From contig QJPH01000314.1 of assembly GCA_003242955.1 (NCBI GenBank), forward strand, positions 1 to 64,000: a stretch of 64,000 nucleotides of DNA. The letters are read 5' to 3'. The position numbers and the translations under genes are program-made. Positions 1 through 64,000 of this stretch are shown here, piece after piece. The notes under the pieces are model-generated. The model saw only the letters and a list, made by a program, of their open reading frames with translations, did no database searches and was not told where the DNA came from. The first letter of the stretch is position 1, and each line of letters begins with the position of its first letter. Origin of the DNA: Candidatus Methylumidiphilus alinenensis. Its GTDB lineage: Bacteria; Pseudomonadota; Gammaproteobacteria; Methylococcales; Methylococcaceae.

Positions 1-15
1 TCAGGGGGATTTCTT

Positions 16-834
16 ATGGATTTACGCCTTAAACAACTAGGTCTGCGAGATTATCGGGAGGTCTGGGTAGCCATGCGTGAATTCACCGAAACGCGGGGGG
101 CCGAGACCGTCGATGAGCTTTGGTTGGTTGAGCATCCCCCGGTCTACACGCTAGGACGTAATGGCGACCCAGCGCATATTCTATTTTCAGAATCTGAAAA
201 AGCCCCTCCCTCCGTGGGAGACAATGCAATTGAATTAGGGCGTCATTCCGGCAGGGATCGCCGGAATCCAGATTCCATGGATGGCTCGGACCTACAACAT
301 CCCTGTAGCCTAGATTCCGGCGATCCCTGCCGGAATGACGAGCAACAACCTGTGTCAACAGCATCGAAGGTAGGATGCGTAGGTAAAATTCCCATAGTGG
401 AATCCGACCGAGGTGGACAAGTGACCTACCACGGCCCTGGGCAACTCATCGCCTACACCCTTTTCGACCTTAACCGGCTTGGCATCGGCATCCGCAGTTT
501 GGTGTCCGGCTTGGAAAACGCCGTCATCAACACGCTCTCCCAATATGGCATCAAGGCCGAAGCCCGCCGCGATGCGCCAGGGGTTTATGTGGATGGCAAA
601 AAAATAGCATCACTTGGACTACGCATCCGCAAGGGATGCAGCTACCACGGCCTGAGTTTGAATGTGAACATGGATTTAACCCCTTTTTCCGCCATCAACC
701 CTTGCGGATATCCGGGGTTGGAGATTACCCAATTGGTGGACTTGGGCGTTCCGGTCAAAACCTATGAAGTCGCCGTGCCGTTGGTGGGGGCGATTATGCG
801 GGAGTTTGGGTATGATGGGTTTGCGGTGGGTTGA
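16..834 (+). CDS. lipB: Lipoyl(octanoyl) transferase LipB, with an in-frame repeat-derived insertion of about 64 aa
   Basis: Motifs [79 protein letters not shown] and [10 protein letters not shown] match LipB; extra residues lie between HIL and [10 protein letters not shown]. Confidence 0.95.
241..340. repeat. Palindromic repeat with perfect 28-bp arms inside lipB
   Basis: cgtcattccggcagggatcgccggaatc (241-268) is the exact reverse complement of gattccggcgatccctgccggaatgacg (313-340). Confidence 0.95.
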
Positions 835-954
835 TATTGTGAACCGCGGTAGTCAATCAACATTAAACTCCCTGTAGGATGTGCAAGGTTGGTAGGGTAC
901 TTATCGTGCATCATCATTCGGAGAATTGCAACACACTACATATTGAGGTGAGTT

Positions 955-1347
955 ATGGGCGCAACCCATGTGACGGTGACAATAAGAAACCCGGCAAGCC
1001 CAGAAAAATCATGGGAGGGGCTGTTTCTCGTCGATACGGGTGCGACGGATTCTCTCGTTGCAAGGGATTGCCTTGAGTCTATCGGGCTAAAGCCCAAGGC
1101 ACAGCGTATTTACGAACTTGCCGACGGTAGCGAAATCAAGATGGACATCACAACGGGCGACATTGAGTTTATGGGAGAGATTGTAGGGGGAACAATTATA
1201 ATTGGAGAACCTGGAACGGTACCGATCTTGGGAGTCACTGCCTTGGAATCCGTTGGTATTGATGTTGATCCACGCAATCAAACATTAAAACGTCTGCCTG
1301 CGACCCGGCTAAAGAAACTCAAGCCAAAAACGGGTATGACCGTATGA
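955..1347 (+). CDS. Clan AA (retropepsin-like) aspartic protease family protein
   Basis: FLVDTGATDSLV active-site motif, second hydrophobic segment VPILGVTALESVGIDVDP. Confidence 0.8.
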   Translation: MGATHVTVTIRNPASPEKSWEGLFLVDTGATDSLVARDCLESIGLKPKAQRIYELADGSEIKMDITTGDIEFMGEIVGGTIIIGEPGTVPILGVTALESVGIDVDPRNQTLKRLPATRLKKLKPKTGMTV

Positions 1348-1485
1348 TGGACACAGGGCGTAAGGGCGCAATAGCGGCTTGCCGCTTATTGCGCCGTATG
1401 TGGATGGTATGAACATCCGGCTCATACACGGTGTTCCGCTAATGCGTCCGGCCCTTTCAATCAATGGAGTCTGACCTATTTGATT

Positions 1486-1989
1486 TTACAAATTGAATTT
1501 TTTCAATTCAACAAAGCCCGCTTCGATCAAATCTTTTATTAATTTTTCTGCCAACTTGGGAAGCGGTGTTTGTTGGTTTAGTGTAGGTTGCGTTTCAAAA
1601 GGAGGGACATACGCCTGTTGGACAAAAGGATCAAAAATTGTTGGGTTAGCCTTTCTCTCATACGCTGTTAATATACGTATTGGGAGGAACATTTTTTTAG
1701 AACTCTCCTTTGAATACTGATAAGCTTCCATATCTTGAGTCAACCCTTGAAAAGCAGACCCTGAGAAGTTTAAATTTACTGTATAAGGCGAATTACTTTT
1801 AGGGTCACAAAAAAGTTGAAACATTTTCAAGGCTTTCTTTTTGTTAGGGTTACATCTGTATAATTTAACAAGATAATGTACAAAAAAATCAGTATAACAC
1901 ATATATTTAACAAGCCAAATAGCAACCTCAATATCACCAAGTTCATCTTTGGGTTTTTTTTTGAAATCTTTATATTCTTCAATTTTCAT
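1486..1989 (-). CDS. Hypothetical protein in an AT-rich segment
   Basis: 167-aa ORF with no recognised motif; AT-rich relative to surroundings. Confidence 0.5.
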   Translation of the reverse strand: MKIEEYKDFKKKPKDELGDIEVAIWLVKYMCYTDFFVHYLVKLYRCNPNKKKALKMFQLFCDPKSNSPYTVNLNFSGSAFQGLTQDMEAYQYSKESSKKMFLPIRILTAYERKANPTIFDPFVQQAYVPPFETQPTLNQQTPLPKLAEKLIKDLIEAGFVELKKFNL

Positions 1990-2229
1990 CGACTTACTCC
2001 CTATATAATTGCGGTATATGCCTATCGAACGACGACAGGCAAAGCCCTAAGCTTGAAAAACTTCAAACATCGCCAACTGGCGTACAGGCCTTGAAACGCA
2101 AGGCGTAGGCTAAAATATGAATTCCCGCAAAAAGGATACCCCAAATTCCTTGATTGTCAATGCGTGTAATGCGAAAAATGAACTCTCAGATAAAAATATT
2201 ATGGATAGCCGTACAGTATAAAGTTTTAG

Positions 2230-2796
2230 CTATAACCACTTGATCTCTATGGGTTCGGCTTTGCCCTGTCTGACCGGGTGCAGTTTAACGAACATGTCGA
2301 AAGCGAACCATAGAAACAGCCAGCCAGGCACTGCCTCGATCATCAGTCCGCGTCGGGCGATGGACCATGCGCCGGCACCGACGAAGGTCAGCGGAAGTAC
2401 CAGCTTTAGGTCAATGGGTAGGCCGGTCGCCGATTGGATGCGCCGGTTTAAATCCTCGATGGCAAATATAAAACTTGGGGATAGTTCTCCGTGGTCTGGA
2501 ACCACTCCCTCTAATTTAGGTGCTAGTCCAATCGACTCCACTAACACATCGACATCTTCCAGCAGCCCCATGATGCCTTTCGGGGTGTAGCGGCCCCGGT
2601 CGAATTGCATGGTCAGACTGCCGTTGGCCGGGTTGACCTTGACTTCTTGCACGCCCTCCTGTGCTTGCAGGTCGGTTTGTATGACTTGCAAGGTTGCCTC
2701 ATCCCTGTGTTGCGGATGCATTTTGATGCGCAAGCGACCCGGTGTCAGGCTGGCGACATGGGCGCGATGCTGCGGTTTTGGTTTGTTTTGGTTCAT
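2230..2796 (-). CDS. HMA-like metal-associated domain protein, membrane-associated
   Basis: AHVASLTPGRLRIKMHP...VQEVKVNPANGSLTMQFD ferredoxin-like fold pattern; start reassigned from 2943 to ATG at 2796 (MNQNKPKP). Confidence 0.65.
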   Translation of the reverse strand: MNQNKPKPQHRAHVASLTPGRLRIKMHPQHRDEATLQVIQTDLQAQEGVQEVKVNPANGSLTMQFDRGRYTPKGIMGLLEDVDVLVESIGLAPKLEGVVPDHGELSPSFIFAIEDLNRRIQSATGLPIDLKLVLPLTFVGAGAWSIARRGLMIEAVPGWLFLWFAFDMFVKLHPVRQGKAEPIEIKWL

Positions 2797-2879
2797 GGTG
2801 TCAACCCTGCTTGGAACGATTTGGCTTGGAACATACAGTTTATCTGAAAAGGGATGACATCGCTCAGGCGGTGTCATCC

Positions 2880-3725
2880 CTAAATGCTCAATCGCGCATC
2901 CATCCCTGTCTTGCGAATTTCCGCCGCGAAGGCTTCCATCCATTCGCTGGGCAGGGCGGCAAGCCTTGGGGCTTCGGTTTGCATTGAAGGGCGGGCAAGC
3001 CCATAAAGCAGAACGCCCGATAAAGGGATGTCTTGGTTTTGGAAAGCCACCAATAAATCCAGATAGGCCTTACGCTCCTCCAATGAGGGCGGGTGTCCGT
3101 CAACGGCAAACAAGCAAGTTTGCAGCCAAGTTGGGCATAGGTGCGCAACAGATTCAAGATTACACCGCACAGTTTCTAGCGCATGGTGTACGCCATTGAT
3201 GCGCTGGATGCCGGCTTCCGTGGCACTATCTAGCTTGAACCAGACCTCCCCGCCCAATTCGCCCCAATGCGCCAGCCCTTTTTGGACGGGTTCCCTACGG
3301 ACCAAGCTGCCATTGGTGATAAGCACCAGCTTAATCTTGCCGAGTAAATCGTAGTCGCCAGCCGCCGCACCTATCAATCCAACAACCTGGTCGAATTCCG
3401 CCGAACTAGTGGGTTCGCCATTGCCGGAAATGGCAATGTCGCGGATGGTTTGCTGTTCCGGGGCGATGTCAAAACGCCGGAAAAAATCGCCATGTATCAC
3501 ATCGTCCAGAAAATCGCGTAGTTCGGTTTCCAGCAGACCCAGATCACAAGTCGGGGCACTGCCACGCGTCAGGCCCGGCACCTGGCAATACATACAATGC
3601 CAGTTGCAGGCATTGTTAGGGTTGAGGTTGACGCCAATGGACAGCCCCTTGCTGCGACGGGAAATGACAGGATATATGTAGGTCAGGCCGACACTGTCAC
3701 GGCTGTGGTTGGTGGTTGTGAGCAT
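2880..3725 (-). CDS. Radical SAM protein
   Basis: CxxxCxxC-type cluster NACNWHCMYCQVPG; ISGNGEPTSS motif. Confidence 0.85.
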   Translation of the reverse strand: MLTTTNHSRDSVGLTYIYPVISRRSKGLSIGVNLNPNNACNWHCMYCQVPGLTRGSAPTCDLGLLETELRDFLDDVIHGDFFRRFDIAPEQQTIRDIAISGNGEPTSSAEFDQVVGLIGAAAGDYDLLGKIKLVLITNGSLVRREPVQKGLAHWGELGGEVWFKLDSATEAGIQRINGVHHALETVRCNLESVAHLCPTWLQTCLFAVDGHPPSLEERKAYLDLLVAFQNQDIPLSGVLLYGLARPSMQTEAPRLAALPSEWMEAFAAEIRKTGMDARLSI

Positions 3726-3763
3726 GGAAGGGTTGGATGATTTTTTCAGTCACTATTACATTA

Positions 3764-3796
3764 AGACCGACTCGGTTTTTAAAACCGAGTCGGTCT
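3764..3796. terminator. Strong palindromic hairpin, probable intrinsic terminator between ZIP transporter and radical SAM gene
   Basis: agaccgactcggtttt/aaaaccgagtcggtct perfect 16-bp arms followed by a T-rich run. Confidence 0.7.
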
Positions 3797-3812
3797 ATTT
3801 TATTCAGGGTCA

Positions 3813-4604
3813 CTAAAAGCCAAGGCTATCCGCGTAGCGATGCACCCCCTCTATCAACAAGACCCCGGCAAGGATGAGCACCATTTGTTGCACCACCGCC
3901 TCAGTGTGGGTTTTTTTGTGCAGAGTGGGGATAAGATCGGCAACGGCGATATAGATAAAGCTGGACGCCGCCAAGGCGAGGAAATAGGGGAGCGATTCAT
4001 GCACATGCCCCAGGCTAAAATAGGCCAGCACACCACCCGCCACGGTACCTAGGCTGGACAGTAGATTGTAGAATAAAGCCCTTGCCTTCGAATATCCGCT
4101 TTGCAGCAGGATGGCAAAATCTCCCACTTCCTGTGGAATCTCATGGGCGGCGACGGCTAGGCTGGTGACTATGCCCAAATGCAAGTCGGTCAGGAAGGCA
4201 GCCGCAATCAAGACCCCATCGACGAAATTGTGGATGCCGTCGCCCATGACTATCAGTGTACCAGCCGGCTGGTGGTAATGTTCTTCGCCATCGTTGTGGG
4301 CTTCGCAATCGTGGGTATGGCAGTGCCGCCACAACAGCAGCTTTTCCAGCAGAAAAAAAACTAGAATGCCGATAAGGACGGTGGCAAAGAGGCTCTGTAC
4401 ATGATCAACCCCGGCGTTTTCCACTGCATGGGGCAACAAGTCCAAAAACGCAACGCTGAGCAGCGCACCCAGCGCAAAGCTGACCCCGTGCGGCAGAACG
4501 CTTGAATAGTGCCTATCAGGGACCAGTAAGAACAAAGACGCGGCCATAACGCTTAACACGCCGCCAATGAGGGTGAACAGGATGATCCAGATGAGTAAAT
4601 GCAT
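3813..4604 (-). CDS. ZIP family metal transporter
   Basis: HNFVDGVLIAAAF and AAHEIPQEVGDFAIL metal-site helices, His-rich loop HCHTHDCEAHNDGEEHYHQ. Confidence 0.9.
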   Translation of the reverse strand: MHLLIWIILFTLIGGVLSVMAASLFLLVPDRHYSSVLPHGVSFALGALLSVAFLDLLPHAVENAGVDHVQSLFATVLIGILVFFLLEKLLLWRHCHTHDCEAHNDGEEHYHQPAGTLIVMGDGIHNFVDGVLIAAAFLTDLHLGIVTSLAVAAHEIPQEVGDFAILLQSGYSKARALFYNLLSSLGTVAGGVLAYFSLGHVHESLPYFLALAASSFIYIAVADLIPTLHKKTHTEAVVQQMVLILAGVLLIEGVHRYADSLGF

Positions 4605-4622
4605 GTTACAGCTTTACTAAAC

Positions 4623-5987
4623 TCAAAACGTCGGTGCCCGCTTGCCCATCATGGCTTTCGCGCCGCGCATCATCGAGGAAATATCGCCACCTTTCTTGAA
4701 CTTCTTCATCATCTTCTGCATCTGCTCGAATTGTTTGAGCATTTTGTTGATCTCAGGCACTTCAGTTCCAGAACCCTTGGCGATGCGGTTCTTGCGCGAG
4801 CCGTTGAGGACATCGGGAGTCAAGCGTTCCTTCTTCGTCATCGAGTCGATCATGGCGAGTTGTTGGAACAATTCCTTCTCGTTGACTTTATCTTTGATAT
4901 GCTGCGGCATGTTGGAGACACCGGGCAGCTTGTCCAGCATGGCCATCACGCCGCCCATGTTTTTCAATTGGGTCAACTGGTCGCGATAGTCTTCCAAATT
5001 GAAATCCTTGCCCTTGTGGATTTTTTTCGCCAGCTTCTCGGCCTTTTCCTTGTCCATTTTGCGCTCCACCTCCTCGATCAAGGTGAGCATGTCACCCATT
5101 CCCAAAATCCTAGAGGCAAGGCGGTCGGGGTGGAACAATTCCAAGGCGGCGGTCTTTTCGCCTATTCCAAGGAATTTAATGGGCTTACCGGTGATATGAC
5201 GGATGGACAATGCCGCCCCGCCTCGGGCATCACCGTCGGTCTTAGTCAAAACAATGCCCGTCAAGGGCAGCGCGTCATGAAAAGCTTTGGCGGTGTTGGC
5301 GGCATCTTGGCCGGTCATGCTATCGACCACAAACAGGGTTTCGATAGGCTTGATGGCGGCATGGACCTCTTTGATTTCTGACATCATTTCCTCGTCGATA
5401 TGCAAACGGCCTGCGGTATCGACGATGACTACATCAAAGTATTTCTTGCGTGCAAAGATAATGGCATTTTTGGCGATGTCCACGGGTTTTTGCGTAATGT
5501 CGCTGGGGAAGAACTCAGCCTTGACCTCGGTGGCAAGGGTTTTTAATTGCTCTATGGCAGCCGGGCGATAGATGTCGGCAGAGACCACCAAAACCGACTT
5601 GCGCTCGTTTTCCTTCAGCCAGCGCGCCAGCTTTGCAACAGTGGTGGTCTTGCCTGCACCTTGCAAGCCGGCCATGAGGATTACCGCCGGTGGCTGGCAA
5701 GCTAGGCTGAGCTTCTCATGGGCTGTACCCATGATGGCCTTCAACTCTTCGTGGACGATTTTTACCAGCGATTGTCCAGGGCTGAGGCTTTTCTCGACCT
5801 CTTGACCGAGCGCCCGTGTTTTCACATGCTCGATGAAGTCTTTCACCACGGGCAATGCCACGTCGGCTTCTAGCAGAGCCGCCCGAACATCGCGCAGGGT
5901 TTCTTGGATGTTGGTTTCGGTCAGGCGACCCTGACCGCGAATTTTTTTGAGCGATTCGTTAAATCGTTGGGTTAGGTTATCGAACAT
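4623..5987 (-). CDS. ffh: Signal recognition particle protein Ffh
   Basis: GLQGAGKTTTVAKLA, DTAGRLHIDEEMM, TKTDGDARGGAALS and M-domain with RIAKGSG. Confidence 0.98.
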   Translation of the reverse strand: MFDNLTQRFNESLKKIRGQGRLTETNIQETLRDVRAALLEADVALPVVKDFIEHVKTRALGQEVEKSLSPGQSLVKIVHEELKAIMGTAHEKLSLACQPPAVILMAGLQGAGKTTTVAKLARWLKENERKSVLVVSADIYRPAAIEQLKTLATEVKAEFFPSDITQKPVDIAKNAIIFARKKYFDVVIVDTAGRLHIDEEMMSEIKEVHAAIKPIETLFVVDSMTGQDAANTAKAFHDALPLTGIVLTKTDGDARGGAALSIRHITGKPIKFLGIGEKTAALELFHPDRLASRILGMGDMLTLIEEVERKMDKEKAEKLAKKIHKGKDFNLEDYRDQLTQLKNMGGVMAMLDKLPGVSNMPQHIKDKVNEKELFQQLAMIDSMTKKERLTPDVLNGSRKNRIAKGSGTEVPEINKMLKQFEQMQKMMKKFKKGGDISSMMRGAKAMMGKRAPTF

Positions 5988-6146
5988 GTAAATATTACCT
6001 TTAAGCTTGGCTACGGAGGATTGTCGGTTCCGATTGGCAATGTTTGCCTAGTCTTAGACGTTGGTGCCGATGTGCAATCAGTAATTTTACATCGACAGAC
6101 GGAAGAATTACTCATTTTTCTAAAAATTGGATATGGTTGAGTGTGA

Positions 6147-7100
6147 TTATGGGGTAATGCGCAAGGCCATTTCATCCGCCGCGCTCACGACGGCATCAAT
6201 CATATCCGCGCCCCCCGCAATATGACCCGCGTTGGGCAATATTCTCAGCCTCGAGAACGGCAAATGTTTGTGCAATAGACAAGCGGACTCAACCGGGCAA
6301 ACTAGGTCGCGCCTTCCATGGATCAAAATGACCGGAACATTGGGTATCAATCGGCAATCGAGTAGAATTTGGTTTTCGCTTATAAAATAGCCATGGATGC
6401 CATAATGCACTTCTATCCGCGCTTGCTGGAGCACTAGGGACGAAACGTGGCCTTCGGAGTCTGGGGGGATGAATTCATTCCCTAACGCCACTTGCCCCCC
6501 CCAAATCGACCAAGCCCTCGCAATGCGGCGTTGGGCCAACTCGTCTTCGCCATGCAACAATGTGTGAATTGCTGCAATATAATCGCCGTTTCCTTCACCA
6601 TGAAGGGCTGCGATTAGATCGTTCCAAAGTTCCGGGTAGATACGGTTGGCTCCGTCTTTGATATACCAATCCAAATCCCGTTGCCGTGCCAAGAAGGTGC
6701 CTCGCAATACCAGTCCATTAACCCGGTGAGGGAAAGATTCGGCGTAAAGCAGGGCCAAGGTTGCGCCCCAAGACCCGCCGAACAACAGCCAACTTTTTAT
6801 TCCCAAATGCTTGCGGATCAGCTCCATATCTGCCAACAAATGGGATGTGGTGTTACCCTCCAGCCGACCATGGGGGGTGGATCGTCCCGAGCCACGCTGA
6901 TCGAACAAAATGGCACGGTATTTGTCTGGATCGAAAAAACTACGATGATAGGTTTTGCAACCAGAGCCCGGTCCGCCATGCAGAAAAACCACGGGGATGC
7001 CCTCCGGGTTGCCACATTCCTCGACATATAGACTGTGACCATTGCCCACCTTCAAAATATGCACGGCATAGGGAACAATGGGCGGGTAGAGTTCTTTCAT
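6147..7100 (-). CDS. pip: Prolyl aminopeptidase (proline iminopeptidase)
   Basis: HGGPGSGC, DQRGSGRSTPHG and GGSWGATLALLYAESFPHRV motifs. Confidence 0.95.
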   Translation of the reverse strand: MKELYPPIVPYAVHILKVGNGHSLYVEECGNPEGIPVVFLHGGPGSGCKTYHRSFFDPDKYRAILFDQRGSGRSTPHGRLEGNTTSHLLADMELIRKHLGIKSWLLFGGSWGATLALLYAESFPHRVNGLVLRGTFLARQRDLDWYIKDGANRIYPELWNDLIAALHGEGNGDYIAAIHTLLHGEDELAQRRIARAWSIWGGQVALGNEFIPPDSEGHVSSLVLQQARIEVHYGIHGYFISENQILLDCRLIPNVPVILIHGRRDLVCPVESACLLHKHLPFSRLRILPNAGHIAGGADMIDAVVSAADEMALRITP

Positions 7101-7327
7101 AGAGCAAATTCCAGGGTAGTACAGGGCCTTCAGGTCGATTCAACACGCTATTATCATGCGGCCCGAAACATCATAAGCGGACAATTTTCCGTCATGGGTA
7201 ATCAAGCGCATAGGTTCGGCAAAAGCCTGACATGGCTTTAAGCAAAGCGAAATCCATCGTCCAAGGTTGGCAAACTGTGGGGTACAAGAGATGCCCTCGT
7301 ATCCACGCACGATAAACTAAGGCAAGA

Positions 7328-7471
7328 CAAGTCGCCTGAATCAATCACTTGCACAACCTACTGATTACCGTCCATGGCCTGGATTTCGGCATCCCTGCCG
7401 AAATGACGGCTTTTCCCGATTTTCCTGACTTGTGTATAAAGGCAAGGGCAGGAGCTTGGGAACGAGCAAGC
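7328..7471 (-). repeat. Composite intergenic repeat (E-type), reverse orientation
   Basis: Shares order gttcccaagctcc / atacacaagtc / cgtcatttcggcagggatgccgaaatccaggccatggacggta / tgtgcaagtg-ttgatt with copies at 30.6-31.4 and 47.7-48.1 kb. Confidence 0.8.
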
Positions 7472-7510
7472 AAAAAGTGATGCGGGAGGCAAGCCTTGCA
7501 CTCCCGTCTT

Positions 7511-7550
7511 AATGCAAAAAAGGAAGGGGGATTACTCCCCCTTCCTCTCT
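7511..7550 (-). terminator. Rho-independent terminator downstream of the outer membrane protein gene
   Basis: aggaaggggg-attact-cccccttcct hairpin; on minus strand followed by TTTTTT. Confidence 0.75.
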
Positions 7551-7581
7551 GACTAACTGATGTTACGCAACCCTGTAGGCT

Positions 7582-7673
7582 GTAGCCCGGATGGAGCCGC
7601 TTGCGGCGCAATCCGGGTTTGTGACCACCAGGTTCTCCCGGATTACGCCGCAAGCGGCTCCGTCCGGGCTACG
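7582..7673. repeat. Long inverted repeat (gtagcccggatggagccgcttgcggcg...)
   Basis: gtagcccggatggagccgcttgcggcgcaatccggg pairs with cccggattacgccgcaagcggctccgtccgggctac. Confidence 0.9.
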
Positions 7674-7679
7674 TCACTA

Positions 7680-8654
7680 TCAGAACTTGAAGCCGAAATA
7701 GCCGCCCGCAGTCAGGCCGTCAGTGCTTACGCCCTTAAGCTGAACAAGGGGGAGGCCATTGAGTCCAACTTGGTTGTGGTAGCTCAAATCGCCGCCAGTG
7801 AAGTTGTAACGGAAATCAACACCTGCGATTAGCGCTTTCCAGATGGCAAACTCGCCACCCACGCCCAACATCAAACCGGGGTTCAACACCGTAACGCCGC
7901 TGGATGGCGGGGAGATGACGTTCACGGACAGACCGAACGGAATGACCCACGGGGTGAAAATCGTACCCGTGTTGAACTTGACCTTCGGCGAAGCTGAAAG
8001 GGTGAATTGGGTCACTTGATTTTGAATGGTCCCCAAAGCCCCAACCTTGCCAACGGCAGTGCTTGCAGCCGCCACCAGAGTGTTCGTAGCGGTGCCGAAG
8101 TTCATGTATTGGAACATCAATTCGGCATCAACCGCGACCAGATCGGTAAAGCCCCACAGGTCGTTGGTCAAACGGTGGTCAAAGCCGGCACCGACATACC
8201 AGCCAGCACCGCCATTGCTTTCATTTTGGATAGGCGCACCCGTCAAAACGGAGTTGCTGACCAGCAATTCATCGTTGCGGTTGTGGGTCATGCCCGCATA
8301 ACCGCCACGGAAGAACACGGTGTTATTATTTTCTTTGGACTGCTTTTCGTGTTCGATCAATTTGGCTTCAACCGCTTGTTCGGCAGTTGCGGTCTGCTGA
8401 GAGGTGGCAACAGCCGTTTTGGCCTCGGAGTGGGTTCTGCCCAGTTCGCCGCGCAACGCTTGAACTTCCGCTTCCAAAGCGCGTAATCTGGCTTCTGAAC
8501 TGGATGTGGATACTACAGAGCTACTAGAACTTGTGGCTACTGATCTATTGGTGTGCTTTTTTGCATTTTTATGGGCAAAAGCCGCCGATGGTGCTACGGC
8601 AAGCGCAGAAGCGACTGCCAAGCTAATTAAAGTCGTTTTAGTGATGGTTTTCAT
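7680..8654 (-). CDS. Secreted/outer membrane beta-barrel-like protein with coiled-coil N-terminus
   Basis: Signal peptide MKTITKTTLISLAVASALAVAPSAAFA, coiled coil, C-terminal strand ending GGYFGFKF. Confidence 0.7.
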   Translation of the reverse strand: MKTITKTTLISLAVASALAVAPSAAFAHKNAKKHTNRSVATSSSSSVVSTSSSEARLRALEAEVQALRGELGRTHSEAKTAVATSQQTATAEQAVEAKLIEHEKQSKENNNTVFFRGGYAGMTHNRNDELLVSNSVLTGAPIQNESNGGAGWYVGAGFDHRLTNDLWGFTDLVAVDAELMFQYMNFGTATNTLVAAASTAVGKVGALGTIQNQVTQFTLSASPKVKFNTGTIFTPWVIPFGLSVNVISPPSSGVTVLNPGLMLGVGGEFAIWKALIAGVDFRYNFTGGDLSYHNQVGLNGLPLVQLKGVSTDGLTAGGYFGFKF

Positions 8655-9096
8655 ACGATCTACCCTACCTTAAAGCATTTAATTGGAATTTAATCCGTTG
8701 TTTAAAAGCAACAGATAGTTGCTCTGCGTGAAATCGTAACAAAGATTTTTCATTTTTACAACAACTTTGTGGCATTAGTTATACAGCATTGATCGGGTGG
8801 CCTTGGTTTTGGCGCCTATCATTAGCAAGAAAGGGTCGTTGGTCACCGAAACCCCCCAGCCGCCTGAATGACGAAAATTTAGAATCGCTGCGTCAGGGGT
8901 GTTACGATCTCATTCGGTAATGAAATATCTGGGTTTCACTTATTAGATGGTTTGACCCGAAGCGTTGAAGTTCCCTTGCGCTTAGGCAATTCCATAAGCG
9001 TCAAATGGGTACACAAACAAGCCATTGACTAAAAAACAACCTGTAAAACGACAATAGCACCCTAGTAATTTTTATGATGTTGAAAACGCGGTAAAT

Positions 9097-9474
9097 ATGT
9101 CCGACCTAAACGACCCCCGTGTATTGTTTGCCGCCGAACGCACCCTGCTGGCTTGGAATCGTACTTGCCTTGCACTAATGGCTTTTGGCTTTATGATCGA
9201 ACGCTTCGGGCTATTTCTAAGGATACTCGAACCCAATAGCCGACACTTGCCCACCCATAATGTCTCAGCCTGGATCGGCCTAGCCTTCATCATTCTTGGC
9301 GGGATTCTTTGCCTGTTGTCTTCAATTCAATATTGGCGATTCCTGCGCACACTAAAAACTGTCGAGATTCCCGAAAGGTATTGGACGTTTCTTCCGATAT
9401 TCAACAATTTGGTGTTGATGTTGATATCGGTTATGTTGATTGCTTACATGCTTTATACAGTGTTTGCGGTTTGA
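9097..9474 (+). CDS. DUF202 / YidH-family membrane protein
   Basis: LNDPRVLFAAERTLLAWNRTCLALMAFGFMIERFGLF typical N-terminus. Confidence 0.85.
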   Translation: MSDLNDPRVLFAAERTLLAWNRTCLALMAFGFMIERFGLFLRILEPNSRHLPTHNVSAWIGLAFIILGGILCLLSSIQYWRFLRTLKTVEIPERYWTFLPIFNNLVLMLISVMLIAYMLYTVFAV

Positions 9475-9564
9475 TTACTTTTAAAATCAATCATTACCGT
9501 AAGGGCGGGTTCCAAACCCACCCTTACTAGGCTGGCATTTTTTAAGGCGGGTTTAGAACCCGCC

Positions 9565-10545
9565 CTACCGAAATACGGACAAAAGCTTGTTCTTCAACTT
9601 GAGTGCAAACATGACCAACTTCCACGAGCGAGAATTAAGTATGGCATTGTAGTTCACCATGTGTCCAGATCCGTCCATTTCTTGTTTGATGTTCATAAAC
9701 CGCCGCAAACGGTCTTCCTTTTCCACCAACAGCTTTTGATACATTTCAAGCAAGCCGTCTCGCTGGGTAAACAAGTTGCGCAAATTCCGTACATCCTCTT
9801 CGCTCAGGGTTTTACCTGCTTGGATGTCTTTGGGAAAGGGTCTGCACAAGTAGAAGGTGGTGTGCGGTGCAACAGCGTCTTCAACCGGGCGGTCCTTGGT
9901 GTAAAGATAGATGGCGAAGGATTTGCGCGACAGGTGTTTACGGTCTTCGGGCAAATGGATGGTTTCGAAGCCGTGCCAAGAATATTCACTGGTTTCAAAA
10001 ATCACGCACCGGTTGAACAAAGGCAGAATACTTTCGATCTCGTCAACTTCGGGGTGGCGCGGGTCGGAATGCAGTTCGATCAGACCGCCCCAATTGTCCT
10101 CCCATTCCTTGTTAAGGTAAACCAACAAGTTCAATCGGCGGTGCAACATGCGGCGTTCGTCGATATTGAAATCGACATGAATATCCAGAGCCTGTCCATC
10201 AAGGTTTTCATGGGTGCCCCCCCCAAACAAGGTTCCGTCGGCAATCAAGTCGGGTATGCCAGTGATGGCTGAAACGGCATCAAGGAATTCTTTCGAGTTG
10301 ATGTATTGATAAAACTGCTTGTAGAAAGGGCTGATATCGGACACCACTTCATGCACCGACTTGCCACCAACCTCGCCCATCTCGTTGATTGCTTTGCTGG
10401 GATCAAAACTTGGGAAGTCCCGCAACAAGGATTCGCAAAACTCAGGTTGCAAAAATCCGTCGATACACACATGGCGGAATGGTAGGGCCGCTTGGAAAGT
10501 TTTCTGTATCTCGTCTGCCCGGTTGATGATTTCTGGATTGATCAT
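9565..10545 (-). CDS. 2OG-Fe(II) oxygenase-like protein
   Basis: HVCIDGFLQPEFCESLL, LDIHVDFNIDERRMLHRRLNLLVYLNKEWEDNWGGLIEL (HxD region) and WHGFE; C-terminus SRSWKLVMFALKLK. Confidence 0.8.
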   Translation of the reverse strand: MINPEIINRADEIQKTFQAALPFRHVCIDGFLQPEFCESLLRDFPSFDPSKAINEMGEVGGKSVHEVVSDISPFYKQFYQYINSKEFLDAVSAITGIPDLIADGTLFGGGTHENLDGQALDIHVDFNIDERRMLHRRLNLLVYLNKEWEDNWGGLIELHSDPRHPEVDEIESILPLFNRCVIFETSEYSWHGFETIHLPEDRKHLSRKSFAIYLYTKDRPVEDAVAPHTTFYLCRPFPKDIQAGKTLSEEDVRNLRNLFTQRDGLLEMYQKLLVEKEDRLRRFMNIKQEMDGSGHMVNYNAILNSRSWKLVMFALKLKNKLLSVFR

Positions 10546-10670
10546 GGGTTGAATTCTGGAAAATGTTAAGATAAACGGCTTAATGCAATTATCCCTATTA
10601 TGTTTGATGCCTTGATCTTTTTCAATGTTAAGGCATAGTTCAAACCATTTTTTAATCGTGGAGCAATGCG

Positions 10671-11078
10671 ATGAGTTTTCAAGGGGCAGGTGGTACGCCG
10701 GGGGGGGTGGGGTCTTTCATCATTGGTTTTGTGATGATGTGTTCAGGGTTTTATTTACTCTTGCATTCCATCCACGTCAGCAATTCTTTCAGTTTTGGCG
10801 CGAGTTTGTACCAAATTCCGATGTTCGGATATTCAGCCTCAATCACTGGCGGCACCTTGTTGATACCGTTTGTTTTTGGCATCGGGATGATTTTTTATAA
10901 TGCCCGAAATCTGATTGGCTGGGCGCTGGTCGTGGGTGCGGTCAGTGCGATGGTAATCGGTGTATTGTCCGGCCTGCGTTTTACTCTCCATGATATGACG
11001 CTATTTGATTTACTCACCATCCTTGTGCTGTCCATCGGCGGGCTAGGCTTGTTTCTCAGTTCATTGCGGTCTACTTGA
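10671..11078 (+). CDS. Hypothetical membrane protein
   Basis: Multiple hydrophobic segments; no antisense competitor of comparable quality. Confidence 0.6.
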   Translation: MSFQGAGGTPGGVGSFIIGFVMMCSGFYLLLHSIHVSNSFSFGASLYQIPMFGYSASITGGTLLIPFVFGIGMIFYNARNLIGWALVVGAVSAMVIGVLSGLRFTLHDMTLFDLLTILVLSIGGLGLFLSSLRST

Positions 11079-11466
11079 CAATAACCGGAAACTCGACCCG
11101 ATTCGCCGGTGCCACGGCTTGCTCCCAAGGGCGGCGATATTCCAAGCGGAGGGTTTCCGTTCCTGGCTTCACTGCACGGAATGTCCAATGTTCAATGCCG
11201 CCACCCCCCATCAACCCCTTGTCGGGATTGTCGGCAGCGTAGACAGGCTTTCCTTCTTGAACGACAATGCCGCTCGATTGCCCATCAAATACCCAACGAT
11301 AGCCGGTCGTCGGGTTCGACCCTAGTGTTAGCTGAAAGGCTTGCCCGACTTGTAATTCAATGGTGCGTCCATTGTCGGCATCGGTCGCCTTCTGCGGTTT
11401 TGCATGGAGTGGGTTCGTTATCATTAGGGATGCGAGTAATACGAGCGGGGCGGTTTTGCGGTTCAT
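11071..11466 (-). CDS. Chagasin-family (I42) protease inhibitor, secreted
   Basis: Signal peptide; LTLGSNPTTGYRWVF, GGGGIEHWTFRAVKPGTETLRLEYRRPWE conserved loops. Confidence 0.9.
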   Translation of the reverse strand: MNRKTAPLVLLASLMITNPLHAKPQKATDADNGRTIELQVGQAFQLTLGSNPTTGYRWVFDGQSSGIVVQEGKPVYAADNPDKGLMGGGGIEHWTFRAVKPGTETLRLEYRRPWEQAVAPANRVEFPVIVK

Positions 11467-11517
11467 AGTGGTTCCTGATTAGCAAGATTGTTCAGCCAAT
11501 TTGTAAACCTAGCCGTA

Positions 11518-11691
11518 TTCGTCATTCCGGCAGGGATTGCCGGAATCCAGAACACAGGGAGGTGAATCTAGTTTGCCCTCCATGGCTACTGGATGCATTC
11601 GGGACATCCGTGTCCCGAACCCTTCGGGCGGCTAAGCCGTGCAAATCGGCTATCCTGCCGATTTGTCCGGCAATCCCTGCCGGAATGACGG
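11518..11691. repeat. Palindromic repeat with internal cargo module
   Basis: cgtcattccggcagggattgccggaatccag ... ggcaatccctgccggaatgacgg, with internal gggacatccgtgtccc / cccttcgggcgg / aaatcggctatcctgccgattt. Confidence 0.85.
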
Positions 11692-12119
11692 CGTTTTGGG
11701 TTTAGCTGAAACATCTTCCTAATCAGGTCAGTTTATACTATCCACAATAGACTCTATAGAGAAAAACAGGATGGATTTGAAAGTTTTCCAAGATATGGGC
11801 CAGACTGTTTGGCGCTGGTTGCATGATGACGAGAACAACCGGGACACGCTTTCCTGAATTGCCGCGGGAGTGGTTGCCGTTGTTGGGGCTTGTGGAAATT
11901 TTGGAATCAAAACCTGCGTAGGGGCGGGTTCCAAACCCGCCCTTTTGCCCCATCTGGCTGAATCAACACTAAAGGAGCGAATCCCTTATGTCCAAAGCCG
12001 GTTTGAAACAACGTACAATAGTGGGCCACCTAGATGAAAAGGGCTTGGGTATAGGGCCTATCGGGTTACGGCGCAAGCGGCTAACCTGACCTATAGCCCA
12101 TAGGCATTTTGGTAAAAAA

Positions 12120-12207
12120 TGTAGGATGTGCCGAGGAACGAGGCGCATCATTCGCGTTTTCAGACCTGCACGGTTGATGGGCTTCGCAAGCTCAGCCCAT
12201 CCTACGT
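12120..12207. repeat. Repeat with terminal inverted motif gtaggatg...catcctac
   Basis: gtaggatgtgccgaggaacgaggcgcatc ... gatgggcttcgcaagctcagcccatcctac. Confidence 0.7.
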
Positions 12208-12277
12208 CACATAGATATTTTTCGAGTGAAATGGGAGTAATTCAGATTGTTTTCAATGATTATAATAAGGTAATATT

Positions 12278-12934
12278 ATGTTTATTTGGTCAGACACATT
12301 TAATACAAATATAGAGCTTGTTGATTTACAGCACAAGAACCTTTTTCAGTTGCTTAACAAGCTGAGCTTAAACATTAAACAAGACAATATAAGCTATGAA
12401 GATGTGAATAACTCTATTAAACTGTTAATCCATTATACAGAAAATCATTTACGCGATGAAGAACTCCTGATGATGGAAAGTCGCATTGATAAGCGGCATT
12501 TAACTAAACACCGTATGGAGCATAATTCTTTTTTGTATGATGTTGGCCTTTTTAGCGATATAACTTCTTCCGATGATCGCCGCATCACTAGAAAAGCGAC
12601 AAATCTGGTGCGCTTCATAACCTATTGGCTAATATTCCATATCTTAGGGACGGACATGCTTATGTCTGCACAATTGACTAATATTAAAGCAGGAATGAGT
12701 CCTCAGCAAGCGTTTGATATGTTGAAAGACCATAAGATTGACCCTGCTACAGTCAACTTAATGCTGGATGCAATCATTAACCTATGGCTTGATGCCAAAG
12801 AGCGCTGCAATCAGATGGAGATAAAAGTGACTGAATTGCAAAAGACAATAGAGTCTCTCCAATCCAAACAGGAACCTTCTACCATAAACCAATCTGAGGA
12901 TTCGGCCTTGGAAATGGATTGGTTCATCAAATAG
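12278..12934 (+). CDS. Bacteriohemerythrin with C-terminal extension (copy 1)
   Basis: WSDTFNTNIELVDLQHKNLFQLLNKL, HYTENHLRDEE, HLTKHRMEH and HILGTD iron-ligand pattern. Confidence 0.9.
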   Translation: MFIWSDTFNTNIELVDLQHKNLFQLLNKLSLNIKQDNISYEDVNNSIKLLIHYTENHLRDEELLMMESRIDKRHLTKHRMEHNSFLYDVGLFSDITSSDDRRITRKATNLVRFITYWLIFHILGTDMLMSAQLTNIKAGMSPQQAFDMLKDHKIDPATVNLMLDAIINLWLDAKERCNQMEIKVTELQKTIESLQSKQEPSTINQSEDSALEMDWFIK

Positions 12935-12988
12935 ATAGTTCAGCAGAGTTGGTGCTTATGATGATAAAATCACTGTAAGGATGTTTAA

Positions 12989-13612
12989 ATGCTTTTGTGG
13001 TCGGGTAGTTTTGAGACAAAAATCGACTTTGTCGATAGGCATCATAAAGAGATATTTCAACTGCTGAATAATCTTATAAACAAAATGCAACAGGGAAATA
13101 TAAGCCATGAAGATATTGATAGTGCCGTACATCTATTGATCCACCATACTAAAAACAATTTCCATAATGAAGAACTATTAATGCTAGAAAGCCATGTCGA
13201 TCAAAGGCATTCGGCTATGCATCACATGGAACATCAATCCTTCATCTATGATATTGATAATTTTAGTGAAATATCAGGTTCTTATGATCGTAGAATTACC
13301 GGAAAGGTAGATAAACTCGTGCGCTTCATGACCTTTTGGCTAACCTATCATACCTTGGGTACGGATAAGCTTATGGCCGCGCAAATTGCCAATATTAAGT
13401 CGGGCATGACACCTCAACAAGCCTACGATTCATTGAAAGATCAAAAACAGGATCCTGTCACCGTCAAAATGATACAAGATTCATTGCTTAACTTATGGCT
13501 TGAGAGTAAGGAGAGATGCGCACAGTTGGAAAAAAAGTGCGGCGAATTTGAAAAAAACATAGAAGAACTCAAGGTAGAATTGCAAATAATGACCTTCACA
13601 CACCATAATTAA
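12989..13612 (+). CDS. Bacteriohemerythrin with C-terminal extension (copy 2)
   Basis: WSGSFETKIDFVDRHHKEIFQLLNNL, HHTKNNFHNEE, HSAMHHMEH, HTLGTD; paralogue of the preceding ORF. Confidence 0.9.
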   Translation: MLLWSGSFETKIDFVDRHHKEIFQLLNNLINKMQQGNISHEDIDSAVHLLIHHTKNNFHNEELLMLESHVDQRHSAMHHMEHQSFIYDIDNFSEISGSYDRRITGKVDKLVRFMTFWLTYHTLGTDKLMAAQIANIKSGMTPQQAYDSLKDQKQDPVTVKMIQDSLLNLWLESKERCAQLEKKCGEFEKNIEELKVELQIMTFTHHN

Positions 13613-13636
13613 CTATTTTAAGATCGAGTACCCTAC

Positions 13637-15541
13637 ATGGACTTAACGGTTTTAAAATCACGCATACCCCATTCATTTTGGCGTTTTGCGTTGGTGGGCA
13701 TCGGCGGTTTGTTAGTCGATTTGACCGTCCTCTATGTTGGCCTTTGGGGTTTGGGCTTGCCATGGTTTTTAGCGAAGGTGTTTTCCTTTTTTACCGCCGC
13801 AACATTCACTTGGTGGATGAACAGGCAATATAACTTTGGCAAAAGCGACAAATCCATCATTATTGAATGGGGAAGCTTTTTAGCAACCAATGCTTTTGGC
13901 GGCTTTGTCAATTTATCCATTTACACCGCCGCTGTCACACAGTTTCCCCCTTACGTTTGGATGCCTGCCGTGGCGACTGGATTAGGCTCGTTGGGTGGCC
14001 TATTTTTTAATTATTTGCTGTCCAAACATATCGTTTTTAGCAAAATCTCCAAGCAGGAAATCATTGCCAAGTACGCTGAGATAGCGGATGTCCCTCCTTT
14101 TCCCCGCATACTTTATTTAATCACTTTTCTTGTTTGCTTGACCTTTGGCTTGGTGGCACTTTGGTTTGGCATGGACACCCGTTGGGATTTAACAACTTAC
14201 CCACTGTACAACGATTGGGCATTTGTCAACGGACTGGCCGACAGCAATTGGCTGCTAAGCCAGATAGCCAATTTATACAATCCACTGCTGGCAGCGCCTT
14301 ATACAATGGCGACCGAACGTCTGCCCGCACAGGCCATCGGATTCGCATTGGGTACGCTTCATGGTTTTAACTTTCTGCCCTTGTCTGCCATCGCCTGGCA
14401 TCTTTTGACTTTAACCCACCCGCGCCATCGCCTTTATGCTTCTGCTATTTTGGCCTTGGTTGGGTTGTGTGGTGCCGGAGGGCTTTCCGAAATTGGCATC
14501 ATGTTTTATGACAATGTGTTAAGTTTGGGGGTGTTGGCCTCAATTCTGTTGGTGGTGTCAAACTGGAACAAAATCATCCATGGATCTAAGCTTACAAGCA
14601 TTGCCTGGACGGCCGTAGCCGGCGTTCCTGTAGGAATGGTTTTTGGGTTGAAACAATCCATGGTGATATATTGTGTTGGGCTGACGGTGGCTTTTCTTGT
14701 TGCCGACATGGCCCCACTGCGCCGGGTACGCACGAGTTTTTGCTTTGGCATCGGGGTTTTGATTGGATTCGCCTTGAGCGGGGGTTATTGGGCCGTGCAT
14801 TTGTGGAAAACCGTTGGCAATCCCTTCTTCCCTTATTTTAATCAAACATTCCGCACGCTATTGGTTCTGCCCGTTCCTTACCGGGCTCCCGATTTTATTC
14901 CGCAGGGTCTCGTTGAAAAAATTTTGTTCGTTTTTCGTTTTAGCTTCAATAGCCACTTGTGCGGAGAAACCGGCTTTCGTGATTTTCGTATTTTGGCACT
15001 ACTAATCCTACTTCTGCTGGCTGCACTGGCGAGGATTTGGCGCAAGCAGCCCCATCCTTTTACCCATCCCGGGCCTACTGTTTGGATTTTGGTGGCGGGT
15101 TTAGTGACCTATGCCATTTGGGTTCCTTGGCTTGCCATTTACCGCTATATTGTACCCTTGGAAATACTTGCCCCATTGTTGTCAATAGCCGCCATTGGGC
15201 TATTACCACTGGGAAAAAGAACACGCCTAGGCGCTGCGGTCAGCTTAATAGCTTTTTTAACTGTTTCAACGATACCAAGCCACTGGTTACAGACACCTTG
15301 GGAGGACAGCAATTCTCATTTTGGCAAAAACGCCGTCATTCCGGCTAGGATGCCGGAATCCAGTGCCATGGATCACTGCCATTATGTTAAGGATTTTCCG
15401 TTCGCACTGAGCCTGTCGAAGGGTGGACGGAAAATCCCCAGATTATTGATCGTTAAGCCGTTCATGGTTCGACAGGCTCACCACGAACGGCTTAACTTAA
15501 TGGCAGTGAGTGCCATGGATGGTAACGAGTCGGTTGAGTAG
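13637..15541 (+). CDS. GtrA-domain multi-pass membrane protein with repeat-derived C-terminus
   Basis: FWRFALVGIGGLLVDLTVLYVGLWGLGLPWFLAKVFSFFTAATFTWWMNRQYNF is GtrA-like; C-terminus FALSLSKG...MVRQAHHERL is translated repeat. Confidence 0.8.
   Translation: MDLTVLKSRIPHSFWRFALVGIGGLLVDLTVLYVGLWGLGLPWFLAKVFSFFTAATFTWWMNRQYNFGKSDKSIIIEWGSFLATNAFGGFVNLSIYTAAVTQFPPYVWMPAVATGLGSLGGLFFNYLLSKHIVFSKISKQEIIAKYAEIADVPPFPRILYLITFLVCLTFGLVALWFGMDTRWDLTTYPLYNDWAFVNGLADSNWLLSQIANLYNPLLAAPYTMATERLPAQAIGFALGTLHGFNFLPLSAIAWHLLTLTHPRHRLYASAILALVGLCGAGGLSEIGIMFYDNVLSLGVLASILLVVSNWNKIIHGSKLTSIAWTAVAGVPVGMVFGLKQSMVIYCVGLTVAFLVADMAPLRRVRTSFCFGIGVLIGFALSGGYWAVHLWKTVGNPFFPYFNQTFRTLLVLPVPYRAPDFIPQGLVEKILFVFRFSFNSHLCGETGFRDFRILALLILLLLAALARIWRKQPHPFTHPGPTVWILVAGLVTYAIWVPWLAIYRYIVPLEILAPLLSIAAIGLLPLGKRTRLGAAVSLIAFLTVSTIPSHWLQTPWEDSNSHFGKNAVIPARMPESSAMDHCHYVKDFPFALSLSKGGRKIPRLLIVKPFMVRQAHHERLNLMAVSAMDGNESVE
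15373..15508. mobile_element. MITE-like element, TIR tcactgccatta(a/t)gttaag, 11-bp TSD
   Basis: Ends tcactgccattatgttaag / cttaacttaatggcagtg; flanking direct repeat agtgccatgga at 15362-15372 and 15509-15519. Confidence 0.85.
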
Positions 15542-15585
15542 GGGATTGATTAATCGTCGATTGCGGATTCTAGTTCAACGGCTAC

Positions 15586-16179
15586 TCAGGTTGCCTCTTT
15601 CGCTTCGACAAGGATTTCGACAGCTTCTTTCAGTACATATAATCCGATTAATAACCCGATTATCAAATCCACAATGCTCAACCCGGTCACTGCGACAATG
15701 CCCCCTGAAGCGAAAACAGCAAGGTTGGCAATCACATCAGCCCTTGTGCAGATGTAGCTCGCCCGCAGGTGGACCTCGCCGCGATGGAATTTTGCAACTT
15801 GCGTCAGTACGTAAAGATTGACTGCAAACGAAACGGTGGAATAAACCATCATTACCGACCCGACCGGCTCGCTGCCAAAAAACCATCGCCTCACCACATC
15901 CAAGATGATGCCGATGCCGAGTAAAACCAAAATTCCGCCACTCCAACGAGCGGCATTTTTTTTGAACGCCAGTCCACGCGAGATGGCCATGAGGGACAAC
16001 CCATAGGTTATCGCGTCGGTCAGCATGTCAAGCGCGTCGGCTAGTAGGCCGGTTGATTCCGCCAAAAGGCCCGCAATTGTGCCGATGGCGAACATCGTCA
16101 AATTCAAAGCAAGCGCAACACGCAGCGTTTTGCGCTCCGCTGATGTGTTGGCGCATGCCTTTGCGCAGTCACAACTCAT
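15586..16179 (-). CDS. Cation efflux (CDF-like) family transporter
   Basis: LLAESTGLLADALDMLTDAITYGLSLMAI and RASYICTRADVIANLAVFASGGIVAVTGLSIVDLIIGLLIGLYVLKEAVEIL. Confidence 0.85.
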   Translation of the reverse strand: MSCDCAKACANTSAERKTLRVALALNLTMFAIGTIAGLLAESTGLLADALDMLTDAITYGLSLMAISRGLAFKKNAARWSGGILVLLGIGIILDVVRRWFFGSEPVGSVMMVYSTVSFAVNLYVLTQVAKFHRGEVHLRASYICTRADVIANLAVFASGGIVAVTGLSIVDLIIGLLIGLYVLKEAVEILVEAKEAT

Positions 16180-16180
16180 T

Positions 16181-16840
16181 CTAGTTTGAACGCGCCGGAA
16201 TGGTTTGGAAAACCCCGTCTTTCCCCATCATTTCGTAAAAATCATGGATCATGGTTTCCCAGCGTTCGGTCTGATCGGTATTCCGCAAATAGGTCAGCGG
16301 CGGCAGCATCGTTATGCCTTCGGCGGCTTCCGCCACTTGATAGGTCTTGAGGGTCTTGCTGTTGCCGTCCCTGAGGGTGGCTTCCAAAAAGTCTTCGTCG
16401 CCTTTCACCACGCAGGGTGTGATGGCTAGGCCACCAAAGGCCGCACCTGCCACGCAGTCGGTGATGGCATTGGCGGTGTTGTCATCAAATGGCTGGAAGT
16501 TATAACGGGACAGGATGCGCGTGGTCCGGATCGTCATGATCCAATCGGCTTTCTGGATTTCCTTGTCGTGAATCGTGCCATCGTCGGTAAAGATGACGAA
16601 ACCGGGGAATGCATCAAGGCTGCGCCGTTGGAACAAGGCGACGAATTCCGCTGGCAAGCGCTTATCCTGTTGGATGTGGATGTACATCATGGGCTTTTGG
16701 CCCAATTTGGACGAGTCCGGGCCTTTTATGGGGGTAATGGCGGTCTGCTGCGTCGCACAGCCGAGGAGGGCCGCTGCGCACAGGCAGAATGCGATTCGTT
16801 TAAGCCATTGTGTCATGGTCATATCTGGTCTCTTGTTCAT
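16181..16840 (-). CDS. Putative lipoprotein, hypothetical
   Basis: Signal with lipobox ALLGCATQQ. Confidence 0.65.
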   Translation of the reverse strand: MNKRPDMTMTQWLKRIAFCLCAAALLGCATQQTAITPIKGPDSSKLGQKPMMYIHIQQDKRLPAEFVALFQRRSLDAFPGFVIFTDDGTIHDKEIQKADWIMTIRTTRILSRYNFQPFDDNTANAITDCVAGAAFGGLAITPCVVKGDEDFLEATLRDGNSKTLKTYQVAEAAEGITMLPPLTYLRNTDQTERWETMIHDFYEMMGKDGVFQTIPARSN

Positions 16841-18306
16841 TCGGCGGGTGCCGGTGCTTGATCGACCGTGCTGATGGTGCGCAGCCGGTCTGATCTGATT
16901 TTCTGCGGTTCGTCGGTTTGGGCCATGAGATCGGCTTTGGGCTCGACTCCAAGGGATTTTGCCAGTTCATAGTAGGCATTCACCCGGTTGATGGCTGCTG
17001 TGTAATAGTCTAGCATGACGGATTTGTAGGTGCGCTGGGCATCAATGAAATCCAGCACGGTGGCGGCCCCGTGCCTATAAGCCAGTTCCATCCTGTCACG
17101 GGTTTGTGTGGCGTGATTGAGCAACTCCGCTTCAAAGCGCTTAACCACCGCGTTGGTGCTGACCCAGTTGGCATAGGCGTTCACCACGTCGTTGCGCACA
17201 CCCAGCTCGGTTTGCTCCGCCGCCAGCCGCGTCTGGTTGAGGTTGACAGCCGCCTTACTGACCTCGCCTTGGTATTGGTAGAACAAAGGTAGAGGCAAAC
17301 TAATGCCCACAAATCCAGTATTTAAATTCGTGTTGCCTGGGTCTAAGGCATAGCCCGCGTCCAACGTGATATCAGGAATTTTGAGGCGGCGCGCCAATTC
17401 CAAGTCCTTTTCGGCCTGGTCCGCCCGGCGTTTGTCCCCTTCCAAGTCCGGCCTAAGCGACAGTGCCTTGTTGATCATGGCATCCCGCGACAGATCCTGT
17501 CCGATGTCCTTCAACTGCGGAAAGCGGTCTTCCGCCACGAACTGCATGCTTTTGTCCGGCCAGTTCAGGATGACTGCCAGGGTGCCTTGGGCTTGCTCCA
17601 CCGCCGCCTGGGCGTTGTCGAGGTCTGAACTGGCCCGAAGACTCTCGGATTCGACGCGAAGGAGGTCAGACTCAGAGATATCCCCGCTTTGCAGACGCAA
17701 ACGGTTGCTGGCGAGGATCTCCACGTAATGGTTGACCATTTCCTGGGCCAGCCAGCGCACCTTTTGTGCCTGCAACAGGCCGAAATAGGCATCCCTTACC
17801 ACGTTGGTGAAGATGCGGATGGCATCGCGGAAATCGCTTTCGGCGGCCTGGGCGGCGATGGCACTGCTTTGCATGCGCAAGCCCCGCTTGCCCGCCATTT
17901 CGATCAACTGGGAAAGCGTGGCCCACATGCCGGGCCCGCAGTTTTGAGGGTTGGTTTGGGTGCCTATGGGGCAGCCAGCCGAAGGAGCGTTTGTGTTGGG
18001 ATTCTTACTCAACTCCCACACTTGGACACTGATATTCGGGTTGGGTATGGCGGCGGCGATGATTTCCTGGGCTTGGGCGGATTCAAGGTTGTACCGGGCG
18101 GCCAGCAGATTAAGATTGCGCTGGTAAAACAACTGGATGGCTTGTTCTTCGCTCAAGCTGACAGTTTCTGCATGCAAGCGCGGGGAAAAGGCAAAAATCC
18201 ACATCACCGCAAACACAAACAAGCATTGAATAAGCAAAGATCGGGCAAAGGATGTGTTAACCCAGATGTTTTTTTCAACGGATGACATTAGATGCCTAAC
18301 TGTCAT
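16837..18306 (-). CDS. TolC family outer membrane efflux protein (CzcC-like), copy 2
   Basis: LSEEQAIQLFYQRNLNLLAARYNLESAQAQEIIAAAIPNPNISVQVWELS; coiled-coil repeats; high similarity to 18303-19838. Confidence 0.92.
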   Translation of the reverse strand: MTVRHLMSSVEKNIWVNTSFARSLLIQCLFVFAVMWIFAFSPRLHAETVSLSEEQAIQLFYQRNLNLLAARYNLESAQAQEIIAAAIPNPNISVQVWELSKNPNTNAPSAGCPIGTQTNPQNCGPGMWATLSQLIEMAGKRGLRMQSSAIAAQAAESDFRDAIRIFTNVVRDAYFGLLQAQKVRWLAQEMVNHYVEILASNRLRLQSGDISESDLLRVESESLRASSDLDNAQAAVEQAQGTLAVILNWPDKSMQFVAEDRFPQLKDIGQDLSRDAMINKALSLRPDLEGDKRRADQAEKDLELARRLKIPDITLDAGYALDPGNTNLNTGFVGISLPLPLFYQYQGEVSKAAVNLNQTRLAAEQTELGVRNDVVNAYANWVSTNAVVKRFEAELLNHATQTRDRMELAYRHGAATVLDFIDAQRTYKSVMLDYYTAAINRVNAYYELAKSLGVEPKADLMAQTDEPQKIRSDRLRTISTVDQAPAPAE

Positions 18307-19838
18307 TCTACGGATACCGGCCGGTTTGCCGAGTTGATTGTGCGCAAACGTCCGGCATCGATTTTCTGCGGATCATCGGCATGGGCAGTGAGATCGGCAT
18401 TGGGTTCGACCGCTAGGGATTTGGCCAAGTCATAGTAAGCATTCACCCGGTTGATGGACGCTGTGTAATAGTCCAGCATCACGGACTTGTAGGTGCGCTG
18501 GGCATCGATGAAATCCAGCACGGTGGTGGCCCCGTGCCTATAAGCCAGTTCCATCCTTTCCCGGATTTGCGTGGCGTGTTTGAGCAACTCCGCTTCATAA
18601 CGTTTAACAACCTTGTTGGTGCTGACCCAGTTGGCATAGGCGCTCACCACGTCGTTGCGCACACCCAGCTCGGTTTGCTCCGCTGCCAGACGCATCTGGC
18701 TAAGGTTGACTGCCGCTTGGCCGGCCTCGCCTTGGTACTGGTAGAACACGGGAACTTCAAGGCTGACCCCCGCAAAACCAGTGTCCTTTACAACGTTACT
18801 GGGATCCCTCGCATAGCCCGCGTTTACCGTCACATCGGGGTATTTCAGGCGGTGCGCCAAAACTAAATTCTTTGCGGCCTGGTCCGCCCGCTGTTTGTCC
18901 CCTTCCAAGTCCGGCCTAAGCGACAGCGCCTTGTTGATCATGGCTTCCCGCGACAGGTCCTGCCCGATGTCCTTGAACTGCGGCTGGCGGTCCTCCGCCA
19001 CGAACTGCATGCTTTTGTCCGGCCAGTTCAGGATGGTCGCCAGGCTGCCTTGGGCTTGCTCCACCGCCGCCTGGGCGTTGTCGAGGTCTGAATTGGCCCT
19101 GAGACTCTCAGTCTCTATGCGGATGAAATCCGATTCGGCGATATCGCCGGCCTGAAAGCGCAAACGGTTGCTGGCGACGATATCCTTGTAATAATTGACA
19201 ATTTCCTGCATCAGCCCACGCACCTGCTGTGCCTGCGCCAGACCGTAATAGGCATCCCTTACCATGTTGGAGAAGATGCGGACGGCATCGCGGAAATCGC
19301 TTTCGGCGGCTTGGGTGGCGATGGCGCTGCTTTGCATGCGCAAGCCCCGCTTGCCCGCCATTTCGATCAATTGGCTGAACGTGGCATACATGGCAGGTCC
19401 GCAGTTTATATTCCCGCCCGTGGCGCTTGTTGGGCAACCTTGCGCTGTGGCGTTTTGGTTGGGATTCCTGCTCAACTCCAACACTTGGACGCTGATGGTC
19501 GGGTTGGGGATGGCGGCGGCGATGACCTCTTGGGCCCGGTAGTTGTCGATGTTGTAACGCGCCGCCAGCAGATTTAGGTTGCGTTGGTAGAACAGCGCAA
19601 TCGCCTGGCCTTCCGATAGTTTGACGGGTTCCGCCGCCAGGGCCAGCGAGGATGACAAGGAAATCAAAACCAAACCGGCAAGCCAAAACCTGAGAATTGC
19701 TGAATATCCAAAACAATGACAGGGCTTTGGCGTGTAGTTGTCGGGGGCATGGCCCATTCTTACATAGCCATTTATAGGGTTGGTTTTGTTCATGGGGATG
19801 TTAAAATGGTTCATTCCGGCCATAATAGTGCGCGGCAT
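18303..19838 (-). CDS. TolC family outer membrane efflux protein (CzcC-like), copy 1; real start may be downstream
   Basis: LSEGQAIALFYQRNLNLLAARYNIDNYRAQEVIAAAIPNPTISVQVLELS; tandem paralogue. Confidence 0.92.
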   Translation of the reverse strand: MPRTIMAGMNHFNIPMNKTNPINGYVRMGHAPDNYTPKPCHCFGYSAILRFWLAGLVLISLSSSLALAAEPVKLSEGQAIALFYQRNLNLLAARYNIDNYRAQEVIAAAIPNPTISVQVLELSRNPNQNATAQGCPTSATGGNINCGPAMYATFSQLIEMAGKRGLRMQSSAIATQAAESDFRDAVRIFSNMVRDAYYGLAQAQQVRGLMQEIVNYYKDIVASNRLRFQAGDIAESDFIRIETESLRANSDLDNAQAAVEQAQGSLATILNWPDKSMQFVAEDRQPQFKDIGQDLSREAMINKALSLRPDLEGDKQRADQAAKNLVLAHRLKYPDVTVNAGYARDPSNVVKDTGFAGVSLEVPVFYQYQGEAGQAAVNLSQMRLAAEQTELGVRNDVVSAYANWVSTNKVVKRYEAELLKHATQIRERMELAYRHGATTVLDFIDAQRTYKSVMLDYYTASINRVNAYYDLAKSLAVEPNADLTAHADDPQKIDAGRLRTINSANRPVSVE

Positions 19839-22800
19839 CTATTCCTTGAAGGCTTCCGCAGGCCTGGGCAGACGTTCATCCTTAGGATTGGCAATCCAGA
19901 CATACAGTGTCGGCAGCAGCAATGCGCTCATGATGAGATCGACTATGAGTCCGCCGACGATGACGATAGCGAACGGGCGTTGCGAATCGGAGCCGATGCC
20001 ATGGGACATGGCGGCAGGCAATAGGCCCAGCGTGGCCACCAGCATGGTCATCATGATGGGGCGCAACCTGAGCACGGCACCTTCCACAGCGGCTTCCATG
20101 ATGGTCATTCCCCTGACACGAAGCTGGTTGATGTATTCCACCATAATGATGCCGATTTGCACAGAGACACCGAACAGTGCCAGGAACCCCACCCCGGAGG
20201 ACACGCTAAAATGGGTGCCGGTGACATAAAGGGCCAGCAATCCACCGATGGGGGCAAGGACGATATTTACCATGACCAAGAGTGCCCACTTGATTGAATT
20301 GAATACCGAAAACAGGATGAAAAAAATCATCAGGATGGTGAACGGGACGATGACCAACAGCCGCGCATTCGCCCGCTTTTGGCTCTCATATTCGCCTGCC
20401 CAGTCGATACGGTAGCCATCAGGTAGTTTCACTTGCTCGTTCACCCCCTTGATGGCTTCCTGCACGGTGGACCCAAGATCGCGCCCACGCACACTATATT
20501 TGATGGCGATAAATCGCTGGCTGCCCTCACGGTAGATCATCGATGCGCCGTCCTCGACGTTGATGGTGGCCAGTTGGCCCAAGGACACCCGTTCACCGCT
20601 GGGTGCGAGCAGACGGACACTGGCGATGTCCTCCAGGGTGTTGCGGAACGGCTCCTGATAACGGACCACCAGATCAAAGCGGCGTTCCCCTTGCAAGACT
20701 TGGCTGACAGCGCGGCCACCGAGGGCGGTCTCCACAGCATCCTGCACGTCGGACATGTTGAATCCGAAACGGTCGGTTTTTGCGCGGTCTACTTTGACAT
20801 TGACGTTGGGTTGGCCGACGACGCGGAACACCCCTAGGTCGGCAACACCCTTGATCTTGCGCATCACCGCGACAATGTCGTCGGCGGTATGTTCAAGCTG
20901 TTTTAGATCCCCGCCATAGAGCTTGACCGCAAGCTGCCCCTTGACACCACTGACTGCCTCTTCCATGTTATCGGCGATAGGCTGCGAAAAATTCCAAATG
21001 GCACCCGGAATTTTTAGCAATTCTGTGTTCATCGCATTGATCAGGTCATCCTTGCCATTAAACTGCTGACGCCATTGCTTATGCTGCTTCAAATCCACGA
21101 AATATTCGGTATTGAAAAAGCCAGTGACATCCGTGCCGTCATCCGGGCGTCCAAACTGAGAGACGACTTGCTTTACCTCCGGAAAACTCGCGAGTGTCTG
21201 GCGTGCCTGCTGTGCGACGCGTCCGGCCTCGGTGGGACCAGTACTCGAAGGCAGGGTGCCGCGCACCCAGACGGCACCCTCGTCGAGATGGGGCAGGAAT
21301 TCCGAGCCAATGGCCCCGCCCGCCCAAAGCCAAATGCTACCACTCAAAGAGGCGACGGCTAATCCGAGTGTGATCCAACGGTGCTGGATGCACCAAGTGA
21401 GCACCCGGCGGTAGATTCCGGTTATTAATTCCATGACCGGGTTATGCCATTCCTTGGCACCTTTGCGCAGTACAACGCTGGCGATTACAGGGATCATGAC
21501 CATGGAAAAGATCAATGCGCCGAGCAAGGCGAAAGAAACTGTCCAAGCCATCGGGTGGAACAGTTTCCCTTCGACACGCTGCAAGGTGAAAATAGGCAAA
21601 TAGGCGGTGATGATGACACCGATGGCATAGAACACCGGGCGCTGCACTTCGTGGGCCGCATGGGAGATGACCTCGCTGATGGGCTTTTTTTGCTCCCTGC
21701 GCATTTGCAAATGCCGGGAGATATTCTCCACCATCACCACTGCGCCATCGACGACCATGCCGAAATCCAGCGCACCCAGTGATAACAAATTGGCCGGAAT
21801 ATGATTGAAATTCAAAAGGATCGAGGCGAACAGGAGTGAAAACGGGATGGTCATCGCCACTATCAGCGCACTGCGGAAATTGCCCAAGAACAAGAATAAA
21901 ATCGCGACAACCAGCAACATGCCTTCCGTCAGGTTGTACAGAACGGTATGCGAGGTATACTTGACCAGATCGCCGCGGTCGAGATGGGGAACGATCTTTA
22001 CACCCGGCGGCAGGAAATGCCCGTTGAGTTCCTTGACTTTCGCTTCAATTGCTTTGATGGTGGTATTAAATTCTGCGCCTTTTCTCAGCAGCACAATGCC
22101 TTCGACGACATCGTCATTGTCGATGACCCGCCCGTCCTCGCGATGAATCGCTTTGCCAGCCTGCCCCAGGCGGATCTTGGGCCCCTGGGTCACCGTGGCG
22201 ACATCACGGACCCGAATCGGCGTGATACCCTGGACCTTGACGACCGTGGCAGCAATGTCGGCGACATCCCGCACTAAGCCCACCGCGCGGATATTGATCT
22301 GCTGGTTGCCACGTTCTATGAAGCTGCCGCCGGCATTGATGTTGTTGGCCGCCAGGGCGTTGTTGACATCGGTGATGCTTAGCCCATAGCTCATCAATTT
22401 GTTTGGATCGACCCGCACCTGATATTCCCGCGTCAAGCCGCCGAAACCGGAAACATCCACAACATTGGGTACGCTTTTGAACCGTTTGGGCAGTTCCCAG
22501 TCTTGGATCGCCTTGAGTTCCATCAGGTCGAATTGCGGGTTGCTGCTGGCGAGGGTGTACCAGTAAATCTGTCCGACCGGGCTGAAATCCGGTCCCATCA
22601 CAGGATTCAGGTTAGAAGGCAGGCTCACTTGCGAGAGTTTCTCCAGAACCCGCTGCCGATTCATGAAGTCATCCGAATCGTCATCGAAAATCAGCGTGAC
22701 GACAGAAAGGCCAAAGATCGAAATCGAGCGCAGGTTGGTTAAATGTGGCAAACCAGCGGTTTGAATCTCAATGGGCACGCTGACCTGTTGTTCGACCTCC

Positions 22801-22976
22801 TCGGCGGCGCGGCCAGGCCACTGGGTGATGATCTGCACCCAGTTGTTGGCGACATCCGGGTAGGCTTCGATGGGCAATTCATGGAAGGCGAAGCCACCCC
22901 CCAACATCAACACAAGACCGATAAAAGCAACCAGCAGTTTCTCGCGTAGCGCGAAATCGACAATCCCTTCGATCAT
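19839..22976 (-). CDS. czcA: CzcA-family heavy-metal RND efflux inner membrane pump
   Basis: PIEAYPDVANNWVQIITQWPGRAAEEVEQQVSVPIE, GALDFGMVVDGAVVMVEN, 1045 aa. Confidence 0.95.
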   Translation of the reverse strand: MIEGIVDFALREKLLVAFIGLVLMLGGGFAFHELPIEAYPDVANNWVQIITQWPGRAAEEVEQQVSVPIEIQTAGLPHLTNLRSISIFGLSVVTLIFDDDSDDFMNRQRVLEKLSQVSLPSNLNPVMGPDFSPVGQIYWYTLASSNPQFDLMELKAIQDWELPKRFKSVPNVVDVSGFGGLTREYQVRVDPNKLMSYGLSITDVNNALAANNINAGGSFIERGNQQINIRAVGLVRDVADIAATVVKVQGITPIRVRDVATVTQGPKIRLGQAGKAIHREDGRVIDNDDVVEGIVLLRKGAEFNTTIKAIEAKVKELNGHFLPPGVKIVPHLDRGDLVKYTSHTVLYNLTEGMLLVVAILFLFLGNFRSALIVAMTIPFSLLFASILLNFNHIPANLLSLGALDFGMVVDGAVVMVENISRHLQMRREQKKPISEVISHAAHEVQRPVFYAIGVIITAYLPIFTLQRVEGKLFHPMAWTVSFALLGALIFSMVMIPVIASVVLRKGAKEWHNPVMELITGIYRRVLTWCIQHRWITLGLAVASLSGSIWLWAGGAIGSEFLPHLDEGAVWVRGTLPSSTGPTEAGRVAQQARQTLASFPEVKQVVSQFGRPDDGTDVTGFFNTEYFVDLKQHKQWRQQFNGKDDLINAMNTELLKIPGAIWNFSQPIADNMEEAVSGVKGQLAVKLYGGDLKQLEHTADDIVAVMRKIKGVADLGVFRVVGQPNVNVKVDRAKTDRFGFNMSDVQDAVETALGGRAVSQVLQGERRFDLVVRYQEPFRNTLEDIASVRLLAPSGERVSLGQLATINVEDGASMIYREGSQRFIAIKYSVRGRDLGSTVQEAIKGVNEQVKLPDGYRIDWAGEYESQKRANARLLVIVPFTILMIFFILFSVFNSIKWALLVMVNIVLAPIGGLLALYVTGTHFSVSSGVGFLALFGVSVQIGIIMVEYINQLRVRGMTIMEAAVEGAVLRLRPIMMTMLVATLGLLPAAMSHGIGSDSQRPFAIVIVGGLIVDLIMSALLLPTLYVWIANPKDERLPRPAEAFKE

Positions 22977-24172
22977 TGATTATCCCTCTTCTCGTCCTCC
23001 TCGAACGCCGTCGGGTTCTCCGTCCTGGCGGCGGCGGAAAGTTGCAAGGCATTGCTGACCACTTGATCCCCAACCTGCACCCCTGTAATGATCATATGGG
23101 TTCCATCCGCGTTCGTGGCTCCGGTCTGGACTTCGGAACGGCGGAATTTTTTTCCACCCTGCGGAAAGAATACCCAGTCTTTGTCATGCAGCCGAAAAAT
23201 GGCCGTTGCCGGAACAGCAACCACAGATATTTTGTCTTGTGAAACGAAGATCGCGGTGGCAAACATGCCAGGGCGCAGAATGCCTTGGGCGTTGTCCAGT
23301 TCAATACGGACCTTGGTGCTTCGGGTGGCGGGGTCGAGCAAGCCAAATATGTTCACCACCTTGCCCTGTAATGCAAGCTTGGGGTAGGCGTTTAAACGGA
23401 TTTTAGCGGTGTCGCCCAAGTGGACATCGGCAAGATTGTTTTCGAAGACATCGCACAACAGCCAGACCCGGCTGAGGTCGGCAATCGTAAACAGGTTGGG
23501 CGTGGCATCCAAAGATTTGGCGGCGGTGCCTAGGGCAACATTTTGTTCCACGATGATTCCGCTGACCGGTGCCCGCAATTCGACAAAGGACGACGGATTC
23601 TTGGTGTCCGCATTCAACAATTGCACTTGGGTGATGGCGTTTTCGGTGTTGGCCTTGGCGTCGGTCAAGACATTTTCCGATGCCTGAAGATCCTTCAGGG
23701 CCACGACGGCACCCCGCTCGTATAGAAACTTGTTGCGGTCATAATTGCGTTGGGCCAATAGCTCGTCAGATCTAGCCTGCTTCAAAGCGGCAATGGCGTT
23801 CGCAAGGTCGGGGCTGTGAATCTTCAGCAACAATTGCCCTTTTTTGACCGTATCGCCGAGCCGGGCATGGATTTCTACGATACGACCCCCGGACAGGCCA
23901 TTCACGCCAACGGTGCGGCTGACATCCGGGGCAATCGAGCCATTCACCGACAGTTCTTTCGAAACCGAACGGGTTCCGGCCTTTACCAAGGGGAATTCAT
24001 CGGGTCGGGGAACCTCGATAACATTATTATCGGTAATGACATCGACTTGGGCAGTTGGAGCCGTCGGTAAAGTGGTCGCCTGTACATTAGTTTCTTTCTG
24101 CTGCTCGCAGCCTGCCAGCAATAGAAAGGCGCACAAATAAACAAGGCATCTCATAATCTGCGGAAAATTCAT
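22973..24172 (-). CDS. czcB: RND periplasmic adaptor subunit (CzcB-like), lipoprotein
   Basis: Lipobox LLLAGCEQQ; GGRIVEIHARLGDTVKKGQLLLKIHSPDL barrel-sandwich hybrid; start reassigned to ATG at 24172, just after the PII-like stop. Confidence 0.9.
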   Translation of the reverse strand: MNFPQIMRCLVYLCAFLLLAGCEQQKETNVQATTLPTAPTAQVDVITDNNVIEVPRPDEFPLVKAGTRSVSKELSVNGSIAPDVSRTVGVNGLSGGRIVEIHARLGDTVKKGQLLLKIHSPDLANAIAALKQARSDELLAQRNYDRNKFLYERGAVVALKDLQASENVLTDAKANTENAITQVQLLNADTKNPSSFVELRAPVSGIIVEQNVALGTAAKSLDATPNLFTIADLSRVWLLCDVFENNLADVHLGDTAKIRLNAYPKLALQGKVVNIFGLLDPATRSTKVRIELDNAQGILRPGMFATAIFVSQDKISVVAVPATAIFRLHDKDWVFFPQGGKKFRRSEVQTGATNADGTHMIITGVQVGDQVVSNALQLSAAARTENPTAFEEDEKRDNQ

Positions 24173-24173
24173 G

Positions 24174-24500
24174 TCATGGCCTATCTTGGGATCTTTCCTT
24201 GGTGCTGATCCGTATGCCTTCCTGCACATCCAGGATAAAAATCCTGCCATCCCCAGGGTTTCCGGTATGGGCATGCTCGATCAGTATCGAAACAATCGTT
24301 TCGACAAGTTCGTCGGGTACAATCATTTCAATGCGTTTTCTCAGAAAAAATGGCTCAAATTGATGGCTGGTGCTCAGTCTCTCTGTGCCTATGCCACTGC
24401 AATCTGACACGCTAATCCCCGGGAAGCCGGGTAAATCGAGCAATTTTGAAATTAAATCATGAAGCACATAAGGTTGTATGTAGGCGCGTATTTCTTTCAT
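24174..24500 (-). CDS. PII-like (GlnB superfamily) protein encoded at the head of the metal-efflux operon
   Basis: MKEIRAYIQPYVLHDLISKLLDLPGFPGISVSDCSGIG...KRIEMIVPDELVETIVSILIEHAHTGNPGDGRIFILDVQEGIRISTKER. Confidence 0.88.
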   Translation of the reverse strand: MKEIRAYIQPYVLHDLISKLLDLPGFPGISVSDCSGIGTERLSTSHQFEPFFLRKRIEMIVPDELVETIVSILIEHAHTGNPGDGRIFILDVQEGIRISTKERSQDRP

Positions 24501-24847
24501 AATTTTATTATTTGGAAGTAGGGCGGCAAACCTTTGCCGGCAACAACCACGAATATTATTGGTTATTTAAGCAATATCTGTGCCGCGTGTATTATAGGCC
24601 AAGAGGAATGCCAATAGGCAGGCATTATCAATCGTCTTGAACTGTGGGCGACGATTCGGGCTGTAACTTCTTTACAAAGTATGGTTTCTATCAACCCATG
24701 GCGGCGTGAAAAAAACCACCGTTTCCGGATTCCCCCAGCGGTCCATGCCGGGGTAGGCGCTGCCGGAACGCGATGGCTTATTCTTTAACTGAATAGGATT
24801 GTGCCGGAATGATGGGAATGTCCCCATCATTCACGGCACAATTTGGG

Positions 24848-27556
24848 CTATCCCTCCAGCAATACAGCGTGTGCCGCCGCCAGACGTGCCACCGGGACTC
24901 TGGGGCCGGAACAGGATACATAGGTCAGGCCAGCCTTGTGACAGAAGAAAATTGACTCGGGATGACCGCCCGCCTCGCCGCAGATACCGACCTTGAGTTC
25001 TGGCTTGGTCTGGCGTCCCTTGGTCACGGCGATTTCCATCAGTGGGCCTACACCGTTAATATCCAAAGCCTCAAAGGGGTTGTCGCTGATGATACCCTGC
25101 TCAATGTAAAGCGGTAGGAACTTATTCTCAGCATCTTCTCGTGAGAACGACAGGGCCGCCTGAGTCAGATCGTTGGTGCCGAACGAGAAGAATTCAGCCA
25201 CTTCTGCCACCTCGCTGGCTCTGACACAAGCGCTAACAGTCTCAATCATGCTTCCGAACTTAACATTCAGCTTAATGCCGGACTTGGCTTCGACCTCTGC
25301 TGTGATTTCATCCACCCATATTTTCACCTGCTTCAATTCGGCGAGATTGATGACTTGGGGCACCATGATTTCGGGATGTACATCCACACCCGCTTTTAAA
25401 CAGGCAGCGGTTGCTTCCAACACGCCGCGAATCTGCATCTTGTAGATTTCAGGATAGGTGATGCCCAGACGGACGCCGCGATGGCCGAGCATCGGGTTGA
25501 CTTCGTACAGTTCGCGGACTTTGCGCAGCATCCGTTCCTTTTTAGACAGGGAGGCGTTGATTTCATCCGGTGTCAAATCCCCACCGAGCAAAGAGCCGCC
25601 AGCGGCCAAGTGACCCTTGACGACTTTTTGATAATGCAAAATATCGTCAATGTCTTCGACCAATTGATGCTCATTGGGCAGGAATTCGTGCATCGGCGGG
25701 TCAAGCAGGCGTACCGTCACCGGGCGAGGTGCCATCGCAGTGAAGATTTGTATGAAATCATCGCGCTGAATGGGCAGCAATTTGTTCAAGGCTTCCACCC
25801 GTTCTTCGACGCTGCGCGCCAAAATCATGTCAACCACCAGAGGCAACCTTTCTGACGCATTGAACATGCGTTCTGTGCGACACAAGCCAATGCCCACCGC
25901 ACCAAACTCCACGGCCTTTTTTGCGGCATCTGGGGTATCGGCGTTGGCCATGACTTTCAAACGTGCGAAATCGTCCGCCCAACCGAGCAGCGTCTTCAGT
26001 TCTTCTGAGAACACCGAAGGGATAGTCGGGATTTCGCCCAGATAGACATTGCCAGTGCCGCCGTCTATGGTAATGATATCGCCCTCTTGCAGGATAATGT
26101 CGCCTATGGTCGCCAAGCGGGCGCGGGTGTCAACATGGATGCCCTCGGCACCTGCAACGCAAGCTTTGCCCATGCCGCGCGCAACAACGGCGGCGTGGGA
26201 GGTTTTGCCGCCACGGCTGGTCAAAATACCTTGGGCAGCGAAGAATCCATGAATGTCCTCGGGTTTGGTCTCTTCACGCACTAGGATGACTTTTTCACCC
26301 GCACGGCCCCGAATTTCTGCGTTGTCGGCATCGAACACCACGATGCCGCTAGCTGCGCCGGGTGAAGCTGGCAGACCTTGAGCCAATGGTTTTTGAACGT
26401 GTTTGGGGTCCAGGGTCGGATGCAGCAATTGTTCCAAGTCATTAGGTTTGACGCGCAGCAGAGCCTTGGTCTTGTCTATCAACCCTGCTTTTTCCATTTC
26501 CACTGAGGTGCGCACCAAGGAATGGGCATTCATTTTGCCATTGCGCGTTTGTAGGCAATAGAGCACACCCTTTTCGATGGTATATTCGTAATCTTGCACT
26601 TCCGCATAATGCTCTTCCAAGTTGTCGCGCAATTCCACCAACTGGCGATACAAGTCAGGCATTTCATTCTTCAATTCCTGCACTGGCTTAGGCGTGCGGA
26701 TGCCGGCAACCACATCCTCGCCTTGGGCGTTGACCAGGTATTCACCATACATTTCGTTGACACCCGTGGCGGGGTTGCGGGTGAAGCCCACACCGGTGGC
26801 GCAATCGTTGCCCAAGTTGCCGAACACCATCGTCACAACATTGACGGCGGTTCCGTTTGCCATAGCCGGGGTAATTTTAAATTCGCGGCGATAATCGACG
26901 GCGCGTTTGCCCATCCATGAGTTGAACACCGCCTTGATGGCGATTTCCAGTTGTTCGTAAACATCTTCCGGGAATGGCTTACCGATGTGGCTGCGGACGA
27001 CATTCAGGAAACGCTCGCTAACATCTTTCAGGTGTTCCGCATTTAAGCCAATATCCGCCTTGACACCGGCTTGGCGTTTCACCTCATCAAACTGTTCGTC
27101 GAACAATTCGTCTGGCACTCCCAAAGCCACTTTGCCAAACAGTTGGATGAATCGGCGGTAGGCATCATAACCGAAGCGTTCGTTCTGCGTCTGCGCAATC
27201 AGACCTGGCAGAGTCGATGCGTTCAGCCCAAGGTTGAGGATGGTGTCCATCATGCCTGGCATGGACATCGCCGAACCCGAACGCACTGAAACCAATAAAG
27301 GGTTTTCAGCACCGCCAAAACTTTTTCCCGTGGCTTGTTCCAAGGCTTGGACGTGACCATTGACTTCATCCATCAAACCTTCTGGCAAACCTTGCAAATC
27401 TTGATATTCCAAGCAGGCCTCCGTGGTGATGACGAAGCCCGGCGGCACATTCAGGCCAAACTGGGTCATCTCGCAAAGGTTGGCGCCCTTGCCGCCGAGA
27501 AGATGCTTGTTTTTGCCATCACCTTCCGCAAATGAAAAAACGTATTTCTTACTCAT
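24848..27556 (-). CDS. ppdK: Pyruvate, phosphate dikinase
   Basis: GGKGANLCEMTQFGLNVPPGFVITTEAC, GGKTSHAAVVARGMGKACVAG, GLCRTERMF, SFGTNDLTQ; 902 aa. Confidence 0.97.
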   Translation of the reverse strand: MSKKYVFSFAEGDGKNKHLLGGKGANLCEMTQFGLNVPPGFVITTEACLEYQDLQGLPEGLMDEVNGHVQALEQATGKSFGGAENPLLVSVRSGSAMSMPGMMDTILNLGLNASTLPGLIAQTQNERFGYDAYRRFIQLFGKVALGVPDELFDEQFDEVKRQAGVKADIGLNAEHLKDVSERFLNVVRSHIGKPFPEDVYEQLEIAIKAVFNSWMGKRAVDYRREFKITPAMANGTAVNVVTMVFGNLGNDCATGVGFTRNPATGVNEMYGEYLVNAQGEDVVAGIRTPKPVQELKNEMPDLYRQLVELRDNLEEHYAEVQDYEYTIEKGVLYCLQTRNGKMNAHSLVRTSVEMEKAGLIDKTKALLRVKPNDLEQLLHPTLDPKHVQKPLAQGLPASPGAASGIVVFDADNAEIRGRAGEKVILVREETKPEDIHGFFAAQGILTSRGGKTSHAAVVARGMGKACVAGAEGIHVDTRARLATIGDIILQEGDIITIDGGTGNVYLGEIPTIPSVFSEELKTLLGWADDFARLKVMANADTPDAAKKAVEFGAVGIGLCRTERMFNASERLPLVVDMILARSVEERVEALNKLLPIQRDDFIQIFTAMAPRPVTVRLLDPPMHEFLPNEHQLVEDIDDILHYQKVVKGHLAAGGSLLGGDLTPDEINASLSKKERMLRKVRELYEVNPMLGHRGVRLGITYPEIYKMQIRGVLEATAACLKAGVDVHPEIMVPQVINLAELKQVKIWVDEITAEVEAKSGIKLNVKFGSMIETVSACVRASEVAEVAEFFSFGTNDLTQAALSFSREDAENKFLPLYIEQGIISDNPFEALDINGVGPLMEIAVTKGRQTKPELKVGICGEAGGHPESIFFCHKAGLTYVSCSGPRVPVARLAAAHAVLLEG

Positions 27557-27616
27557 AATAATCTCCTTGGGTTGAAAAAAGGCAAAGTGTATGGGCCAAA
27601 AAAACGTATCAAGCCA

Positions 27617-28075
27617 TTATTTGCGTTTACCGTTTAATTTAGCCATTTCGATATGTTCGAGCACCCGCAACTGGGCGAGTGCCTTGAGTAATTCCAACTT
27701 AGCGACATCTCGCACACTGTCGATGGCGCTAGTCTTGAGTACTTGTTCGGCATTGGCCTTCGCGTCCACGGCGGACTCCCGGTCAATTTCGTTTGAACGC
27801 AGCATTTGATCGGCAAGAACTGTCACATTGGAGTTTTTCACCTCCAAGTAACCGCCTGAAACATAATAGATGAGGCGTTCGTTTTGGACGGTTTCCAGAC
27901 GGATTTCACCGGGCTGGAGCTTGCTTAGAAAAGGCGCGTGGCGAGGCAAAATACAGACTTCCCCAAAGGCAGCAGGCGCAACCAAGCTGAAGCAAGACCC
28001 CATAAATATCTGTTGCCCTACATCGGCGATTTCCACCTGTAGAGTGCTACGAGTATCGGAGTTTATGCCTTGCAC
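27617..28075 (-). CDS. F0F1 ATP synthase epsilon-subunit-like protein, orphan
   Basis: LQVEIADVGQQIFMGSCFSLVAPAAFGEVCILPRHAPFLSKLQPGEIRL...YVSGGYLEVKNSNVTVLAD typical of AtpC; no other atp genes in window. Confidence 0.88.
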   Translation of the reverse strand: MQGINSDTRSTLQVEIADVGQQIFMGSCFSLVAPAAFGEVCILPRHAPFLSKLQPGEIRLETVQNERLIYYVSGGYLEVKNSNVTVLADQMLRSNEIDRESAVDAKANAEQVLKTSAIDSVRDVAKLELLKALAQLRVLEHIEMAKLNGKRK

Positions 28076-28785
28076 AAAGGAATCTCCTTGAACAGGCCCG
28101 CCTCTCGCATAGCCAGCAAGATCACCGCAGAGGCCCCTTCTGCTGGAATGTGGTCGGTATTAAGCACCAGATCGAAGTTCTTGGCGAACTCCAAAGAACA
28201 ATGCTCAATCCTGTCACTGTAAAGATCGACGACTGCTTTGTGCCGTTTGTTATTGATCTCAAATACCTTATGTTCGGCCTTCTGCAACGGGATGTCGAAC
28301 TCTTCAGCGATGCGATGCGCACAAACAACTTTAGAACCCACGACGCGGACCCGGAATATCGGTTTGCCTGAAAGAATCAAGTGCGCACCCCGACCCATGA
28401 TGATGCAGTTGTTGCGCGAAAGCTCATCCACTACGTTGCAAAGGTGGCGACGGTAATCATTCAGCGTGGCCGGGTTGCCGCTGATTAAGCTGTACAGGAA
28501 AGCACTGAGACCCGCGCTAGACTGTTCGTCGTGAGGCTCGAAATGGTATTTTTCCGTCTTGGCATTTTTGGCAACCCTATCGAGGATTTCCTGGTCATAT
28601 ACCGGTATGCCCAAGGAATGCGAAAGCTTTTCCGCGATTAGCTCACCCAACGCCCCGTAATCACGGGATATGGTAATCACCAGGGAATGGGGTTCTTCTT
28701 CGTGTCTTCGATGGAGGTGGGTTTTGGCTTCAAAATCTTTGGCAAGGACGCTTTTCAAATAAGTCAAAGGGTCGATGATGGGCAT
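28063..28785 (-). CDS. Cytidylate kinase-like family protein
   Basis: ITISRDYGALGELIAEKLSHSLGIPVYDQEILDRVAK; NCIIMGRGAHLIL. Confidence 0.85.
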   Translation of the reverse strand: MPIIDPLTYLKSVLAKDFEAKTHLHRRHEEEPHSLVITISRDYGALGELIAEKLSHSLGIPVYDQEILDRVAKNAKTEKYHFEPHDEQSSAGLSAFLYSLISGNPATLNDYRRHLCNVVDELSRNNCIIMGRGAHLILSGKPIFRVRVVGSKVVCAHRIAEEFDIPLQKAEHKVFEINNKRHKAVVDLYSDRIEHCSLEFAKNFDLVLNTDHIPAEGASAVILLAMREAGLFKEIPLCKA

Positions 28786-28809
28786 GGATGGGGTTCCTAT
28801 TGAGTTTTC

Positions 28810-29517
28810 TTAAGTCTCGTAATCAAGAGTCCCGCGCCGACCGGACTGGCCCGGAGGCAAGGCTTCGGAGGATTTGCATTGATTCCTATCGCGATGTCGG
28901 TTCATGATGGCGACCACTTCGTAAGGGTCGTCTGTGATGGAGATCAATCCCAGTTCATCGGGATCAATCATTTTGTCGGCTAGAGCCTTGGTCTTGATCC
29001 ATTCCACAAGCCCTGACCAGTATTCGGAGCCAAATAAGATCAACGGCATCCTACGGGTCTTGTGCGTTTGCATTAGAGTAAGTGCCTCGAAAAACTCGTC
29101 CATGGTGCCAAACCCGCCCGGTAAACAAACATAACCGATTGAATATTTGATGAACATGACTTTACGGACAAAAAAATAGCGAAACTCCAACTCCAAACTC
29201 TGGTAGGGGTTGGGTTTTTGTTCGGCAGGCAATTCGATGTTCAGTCCGATGGACGTGCTGTTTTTGAGCCAAGCACCCTTATTGGCTGCCTCCATGATGC
29301 CAGACCCTCCACCGGTTATTATTGTATAACCCTCGGAGGCAAGCAGACTAGCGATACTTTGCGCAGCGTTGTAGTACACTGAACCCGGCTCGACGCGGGC
29401 TGACCCGAATATCGAAACTGCAAATTGTACTTGCGCCAATTTATCGAATCCTTCGATGAATTCACTCATGATGCGGAACATCCGCCAGGATTCGTCGCCT
29501 TTTAGGTCTTCAATCAT
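28810..29517 (-). CDS. LOG / TIGR00730-type Rossmann-fold protein
   Basis: SIFGSARVEPGSVYY, TGGGSGIMEAANKGA, CLPGGFGTMDEFFEALTLMQT. Confidence 0.92.
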   Translation of the reverse strand: MIEDLKGDESWRMFRIMSEFIEGFDKLAQVQFAVSIFGSARVEPGSVYYNAAQSIASLLASEGYTIITGGGSGIMEAANKGAWLKNSTSIGLNIELPAEQKPNPYQSLELEFRYFFVRKVMFIKYSIGYVCLPGGFGTMDEFFEALTLMQTHKTRRMPLILFGSEYWSGLVEWIKTKALADKMIDPDELGLISITDDPYEVVAIMNRHRDRNQCKSSEALPPGQSGRRGTLDYET

Positions 29518-29641
29518 ACAGATAAAGCGTTTTCCACATCTAATAATTACTTGTTGAATCTCATGGTCCTACAAACCCCCTAAATCAACGGCTTGTTCCT
29601 ATAGTCGTCATTCGTAGGGGCGGGTTCCAAACCCGCCCATA

Positions 29642-30253
29642 TTAATCTTTACCAAAATGTAAATTCCTAGCCAGCACCCGCAACGCCTGACCCCGATGGC
29701 TCAGTCTATTCTTAACTTCCGGCGGCAATTCGGCGGAGGCGCAACCCTGTTCTGGCACGAAAAATAGTGGGTCGTAGCCGAAACCATTTTTGCCCCGTGT
29801 TTTCCGTAAGATTCTGCCTTCCCAAGCAGCATCGGCTACTATTGGATCAGTGTCTTCGGCATCCCGCACATACACCATCACACAACGAAAACGCGCTGAC
29901 CGTTTGTCATCCTCCACCCCCGCCAATTCCCTTAACAACTTCGCATTATTTTCTTGATCGCCCACACCCACACCGGCATAACGGGCTGAAAACACACCCG
30001 GTGCTCCTCCTAAAGCATCCACCTCCAGGCCGGAATCGTCGGCGATGGCAGGCAACCCGCCCAACCTCGCCGCATGGCGAGCCTTAATCAGGGCATTTTC
30101 CAAAAAAGTCTGCCCGGTTTCCTCGGCTTCTTCATTAGTAAACAACGCTTGTGGCAGGATTTCAATGTTTAGCTCATCTAACAGCGATTGGATTTCGCGG
30201 ATTTTACCGGGGTTGTTGGAGGCGAGGATGATTTTTTTCAGAATTTTCAGCAT
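29642..30253 (-). CDS. rdgB: XTP/dITP pyrophosphatase (RdgB/HAM1)
   Basis: ILASNNPGKIREIQSLL, ADDSGLEVDALGGAPGVFSARYAG, GKNGFGYDPLFFVPEQG, LSHRGQAL. Confidence 0.96.
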   Translation of the reverse strand: MLKILKKIILASNNPGKIREIQSLLDELNIEILPQALFTNEEAEETGQTFLENALIKARHAARLGGLPAIADDSGLEVDALGGAPGVFSARYAGVGVGDQENNAKLLRELAGVEDDKRSARFRCVMVYVRDAEDTDPIVADAAWEGRILRKTRGKNGFGYDPLFFVPEQGCASAELPPEVKNRLSHRGQALRVLARNLHFGKD

Positions 30254-30418
30254 CTGATAATTAAATAGTAGAACTCAGTTGTGCCAACTTTGTCTTTTAA
30301 AAATTGGCTTGGTTGGGTATTCATTATTATATTGATTTATTAAGAAGAAAATTCTGTACAAAGTAACCGATGCTTTAGGTCTTAAACACCATCGCTCGTT
30401 GTTAGAAGTCCCACTGGG

Positions 30419-31480
30419 CTAGGAATCGCCGTCATTCCGGCCGGGATGCCGGACAAATCGGCAGGATAGCCGATTTGCACGGCTTCGCCGCCCGAAGGGT
30501 AAGGGACATGGATGTCCCTTATGCATCCAGTGCCATGGATGGTAACTAGCCGTTTGCACGAGTGTTTGGTTTTTTACTGTTGCTGGTTCCCAAGCTCCAG
30601 CTCTTATCGTTATACACAAGTCCGGGCAAGTCCGAAAAACCGTCATTTCGGCAGGGATGCCGAAATCCAGGCCAAGGACGGTAACCACTCGGCTGTGCAA
30701 GTGCTTGATTCAGATAGCTTGCCAGTCCGTAGTTGAACTGGTTCCCAAGCACCGGCTCTCGCCGTTATACACAAGTCCGACCGAGCAAGAAACGTCGTCA
30801 TTCCGGCAGGGATTGCCGGAATCCAGAAGCCATGGAGGGCAACTCGTCGTTTAGCAAGTGTTTGATTTTGTTAATTCCAAATCAACAACTTCACCTCCCT
30901 GTGGACTGGATGCATGAGAGACATCCATGTCTCTCACCCTTCGGGCGGCGAAGCCGTGCAAATCGGCTGTCCTGCCGATTTGTCCGGCAATTCCTGCCTT
31001 AATGACATACCCCCCAACACTTTTGTATAACGACGAGATATCCAGCTTGAGAAAACCTTTGCCTCGCAAGTTCTATGTTATTTAACACCGGAAGCAGGAG
31101 CTTCCAATGCCGCATTCCCAAGCTGGAGCTTGGGAACGAGCAGAATCGCTCGTAGTTAGTAACCGTTCACTCCCTCTGCCTTTTGTGCTGGTTCCCAAGT
31201 TCCAGTTCCCATCGGCATACACAAGTCCGGCTAAGCCAGAAAAGCCGTCATTTCGGCAGGGATGCCGAAATCCAGGCCATGGACGGTAGCCAGCCAGTTG
31301 TGCAAGTGCTTGATTAAGATTACTTGCCAGCCAGTAGTTTCACGTCCTTGGACACCGGGACATCTATCGTGGTCCGTAGTTTGCCATCCGTGAACGCTGG
31401 ACTTCGGCATCCGTGCCGAAATGACGAGTCTCCAACATTTGTGTATCACGATGAGAGATGGTACTTGGGAGCTAGTAGAA
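30419..31480. repeat. Cluster of composite palindromic (E-type) repeats, at least four partial or complete copies
   Basis: Repeated order gttcccaagctcc-atacacaagtcc-cgtcatttcggcagggatgccgaaatccagg-catggacggtaac-tgtgcaagtgcttgatt. Confidence 0.9.
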
Positions 31481-31758
31481 GTTAAATTGGAGAGCGTATT
31501 AGACTTTATCGGAAACCTAGTTAGTGGTCTCGCCGCTGCTGGATTAGTGGAAGGTTTCCGATGAAGTCTATTCTTCAAGGATTTTGTGAATTTCTTCAAC
31601 GATTGGGGCTTACCACATGATTACACCTTAAGTAGTTCCTGCGGAGTACAGATTTTAGGCGGTTTAAAAAAATGGAGGCCGGTCTAGCCTTTTACCTATA
31701 GTGTAAAATTTAAATAAAAAAAACAGGGCCTTACCTCTTTCTTCCTCAACGCACCCAA

Positions 31759-32022
31759 CTAACCATCATAATGAAAGCGGCAGGCAATAATCACCAACTC
31801 ATTATCCGTTGCCCGGTATACAAGTCGGTGAGTATCGTCGATACGTCTTGACCAATAACCGGACAGATTGCTGCGTAAAGGCTCAGGCTTGCCGATGCCT
31901 TCAAACGGCTCTCGCGCCGCCGCCGAAATTAAAGAGTTAATACGCTTGAGTGTTTTTCTGTCTTGCTCCTGCCAGTATAAATACGCTTCCCATGCGTCTG
32001 GTACAAAACGAATGCAACGCAC
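31759..32022 (-). CDS. yoeB: Txe/YoeB family toxin
   Basis: [76 protein letters not shown]. Confidence 0.96.
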
Positions 32023-32024
32023 GA

Positions 32025-32288
32025 TTAACCATCATCGGAAGTCAGTTTATGGACTTGAGACAATCCAGCCTTGTCTTGGCGAATCGCCCGCGCCAATGCA
32101 TCTGCGTTGGCTGGGGTGGAAAGCAAATGCAAGGTTTCCATCATGCTATTGTAATAATCAAGGGACATGACTACGGCATCGCCTTCGTTGTCTCGGCGGC
32201 TGATAACGGTGACATCGGCATCTTTCTGCACGTCATCCAATATAGATTTAAGTGTTTGGCGTGCATGGGAGTAAGTAACAACTCTCAT
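32025..32288 (-). CDS. yefM: YefM family antitoxin
   Basis: [50 protein letters not shown]. Confidence 0.95.
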
Positions 32289-32340
32289 ATTATCAACTCA
32301 TTATTCTGAAGGTTTCCGATAAAGTCTATTCTACTCCGCC

Positions 32341-32877
32341 TTATGCCTCATGCCTTGGAAAAGTCTGTTTCAGCTTGAACCACACTTTCTTTGTCAATTT
32401 GACTATCCGGTCTATCATCACGCCCGCTTGCGCCATGCCTTCCGTGGCAGGTTCTTCTTGTAAGACTTCGGCAACCGTCACCAGTGCGTTGGCTTGCACA
32501 GGCTGTTCTTCAGCGATTGTCTCTGGTTCCTCCTCATCAAACGGCAATTCCGTCCAATCAAGCTGTTCGTACTGTTCCTTAACGACCTCAGGTTGAACCG
32601 GAAAATCGCTTAGCTCAATAGCATCGGCATCAAGTGTGGCCGGTTGGAGTAGAAAGCCCTGCACCAGCAAGGCCAAAGGTTCCCGCTTAAGCCGCAAGGA
32701 TGCTTCCACGGCTTGCAGGGCCAGTACCTCGTCGCCTGTTGCCAGAAGCGCGATAGACCGCTTAAGCCAGGCAACCGCATCAGACTCGATAGCCATTAAT
32801 CGTGTAAGGTCGGTCTTACAACGAGGACACACAGGGTCTTGCCGCAATCTGGCCTGGCAGGTGGGGCAGCGTTCCAT
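32341..32877 (-). CDS. Zinc-ribbon-like protein linked to the Hsp70 operon
   Basis: CPTCQARLRQDPVCPRCKTDL double CxxC; overlaps the Hsp70 stop by 1 nt. Confidence 0.65.
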   Translation of the reverse strand: MERCPTCQARLRQDPVCPRCKTDLTRLMAIESDAVAWLKRSIALLATGDEVLALQAVEASLRLKREPLALLVQGFLLQPATLDADAIELSDFPVQPEVVKEQYEQLDWTELPFDEEEPETIAEEQPVQANALVTVAEVLQEEPATEGMAQAGVMIDRIVKLTKKVWFKLKQTFPRHEA

Positions 32878-34643
32878 CAGGCATCCAAGTAGTACACAAT
32901 ATCGGCCAACTTGTCTGTGGCAACCTCGACCGCATCAAAATCTTTACCGGCCAGGCCATCCTTGATTTGCTCTATCAGATCAATCATGTCCACCCGGTCT
33001 TCATCGGAGGCTTTTTCGAGCAAGCTTTGCGCTTTTTCTGCCAAAGCGCGGCCCTTGACTTGAACGTGGTGTTCCTCTGTCTCGCTATCGGCTGCCGTTT
33101 CCGGCTCAAACCCGGCATCATCATCCCCGAACAGGGCTCTGACCCGCGCCTTGGCCACGTCAATTTCCCCTTCTTGAAAACGGGCAATGGCGTTATTGAT
33201 GGTGATGGATTTTTCTAGGCCGGTATCCTTTTCGCGGGCCGAAACGTGCAGAATACCGTTGAGGTCCAAATCCAGCTTGATAGTGATTAAATTCCCGGCA
33301 GGCACATTGCGTAGTCCTTTGACTAAGAACTCGCCAATTTCAATGTTGTTCAGTGCGTCAATATCCTCCCCTTGGAAAACCTTGACCTCCACTATTTCCT
33401 GGCCATCGACGGCGGTATAGAACGCTTCAGTCTTGCTGACGGGCAGCGGGCTGTTCTTGCGTATGATGGGAACGTATTTAAACGGGTAATAATAATCCCC
33501 ATCGCCAATGTCCCCTATCGCGCTAGTGCCATAGGTGTAAGGTGTCACATCCACCAGTACGGCAGACACCGACTCACCGGCAATCATTCCGGCTTGGATG
33601 GCCGCGCCCATGGCAACGCAAAGGTCGGGGTCGATGTTGCGTTGCGGTTCCACGCCAAATTCCGCGAACAGCCGCTCGCCGACCACGGGTGTGCGGGTGC
33701 TGCCGCCAACCAGCAAAATCTCGTCAATGTCCGAAGCGGTCAAATTGGCCCCGCTCAGGGCGATATGCACCGCCTCCAGAGTTTCGTCAATGTACTCGGC
33801 GATCATCGCTTCATATTCGTAGCGGGACAGTTCCAGTGACAAATGGACTGGCGCACCTTCCTTCTCGATGAGGTATTCTTCGTCAATGCGCACGAAAGGC
33901 TCGTCGGACAGTCCGCGTTTAGCGGTTTCCGCAGCCCGATTGACGCGGGCCATGACTTGGCGCGATTCGCCAATGTCAATGCCATGCTGCCCGTGGATAT
34001 GATCGACGATGTGTTTGACAATCTTGGCATCAAAATCGTCGCCGCCCAACTTGTTGTTGCCATGGCTGGCTAAGACTTCGACGACATCATCCTCGATGCT
34101 GACCACCGACACGTCAAAGGTTCCACCGCCCAAGTCGTAAACCAAGATGCGTTTGCGCCCTTCATGCCGGGCCTCATAAGCCAAGGCGGCAGCAGTGGGT
34201 TCGTTGATAATCCGCACAACGTCGAGTCCGGCGATCTCGCCCGCTTCCCGTGTGGCTTGGCGCTGGGCATCTGAAAAATAGGCCGGTACGGTGATGACGG
34301 CTTTGTGGACAGGCTTTCTGAGGTAGTCTTCGGCGACGGCTTTCAGATGTTTCAAAATGACGGCGGAGATTTCCTGCGGACTGTAATGCTTTCCCGCCAT
34401 CTCCACTTGGATGTCCTCTCCCATGCGCCGCTTGATGGATTTGATGGTGCGTTCAGGGTAGAGGATGTATTGGTTACGGGCCGGTTCGCCGACCAGTATT
34501 TGCCCGTTTTCGCCAATGCCGACGAAAGAGGGCAGCATTTTCCGGCCTTCTCCGTCCACAATCACGGTCACTATACCATTTTCCACAATGGCCACTTCCG
34601 AGTTGGTCGTGCCCAGATCAATACCGATGATGATTTCACTCAT
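32877..34643 (-). CDS. Hsp70 family chaperone (accessory DnaK/HscC-like)
   Basis: IGIDLGTTNSEVAIVENG, YDLGGGTFDVSVV, LLVGGSTRTPVV; 588 aa. Confidence 0.95.
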   Translation of the reverse strand: MSEIIIGIDLGTTNSEVAIVENGIVTVIVDGEGRKMLPSFVGIGENGQILVGEPARNQYILYPERTIKSIKRRMGEDIQVEMAGKHYSPQEISAVILKHLKAVAEDYLRKPVHKAVITVPAYFSDAQRQATREAGEIAGLDVVRIINEPTAAALAYEARHEGRKRILVYDLGGGTFDVSVVSIEDDVVEVLASHGNNKLGGDDFDAKIVKHIVDHIHGQHGIDIGESRQVMARVNRAAETAKRGLSDEPFVRIDEEYLIEKEGAPVHLSLELSRYEYEAMIAEYIDETLEAVHIALSGANLTASDIDEILLVGGSTRTPVVGERLFAEFGVEPQRNIDPDLCVAMGAAIQAGMIAGESVSAVLVDVTPYTYGTSAIGDIGDGDYYYPFKYVPIIRKNSPLPVSKTEAFYTAVDGQEIVEVKVFQGEDIDALNNIEIGEFLVKGLRNVPAGNLITIKLDLDLNGILHVSAREKDTGLEKSITINNAIARFQEGEIDVAKARVRALFGDDDAGFEPETAADSETEEHHVQVKGRALAEKAQSLLEKASDEDRVDMIDLIEQIKDGLAGKDFDAVEVATDKLADIVYYLDA

Positions 34644-35293
34644 AATTTGTTTGCCTTGACTTCAGCGAGTCGTAATGTTTCTTCACCCCACTGGAAACCT
34701 TTACGCAGTTCCGCCGTAACCACGCCGTTTTCCAAATCGGACCTGTGGTCCAATTCCACGACTTTCATCGTGTGGGGATCGACGGGCCGACCTAGGGTTT
34801 CCAAGGGACGAACTTGATGGCGGGCTAAGGTTTCCTCCAAGCGGCGCAGGGTCATCGCTTGACCTTCACGAATACTTTGGATGAAATTCCTATCCTGCCG
34901 TAATGATTTGAAACTAAACCAGCCTTTGATGGGCCGGTAATTATTGAGCGCCGCCTGCCCTGCCGAAAGGCGGTCGTAAAAATCGAGCAATTCAACCAAT
35001 AAACTCCGCAACACAGCCCTACGGGTTGCAGCTAAATTTAGGCGGGACTGCTCCAATTCCTTTTCCAACTGCACATGGCTAGTGTGCAAAAGCTCTTGGG
35101 CCTCCTTTAATTGGCTTGAGACGTTGCCAAACTGGCGCGCTTCAGTCTTGACCTCGGTACGCAAGGCCGAAAGCTCCGCGAGCAGGGAAAATAAGTCAGT
35201 CTGCCCGTCAGGTTCCAAAGATTCTGAATCAAGTTTGTCCAGATATCCGCTGAATACCGCCAACAGTTCGGTTTTGCGGTTTTCGTCCATCAT
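34640..35293 (-). CDS. GrpE-like nucleotide exchange factor
   Basis: Coiled-coil N-terminus; LLVELLDFYDRLSAGQAAL, GQAMTLRRLEETLARHQVRPLETLGRPVDPHTMKVVELD...GVVTAELRKGFQWGEETLRLAEVKA. Confidence 0.85.
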   Translation of the reverse strand: MMDENRKTELLAVFSGYLDKLDSESLEPDGQTDLFSLLAELSALRTEVKTEARQFGNVSSQLKEAQELLHTSHVQLEKELEQSRLNLAATRRAVLRSLLVELLDFYDRLSAGQAALNNYRPIKGWFSFKSLRQDRNFIQSIREGQAMTLRRLEETLARHQVRPLETLGRPVDPHTMKVVELDHRSDLENGVVTAELRKGFQWGEETLRLAEVKANKL

Positions 35294-35616
35294 GTAGATG
35301 CTTTTGTTTTCAATAGATCGTCAAGTGCGGACTCGGCCAAAGCACCAACGAACAAGTCGGCATCAGGCCGCTGAATATCCTTAAGGCTCAAAGCGGAACG
35401 CAGCAGACAGTCAAGGTCCACTTTTTCGCGGTGGAAAAGACGGTGATTGCTGCGCTGCTTTTCGTTTTGAATCTGCTCGAAGGCATTACGAAAACGTTGG
35501 AAAGCCTCGACATTATGCTCGGGCGGATATTCCTTTACTTTTTTTAAGTAAGCTTTCTTAATGGACTCGTCGCTGGCATCCTCGGCGACCTCTAGTATTT
35601 CATAAGGAGTTTGCAT
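35290..35616 (-). CDS. Short J-domain protein
   Basis: PYEILEVAEDASDESIKKAYLKKVKEYPPEHNVEAFQRFRNAFE (HPD replaced by PPE). Confidence 0.8.
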   Translation of the reverse strand: MQTPYEILEVAEDASDESIKKAYLKKVKEYPPEHNVEAFQRFRNAFEQIQNEKQRSNHRLFHREKVDLDCLLRSALSLKDIQRPDADLFVGALAESALDDLLKTKAST

Positions 35617-35627
35617 ACTGTGTTGTC

Positions 35628-38117
35628 TTATCGGGATTTAGGCAATTTCTTAGCCGGACCAAATGGAGATGCCCCGCCAAGCAAACTGCCCAAATCGACG
35701 CCTAACTCCCCCATTACCATCACCGCAGCTATATCCATCAGTTCCTGATGGGACATGTTTTTCAGCGGCAGACTGACCGGTAATGCTTTGGCAAGCATGG
35801 CGATTAATTCAGCACGTGGCATATCCTCCAATTCATCCATACGTTTCATCATGGCAGGTGCCATACTTGGGCTGAAATCTTCAAGACCGGGGGGTAAATC
35901 TTCGTCAAACCCGAAGTCCAGCGGATCGTCTAGCTCGCGGAAGAATTTCCCGATCATCATAGATGTACGGATATCCTTGTCCCGATGGGCGCGTTCCATG
36001 GCTTGGTCCAAGCGGCTTTCATCCGCAGGGGTCATTCGATTCGCCATGCCTTTGCATTTGGCGTAAACCTGAAAATACACGGCAGCGGCCATTACGGGGA
36101 AATGCCTCAATGCTTCCGTGCCACAAATATATAATTGTTCAAACAGGGCGCTACTAACTAAAGCCTGTCCCAAATTGAAAAAATCATCTTGGGTAAACCC
36201 CGGTTGTTTGAGGCTTCTTGTTAGGATGGGGCTTAATGGCTTCAAGGCATCGGGCAAACGTCGCTTTTCCCCGATGTTATAATGCTCAATTAGTTTGACC
36301 AACCCCGACAATTCTGCCCGATTGGCTGTGTATTTCTTGTCCAAGCCAGGAACCAATCCTGCCACTGCGCTGAGTGGCTGGTCCAAGCTTAACACCTCAA
36401 TATTCAACTGAAACTGTGCCGACAGTCCACCGCCGCCGAGACGCCAAGCTTCCGCCAGTAATCCTGCGGCATGCTGGCGGTCTTTTTTCCGCAGAGCCAA
36501 CAGCCCTTCAACAATGCATAGGGAGACGTTGCGCCTGTGGGTGTCCAAGGCGCGCGCTTGGTCCAATTCCTGTTGAGCTAGATCAAACTTTCCGGCCCGA
36601 AACTGTTTTCTTGCATGGCCGATATGGGCACCAATAAGCAACTGGCGTGCCGAACTGTTAATGGGGTCTATTTTGAGCAAGGTTTTAGCCAAACCGGCGG
36701 CTTTCTTGAAAGCTTTACGCCGATTGGCGTTATGCATCGCCAAAGTCAGCAATTCCACATCTTTGGGAAAGCGCTTTAACGCCCTTTCCAGCCATTCTTG
36801 GGCTTCTTTTGGTTCTTCTATCCTCTCATAAAGGCCAACCAAAGCCACATAGGTCATTTGGTCGCCAGGATCCACCTCCAAACTTTTTTCCAAGGCACCA
36901 ACGGCGATTTCGGGAACTTCATGTTCCGCTAATTTGGCGATGTGGCGAAGAATTAAAGCCTCGTCCATTCTGTCTCGCCCTGGTTCCGGCATCCGGGCAA
37001 GTTCTTCAATGGCTTTGTACCAATGAGTTGCCGCTTGGGGATATTGGCCTTGAGCCTCCTCATGCAGTGCGCGTATGCGTTGGCGTTCGAATGCGGATAG
37101 AAAGCCGAATGCCTTCTGGAAAGAGTCCATGCCTTCCGGGAAATCCACCAGCATGGCAAGGCAGAAACGGCGGCAGTTTGATTCGCCCAAGATTTTACGG
37201 TTGCTTAGCACCGTGTTGAAAACCAGCCTGTGGTTTGAACTGTTGGCTATTTTTTTCGCATCACGCAACAGGTTGAGTTGCTCTTTGCCGTAACCGTTGA
37301 GTTTCTGGATGAGTGCCTGCTGCTTGGGAGGAAGTTCAGAAAGGGCGACCAAATCTGGCCCAGTGGCACGGGCTAGACCTTGCAACGCATGAGCCAAACG
37401 TCGGCACGCCGAACCCTCTTCAACCCGGCCCAGCATTTCCAAGCCGGCTGAACGGTCGCTCCCCATCAACAACAATGCCTTCAACACGGTGCGAACGTTC
37501 CGGTAGGGCGAACGGGACGGAATTTGCCTTAACGCCTCCTCGGACTCTTCGTCTCGACCCGCACAATAAGCTTTGATTGCCCGTTTGACAACAGAATGGT
37601 GTTTGGCAATGGGGTGCTCCTGGGGGAATGCTGCCAGCAGTTTTTCATTCTGCAAGGCCAATACCGCCAAGGTTTCCGGCAGCTTCCGACCAACCGGGCC
37701 TTGCTCCGTGACCGAGCCTGCTTCTGCCAGCAGCTTTGCCAGCTTAGGAAACTGACCGGCATGGACCAGCCAGCCCAGATAAGCATCGGAAAGCAGGGAC
37801 TTTGGTTCCAGTTTGGTGTAGTTGTCCCATAGGATGATAGCCTCCTGCCACATGCCTTTGTCAGCAATCTGCAATGCACGTTGCCGATAGGCTTCAGCCA
37901 ACCCTTGCTCCCAATCTGGGCGATGTTCCAGCTTTAGCAAATTCTTGAAATGGACAATCGCCTCCTTGTAACGGCGATGTTGCATAGCAAAACTGGCTTC
38001 GGCCTGAAGGTCGTCGATTTTAGTTTTTGGGGGGGTAACGGCTTTCATGGCATTTAAAGAAAATATTTTGCAGCAAGCTTTTTTTAAAAAGCCAAGATTC
38101 TGCATAAAATTAGGCAT
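35628..38117 (-). CDS. TPR-repeat protein
   Basis: Repeated helical-pair segments such as RYKEAIVHFKNLLKLEHRPDWEQGLAEAYRQ, ALEKSLEVDPGDQMTYVALVGLYERIEEPKEAQEWLERALKRFPKD. Confidence 0.75.
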   Translation of the reverse strand: MPNFMQNLGFLKKACCKIFSLNAMKAVTPPKTKIDDLQAEASFAMQHRRYKEAIVHFKNLLKLEHRPDWEQGLAEAYRQRALQIADKGMWQEAIILWDNYTKLEPKSLLSDAYLGWLVHAGQFPKLAKLLAEAGSVTEQGPVGRKLPETLAVLALQNEKLLAAFPQEHPIAKHHSVVKRAIKAYCAGRDEESEEALRQIPSRSPYRNVRTVLKALLLMGSDRSAGLEMLGRVEEGSACRRLAHALQGLARATGPDLVALSELPPKQQALIQKLNGYGKEQLNLLRDAKKIANSSNHRLVFNTVLSNRKILGESNCRRFCLAMLVDFPEGMDSFQKAFGFLSAFERQRIRALHEEAQGQYPQAATHWYKAIEELARMPEPGRDRMDEALILRHIAKLAEHEVPEIAVGALEKSLEVDPGDQMTYVALVGLYERIEEPKEAQEWLERALKRFPKDVELLTLAMHNANRRKAFKKAAGLAKTLLKIDPINSSARQLLIGAHIGHARKQFRAGKFDLAQQELDQARALDTHRRNVSLCIVEGLLALRKKDRQHAAGLLAEAWRLGGGGLSAQFQLNIEVLSLDQPLSAVAGLVPGLDKKYTANRAELSGLVKLIEHYNIGEKRRLPDALKPLSPILTRSLKQPGFTQDDFFNLGQALVSSALFEQLYICGTEALRHFPVMAAAVYFQVYAKCKGMANRMTPADESRLDQAMERAHRDKDIRTSMMIGKFFRELDDPLDFGFDEDLPPGLEDFSPSMAPAMMKRMDELEDMPRAELIAMLAKALPVSLPLKNMSHQELMDIAAVMVMGELGVDLGSLLGGASPFGPAKKLPKSR

Positions 38118-38383
38118 TTAGCGGATAATGTAAGCATTTTGACAGTGCAATAATAGCACAGCAATTATTACAAGGCTAGAACGTCGTCTTTCCATCAGCA
38201 ATTCTTATTTTGGCAAAGACTTTAAGTGCAGGTTTTGAACCCGCCCCTACGCAGACACTAATTTTGAATTATCAATGTATGGTAGTGTTCCAATACTGGA
38301 TATGGCGACGAAAAACCTAGCCCATAGTGGCAACGCCGCCAAACTTTCAATTTGAAACGTTATCCTCCTCACTACCGCTTTTA

Positions 38384-38490
38384 CGTTGCGTCGTTGCGCC
38401 GTTGCGTGAGAAAAAATCTTTGCCAGACTCCACAGCGGTACTGCGAGGAAGCAAAAAGAAGGTCTCACGCAACGGCGCAACGGCGCAACG
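38384..38490. repeat. Inverted repeat with about 27-bp arms
   Basis: cgttgcgtcgttgcgccgttgcgtgag versus ctcacgcaacggcgcaacggcgcaacg (1 mismatch). Confidence 0.85.
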
Positions 38491-38767
38491 TTAAGAGCAA
38501 AACATTGTGGGCTGTAAACGATAAGGCGATAACGATTTACAGCCGAGCCGCGCTTGTAGCGGTTGCAGTTCGCATTCGATACGGAGATTGCCTTGCCGTC
38601 TGCGGCATGTCAGGGTGGGCGCGTATCGAACCCGAGTGTGAACCGCTAAAACGAGCCGATCTATCTTTTTAACGCACTACCTCATCTCCACGTCTGAATC
38701 ACTACCTGTCGATTCGTAGGGCGGGTTCCAAACCCGCCCGACTTTCCTCAAAATGGGAATAGCTGCC

Positions 38768-41203
38768 TTAATAAGGCCAGCGCCAATTGACAATCTCCGG
38801 CATGTCAATGCCGTGCTCGTAGGCATAATGACGGCATGCTATTTGCTTATTCCTGAACTTCTCCTTGGCATGGGCACCGGCGACATGCAAACTAGGCACC
38901 CGGTCGATCACGTCGATTGCCAGGCTGAAACGGTCAATCTGGTTTTGGATGGCCAACTCCAGTGGCGTATTGATGTTGCCCTTTTCCTTGTAGCCTCGCA
39001 CATGCAAGTTGGCGTGGTTGGTTCGGCGGTAAGCTAGGCGGTGGATCAGCCAAGGGTAGCCATGGAAGTTGAAGATGATTGGCTTGTCCACAGTAAACAA
39101 GCTATCAAAATCCCGATTGCTAAGCCCATGCGGATGTTCATGCTCGGGTTGCAGCTTGAACAGGTCAACCACATTGATGAAGCGGAGCTTCAGTTCCGGG
39201 AATTCCTCCCGCAACATGGCTGTGGCCGCCAAGGCCTCCTTAGTGGGGATGTCGCCGCAGCCGACCATGACAGCGTCAGGTTCGGTGCCTTGGTCATTGC
39301 TGGCCCAATCCCAGATTCCCAAACCCTTCGTGCAATGGATGACGGCGGACTCCATATCCATATATTGGGTGTGCATTTGCTTGTCGGATACGATGACGTT
39401 GACGTAGTTCTCGCTGCGTAGGCAGTGGTCGGCCACCGACAGCAAGCTATTGACATCAGGTGGGAGGTAAATCCGCGTGACCGCCGCACTTTTGTTGACC
39501 ACCACGTCGAGGAAGCCGGGATCCTGATGGGTGAAGCCGTTGTGGTCCTGCCGCCAAACCGTGGAGGTGATGAGCAGGTTGAGCGAGGCGATCTCCTCGC
39601 GCCAGCTTAGATTATTGCAGATTGACAGCCATTTTGCATGTTGGTTAAACATTGAGTCGATGACATGCACGAACGACTCGTAAGTCGAGAAAAAGCCGTG
39701 CCGACCGCTCAACAAATAGCCTTCTAGCATCCCTTCCATGGTGTGTTCGCTGAGCATTTCGATGACCCGCCCGTCGGTTGCCAGTTCTGTGCCGTCGCTG
39801 TCTTCAGGAAAGTACTCGGCTATCCAGAATTTCTTGCTTACCTCGTAAATCGCCCCGAGTTTGTTGGAAGTGTTCTCGTCAGGTCCGAATACGCGGAAAT
39901 TGCGCATATTGCCCTTCATGATGTCGCGCAAAAAACGCCCCAGCGGCGGGGTGTTTTCGGCATCAATTTGTCCGGGCTTTTCGATGGCAATGCCATAGTC
40001 GCGGAAATCCGGCATGCGCAGTGCTTTTTTCAGGCTCCCCCCGTTGGCGTGGGGGTTGCGGCCCATACGGTAGCTGCCGACAGGGGCAAGCGAGCGGATT
40101 TCGGCCACAGGCGCACCTGCATCGTCAAACAGTTCCTCTGGCTTGTAGCTACGCATCCAATCTTCCAACAGTTGCAAATGAGCGGGGTTCTTCTGCACAT
40201 CCGACACTGGCACTTGGTGCGACCTCCAGAAGCCCTCGACCTTGTGCCCATCGATTTCAGCAGGGGCACCCCAACCTTTGGGAGTGCGCAAGACGATCAT
40301 CGGCCAGCGTGGGCGCTTTGCGACGCCAGTTTCCCTAGCTTCCCGTTGAGCCTCTCTGATATCGGCAATGGCGCGGTCCAGCGTTGCAGCCATCGCTTGG
40401 TGCATGGTCTCATGATCCGAGCCTTCGACGAAGTAAGGGGTCCACCCGTAGCCTTGGAACAACTGCCCCAACTCTTCGTGGGAAATTCTCGCCAGAAGGG
40501 TCGGGTTGTTGATCTTGTAGCCGTTCAGGTTCAGGATCGGCAGCACCGCACCGTCGCGAATGGGGTTGAGGAACTTGCTGATGTGCCAAGAGGTTGCCAA
40601 CGGTCCGGTTTCTGCCTCGCCGTCGCCGACCACTGCTGCGACAATCAGATCAGGATTGTCGAACGCAGCCCCGCAGGCATGGGACAATACATAACCCAAT
40701 TCGCCCCCTTCATGGATGGAACCCGGCGTTTCCGGTGTGCAATGGCTACCGATGCCGCCGGGAAAGGAGAATTGCTTGAAAAACGCCAGCAAGCCTTCCT
40801 CGTCCAGGCTTTTTTCGGGGTAGACTTCCGAATAGGACCCTTCCAAATAAACGGGTGCCAATACGCCCGGTGCGCCATGCCCAGGGCCAGCCATGAAAAT
40901 CATGTCGATATCTTGCGCCTTAATGACCCGGTTCAAATGGGTGTAGGCAAACGATAATGCAGGACTGGCACCCCAGTGGCCCAACAGGCGGTTCTTGATA
41001 TGCTCGGGTTTTAACGGTTCCTTCAGCAGCGCATTGTCGCGCAGGTAAATCATGCCCAAGGCCAGATAATTGCACGCATTCCAAAAGGCATCAGTCTTGC
41101 GCACCTCCTCCGCACTGAGCGGCGCACCATTGACTGTAGAGCGTGCTTCACCAAATGCGCTCAATTTGTTTCCTACAAGTGTTTTTTCCGATACTGTTGT
41201 CAT
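38768..41203 (-). CDS. xfp: Phosphoketolase (xylulose-5-P/fructose-6-P)
   Basis: [95 protein letters not shown]. Confidence 0.97.
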
Positions 41204-41314
41204 AAATAACGTTCTCCAGTAGATTAAACAATGTAAATCTAATTATTTTACCTCCTATTGATACCACGTTATGATTGCAATATTATTAATTTGTAATTTC
41301 AATTAGGACTCTTC

Positions 41315-41755
41315 ATGTTTTTGATATCAAAGTTTACCTCCTTGCTTTTAGTTATTTTCTTGGTCTCTTGCGCGAGTTTACAGCAACAGCAATCTACACC
41401 TAGTCTGCTGGACACGGAGTGGCTTCTGGAAGATTTGGGTGGCAAGGGTGTGCTGGACCGAATCCAGGCGACACTGGCCTTTCCTGCCCCTAATAAAGCC
41501 GCTGGAAATGGTTCCTGTAACCGGTTCTTTGGAGGGGTGGAAATTAAAGGCGAGACAATCAAATTCGACCAATTGGCTACGACCCTCATGGCCTGCCCTA
41601 GCGAAGCAATCTCAAATCAGGAATCAAATTATTTGCTAGCACTCCAGAAGGCTGAAAGGGTTGTCATTGATGGCCCATTTCTATTGATCTACGCGAAGGA
41701 ACTCGATAAGCCATTACGGTTTACTCGGATCAGCCATACAGGAAAGCCACAATAA
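41315..41755 (+). CDS. META-domain (HslJ-like) lipoprotein
   Basis: Lipobox FLVSCASLQ; LLDTEWLLEDLGG...ATLAFPAPNKAAGNGSCNRFFGGVEIKGETIKFDQLATTLMACP. Confidence 0.88.
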   Translation: MFLISKFTSLLLVIFLVSCASLQQQQSTPSLLDTEWLLEDLGGKGVLDRIQATLAFPAPNKAAGNGSCNRFFGGVEIKGETIKFDQLATTLMACPSEAISNQESNYLLALQKAERVVIDGPFLLIYAKELDKPLRFTRISHTGKPQ

Positions 41756-41921
41756 GGTGATTTCCAATAATGAATCCACCAAAACCGAAATGAATTGTCC
41801 ACGAAAATCACCAACAATTCCTCCACAAATCACCTTGCCAAGCTGGAGCTTGGCGTTCCTTCTGGGAGCGCCAAGCCCCAGCTTGGCCTTTGGATGGGAT
41901 GTTCTTTATTGGATATCACCT
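41755..41921. mobile_element. MITE-like element family B, copy 1 (167 bp)
   Basis: TIR aggtgatttccaataa / ttattggatatcacct; near-identical copies at 52479 and 58205. Confidence 0.85.
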
Positions 41922-42130
41922 AAGACGATATGCTAGGATTGGCACGGACAAGCCTAACAACAATTCTCAGTTTGGCTAGAACGCTGTCATTCCGGCCTGG
42001 ATGACGAGCTATTTTTCATGGCTTCGGCTCAAAATGAGAATTGCTGGAAACTTAACTACCTGCCCGGATTGGCGCGGAGTTTCGTGTATAATAAAGGGTT
42101 TGCAATTGATAGCAACCTTGCGCCGTCCTT

Positions 42131-43060
42131 GTGTCTAGCCTCACCCCCGTCATCGTTCAGGCAGAAAACCTAACGAAACATTACGGCAAGCAATGTGTCG
42201 TCAATAATATTTCCTTCCAGATCATCAAGGGGGAATTTTGCGGCATTCTCGGGCCTAACGGTGCCGGCAAAACCACGACATTGAAAATGCTGGTAGGCAA
42301 CACCCCCGCCAGCGCAGGCATGCTTAGCGTACTGGGTTTTCCCATTCCACAACAGGCCCGCGCCATGCGTAGCCGCATCGGTGTAGTGCCGCAGTCGGAT
42401 AACTTGGATCTAGACTTTACCGTAAAGGAAAACCTGCATGTTTATGGCCGTTATTTTGGCCTTAAACGCGCCGAAGTCGAACGACGCATTGCAGAACTCT
42501 TAGCATTCGTCGCGCTGGAGGAAAAAACCGACTCGTGCATCAAGCAGTTGTCTGGGGGCATGAAGCGCAGGCTTTCCATCGCCCGTGCGTTGATTAACCG
42601 GCCAGAATTGTTGATTCTTGACGAACCCACTACCGGGCTGGACCCGCAAATACGCCAGAACATTTGGCAATTGCTCCGCCAGTTACAGAAAGACGGCCTC
42701 ACCATTATTCTTACCACCCATTACATGGATGAAGCGGAACGGCTGTGTGGACGTATTATTCTGATGGATCGTGGACGCATACTTGCCGACAGCACCCCGG
42801 AAGAACTGGTGCGCGAACGAATAGAACCCCATGTGCTCGAAGTGTTCGGCACTGGCGTTTCTGCCTGGAAGAATGCCAACCCGTTGACCGGGCCTATCCG
42901 CTGCGAACAAGTGGGGGAAACCTGTTTTTATTACGGCGCGGATTTATCGGAGTTGGTCCAAACCTTGGACGGTTGGCCTGGCCTTCGCTACGGTTACCGG
43001 CCAGCCAATCTGGAGGATGTGTTCCTCAAATTGACAGGCCGGGAGTTGCGGGATGCCTAA
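42131..43060 (+). CDS. ABC transporter ATP-binding protein (NodI-like); GTG start
   Basis: GILGPNGAGKTTTLKMLVGNTPASAG, LSGGMKRRLSIARALINRPELLILDEPTTGLDPQIRQNIW. Confidence 0.95.
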   Translation: MSSLTPVIVQAENLTKHYGKQCVVNNISFQIIKGEFCGILGPNGAGKTTTLKMLVGNTPASAGMLSVLGFPIPQQARAMRSRIGVVPQSDNLDLDFTVKENLHVYGRYFGLKRAEVERRIAELLAFVALEEKTDSCIKQLSGGMKRRLSIARALINRPELLILDEPTTGLDPQIRQNIWQLLRQLQKDGLTIILTTHYMDEAERLCGRIILMDRGRILADSTPEELVRERIEPHVLEVFGTGVSAWKNANPLTGPIRCEQVGETCFYYGADLSELVQTLDGWPGLRYGYRPANLEDVFLKLTGRELRDA

Positions 43061-43817
43061 GTTTCCGCTTCGTTGGCTGGCTGTATGGAGCCGTAATGCA
43101 TTGGCTTGGCGCAAGTCTATCAAGACGGCGTTGTTGGGTGGCCTTGCCGAACCCTTGTTCAATTTGTTCGCATTGGGCTATGGCCTAGGCAGCTTTATCG
43201 GCAGGGTGGATGGCATTTCTTATGTCGCCTTCCTGACTGCCGGTATGATTTCAGTCAGCGCAATGAACGCCGCAACCTTCGAAGGGCTGTATCTGGCCTA
43301 CACCCGAATGGCCGTGGCAAATACCTGGGACGGTATGATGGCCAGCCCCTTGAACGTCTCCGATGTGGTGATGGGCGAACTGCTGTGGATGGCCACCAAA
43401 AGCCTGATTAGCTCAAGCCTGATTTTGCTGGTGGCTTCAAGCTTCGGACTGATCGCCAGTTGGCAGGTGTTATGGGTGTTGCCGGTCGCCTTCCTATCCG
43501 GTTTATGCTTCGGCAGCATGGCATTGGTGGTAACCTCCTACGCGCAAGGTTACGATTTTTTCGTATATTACATTTCCTTAGGGGTGACGCCGATGATTAT
43601 GCTCGGCGGCGTTTTCTTCCCGACCGCCGCCCTGCCCGATATTGTCCGCCAAAGCAGCGGCTGCCTGCCCTTATACCATGTGGTGGAGTTGGTGCGTCCC
43701 TTGGTTGCCGGCCGCTTCGATTGGCCTTTGTTGCCTCACCTCCTAGTTCCACTGGCCTACGCACTGGTTTCGACCTTGTTTGCGATTTGGCGGTTTAAGC
43801 GGAGGTTGTTGCGCTAA
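43053..43817 (+). CDS. ABC transporter permease (NodJ-like)
   Basis: GLAEPLFNLFALGYGLGSFIGRVDGISYVAFLTAGMISVSAMNAATFEGLY; overlaps preceding ATPase. Confidence 0.92.
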   Translation: MPKFPLRWLAVWSRNALAWRKSIKTALLGGLAEPLFNLFALGYGLGSFIGRVDGISYVAFLTAGMISVSAMNAATFEGLYLAYTRMAVANTWDGMMASPLNVSDVVMGELLWMATKSLISSSLILLVASSFGLIASWQVLWVLPVAFLSGLCFGSMALVVTSYAQGYDFFVYYISLGVTPMIMLGGVFFPTAALPDIVRQSSGCLPLYHVVELVRPLVAGRFDWPLLPHLLVPLAYALVSTLFAIWRFKRRLLR

Positions 43818-43823
43818 TTTCGC

Positions 43824-44717
43824 TTATGACCCAGTCAGCCGGAATTCAGCTTCCCGGTACTTGGCGGCGGTCTTCGCCAGTACCTCCGGGGGAAGCCTTG
43901 GACCCGGAGGGGTTTTTTCCCAATCCAGTGTTTCCAGATAGTCGCGGACGATTTGCTTGTCGAAGCTTGGTGGGCTTATGCCTACCCGGTATTCGTCCAC
44001 CGGCCAGAAACGTGAGGAATCAGGAGTCAAGACCTCGTCAATAAGGTATAATTGGCCTTTGGCATCAAGGCCAAACTCAAACTTGGTGTCGGCGATGATG
44101 ATGCCCCGCTCCAAGGCGAAGTCCGCCGCTTCACGGTAAATGTGCAGGCTGGCATCACGGACTTGTTCGGCCAACGCCTGTCCGAGCAACCCGACCGCCT
44201 TGGCAAAGTCTATGTTCTCGTCGTGGGCGCCCTGTTCCGCCTTGGTGGAAGGAGTGAATACCGGTTCCGGCAATTTTTGCGCCATTTGCAGACCCTCGGG
44301 CAGCGAAATTCCGCACACTGCCCCAATCTTTTGGTAATCTTTCCAACCTGAACCGGTCAAATAACCGCGTACCACTGCTTCCACCGGCAGTGGGCGCAGT
44401 TTTCTCACTACCATGGCCCTGCCATCCAGCAGTGCGCATTCCTCGGTATTATTGACAACGTCCTCCAGTTTAAGGCCGGATAAATGATTGGGAATGATAT
44501 GCTGCATTCTGTCGAACCAGAAATTGGAGACGGCAGTGAGTACACGGCCTTTGCCGGGAATGGGGTCGGGCAGGATGACATCAAAGGCGGAAAGCCGGTC
44601 AGTAGTGACGATGAGCATGTGCTCGTCGTCAATGTTGTAAATATCGCGCACCTTGCCACGCGCTTTCAAAGAAAGGCTGGTCAAGGCGGTTTCGTACAAA
44701 GTTATTGGAGGTTTCAT
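43824..44717 (-). CDS. purC: Phosphoribosylaminoimidazolesuccinocarboxamide synthase
   Basis: [52 protein letters not shown]; start reassigned from 44783 to [10 protein letters not shown]. Confidence 0.95.
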
Positions 44718-44810
44718 GTTTTGTTTCGTGGGCTGTTTAAATGAAATGCGGGTTATGATGTAGTTTGTCATGCATGTTGGCAAGAGAGAATTAGATCAGC
44801 GACTGTTTCC

Positions 44811-45629
44811 ATGAGTTGGCTCGGGAAGTTTATCGGCGGAACGTTTGGATTCCTAATGGGTGGCCCTATGGGCGCACTGTTTGGAGCGGCTGTTGGGCAT
44901 CAATTTGACCAAGGTGAGGGTCAAGGTCCGTTTCAAGCAGAGGTCGGTTCAGTAGAACAATACAAAGCCCAGATGGCTTTCTTCACTGCTGTATTCTCGG
45001 TCATGGGACATATCGCCAAGGCTGACGGGCGGGTGAACGAAGCGGAGATAGAGTTTACCCGCAAAGCCATGACACGAATGCAATTAAACGAAGATATGCG
45101 AAAAACAGCCATGCGGTTGTTCAACGAGGGCAAGCGTGTCGATTTTCCATTAGATGACGTGTTGCGGCAGTTTCGCTCCGAGTGTCAAAACCGGTTCAAC
45201 TTGCTGCGTTATTTTGTCGAGCTTCAGCTTGAACTTGCTTTGTCGGATAGTGTACTCCATGCTGCCGAAGAAAGGCTTTTGTCTCATATCTGCGAACGGC
45301 TACATTTTTCCCGCTTTGAGCTTCATGCCTTGAAAACCATGTTCGAGGCCCAATTTAGACTAGGGGGGTGGCAGCAGCAGCAAAATTATGGGAGAGTGCA
45401 GTCCGGGCGCAGGGAACCCTCCTTGGCAGATTCCTACGTTGTATTGGGATTGGACCCTTCGGCAAGCGACCAGGATATCCGCCGCGCTTACCGTCGGCTT
45501 CTGAGCCGCCACCATCCCGACAAGTTGGCAGCGCTAGGGGCGAATGAGGAAAAAGTCCGGCTTGCCAACGAGAAGACCCATGAGATTCGACAAGCCTGGG
45601 ATATCATACGCAAAGTCCGCAATCTATGA
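44811..45629 (+). CDS. djlA: DjlA-like co-chaperone (TerB-like and J domain)
   Basis: WLGKFIGGTFGFLMGGPMGALFGAAVGHQFDQG; IAKADGRVNEAEI; C-terminal YVVLGLDPSASDQDIRRAYRRLLSRHHPDKL. Confidence 0.92.
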   Translation: MSWLGKFIGGTFGFLMGGPMGALFGAAVGHQFDQGEGQGPFQAEVGSVEQYKAQMAFFTAVFSVMGHIAKADGRVNEAEIEFTRKAMTRMQLNEDMRKTAMRLFNEGKRVDFPLDDVLRQFRSECQNRFNLLRYFVELQLELALSDSVLHAAEERLLSHICERLHFSRFELHALKTMFEAQFRLGGWQQQQNYGRVQSGRREPSLADSYVVLGLDPSASDQDIRRAYRRLLSRHHPDKLAALGANEEKVRLANEKTHEIRQAWDIIRKVRNL

Positions 45630-45648
45630 ATTTTTGAGGAAAAACTGA

Positions 45649-46131
45649 ATGCCTTCATTCGACATTGTTTCAGAAGTCAACTTGCATGAAGCCGCCAACG
45701 CAGTGGATCAAGCCAGTCGCGAGGTGAATACACGTTTTGACTTTAAGGGTTCGGGGGCAAAGTACGAACTGACTGAATCCGTGATTACTTTAACCGCTGA
45801 AAACGACTTCCAGCTACAGCAAATGATGGATATCCTCCATCTGAAACTTGCCAAACGCGATGTTGATATCGCAAGCCTCAAAGCCGACGATCCGCAGATT
45901 AGCGGCAGACAGGCTAAACAGACGGTCACGCTAATTCAAGGTATAGACACCACTTTGGCTAGAAAAGTTGTTAAACTCATCAAAGACAACAAAATGAAAG
46001 TGCAGGCTGCAATAAATGGCGACAAAATAAGGGTGAGCGGCAAGAAACGGGACGATTTGCAGGAATGCATGTCCATGTTGCGCACAGGAGAATTTGAACA
46101 GCCGTTGCAGTTCAATAATTTCAGGGATTAG
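45649..46131 (+). CDS. yajQ: YajQ family protein
   Basis: MPSFDIVSEVNLHEAANAVDQASREVNTRFDFKGSGAKYEL. Confidence 0.97.
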   Translation: MPSFDIVSEVNLHEAANAVDQASREVNTRFDFKGSGAKYELTESVITLTAENDFQLQQMMDILHLKLAKRDVDIASLKADDPQISGRQAKQTVTLIQGIDTTLARKVVKLIKDNKMKVQAAINGDKIRVSGKKRDDLQECMSMLRTGEFEQPLQFNNFRD

Positions 46132-46264
46132 ACTTTATGTGACCACGTTTTATTGGATTACGCTCGCCAAGCGGTTTCATCTGGGCTACAGCGGGATTCA
46201 ACGGCACGGAACGTTACATCAGTTACAGCGTTATATATATATTAATTGCTTAATGTACATCCAT

Positions 46265-46325
46265 GTCGGCAAAGGGTTGCCGACCTACTGCGTGAAGGGC
46301 CGTAGGGCGGCAACCCTTTGCCGCC
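46265..46325. repeat. Inverted repeat of rearranged ggcaaagggttgccg motifs
   Basis: gtcggcaaagggttgccgacctac ... gtagggcggcaaccctttgccgcc. Confidence 0.8.
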
Positions 46326-46400
46326 AACGATAAACAAAGTAATCAATCGACATTAAAAACGCTGTATTTGAAAAAATATTTAATATAAATAGAGATATCA

Positions 46401-47549
46401 ATGACATTTAGTAAATCAAAATTGACACGCATAGGCGTTTTTTATGATGGTAATTATTTCTTTCATGTCAGCAATTACTACCAATACCAACATGAGCGGA
46501 AGGCCAGAATTAGTATTGATGGGTTGCATGAATTCATCAGGCATCAAGTAGCCGAGGCCGAAGGGGAAGATGTAAAATACTGCCAAATCGTCGATGCGCA
46601 TTATTTCCGAGGGCGACCTCGCGCACAAGAGGCAGAAGCTCGGGGCTTGTTACTTCGCGAACGCCAATTCGATGACATACTGATGCGGGAAGGTGTTATC
46701 ACCCATTATTTGCCTTTGGGACCGGATGGCGAGAAAGGCATTGATGTGTGGCTTGCCTTGGAAACATATGAACTGGCTATTTACAAGCGTTTCGACGTTA
46801 TCGTATTAATTGCCTGCGACGGAGACTTCCTGCCACTGGTACGAAAACTAAACGCACTCGGTGCAAGGGTAATGTTGCTTGGATGGGGGTTTTCGTATAT
46901 CGACCAAAGCGGGAAGGATAGGGAGACGCGGACTGCCCAAGTACTTCTGGAAGAGGTCACATACCCGGTATTGATGCACCATATCATTGATGACCGCTCA
47001 CGCAAGGGGGATCAAAGGATCGATCAATTATTTGTGCCGCACAAGGAAACTGGCTCTTACCAAAAGCCGATGGAAATGAAAAAATCCCAGGCCCTGGTCG
47101 CGCCAGCTTTGTCTGCCGGTCCGTCTAATGGCATGGCACCAATCAATGTCAGGACAACAGTAGATGCCCAGACTGTGGCTGAAGCCCCTGCCGCAGCCGA
47201 TATTACAGCTACAGCCGATACTTTGGCTAGAGACGATGGACCGCCCTCGTCCGATTCAGAAGCCAGCCCCGGTAATTTATCCACAGCCAATGGCCCGACA
47301 TCAACCCTCAGTATTACGCCTACTCTGACTGGCACTCTATCAAATGGTGTTTTGGTGGGGAAAATTCAGGCTTTGCGGGAAGGATTTGGCTTTATTACCC
47401 CTAACGACGGAAGTGGAAACCTTTTCTTTTTCCATGCTTCAGTATTAAATGCGGACTTCAACGAACTGCGCGTGGGCGACGAAGTGACCTACAAAATCGG
47501 CAATAACGACAAAGGGATTTGCGCGGTGGATGTTGAGATTATGGTCTAG
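46401..47549 (+). CDS. NYN-domain (LabA-like) protein fused to a cold-shock domain
   Basis: N-terminus RIGVFYDGNYFFHVSNYY...DVIVLIACDGDFLPLVRKLNALGARVMLLGW; C-terminus VGKIQALREGFGFITPNDGSGNLFFFHASVL. Confidence 0.85.
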   Translation: MTFSKSKLTRIGVFYDGNYFFHVSNYYQYQHERKARISIDGLHEFIRHQVAEAEGEDVKYCQIVDAHYFRGRPRAQEAEARGLLLRERQFDDILMREGVITHYLPLGPDGEKGIDVWLALETYELAIYKRFDVIVLIACDGDFLPLVRKLNALGARVMLLGWGFSYIDQSGKDRETRTAQVLLEEVTYPVLMHHIIDDRSRKGDQRIDQLFVPHKETGSYQKPMEMKKSQALVAPALSAGPSNGMAPINVRTTVDAQTVAEAPAAADITATADTLARDDGPPSSDSEASPGNLSTANGPTSTLSITPTLTGTLSNGVLVGKIQALREGFGFITPNDGSGNLFFFHASVLNADFNELRVGDEVTYKIGNNDKGICAVDVEIMV

Positions 47550-47728
47550 TACCGCGTTTTCAATAGCAAATTTTTGCTCGTTCCCAAGCTCCTGCTTGGG
47601 AATAGGGTTTTTGAAGCTCCCGCTTCTCTAAGAACAGCCAAGCTGGAGTTTGCAAGAAAAGAGTTCCCAAGCCGGAAAAGTCGTCGTTTCGGCAGGGATG
47701 CCGAAATCCAGGCAATGGACGGTAACTA

Positions 47729-47892
47729 AGTAGGTGACCATATATTTTTTAACTTTTTGGCTGGCAGGTAGTTGAGCCGTTCGTGGTGAGCTTGTCGAAC
47801 CATGAACGGTTTAACCGACCATCCTTCGACAGGCTCAGGACGAACGGTTAAGCCTTATTTCCTAGTTGTTAAAAAACTTATGAACATCTACT
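47729..47892. mobile_element. MITE-like element with TA target duplication, TIR agtag(g/a)tg...ttttttaac
   Basis: Left agtaggtgaccatatattttttaac, right rc agtagatgttcataagttttttaac; TA at 47727-47728 and 47893-47894; uninterrupted site seen at ggtaactagccg near 30540. Confidence 0.8.
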
Positions 47893-48067
47893 TAGTCGGT
47901 TGTGCAAATGCTTGATTCAGGTAACATGCCATCCTGTAGCTTCATGTTCGCGGTTTCTGGGGCATCTGTCGTGGCCCCGGTTTTGCCATCCTTGGACGCT
48001 GGATTTCGGCATCCCTGCCGAAATGACGGGACTCCAATACTTGTGTATAAGGATGAGAGCCGGAGCT

Positions 48068-48213
48068 TCACTGCCTTTAAGTTAAGCCGTCATACCGGCA
48101 TGGATTGCCGGTATCCAGAACACAGGGAGGTGAATCTAGCCCGCCATCCATGGCCTTTGGGTTCCGGCATTCCCTGCCGGAACGACGGGTTTTTCCTTAA
48201 CTTAATGGCAGTG
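48068..48213. mobile_element. MITE-like element, TIR tcactgcctttaagttaag, 10-bp TSD
   Basis: agccggagct at 48058-48067 and 48214-48223 flank tcactgcctttaagttaag ... cttaacttaatggcagtg. Confidence 0.85.
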
Positions 48214-48281
48214 AGCCGGAGCTTGGGAACCAGCCTGACTTCTTTCGGGAAGTTGTTTTTGACCAAATCCTAACCATAAAG

Positions 48282-49310
48282 ATGCCCGACCATCACAAGG
48301 ACACCCTGTTAGCCGACTGGCGACAGCGCGCAATCGATTTCGAGCAGGAAATCAAGCAAATCGTACTCGGTTTGGACTGCGCGGTTCGCCACATCACCTT
48401 GGCGATTTTCGCCCGTGGACATGTGCTGCTGGAAGGCGATGTCGGCGTAGGCAAGACGACCTTATTGCGCGCCGTGGCCTGTGGACTGGGCGGTGCGTAT
48501 GAGCGCATCGAGGGGACCATCGACTTGATGCCGACTGATCTGGTCTATCACACCTATATTAACGAATCCGGCAAACCGCAAGTCGATCCCGGACCCATCC
48601 TAAAGCACGGCGAAGCCTTGTCGGTGTTTTTTTTCAACGAGGTCAACCGCGCCCGCCCACAAGTCCACTCCCTATTGCTGCGGGTCATGGCCGAGCGTAG
48701 CGTCACTGCTTTCAACCGGGAGTATTTTTTTCCGCATTTGCTGGTGTTCGCCGACCGCAACCGGGTGGAAAAAGAGGAAACCTTTGAGATTCCGTCAGCG
48801 GCCCGAGACCGCTTCACGATGGAATTGCACATAGAGACTCCAAACGACCCGGCCTTGCAACGCCAACTAATGTTTAACCCGAAATTCCACGACGTGGACC
48901 GGTTGATTGATTCCATCCGTCCCGGTATATTGCCTTATGCCCAAATCAGCGACATAGCCCAGGCCATCCAGCATGAGATTCAAGCCAGCCCCACACTACA
49001 AGACTACGCCTTGGCACTGTGGCAGGCGACCCGCAAGCCGAAGGATTTCGGTGTCAAGCTGGACGGCGTGGACATGGGCCGGCTGATCTTGGCCGGTGCC
49101 AGCGCCCGCGGCATGAGCCTGATGATGCGCACCGCCCGCGCCAACGCCTGGTTTTCCGGGCGCGGTTATTTGACACCGGAAGACATCCATTCGGTATTCC
49201 GTGAAACCGTCGCCCACCGGGTGTTCTTCACGCCGGTTTATGAAATGCGGCGGGAGGCGATAGCCGGGGAGTTGATAGGGCAGATTTTTGAAAAAGTGGC
49301 GGTGCCTTGA
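48282..49310 (+). CDS. MoxR family AAA ATPase
   Basis: GHVLLEGDVGVGKTTLLRAVA, FFFNEVNRARPQVHSLLLRVMAE, sensor and lid regions. Confidence 0.9.
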   Translation: MPDHHKDTLLADWRQRAIDFEQEIKQIVLGLDCAVRHITLAIFARGHVLLEGDVGVGKTTLLRAVACGLGGAYERIEGTIDLMPTDLVYHTYINESGKPQVDPGPILKHGEALSVFFFNEVNRARPQVHSLLLRVMAERSVTAFNREYFFPHLLVFADRNRVEKEETFEIPSAARDRFTMELHIETPNDPALQRQLMFNPKFHDVDRLIDSIRPGILPYAQISDIAQAIQHEIQASPTLQDYALALWQATRKPKDFGVKLDGVDMGRLILAGASARGMSLMMRTARANAWFSGRGYLTPEDIHSVFRETVAHRVFFTPVYEMRREAIAGELIGQIFEKVAVP

Positions 49311-49532
49311 TTGATTGCTCCATTTTCCACCCATACACGCGACATGCCCAGCACAAGGGTAAAACGCCGATCCAACGCAGCCAACACAATGCAGCCGAAG
49401 CCCCGGAGAGTCTATGCATGGCTCAACTTGAAAACCAGGAAACCGGGACATACCACGGCTATCCAATGCCTGAATCAGACCCTATGGCTGCTGAAATCGT
49501 TAAGATATGGAATAAGGAAAAAATTTCCTTTT

Positions 49533-49820
49533 TCATTCCACATTTGGCTTGTCTGTTTGTTCCACTTGCAAACGTTCATAGATGCTACGGGCCTCGTGTG
49601 GCATATCCTGTTGTTCATATTCTTCTGCAAGCTCCATCAATCGGCAACGGGCTTCTTGTCCCTCAATGGAATCCGCATTTCGTTCGGCTAACTCATAATA
49701 CAGTTCAATGGCCTGATGCGGTGATCCGTTGCCTCGGTAGTCATTGGCCATCTGAAGCAGATTGCTTAACAGCGGCAGGACGACCTCCGATTCGCTGTTT
49801 ACTTCGTATACGGTACTCAT
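49533..49820 (-). CDS. Small TPR-like protein
   Basis: LLQMANDYRGNGSPHQAIELYYELAERNADSIEGQEARCRLMELAEEYEQQDMPHEARSIYERL; start reassigned to MSTVYEV. Confidence 0.65.
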   Translation of the reverse strand: MSTVYEVNSESEVVLPLLSNLLQMANDYRGNGSPHQAIELYYELAERNADSIEGQEARCRLMELAEEYEQQDMPHEARSIYERLQVEQTDKPNVE

Positions 49821-50054
49821 GGTTTTCTCTCCGGTCAAGATTTAGCGGTAAATTTGATTGTATGGATTCGATTCTCTGAAGGCAAAAAAAGCTGATGCGG
49901 TTCACCGCGTTTACACTATTCTGCTGCTCAATCACCAAAAAAAGCCGGATGGCGGTCCATCCGGCAATCGAGGGCAGGGTAGGCAGGAACTATATAAGTA
50001 ATGATAAAGCAAAAAACACTCCATCGTCTGTGCGCTAACGCACAAAGATTGTTT

Positions 50055-50525
50055 TTATCGGCTACCAAACCGAAGCGATTGTGCATGTCCATTCACTCCA
50101 AATAAGCCAAATACAATTACCCCCAAGACAAAGATAGCAGCTTGGGCTAATTCTAGGCCTTTTGGTACCGGGATGACGCTCAGCAGTAACGCCAACACGA
50201 CGAGCGACGGCACCAAGCCAAACACGATAATCAACGCGATGATAAAGACGGGTTGTTCCGCTCCGGTTGGTTTGGTATGTGCAAAACCGGAAACAACTTT
50301 AATGATGGTTTGACCAAATAGAACTGCCGAACCAAACGATAATTCTGGAGATTCAATAATCGCGAATAGCGATCTGCCGACGCTCACGTCTACGATTGAA
50401 ATCACCACCAAGGGAAGCACAATGAACAGCAAATCCCCCAATATGGCGTACATTGCAGCTTTTCGATGAACCTTATGAGTTTCATCAACGATGACAGCTG
50501 CGGGTGCGGAGGGTTCCTTAGTCAT
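50055..50525 (-). CDS. Hypothetical membrane protein, coupled to the USP gene
   Basis: Four hydrophobic segments; overlaps the upstream ORF by 8 nt. Confidence 0.65.
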   Translation of the reverse strand: MTKEPSAPAAVIVDETHKVHRKAAMYAILGDLLFIVLPLVVISIVDVSVGRSLFAIIESPELSFGSAVLFGQTIIKVVSGFAHTKPTGAEQPVFIIALIIVFGLVPSLVVLALLLSVIPVPKGLELAQAAIFVLGVIVFGLFGVNGHAQSLRFGSR

Positions 50526-51882
50526 TCAACCCCGTCATCATGGCTAATAAATCCGCTAGATTTCCAACCGTTTTTTTCGTTGGCATGGCGTGTTCATGAA
50601 CCACTAAAATGGGTACTCCAGAGTCATGCAGAATGGCTTTGGTGACACTGGGATGAATCAATTGAGCAAATCCCATACGACCATGGGAACTCATCGCGAT
50701 AAGCTGTGGCTTATGGGTTTTCACGTAATCCAGAATTCCAGCTTCCACATTTGTAGCTTTAGATTTAACCGTGATTAGCCGGATTCCCAAGGAACGAAAC
50801 GCCATTTCCAGCCCATCAAGCGCATCGGAAGCCTTAAGGTGGTGTTCAAATGTCGTCTCCACCGTCAGAACCGTAATGTTGGGTTTGGCAGTTTGTAGGA
50901 TATCCTTGAGAACGAGGAATACTGGAAGGGATTCCGGGCTGAAATCCGTCGTGATTAAAATCTCCTTTGGCAAACTGGGTTCGGCTTTTGGTTCACACAC
51001 CACGATCACAGGCGTTCGTGAGGCATGAAGCAGCGTTTCGGTAAATGAACCATTAATCAACCTAGCCGATAAGGATTGTTTGTGTGCGACCAACACAATC
51101 AACTTAGCAGAGATAGCCTCGCTTAACTGGACGATTTGCTTAACGGGGTCGCCATGCAGAACATGAAACTCCACATGTTCCCTGTTAGCAATGGGTATGA
51201 TTTGCATTAGCCTGGCAAACTCGTTGAACGCCCAACGTTCGACAATTTCCATTGCAAGCGGCAGAACCGCTATCCATGGCAATTGGCTCCAGTGGTAAGC
51301 GGTTTTTATGCTGATGTTCTCAAAAGCCGGATGCACCGCAATCAAATCCGACGGTGTCAGAGATTCTGGAGGGAATGCATTTTCCAAATCCATGCAATAA
51401 ACAAGCTTTAGCCTGTCATTGGGTTTTGTCCACACCAAAGCCAAACGGAGTGTCAACTCTGAATTGGAAGAAAAATCGACAGGTACGACGATATTTCTAC
51501 CCATTGCCGAAGCAGGGACTAAATTGCCCCTGGTTGCCAGCTTCACCCTAGCCAGTTTTGTTGCTGCCAATTTCGCCGCTACCACGAGCTCCGACGCGAT
51601 TAGCTCCGACGCGACTAACTCCTTCGCTGCCAGCTCTGCCACGGCCGGATCCGGAGCACTTCTCATCGGCGATTTTATTTCGCTGGATTCTGTATCTTTC
51701 GTTGCGGGAAGTGATTGGCGGTTTTTTTTCCTAAAGAAAGCAAATGCCAAAAGAATCACGGCAAGCCCTACGGCTATATAGCGATCATTGAACGAAAGAT
51801 CATCTGCGGCTAACACGACAGTAGTGCCTGACCAGAAAACTGTCAACACTGCCCATATCTGCATCGATTTCTGTCTAAACAT
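50518..51882 (-). CDS. Membrane-anchored tandem universal-stress-protein
   Basis: N-terminal hydrophobic segment, VPVDFSSNSELTLRLALVW and ITTDFSPESLPVFLVLKDIL...AMSSHGRMGFAQLIHPSVTKAILHDSGVPILVVHE. Confidence 0.85.
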   Translation of the reverse strand: MFRQKSMQIWAVLTVFWSGTTVVLAADDLSFNDRYIAVGLAVILLAFAFFRKKNRQSLPATKDTESSEIKSPMRSAPDPAVAELAAKELVASELIASELVVAAKLAATKLARVKLATRGNLVPASAMGRNIVVPVDFSSNSELTLRLALVWTKPNDRLKLVYCMDLENAFPPESLTPSDLIAVHPAFENISIKTAYHWSQLPWIAVLPLAMEIVERWAFNEFARLMQIIPIANREHVEFHVLHGDPVKQIVQLSEAISAKLIVLVAHKQSLSARLINGSFTETLLHASRTPVIVVCEPKAEPSLPKEILITTDFSPESLPVFLVLKDILQTAKPNITVLTVETTFEHHLKASDALDGLEMAFRSLGIRLITVKSKATNVEAGILDYVKTHKPQLIAMSSHGRMGFAQLIHPSVTKAILHDSGVPILVVHEHAMPTKKTVGNLADLLAMMTGLND

Positions 51883-51977
51883 GGTTTTTCACCTTAACTC
51901 AATGGGTTTCCGTTTATCTCAAGTGTAAAAAGAAGCCGACATAGCCAGCTTCTTTTTGAGTGCAAACCACTATTCGT

Positions 51978-52220
51978 TCACTTGCCCTGCGGGGCCTTCC
52001 AAGGCAGGTATCCGGGTGGATAGGCCGCAGGCGATGCTGCCGGGGCGGCAACTGCTGCTGGTACGGCGGCTACAGGTTGGGCTACATCGGGTACTGCCGT
52101 CGGCACTACGGATGCAGCAGCGATGGGTGGCGCGGCTTCCGCGGCAGCCGGCTTTTCTTCGGCCAAACCGGCTAACGGCAAAGACAAGAGCAAAATAAAT
52201 CCAACAACTAATTTCCGCAT
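51978..52220 (-). CDS. Small secreted Ala/Pro-rich protein
   Basis: Signal peptide MRKLVVGFILLLSLPLAGLAEE; preceded by AAGGAG-like RBS. Confidence 0.6.
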   Translation of the reverse strand: MRKLVVGFILLLSLPLAGLAEEKPAAAEAAPPIAAASVVPTAVPDVAQPVAAVPAAVAAPAASPAAYPPGYLPWKAPQGK

Positions 52221-52334
52221 GATCGAACTCCTTAAGTAATGAGTATTTCTAGGATGGTTATTGCCAACGATTATGGCACTATCTTTATACTACTTCCCCA
52301 TTAAGGAAGTCTGTTCGATACCGCACAGAAACCA

Positions 52335-52673
52335 CGGCTATCAGCTTAAGGCGGGACAGACCCAAAGCTTAACCGTTCGCCCTGAGCTGCGAGCCTGTCG
52401 AGCAGTCGAAGATTGGACGGTTAAGCCGTTCATGCTTCGATCCTTCGACAAGCTCAGGACTCACCACGAACGGCCTTAAGGTGATTTCCAATAATGAATC
52501 CACCAAAACCGAAATGAATTGTCCACGAAAATCACCAACAATTCCTCCACAAATCACCTTGCCAAGCTGGAGCTTGGCGTTCCTTCTGGGAGCGCCAAGC
52601 CCCAGCTTGGCCTTTGGATGGGATGTTCTTTATTGGATATCACCTAAACTGTCCCGCCTTAAGTTAATAGCCG
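52335..52673. mobile_element. Compound repeat bounded by 25-bp inverted repeats
   Basis: cggctatcagcttaaggcgggacag (52335-52359) versus rc of ctgtcccgccttaagttaatagccg (52649-52673), 2 mismatches; encloses a palindrome and family B copy 2. Confidence 0.75.
52479..52645. mobile_element. MITE-like element family B, copy 2 (167 bp)
   Basis: Near-identical to 41755-41921. Confidence 0.85.
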
Positions 52674-52760
52674 AAACCACCGATAGCCACATTACAGCAT
52701 TTTTGCCGAATTCCTTGTCGCATTAACTTATGGCTCTGTATAAACCCCAAAGAACCTAAC

Positions 52761-52928
52761 TTATTTCAACTTTGCCTGTGGGCTTCGGGCTCGAATAGCG
52801 TGAACACGACCATGATGTAAGCGATAACCATGGTCATTCAAGTAAACCCGCGTACTAATATAGGCCATGAAACCAAAGCCGGTCACAGTCCAGAGCGTAA
52901 TCAAGATGATCATCTTGTTTTGAAACAT
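52761..52928 (-). CDS. Small membrane protein
   Basis: MFQNKMIILITLWTVTGFGFMAYISTRVYLNDHGYRLHHGRVHAIRARSPQAKLK with AAGGAG RBS upstream. Confidence 0.55.
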   Translation of the reverse strand: MFQNKMIILITLWTVTGFGFMAYISTRVYLNDHGYRLHHGRVHAIRARSPQAKLK

Positions 52929-53016
52929 GTTATTTCTCCTTAAGGTATTATTTTTTATTTCCAGAATGACTATTGCCAGTGAGGACTTGGTCATAGTTCA
53001 GCCCGATGGGTGCGTT

Positions 53017-53079
53017 TGTGGAGTGCGGCGACTCGTCGCCCATGGTTCGGAAAGCGGCGACGAGTCGCCGCACTCCACA
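53017..53079. repeat. Perfect 24-bp inverted repeat
   Basis: tgtggagtgcggcgactcgtcgcc / ggcgacgagtcgccgcactccaca with 15-nt loop. Confidence 0.95.
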
Positions 53080-53162
53080 TTTGGTTGGCTGAACGATGAC
53101 CAAGGCCAATTAAACAATGTAATCAATTGAAATTAAAAACGCTGTAAATATGGTTTTGATGG

Positions 53163-53354
53163 CTATTTGACATCTTTGACAGAAAAGGGGTTGTCCGCAT
53201 TTTTAGCCGCTAATACAGTTTTTTGAACTGCCTTTTCGTCTGCGGCCATCCGTTGTTGGCAATCGAATAGCCCTAGCCCGACCATGATGGACATGCCGGT
53301 TATGTAAACACTATCTGAAAGATCTATTGGCTGGTGTCTGATTTTCGTTTGCAT
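53163..53354 (-). CDS. Small membrane protein
   Basis: Single TM segment YITGMSIMVGLGLF; AAGGAG RBS. Confidence 0.55.
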   Translation of the reverse strand: MQTKIRHQPIDLSDSVYITGMSIMVGLGLFDCQQRMAADEKAVQKTVLAAKNADNPFSVKDVK

Positions 53355-53594
53355 GGTGTGCTCCTTATTAGTGGGGAAAAAGGCTTTCGGCAGGGTGGAA
53401 AGGGTCTTGATAAAATTGCCCCTAAGGCGATACCCAGCGCAGGAACATCGGGTTAGGGTGCGGGCAAGTTAAATCAGAGGCTTCGCTGCCTTTTTCTTGC
53501 ACCCATCCCGAAGCCCCTTTCGCTTCGCTCCTTCCCCTTTGAGGGGAAGGAGCCAACTCAACAACATTGGTCATTGTGCCTGGGTATCCAGAGC

Positions 53595-53882
53595 TCACTT
53601 GAATTTGGCAACAGCGCTGGCCAAGCCGGTCCTAAGGTCATCCCAAACTTCAATGGCAGTCTCTTTGAGCGTCCCCCAAGCATCGCCGCTGGCTTCCTCC
53701 AGCTCTTTGATCTTCGCCGTTGCCGCATGCTGTTTGGTGCGCAACACATCGACTTCTCCGGCGTATCTGATTTGCAGATCCGCAGTTGCGTTCTCCGCCT
53801 TGATTGACAAAAGGTCGATCTGGGCGCTCCACTCTTTAAGTTCCGATGCCAGACTTTCTATGTACTCGTCTTTGGTTTTCAT
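53595..53882 (-). CDS. Small coiled-coil protein
   Basis: MKTKDEYIESLASELKEWSAQIDLLSIKAENATADLQIRYAGEVDVLRTKQHAATAKIKELEEASGDAWGTLKE. Confidence 0.7.
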   Translation of the reverse strand: MKTKDEYIESLASELKEWSAQIDLLSIKAENATADLQIRYAGEVDVLRTKQHAATAKIKELEEASGDAWGTLKETAIEVWDDLRTGLASAVAKFK

Positions 53883-54088
53883 GGGGTTTACCTTGTTTGT
53901 TGATGGGAATGTTTAACGGTGACTTGTCGTCACGGAGACAGGTTAGCCACAAAGTTAGGCATCGTCGGTACGATGGCACACATAGTGCATTTCTGTCGAA
54001 GACAAGTGAGGGAATGCAGGAAGTTTGGTGAAGGAATGCGATTGGGTACGGCAATCGGATGTCGATATCCTGAACCCCGCTTCTGCCC

Positions 54089-54160
54089 CACTGCCATTAA
54101 GTTAAGCGTTCCATCAAAGGCTGATTTCACGCTTAATACATCTTAACTTAATGGCATTGA
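54089..54160. mobile_element. Short MITE-like element of the cactgccattaagttaag family, no TSD seen
   Basis: cactgccattaagttaagcg ... cttaacttaatggcattga. Confidence 0.65.
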
Positions 54161-54357
54161 GTCAAAGGGGGGGAGCGAAGCGAGGGGGCCAAAACGATGA
54201 TTGTGGATCGTCATCCCGACCGGAATGCCGGCGTTCTTGCCAAAATGAGAATTGCTATCAAAAATCCCCCTTGCCCCTCTTTTTGCAAAGGGGGACAATA
54301 GTGATGCTATGTGCGATACAGCACATACCTAAAGCCGAAAATCTGCTATGATTTTTT

Positions 54358-54434
54358 GCCAAGAGGCCAAGAGGCCAAGAGGCCAAGAGGCCAAGAGGCC
54401 AAGAGGCCAAGAGGCCAAGAGGCCAAGAGGCCAA
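54358..54434. repeat. 8-bp tandem repeat (aagaggcc), 9 full copies plus partial ends
   Basis: Uninterrupted aagaggcc x9 from 54361 to 54432. Confidence 0.98.
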
Positions 54435-54486
54435 AAGTACACCGAATGTCAGCATTTTGTTGGCCTGCAACCTAAATATTTTTTTT

Positions 54487-55230
54487 ATGAACACAGTTCC
54501 CCATAGTCCACGGCAAAACCATCTGATCGATGCCCTACCCAACGCCGAATATGAGCACCTATCGCCTAACCTGGAATTGATCCCGATGCCGCTCGGCAAG
54601 GTCATTTACGAGTCAGGGGACATCTTGTGTTACGCTTATTTCCCGACGACCTGCATCATTTCACTACTTTATGTGATGGAGAATGGCTCATCGGCCGAAA
54701 TTGCCGTGGTCGGCAACGAAGGCATTGTCGGTGTCGCCCTGTTCATGGGAGGGCAAACCATGCCCAATCGGGCTATTGTGCAGAGCGCCGGCCACGCTTA
54801 TCGGCTGCGGGCGACTCATCTGATGCTGGAGTTCAACCATGCCGAAGGGGGTCGCGTAGGGATATTCCACAATTTGTTGCTGCGCTACACCCAGGCGCTG
54901 ATTACCCAAATGGCGCAGACAGCGGTCTGCAACCGGCATCATTCGGTGGACCAGCAACTCTGTCGCTGGCTGTTGTTGAGCCTCGACCGGCTCGCCGCGT
55001 CCGAATTGACCATGACCCAGGAATTGATCGCCAACATGCTCGGTGTGCGCCGCGAAGGGGTCACGGATGCAGCCGGGAAATTGCAGAAAGCGGGGTTGAT
55101 TGAATATCGCCGTGGCCACATCACCGTGCTCGACCGGCCGGGATTGGAGGAACGGGTTTGCGAGTGCTACCAAGTGGTCAAAACAGAATTCGAGCGCCTG
55201 CTCCCCGACCTCCACGGCAAGGCACACTGA
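54487..55230 (+). CDS. Crp/Fnr family transcriptional regulator (copy 1)
   Basis: YFPTTCIISLLYVMENGSSAEIAVVGNEGIVGVALFMGG, HTH MTQELIANMLGVRREGVTDAAGKLQKAGLIEYRRGHITVLDRPGLE; start placed at ATG 54487. Confidence 0.88.
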   Translation: MNTVPHSPRQNHLIDALPNAEYEHLSPNLELIPMPLGKVIYESGDILCYAYFPTTCIISLLYVMENGSSAEIAVVGNEGIVGVALFMGGQTMPNRAIVQSAGHAYRLRATHLMLEFNHAEGGRVGIFHNLLLRYTQALITQMAQTAVCNRHHSVDQQLCRWLLLSLDRLAASELTMTQELIANMLGVRREGVTDAAGKLQKAGLIEYRRGHITVLDRPGLEERVCECYQVVKTEFERLLPDLHGKAH

Positions 55231-55423
55231 TTTTGTCATCTGTTATGGAATGACATTGCCACTGAACGGGTTAAGGTGCGGTAACGCACAGACGGCGGCA
55301 AGCTCTTGCGGTAGCTTGGCCTATTGCTTAGCGGGTGCATAGCCCCAGGCAGCCTTCGGTATTGGGATTGACCTTAATCCTTGTGCCCCCGTTGAATTTG
55401 CCAGAATATAGCAGGAGAGCACC

Positions 55424-56131
55424 GTGTCATCCGTCCAAGCTGTACCCGTCACCAATCGTCTGCTATCCGCCCTGCCCCGCAAGGAGCGCGAATTGCTGCT
55501 TAGTCATTGCGAACCCGTCGAACTTGTCATTGCCGAGACGCTGCACCGTGCTGGAGAACCCATCCCGCATGTTTACTTCCCCACCGGAGGCTTCATTTCA
55601 TTAGTGATGCCCATTGATGCCAGCGAATATTTGGAAGTGGGCCTAGTTGGCAATGAAGGCATGCTGGGCATTACCCTGATATTAGGCGTTGATGCCGCGC
55701 CATTCCATGCCTTGGTGCAGGGGGCAGGCACTGCGTTGCGGATCACGGCGGCTGAGTTTCTCCAGCTACTGGAACAAAGTCCGGCACTACGGCCGGAGTT
55801 GCAGCGCTACCTCTACGTATTGATGAGCCAGATCGGACAAACAGCCGCATGCAACCGCTACCATGTGGTGGAGGCGCGCCTTGCCCGTTGGTTGTTGATG
55901 ACGCAGGATAGGGCGAACTGCGACACGTTCCATATCACGCATCTATTCATGGCCTTCATGCTGGGGGTGCGGCGTGTCGGCATTACCAAAGCGGCAAATT
56001 TGCTTCAACAGCAAAAAATCATCAGCTACCACCGTGGCGACATCACCATCCTCGACCGCGCAGGCTTGGAAGCCGCCTCTTGCGGGTGTTACCGGGCAGG
56101 GAAGGAAACCTACGAGCGGATACTGGGTTAA
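55424..56131 (+). CDS. Crp/Fnr family transcriptional regulator (copy 2)
   Basis: YFPTGGFISLVMPIDASEYLEVGLVGNEGMLGITLILG, FMAFMLGVRRVGITKAANLLQQQKIISYHRGDITILDRAGLE. Confidence 0.88.
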   Translation: MSSVQAVPVTNRLLSALPRKERELLLSHCEPVELVIAETLHRAGEPIPHVYFPTGGFISLVMPIDASEYLEVGLVGNEGMLGITLILGVDAAPFHALVQGAGTALRITAAEFLQLLEQSPALRPELQRYLYVLMSQIGQTAACNRYHVVEARLARWLLMTQDRANCDTFHITHLFMAFMLGVRRVGITKAANLLQQQKIISYHRGDITILDRAGLEAASCGCYRAGKETYERILG

Positions 56132-56344
56132 TGGAACCTGATTAGGAAGATTCATCAGCTAGCGGCAAAAGCATCGTCATACCGGGACGGGCATGTGATC
56201 ACAGAGGAAGTCCCAGCCTCCACCAAGCATGGGGCAGCCGTTGTGTTTAACCTCCCTGTCGAAAAGGGCGACGAGCACTATGAGCGTTAACGCACCGACT
56301 AGGCTGGGCAGTTGGTGTAATCTTGATCTGTCCCGTTAGCCTAA

Positions 56345-56662
<318 letters not shown>

Positions 56663-56670
56663 GCCCTTGG

Positions 56671-56771
56671 AGTGCAAGGCTTGCCTTGTCCATTAGCAAT
56701 TCTGATTTTGGCTCAGAGTGAGAATTGCTGTTTGCCCAAAGCACTCTTGCAAGGCAAGCCTTGCACTCCCG
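56671..56771. repeat. Inverted repeat gagtgcaaggcttgcc...ggcaagccttgcactc
   Basis: gagtgcaaggcttgccttg ... agcaattctgatttt ... gagaattgct ... caaggcaagccttgcactc. Confidence 0.85.
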
Positions 56772-56858
56772 GCATCAACCAAATACCGCATAGTTCGTGT
56801 ACATCACTTTTAATAGCACCCACTAAACTACCCATCACCACTGCTTGCAAGGCTCACT

Positions 56859-57665
56859 ATGAAAATCCGGGTTGGCTACGAATTCATCTACGACTGTCCC
56901 CAACCGACGCCGATGATATTGACGTTGAACATTCATTTTACCCGCGCATCCGATATCATCACGGCCGACCACCTCATCACCAACCCGTCGGTCCCCATCA
57001 CCGCCTATCGCGATGCCTTCGGCAATTGGTGCAGCCGGATCGTTGCGCCAAAGGGTCGGCTCCGACTTTCGTCCGATGCGCTCGTCAACGATTCGGGCAG
57101 GACAGACATTGTCAACGCTTCGGCCCAGCAGTATCCTGTGCAAGACCTGCCCGAGGAAACACTAGTCTTCCTGTTGGGAAGCCGGTATTGCGATACCGAT
57201 CACCTGTCTCAGAAGGCTTGGGATCTGTTTGGCAAATCGCCTGTTGGTTGGTGGCGTGTCCAAGCCATCTGCGACTTCGTCCATCGCCATGTCACCTTTG
57301 GTTACGAACACGCGCGGTCTACGCGGACAGCCGGGGAGACTTTCCTTGAGCAGAAAGGTGTCTGCCGCGATTTTGCGCACCTAGCGATCACCTTCTGCCG
57401 CTGCATGAATATCCCGGCTCGTTACTGCACCGGCTATCTGAGTGACATCGGCCTGCCGCCACCTTACAGCACTATGGATTTCGCCGCTTGGTTCGAGGTC
57501 TTCCTTGGTGGGCACTGGTACACCTTTGATCCACGCAACAACGCGCCGCGCTTCGGTCGTGTGCTGATCGCAAGGGGACGGGATGCGGCCGATGTACCGA
57601 TGATCCATACGTTTGGACCCAATACATTGGCAAGCTTCAAAGTCTGGACAGACGAGGTGCAGTAA
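56859..57665 (+). CDS. Transglutaminase-like family protein
   Basis: EQKGVCRDFAHLAITFCRCMNIPARYCTGYL (Cys), DFAAWFEVFLGGHWYTFDPRNNAPRFGRVLIARGRDAADVPMIHTFG. Confidence 0.93.
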   Translation: MKIRVGYEFIYDCPQPTPMILTLNIHFTRASDIITADHLITNPSVPITAYRDAFGNWCSRIVAPKGRLRLSSDALVNDSGRTDIVNASAQQYPVQDLPEETLVFLLGSRYCDTDHLSQKAWDLFGKSPVGWWRVQAICDFVHRHVTFGYEHARSTRTAGETFLEQKGVCRDFAHLAITFCRCMNIPARYCTGYLSDIGLPPPYSTMDFAAWFEVFLGGHWYTFDPRNNAPRFGRVLIARGRDAADVPMIHTFGPNTLASFKVWTDEVQ

Positions 57666-57724
57666 GAGGGTATGGTCAAAAACAACTTCCCGAAAGAAGT
57701 CTGGCTGTTTACCAGGCTCCGGCT

Positions 57725-57855
57725 TCACTGCCATTAAGTTAAGCGTTTAATCGGAACGCCAAGCCCCCATCAGGGTGTACCGCGCCAAACTGGGGCTTGG
57801 CGTTCCGTCAAAGGCTGATTTCACGCTTAATGCATCTTTAACTCAATGGCAGTGA
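57725..57855. mobile_element. MITE-like element, TIR tcactgccattaagttaag, 10-bp TSD
   Basis: ggctccggct at 57715-57724 and 57856-57865 flank tcactgccattaagttaagcg ... ctcaatggcagtga. Confidence 0.85.
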
Positions 57856-58001
57856 GGCTCCGGCTCTCATCGTTACACACAAATGTTTGAGGCCCGTCAT
57901 CCCGGCCGGAATGACGGATTTTCCAGTTTGGCTGGACTCGTGTATTATGAGTCGAGCTAGAGCTTGGGAATGAACAAAATATCTATTCTATCGTTTTCCT
58001 T

Positions 58002-58193
58002 TTGGAGAAAGAAATGTCGACCGTTACAATTGTAGACTCAGAAGAAGCAAGAAAAGAAGCAGAAATGGCTGAAATTCGCGCCCGTGAGGCTGAAGCTAAC
58101 GCTCTTGAAGCTGAAGCCCGCGCACGTGAAGCCGAAGCTCATGCAAGAGAGGAAGCCGCAAACAGTGGCACTAGGGGGAATGGGAATTCTTAA
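58002..58193 (+). CDS. Short Glu/Ala-rich heptad-repeat protein
   Basis: AEANALE AEARARE AEAHARE heptads; ggagaaagaa-like RBS region. Confidence 0.5.
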   Translation: MEKEMSTVTIVDSEEARKEAEMAEIRAREAEANALEAEARAREAEAHAREEAANSGTRGNGNS

Positions 58194-58204
58194 TACCCGA
58201 TGGT

Positions 58205-58356
58205 AGGTGATTTCCAATAATGAATCCACCAAAACCGAAATGAATTGTCCACGAAAATCACGAACAATTCCTCCGCAAAACCTTGCCAAGCTGGGGCTTG
58301 GCGTTCCTTCTGGGAGCGCCAAGCCCCAGCTTGGCCTTTGGATGTGGACATCACCT
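58205..58356. mobile_element. MITE-like element family B, copy 3 (152 bp, internally shortened)
   Basis: aggtgatttccaataatgaatccaccaaaaccgaaatgaattgtccacgaaaatcac shared with copies 1 and 2. Confidence 0.8.
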
Positions 58357-58482
58357 TACGCAGCACCCACCTATAGGCCGTAGCCTCCATACGGGCTACC
58401 ACTATTCAAAGTCTGGACAGACGAAGTGCGGTTAGCCCATCACCCATCAGCAATTTTCGCGGGCTGAAGCCCACTCCTACTG

Positions 58483-60492
58483 CTAAAATAACTTCTCAAA
58501 CTCTTCCGCCGACACGGGTTTGGAAAACAAATACCCTTGCCCATAATCGCAACCGGCCAGCAACAGTAAGTCGCGCTGTTCCAGCGTTTCTATCCCCTCG
58601 GCGATAACCTTCATGCCCAGTTTGTGCGCCATCAGGATGATGGCCTCGCACAACGCCAAATCGGTGGAGTTGCCAGTCAGATTGCAGACAAAGTTCTGGT
58701 CTATCTTCAAGTAATCAATGTCAAATTTTTTCAGGTAGGCCAGCGACGAATAGCCGGTGCCGAAATCGTCGAGCGACACTTGCATGCCTGTGTCCCTAAA
58801 GGCAATCAATTTTGCTGCCACTATGGGGGAAATGTCCAGCAACAAGCTTTCGGTGATTTCCACTACAATACACGACCCAGGCAGGCCCAAGCGCTGTAAA
58901 TACTTGAACCAATCACCATGGTCGACGCCTTTGTCATGAAACTGCACGGGGGATTTGTTGACGCTAATTTGGAAAAGAGGGTAATGATTCGTGCGCCATT
59001 TTCCCACCTGATTGGCCGCCTGTTGGAATACCCATTCGCCTATCTCAATAATCATTCCGGTATCTTCTGCGACCGGGATGAATACGGCAGGGCTGATTAG
59101 CCCAAGCGTGGGATGTTGCCAGCGGACCAGTGCTTCGGCTTTGTGGATGTCGCCGGTCGCCAATTCCACAATGGGTTGGTAAGCCACCCAGAATTGATGG
59201 TCGGCCAATGCGCTGTGCAAGTCATTTACCAGCCGCAACCGGGTCTCTGCCGCTTGCTGCATGCCCAACGTGAAATAACAAAAACGGTTGCGCCCCTGCT
59301 GTTTGGCGGCGTACATGGCCTGGTCGGCTTTTTTGAGCAGATCGTCCACGTCAATGGCATCATCTGGATACAGCACAATGCCGATGCTGAACGAAACATA
59401 GCAGCTTTCATTTTTTAATTGGAACGGTGCCGCCATACTGTTTAGAATGCTCTGGGCAACACGGGCAATGCTTCGCGGATCGTCCAGTTCGCCCAAAATG
59501 AGGGTGAATTCATCGCCGCCCAAGCGCGCCAGCGTGTCGATCTCGCGTATGCAGCCTTGCAGGCGTTGCGCGATTTCCTTTAGTAACCTATCCCCGATGT
59601 CATGACCGAGTATGTCGTTGATGTCTTTGAAATGGTCAAGGTCGAGAAACATGAGTGCAAACTTCTGGTCTGCCCGATGTGATTTTTTGATGGCCTGCTG
59701 TAGCCTGTCAAGAAACATTCGACGGTTTGGAAGCCCGGTAAGCGAATCAATGTAGGCTTGATGGTGAATGACTTCCTCCGACCGCTTTTTATCCGTGATG
59801 TCTAATACCGCCACAAGACAGCTTTGCCGGGTTTTGTCGGCAATCGCTTCAATAGTCACCCAGCGGAGGTTGCCATTCGCCTGTAGGCTTATCTCGCAGC
59901 ACAGTGTGCTACCACAAGCAAACACATTTCCCAGAAATTGGTTGAAAATAGCCTGGTATTCGCTGGATACGGAATTTGTAAAGTGTTTCCCGGATAAATT
60001 GGATCGCTCGAAACCTAGTAAATCTTCCCCGCGGAAATTCGTCTGCTTGATGATGCCCCCAGACCCCAAAATAAAATAGGCAATCGGGGCAAAATCGAAC
60101 AGTTCGGCATAGCGTTCCAGTGCTATTTCAGCCATTGAGCGGGATTCGCGCAATGCCTCGTTCTGCATCTCCAACTCAATCTGATAGACTTGCAATTCAT
60201 GCACAAGCTTGTGTGCGGCGGTCTTCTGTGAAACCATCAGGTGGCCTGCCGCGGCCTTCTGTGCGTCGGCTAGTTTTCCTGCTGCGGTCTTCTGTGCATC
60301 GGCTAGTTTTTCTGCCGTGGCCTTCTGTGCATCGGCCAGTTTGACCGCCACGGCTCGCTGTGCATCGGCCAATTGGCTAGCCGTAATATGGTCGTCGGCG
60401 AGCAGCCGTTCTGCTCGTTGGCGCAGTTCAGCGATTTGGCGCAGTTCAGCCGCATTCTGAATAGGGTTAAGTTTCTTTCTCATTATTGACAC
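58483..60492 (-). CDS. PAS-GGDEF-EAL diguanylate cyclase/phosphodiesterase with N-terminal 11-residue repeats
   Basis: LARLGGDEFTLIL, EALVRWQHPTLGLISPAVFIPVAEDTG, VSLDDFGTGYSSLAYLKKFDIDYLKIDQ. Confidence 0.95.
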   Translation of the reverse strand: MSIMRKKLNPIQNAAELRQIAELRQRAERLLADDHITASQLADAQRAVAVKLADAQKATAEKLADAQKTAAGKLADAQKAAAGHLMVSQKTAAHKLVHELQVYQIELEMQNEALRESRSMAEIALERYAELFDFAPIAYFILGSGGIIKQTNFRGEDLLGFERSNLSGKHFTNSVSSEYQAIFNQFLGNVFACGSTLCCEISLQANGNLRWVTIEAIADKTRQSCLVAVLDITDKKRSEEVIHHQAYIDSLTGLPNRRMFLDRLQQAIKKSHRADQKFALMFLDLDHFKDINDILGHDIGDRLLKEIAQRLQGCIREIDTLARLGGDEFTLILGELDDPRSIARVAQSILNSMAAPFQLKNESCYVSFSIGIVLYPDDAIDVDDLLKKADQAMYAAKQQGRNRFCYFTLGMQQAAETRLRLVNDLHSALADHQFWVAYQPIVELATGDIHKAEALVRWQHPTLGLISPAVFIPVAEDTGMIIEIGEWVFQQAANQVGKWRTNHYPLFQISVNKSPVQFHDKGVDHGDWFKYLQRLGLPGSCIVVEITESLLLDISPIVAAKLIAFRDTGMQVSLDDFGTGYSSLAYLKKFDIDYLKIDQNFVCNLTGNSTDLALCEAIILMAHKLGMKVIAEGIETLEQRDLLLLAGCDYGQGYLFSKPVSAEEFEKLF
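60205..60375 (-). repeat. 33-bp coding minisatellite encoding (K/Q)LADAQK(x)AA(x) hendecads
   Basis: QLADAQRAVAV KLADAQKATAE KLADAQKTAAG KLADAQKAAAG HLMVSQKTAAH. Confidence 0.85.
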
Positions 60493-62908
60493 TTAATTCC
60501 GCCTCTAATTTCTTGCTTGTGGACAAATCATCCACTTTGACCTGTAGTTCTGCGTTCACGGTTTGCAGTTCCTCGTTTAACGACTGCATCTCTTCCTTGG
60601 AAGTCATCAATTCCTCATTGGAGGACTGCAATTCTTCATTGGTCGATTGCAACTCCTCATTGGACGACCTAAGTTCTTCCTGCCAGGTTTGCATTGCTTC
60701 ACGCATCGTCTGTAGTTCGTCGCGGGCTTCTTGCAATTCGGCCTGCAAAAACTGCTGTGCCGCGTTGGGTGACTTGCGGACGGGTGGCTTCGCGACATCG
60801 GTAAATACGATGATCAGCAAACCCTTTAAGGTTAGGGGTTTGGTGATTGCCTGCACCGTGAGGTTGATGGATTGTGTCCCGCCATTAGTATCCACCGTCA
60901 AACCTAGCAGGTGAACGGCGTCGATTTGGTGTTGCGCTTTCTTCAAAGCACTGGCAAGTTCATGGCGCAGCCCCTCGCGCGCCATGGCGTAAATATTCCA
61001 ATTGGCCTTGCCTGCGGCCGGCTCCAGATATTTGCCGGTGCGGCCACTGGTGTAAAGAATGTCGCCATCGGCATTGGTCAATACTGCCGCCGGAGAGAAA
61101 TGTTGCAACAGCAACTGGTCTGCCAGCGTTTCCAGATTGGCGATAGGCTTGGGTCGGCTGTCCTCGTCTTGGGCTATGGATGCCACTGGAAAATATTTTG
61201 CCGGGAAATCAATTTCATTGATCGGCAAAAGGTGTTCAATACGCTGATAAATCCTTGATTTATTGTCAATAAGATGAAATAGATGGGGAAAGCCGCCTAT
61301 CGTTTCGGCATTGCCGAGCAGCAAAACACCCTGTTTGACCAAACTATAGTGGAACAGCGGAATCAGCTTTTTCTGCAATTCAACCCCGAGATAAATCAGC
61401 AAATTTCGACAGGAGATGATGTCCAGCCTAGTAAACGGCGGGTCCATGATGACATTCTGGGGGGCAAAGATAATCATGTCACGAATTTCTTTGTTGATGC
61501 GATAGCCAGCCCCATCGGCGCTAAAAAAACGGGCAAGGCGTTCTACCGAAACATCAACGACACTATGGGATGGGTAGAAACCAATGCGCGCCAAGTCAAT
61601 CGCATCTTGATCGATATCTGTGGCAAAAATTTGTAAAGTGAACCGTTGCTTGAGTTGGTTTTGTGCCAAGACTTCTTTGAAGATGATGGCAAGGGAATAG
61701 GCTTCTTCCCCCGTCGAGCAGGCCGGTATCCAAGCACGCAATGCCTTGCCCAACGGATAACCGGCCAATAGCGCGGGAAAGACATCGTCCTTCAGAAATT
61801 CCCAGACAGCGGGATCGCGAAAGAAATGGGTGACACCGATCAGCAGTTCCTTGAACAGTAATGCAATCTCCTGTGGATTTTCCCGCAGATAGCGCACGTA
61901 TTGGGCAATGACATTGATTTGGTGCAGTTCCATGCGCCGTTCGATGCGGCGGTAGAGGGTATGCTTTTTGTAAAGTGAGAAGTCATTGCCAGTCCTTTCC
62001 CGCAACAGGATGGCGATTTGTTCTAGGGCACTTTGCGATTTCAGTTCCAGGATCGGTTCCGTGACGGTGCGGAGTCCGCGCCTGTTGTAGTTGAGATAGG
62101 CGAATATCCGCCCCCACAGTTCTTCCGGTGGTGCAACGATGTCTATGAGTCCTTCAGCAATCGCACTGCGCGGCATGGAATCGAATTTGGCCGAATCAGA
62201 GGATTGCGCCACGGCCAGCCCGGCATTCTCCTTGATGGCACGCAGACCCAAGGTACCGTCGGAACCCATCCCGGAGAGTACGACTCCGACGGCCCGTTCA
62301 TGTTGGTCGTCGGCCAGTGCCCGGAAAAATGAATCAATCGGCAGGCGCAACCCCCTGGGTGCGACGGGATCCAGCAGGTGAAGCTTGCCATGCAAGATGG
62401 ACAGGTCTTTGTTGGGCGGAATCACATACACGCAATTCGGTTTGACTTGCATGCTGTTGGCGGCCTGGGACACCGTCATCTGAGTGGCCCGTTGCAACAA
62501 TTCTGGCAGCATGCCTTTGTAAGCCGGGTCCAAGTGCTGAATGACGATGAATGCCGCACCACAGGTAACCGGGATAGGGCTAAAAAATTGTTCCAAGGCT
62601 TCCAGGCCCCCGGCTGACGCGCCTATGGCGATGATGGATGGCGCACTTTCCACTGTGACGATTTCATGGTCTTTCGGCGTGGTTGCGGACTCATTGCCGA
62701 TGCCGACTGGCTTTAAGGAAGCATGCGCTGGCTTGACGGGACGGGATTTGACCATATGAGCGTGATTTGATTTAGGCAAGGAATGTCTCCCTTTATTGAC
62801 AGCATATAGCATCCTACCCTGAAGTTCTGTTCGATGCCGCACAAAAAAATGTATCACGGACCCTGCCTTTAGGGGTGCGATTAAAAGTGATACACACGAA
62901 GTAGGCAA
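60467..62908 (-). CDS. CheB-CheR fusion protein with C-terminal coiled coil; start uncertain
   Basis: IGASAGGLEALEQFFSPIP, VVLSGMGSDGTLGLRAIKE, CheR RAWIPACSTGEEAYSLAIIFKEV and IISCRNLLIYL, coiled coil SSNEELQSTNEELQSSNEEL. Confidence 0.92.
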   Translation of the reverse strand: MPTSCVSLLIAPLKAGSVIHFFVRHRTELQGRMLYAVNKGRHSLPKSNHAHMVKSRPVKPAHASLKPVGIGNESATTPKDHEIVTVESAPSIIAIGASAGGLEALEQFFSPIPVTCGAAFIVIQHLDPAYKGMLPELLQRATQMTVSQAANSMQVKPNCVYVIPPNKDLSILHGKLHLLDPVAPRGLRLPIDSFFRALADDQHERAVGVVLSGMGSDGTLGLRAIKENAGLAVAQSSDSAKFDSMPRSAIAEGLIDIVAPPEELWGRIFAYLNYNRRGLRTVTEPILELKSQSALEQIAILLRERTGNDFSLYKKHTLYRRIERRMELHQINVIAQYVRYLRENPQEIALLFKELLIGVTHFFRDPAVWEFLKDDVFPALLAGYPLGKALRAWIPACSTGEEAYSLAIIFKEVLAQNQLKQRFTLQIFATDIDQDAIDLARIGFYPSHSVVDVSVERLARFFSADGAGYRINKEIRDMIIFAPQNVIMDPPFTRLDIISCRNLLIYLGVELQKKLIPLFHYSLVKQGVLLLGNAETIGGFPHLFHLIDNKSRIYQRIEHLLPINEIDFPAKYFPVASIAQDEDSRPKPIANLETLADQLLLQHFSPAAVLTNADGDILYTSGRTGKYLEPAAGKANWNIYAMAREGLRHELASALKKAQHQIDAVHLLGLTVDTNGGTQSINLTVQAITKPLTLKGLLIIVFTDVAKPPVRKSPNAAQQFLQAELQEARDELQTMREAMQTWQEELRSSNEELQSTNEELQSSNEELMTSKEEMQSLNEELQTVNAELQVKVDDLSTSKKLEAELSVNNEKET

Positions 62909-63229
62909 TACTTGAAATTACGCCGGGAGTGCAAGGCTTGCCTTGCTTGCACACCCCATCGCAAGGCAAGCCTTGCACTCCCGCATCGCTTTTAATCGCA
63001 CCCGCCTTTAGGTGTTTTTAGACTATGTGCGAAGGCGCACTGACTGCGGTCGGATTTAGGGATAATCTTTTTAACAGATCGTTATCGCAGTGCCTCATTT
63101 AACTTGATAGCCCCATTAATTCTAAAACTATTCATGTGGCTAAATCGTTAATTATGCCCCTCTTTATAATGGGTTTCCGCACTACATGCGATAGCGACAT
63201 CAAACCGTCATTTTTTTAGGATAGTCCCC

Positions 63230-63310
63230 ATGGGCAAATATGTGATTGGATGGCTGTTAGGCATTCCGGCAATTGTGCTGGTTTTTATTTACCTCGTATT
63301 CGGAAAATAA
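63230..63310 (+). CDS. 26-aa single-TM small protein
   Basis: atgggcaaatatgtgattgga...ggaaaataa encodes MGKYVIGWLLGIPAIVLVFIYLVFGK; 11 nt ahead of the BON-domain gene; not in supplied ORF track. Confidence 0.55.
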   Translation: MGKYVIGWLLGIPAIVLVFIYLVFGK

Positions 63311-63321
63311 AGGATATCACC

Positions 63322-63801
63322 ATGCAAAGTTTAGGAAAAGTAAACTTTACCGAAGAATCGGCTGTTAAAGTGGTTGTGAGAAACTTTAATTTAAAGGCTA
63401 TCACAATACCCTACCAAATAGGCTTGTCAACGTTAGTTTTGGCAGCAGGACTAATGCTGGCAACTGGCGCAATCCGCGCCGAAGGCACTACCCCCGCCCA
63501 CCCGCAACTCGAAAACACCGCACGGAATTCCCGTGATAATGGCAGTGCCACCCTCACGCCTGAAGATCAAAAGGAAACTCGCGGTGACATCAATCTCACG
63601 GCTGCCATCCGCCGGGCTGTCGTCAGGAGAAAATCGCTGTCAATTGACGCACAAAACGCCAAGATCATCACCCGCAACGGTGTTGTGACCCTGCGCGGAC
63701 CCGTCGAAAACGCTGCGGAAAAAATCAAACTGCAAAAAATCGCCCAAAAAACACGGGGAGTCAAGCAGGTTGATAATCAACTCGAAATCAAAACGCCTTA
63801 A
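63322..63801 (+). CDS. BON-domain periplasmic protein
   Basis: AAIRRAVVRRKSLSIDAQNAKIITRNGVVTLRGPVENAAEKIKLQKIAQKTRGVKQVDNQLEI. Confidence 0.9.
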   Translation: MQSLGKVNFTEESAVKVVVRNFNLKAITIPYQIGLSTLVLAAGLMLATGAIRAEGTTPAHPQLENTARNSRDNGSATLTPEDQKETRGDINLTAAIRRAVVRRKSLSIDAQNAKIITRNGVVTLRGPVENAAEKIKLQKIAQKTRGVKQVDNQLEIKTP

Positions 63802-63822
63802 TCGGCTCAACGGAGAAACATC

Positions 63823-64000
63823 ATGAATAAAGCAGTTTTTTGCATCGCCAAAAATATCGATCAGGCCGAGCATATTGTCAATAGTTTGAAGTTTGCCGGC
63901 TTCTCGAATAACGATATTTCCGTCCTATTGCCGGATAAATCCGGCACCAAGGACTTCGCCCATGAAAAGCACACTAAGGCACCGGAAGGTGCTGCCATCG
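63823..64000 (+). CDS. Partial ORF, stress-protein-like N-terminus (runs off the window)
   Basis: MNKAVFCIAKNIDQAEHIVNSLKFAGFSNNDISVLLPDKSGTKDFAHEKHTKAPEGAAI, open to window end. Confidence 0.7.
   Translation, partial: MNKAVFCIAKNIDQAEHIVNSLKFAGFSNNDISVLLPDKSGTKDFAHEKHTKAPEGAAI

What the first reader, a model, noticed from the sequence alone, without database searches (positions are those of the whole stretch)
48058..48223. Same element family inserted at the gctccggct site of the composite repeat
Seen: agccggagct (48058-48067 and 48214-48223) flanks a TIR-bounded element. The empty site gatgagagccggagcttgggaacc is the normal composite repeat. The copy at 57.7 kb went into the same sequence motif, ggctccggct. 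Two independent insertions at the equivalent point of the same host repeat suggest target specificity, so one repeat acts as landing pad for another.
Basis: partly seen in the sequence, partly recalled or inferred. Interest (0 to 1): 0.75.

Follow-up and report, generated by a model that had tools for sequence, protein, structure and literature searches.

The report
Mini-transposon that targets DNA hairpin repeats
The window holds four copies of a small gene-less transposon, present in well over a hundred copies in this genome (related to methane-oxidising bacteria), that very often lands in the exact tip of another repeated DNA hairpin; an enzyme of the long-known IS4 family almost certainly moves it, and it carries other hairpin repeats as exchangeable cargo.

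Summary
Confirmed and explained. 48069-48213 is a 145-bp element with 18-bp inverted ends (CACTGCCATTAAGTTAAG) and an exact 11-bp target duplication, AGCCGGAGCTT. The same ends bound 57726-57854, 15374-15508 and 54089-54159, and occur 279 times in the genome. The copies at 48 and 57.7 kb entered the same position of the same host repeat but carry unrelated interiors, so they are independent.

Genome-wide, about half of the copies with a clear duplication sit in the apex of TTCCC-N11/12-GGGAA hairpins. The duplication is exactly the spacer, 11 or 12 bp as the hairpin dictates (25/25 here, 13/13 in two relatives). Targeting follows a palindrome, core A-N-S-C-N3/4-G-S-N-T, not just ggctccggct.

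A full-length relative in Methylocaldum sp. 14B (1396 bp, same ends, in CCCC[CGGCAGAGCCG]GGGG) encodes an IS4-family DDE/YREK transposase. The host genome retains only a decayed copy, in the same hairpin. These are IS4-family MITEs; hairpin-targeting IS4 elements were known (ISRm22).

Unexpected: the ends enclose at least nine unrelated hairpin cargoes, and one cargo, a CGTC-tagged REP dimer, recurs at 95-99% identity between a different pair of ends. CGTC REPs were reported to lack a transposase; riding in IS4-type MITEs is a testable answer.

The parts
48069..48213 (.). IS4-type MITE copy, 145 bp, cargo = CGTC-tagged REP-like dimer (subtype CGTCATACCGGC)
48069..48086 (+). left 18-bp terminal inverted repeat CACTGCCTTTAAGTTAAG
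48196..48213 (-). right 18-bp terminal inverted repeat CACTGCCATTAAGTTAAG
48058..48068 (.). left target-site duplication AGCCGGAGCTT (11 bp)
48214..48224 (.). right target-site duplication AGCCGGAGCTT, followed by GGGAACC of the host repeat
57726..57854 (.). second copy at the equivalent point of the host repeat, 129 bp, unrelated cargo (GGAACGCCAAGC hairpin)
57714..57725 (.). left duplication AGGCTCCGGCTT
57855..57866 (.). right duplication AGGCTCCGGCTC (one mismatch to the left copy)
15374..15508 (.). third copy, 135 bp, third cargo type (CCGTTCG..GTCGAAGG palindromes), in the motif AGTGCCATGGAT of another repeat
15362..15373 (.). left duplication AGTGCCATGGAT (12 bp)
15509..15520 (.). right duplication AGTGCCATGGAT (12 bp)
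54089..54159 (.). fourth copy, 71 bp, internally deleted, no recognisable duplication
47580..47603 (.). empty hairpin target of the same kind, GTTCCC AAGCTCCTGCTT GGGAAT (12-bp spacer)
57672..57713 (+). host composite-repeat flank (GGTCAAAAACAACTTCCCGAAAGAAGTCTGGCTG..), also at the 48-kb copy and 5 other sampled places

Best explanation
The element is a non-autonomous miniature transposon (MITE) moved by an IS4-family (IS4 subgroup) DDE transposase acting on its 18-bp ends. The transposase prefers palindromic targets, best of all the apex of abundant TTCCC-N11/12-GGGAA hairpin repeats, and joins the ends right beside the two TTCCC/GGGAA half-sites, so the duplicated target is the whole spacer, 11 or 12 bp as the hairpin dictates. 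The 48-kb and 57.7-kb copies are two independent events into the end motif of one composite repeat. Shown: ends, duplications, target preference, spacer tracking, a cognate transposase gene with the same ends and target type in related genomes, and a decayed one in this genome. Inferred: that this transposase moves these MITEs, that the two half-sites are read by the two subunits of the complex, and that the interior is passive cargo.
For: 279 TIR ends in the genome, none for the reversed control. 67 paired elements in the first sample, 48 with clear duplications, 28 of 11 bp and 19 of 12 bp. Using a hairpin definition with free spacer length, 25 own insertions lie in hairpins: 14 with spacer 11/duplication 11 and 11 with spacer 12/duplication 12, no exception; 9/9 in a congener (G006) and 4/4 in a genome of another family of the order (G043). 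In noncoding DNA, 17 insertions against 54 empty hairpins versus 5 against 892 core-only palindromes, Fisher p about 1e-16. 13 different hairpin duplications in the own genome exclude amplification of one insertion. Full IS, 1396 bp, same ends, target CCCC[CGGCAGAGCCG]GGGG, in Methylocaldum sp. 14B; transposase matches NF033592 IS4 with 162.7 bits (cut-off 115) and Pfam DDE_Tnp_1, with D-80-D-108-E and Y(2)R(3)E(6)K. Decayed own copy behind GTTCCCACGCTCTACGT and a contig-end copy in congener G006 beside ACGCTGGAGCGTGGGAAC.
Against: No intact cognate transposase was found in the own draft genome (597 contigs), so present mobility is unproven. Roughly half of the clear insertions are outside intact hairpins, and 19 pairs of the first own sample have no clear duplication, showing decay or recombination between copies. 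Many sampled contigs were chosen because they hold copies, so occupancy fractions are biased upward. Outside hairpin sites the half-site arms are weak: there the strong positions are the A/T and C/G inside the duplication.
Confidence: 0.9

Rival explanations
1. The two window copies descend from one insertion by duplication of the locus, or hairpin and MITE spread together as one unit (for instance by a REP-associated tyrosine transposase).
For: The two loci share about 30 bp of host-repeat flank beyond the target; some hairpin types recur with an element.
Against: Different cargo families and lengths (145 vs 129 bp), different genes beside them, 5 other copies of the flank without the element, 13 different hairpin duplications, and insertions outside hairpins with exact duplications.
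Confidence: 0.04
2. The transposase has little site preference; insertions survive mostly in intergenic hairpins because they do no harm there.
For: Hairpins are largely intergenic, and insertions that keep a palindrome might be tolerated (inference).
Against: Within noncoding DNA alone the rate per hairpin is tens of times that per matching palindrome, insertions are registered to the base at the spacer edges, and even sites without hairpin arms keep an A..C/G..T palindromic core (p 2e-11 and 2e-8).
Confidence: 0.05
3. The transposase recognises an extruded cruciform or hairpin structure rather than base sequence.
For: The palindromic apex is hit in hairpins of different sequence, including CCCCCGGCAGAGCCGGGGG in Methylocaldum, and duplication length follows the hairpin.
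Against: Non-hairpin sites keep specific bases (A at +1, C at +4), as expected from sequence reading of two half-sites.
Confidence: 0.2

Closest known systems
ISRm22 of Sinorhizobium meliloti (IS4 family, IS4Sa subgroup; PMC1525189, PMC2266710)
   Same: IS4-family element inserted at the symmetry axis of REP palindromes
   Different: Autonomous IS with 6-bp duplications, 9 copies; here MITEs with 11-12 bp duplications that follow the hairpin spacer, over a hundred copies
IS4 of E. coli and the IS4 subgroup (PMC2266710; NC_000913 copy read here)
   Same: Ends TAATGCC..AGTTAAG match 13-14 of 18 positions, 12-bp duplication at the MG1655 copy, transposase homologous (24% identity, E 8e-15); some subgroup members are reported to show strong specificity in the target arms
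   Different: E. coli IS4 is autonomous and its MG1655 site is not a hairpin repeat
IS1397 / ISKpn1 (IS3), IS621 and ISPpu9/10 (cited in PMC1525189)
   Same: Target REP palindromes
   Different: Other transposase families, other duplications, autonomous
CGTC- and GTAG-tagged REP dimers (PMC3733652)
   Same: The commonest cargoes here include CGTC dimers; that paper also notes REP dimers lying inside larger palindromes
   Different: There CGTC REPs had no known transposase; here many are bounded by IS4-type ends with duplications

Membership tests
IS4 family (IS4 subgroup), autonomous partner | DDE with D(60-110)D(100-150)E | tested here: met
   D131-80-D212-108-E321 in P0001 (ranges)
IS4 family (IS4 subgroup), autonomous partner | Y(2)R(3)E(6)K signature | tested here: met
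   YAWRWGIETFYGLLK at 314
IS4 family (IS4 subgroup), autonomous partner | Curated family model | tested here: met
   NF033592 162.7 bits, cut-off 115
IS4 family (IS4 subgroup), autonomous partner | Duplications of 10-13 bp, length about 1400-1650 bp, single ORF | tested here: met
   11 bp, 1396 bp (4 bp short of the stated typical range), one open frame of 449 codons (ranges)
IS4 family (IS4 subgroup), autonomous partner | Ends -AATR------- of the subgroup | tested here: inconclusive
   Ends are CACTGCC.. here (position 3 is C), while the 34-35% identical relatives have CAATGCC..
MITE | Under 300 bp, TIRs, target duplications, many copies, no transposase | tested here: met
   mostly 112-146 bp, 18-bp TIRs, 11-12 bp duplications, 279 ends
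MITE | Mobilised in trans by a cognate transposase | not testable with these tools
   Only identity of ends and target with the IS supports it
REP/RAYT system (IS200/IS605-like) | No terminal inverted repeats with target duplication | tested here: not met
   The elements have TIRs and 11-12 bp duplications; the defining feature is from general knowledge of Y1 transposition

The most novel reading that the evidence does not exclude
The ends are interchangeable brackets: several IS4-type end pairs carry the same set of hairpin repeats as cargo, exchanging ends around a constant cargo and cargo between constant ends. CGTC-tagged REP dimers, which had no known transposase, would spread largely as such cargo, and the hairpins in turn serve as landing pads, so the repeat families of these genomes form one mutually nesting system.
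Probability: 0.4. Interest if true: 0.75.

Novelty: new variant of a known kind. Interest (0 to 1): 0.5.

Why it matters
It explains the layered composite repeats of these genomes: one repeat's palindromic apex is the preferred target of another, and inserting a palindrome into a palindrome keeps a hairpin. The exact agreement of duplication length with hairpin spacer gives a natural data set on how an IS4-type complex positions its two cuts. The CGTC-dimer cargo offers a concrete, testable answer to how a widespread REP class without a transposase could move.

Tried and rejected
Rfam: no match in the window. DDE_Tnp_1 and Nterm_IS4 searches of the own genome gave only genes without these ends. 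A 1033-bp pair at L026 looked like a full IS but encloses a repeat-rich 254-codon frame (curli-subunit-like by eye, not tested), not a transposase. Plasmid collection: no match. Duplication of one insertion: rejected. First idea that CCC/GGG arms alone define the site: at sites without hairpin arms the inner A..C/G..T palindrome is stronger.

Full report
OBSERVATION. The stated repeats are present. The element is 48069-48213 with 18-bp inverted ends and an exact 11-bp duplication AGCCGGAGCTT. The same ends bound 57726-57854, 15374-15508 and a 71-bp remnant 54089-54159. The TIR pattern gives 8 matches in the window against 0.12 expected and 279 in the 6.57-Mb genome against none for the reversed control.

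TARGET. In 1.89 Mb of the own genome (plus 3-kb loci) 67 pairs were found, and 7 more in a further 0.27 Mb. 48 of the first 67 show a clear duplication, 28 of 11 bp, 19 of 12 bp and one of 13. About half lie in TTCCC-N-GGGAA hairpins. With a hairpin definition that leaves spacer length free, all 25 own cases put the duplication exactly on the spacer: 14 with 11 bp, 11 with 12 bp. Congener G006 gave 9/9 and G043, of another family in the order, 4/4. Empty hairpins in the first sample number 84 with spacer 12 and 16 with spacer 11, so 11-bp hairpins are used more often per site (odds ratio 6.7, p 1e-4; the occupied and empty counts come from slightly different samples). At sites without hairpin arms the preferred bases are A at the first and C at the fourth position of the duplication, and symmetrically at the other side. 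In noncoding DNA 17 insertions against 54 empty hairpins compare with 5 against 892 core-only palindromes. The coding mask was crude and many contigs were chosen for holding copies; both affect absolute rates more than the contrast.

INDEPENDENCE. The 48- and 57.7-kb copies hit the same point of one composite repeat, whose flank occurs at 7 sampled places, 5 of them without the element. Their interiors belong to unrelated families, they lie beside different genes (a MoxR-type AAA ATPase and a transglutaminase-like gene), and their duplications differ.

PARTNER. A pattern search of relatives found a 1396-bp element with these ends in G026, identified as Methylocaldum sp. 14B, duplicated target CCCC[CGGCAGAGCCG]GGGG. 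A MITE of that genome sits in the matching palindrome CCCC[CGGCTCTGCCG]GGGG (the right-hand copy has one mismatch). Its transposase has the IS4 model, DDE spacing and YREK signature. The own genome keeps a fragment (65% identity) behind GTTCCCACGCTCTACGT|CACTGTCATTAAGTTAAG, and G006 a contig-end copy beside ACGCTGGAGCGTGGGAAC. E. coli IS4 has related ends (13-14 of 18) and a 12-bp duplication.

MECHANISM. Most likely cut-and-paste by an IS4-type complex that reads two inverted half-sites and joins the ends at their inner edges; the 11/12-bp flexibility fits the 10-13 bp range of the IS4 subgroup. Shown: the correlation. Inferred: subunit reading and trans-mobilisation.

CARGO. Interiors fall into at least nine unrelated families in the own genome, each an inverted repeat, mostly with total lengths of 112-146 bp. 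A second end type, CAATRCTGTTGAATTAAG (13 of 18 identical to the first), brackets the same CGTC dimer; the best pairs are 95-99% identical over about 101 nt with the same total length of 145 bp. Of 128 CGTC dimers (127 classifiable), 30 have the first ends on both sides, 9 the second, 17 one recognisable end of either type, and 27 another flanking inverted repeat (observed 27 of 71 among the remainder, shuffled-pair control 14%). CGTC REPs were said to lack a dedicated transposase (PMC3733652). How ends are exchanged is unknown; both end types finish in TTAAG, where a junction could form (inference).

PRIOR ART. REP targeting by IS families including IS4 (ISRm22) is known (PMC1525189), as is strong target-arm specificity in the IS4 subgroup with 10-13 bp duplications (PMC2266710), and REP dimers inside palindromes (PMC3733652). 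I found no description of this MITE family, of duplication length tracking hairpin spacer, or of end exchange around a REP cargo; the library searched holds open-licence papers only.

Noticed in passing
L031:17219-17363, L079:1967-2111, L104:1160-1304, L105:298-442, L206:10264-10408: A second MITE end type, CAATRCTGTTGAATTAAG, encloses the same 109-nt CGTC-dimer cargo (95-99% identity over about 101 nt, total 145 bp) as the first end type: apparent exchange of ends around a constant cargo.
   Followed up: partly
own-genome sample, e.g. L097:1253-1351, L062:9760-9900, L101:14027-14167: CGTC dimers, often about 100 nt long, are also flanked by other recurring inverted repeats (CCTGATTAGnAAGATGTTTCAGCTA, CAGCAATTCTCATTTTGGCTA, GCTCTCATCGTTATACACAAGT), the last being part of the composite repeat of the window.
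   Followed up: partly
window 41753-41923 and 52477-52647: A 171-bp sequence repeated at 100% identity, with a third copy at 97-98% near 58205 (AGGTGATTTCCAATAATGAATCCACC..): a recent dispersed repeat; a similar start lies just inside TIR-like ends in congener G006 (L174:5660).
   Followed up: no
window 54358-54437: Nearly perfect 8-bp tandem repeat GCCAAGAG, about ten copies, a possible phase-variation tract.
   Followed up: no
window 15374-15508: The third MITE lies inside the 3' end of the 634-codon frame 13637-15541 (GtrA-like domain), so the frame runs through the element and ends just beyond its right duplication.
   Followed up: no
window 16866-18171 and 18329-19634: Two adjacent reading frames on the minus strand share long stretches at 73-88% DNA identity (spacing 1463), a tandem gene duplication.
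   Followed up: no
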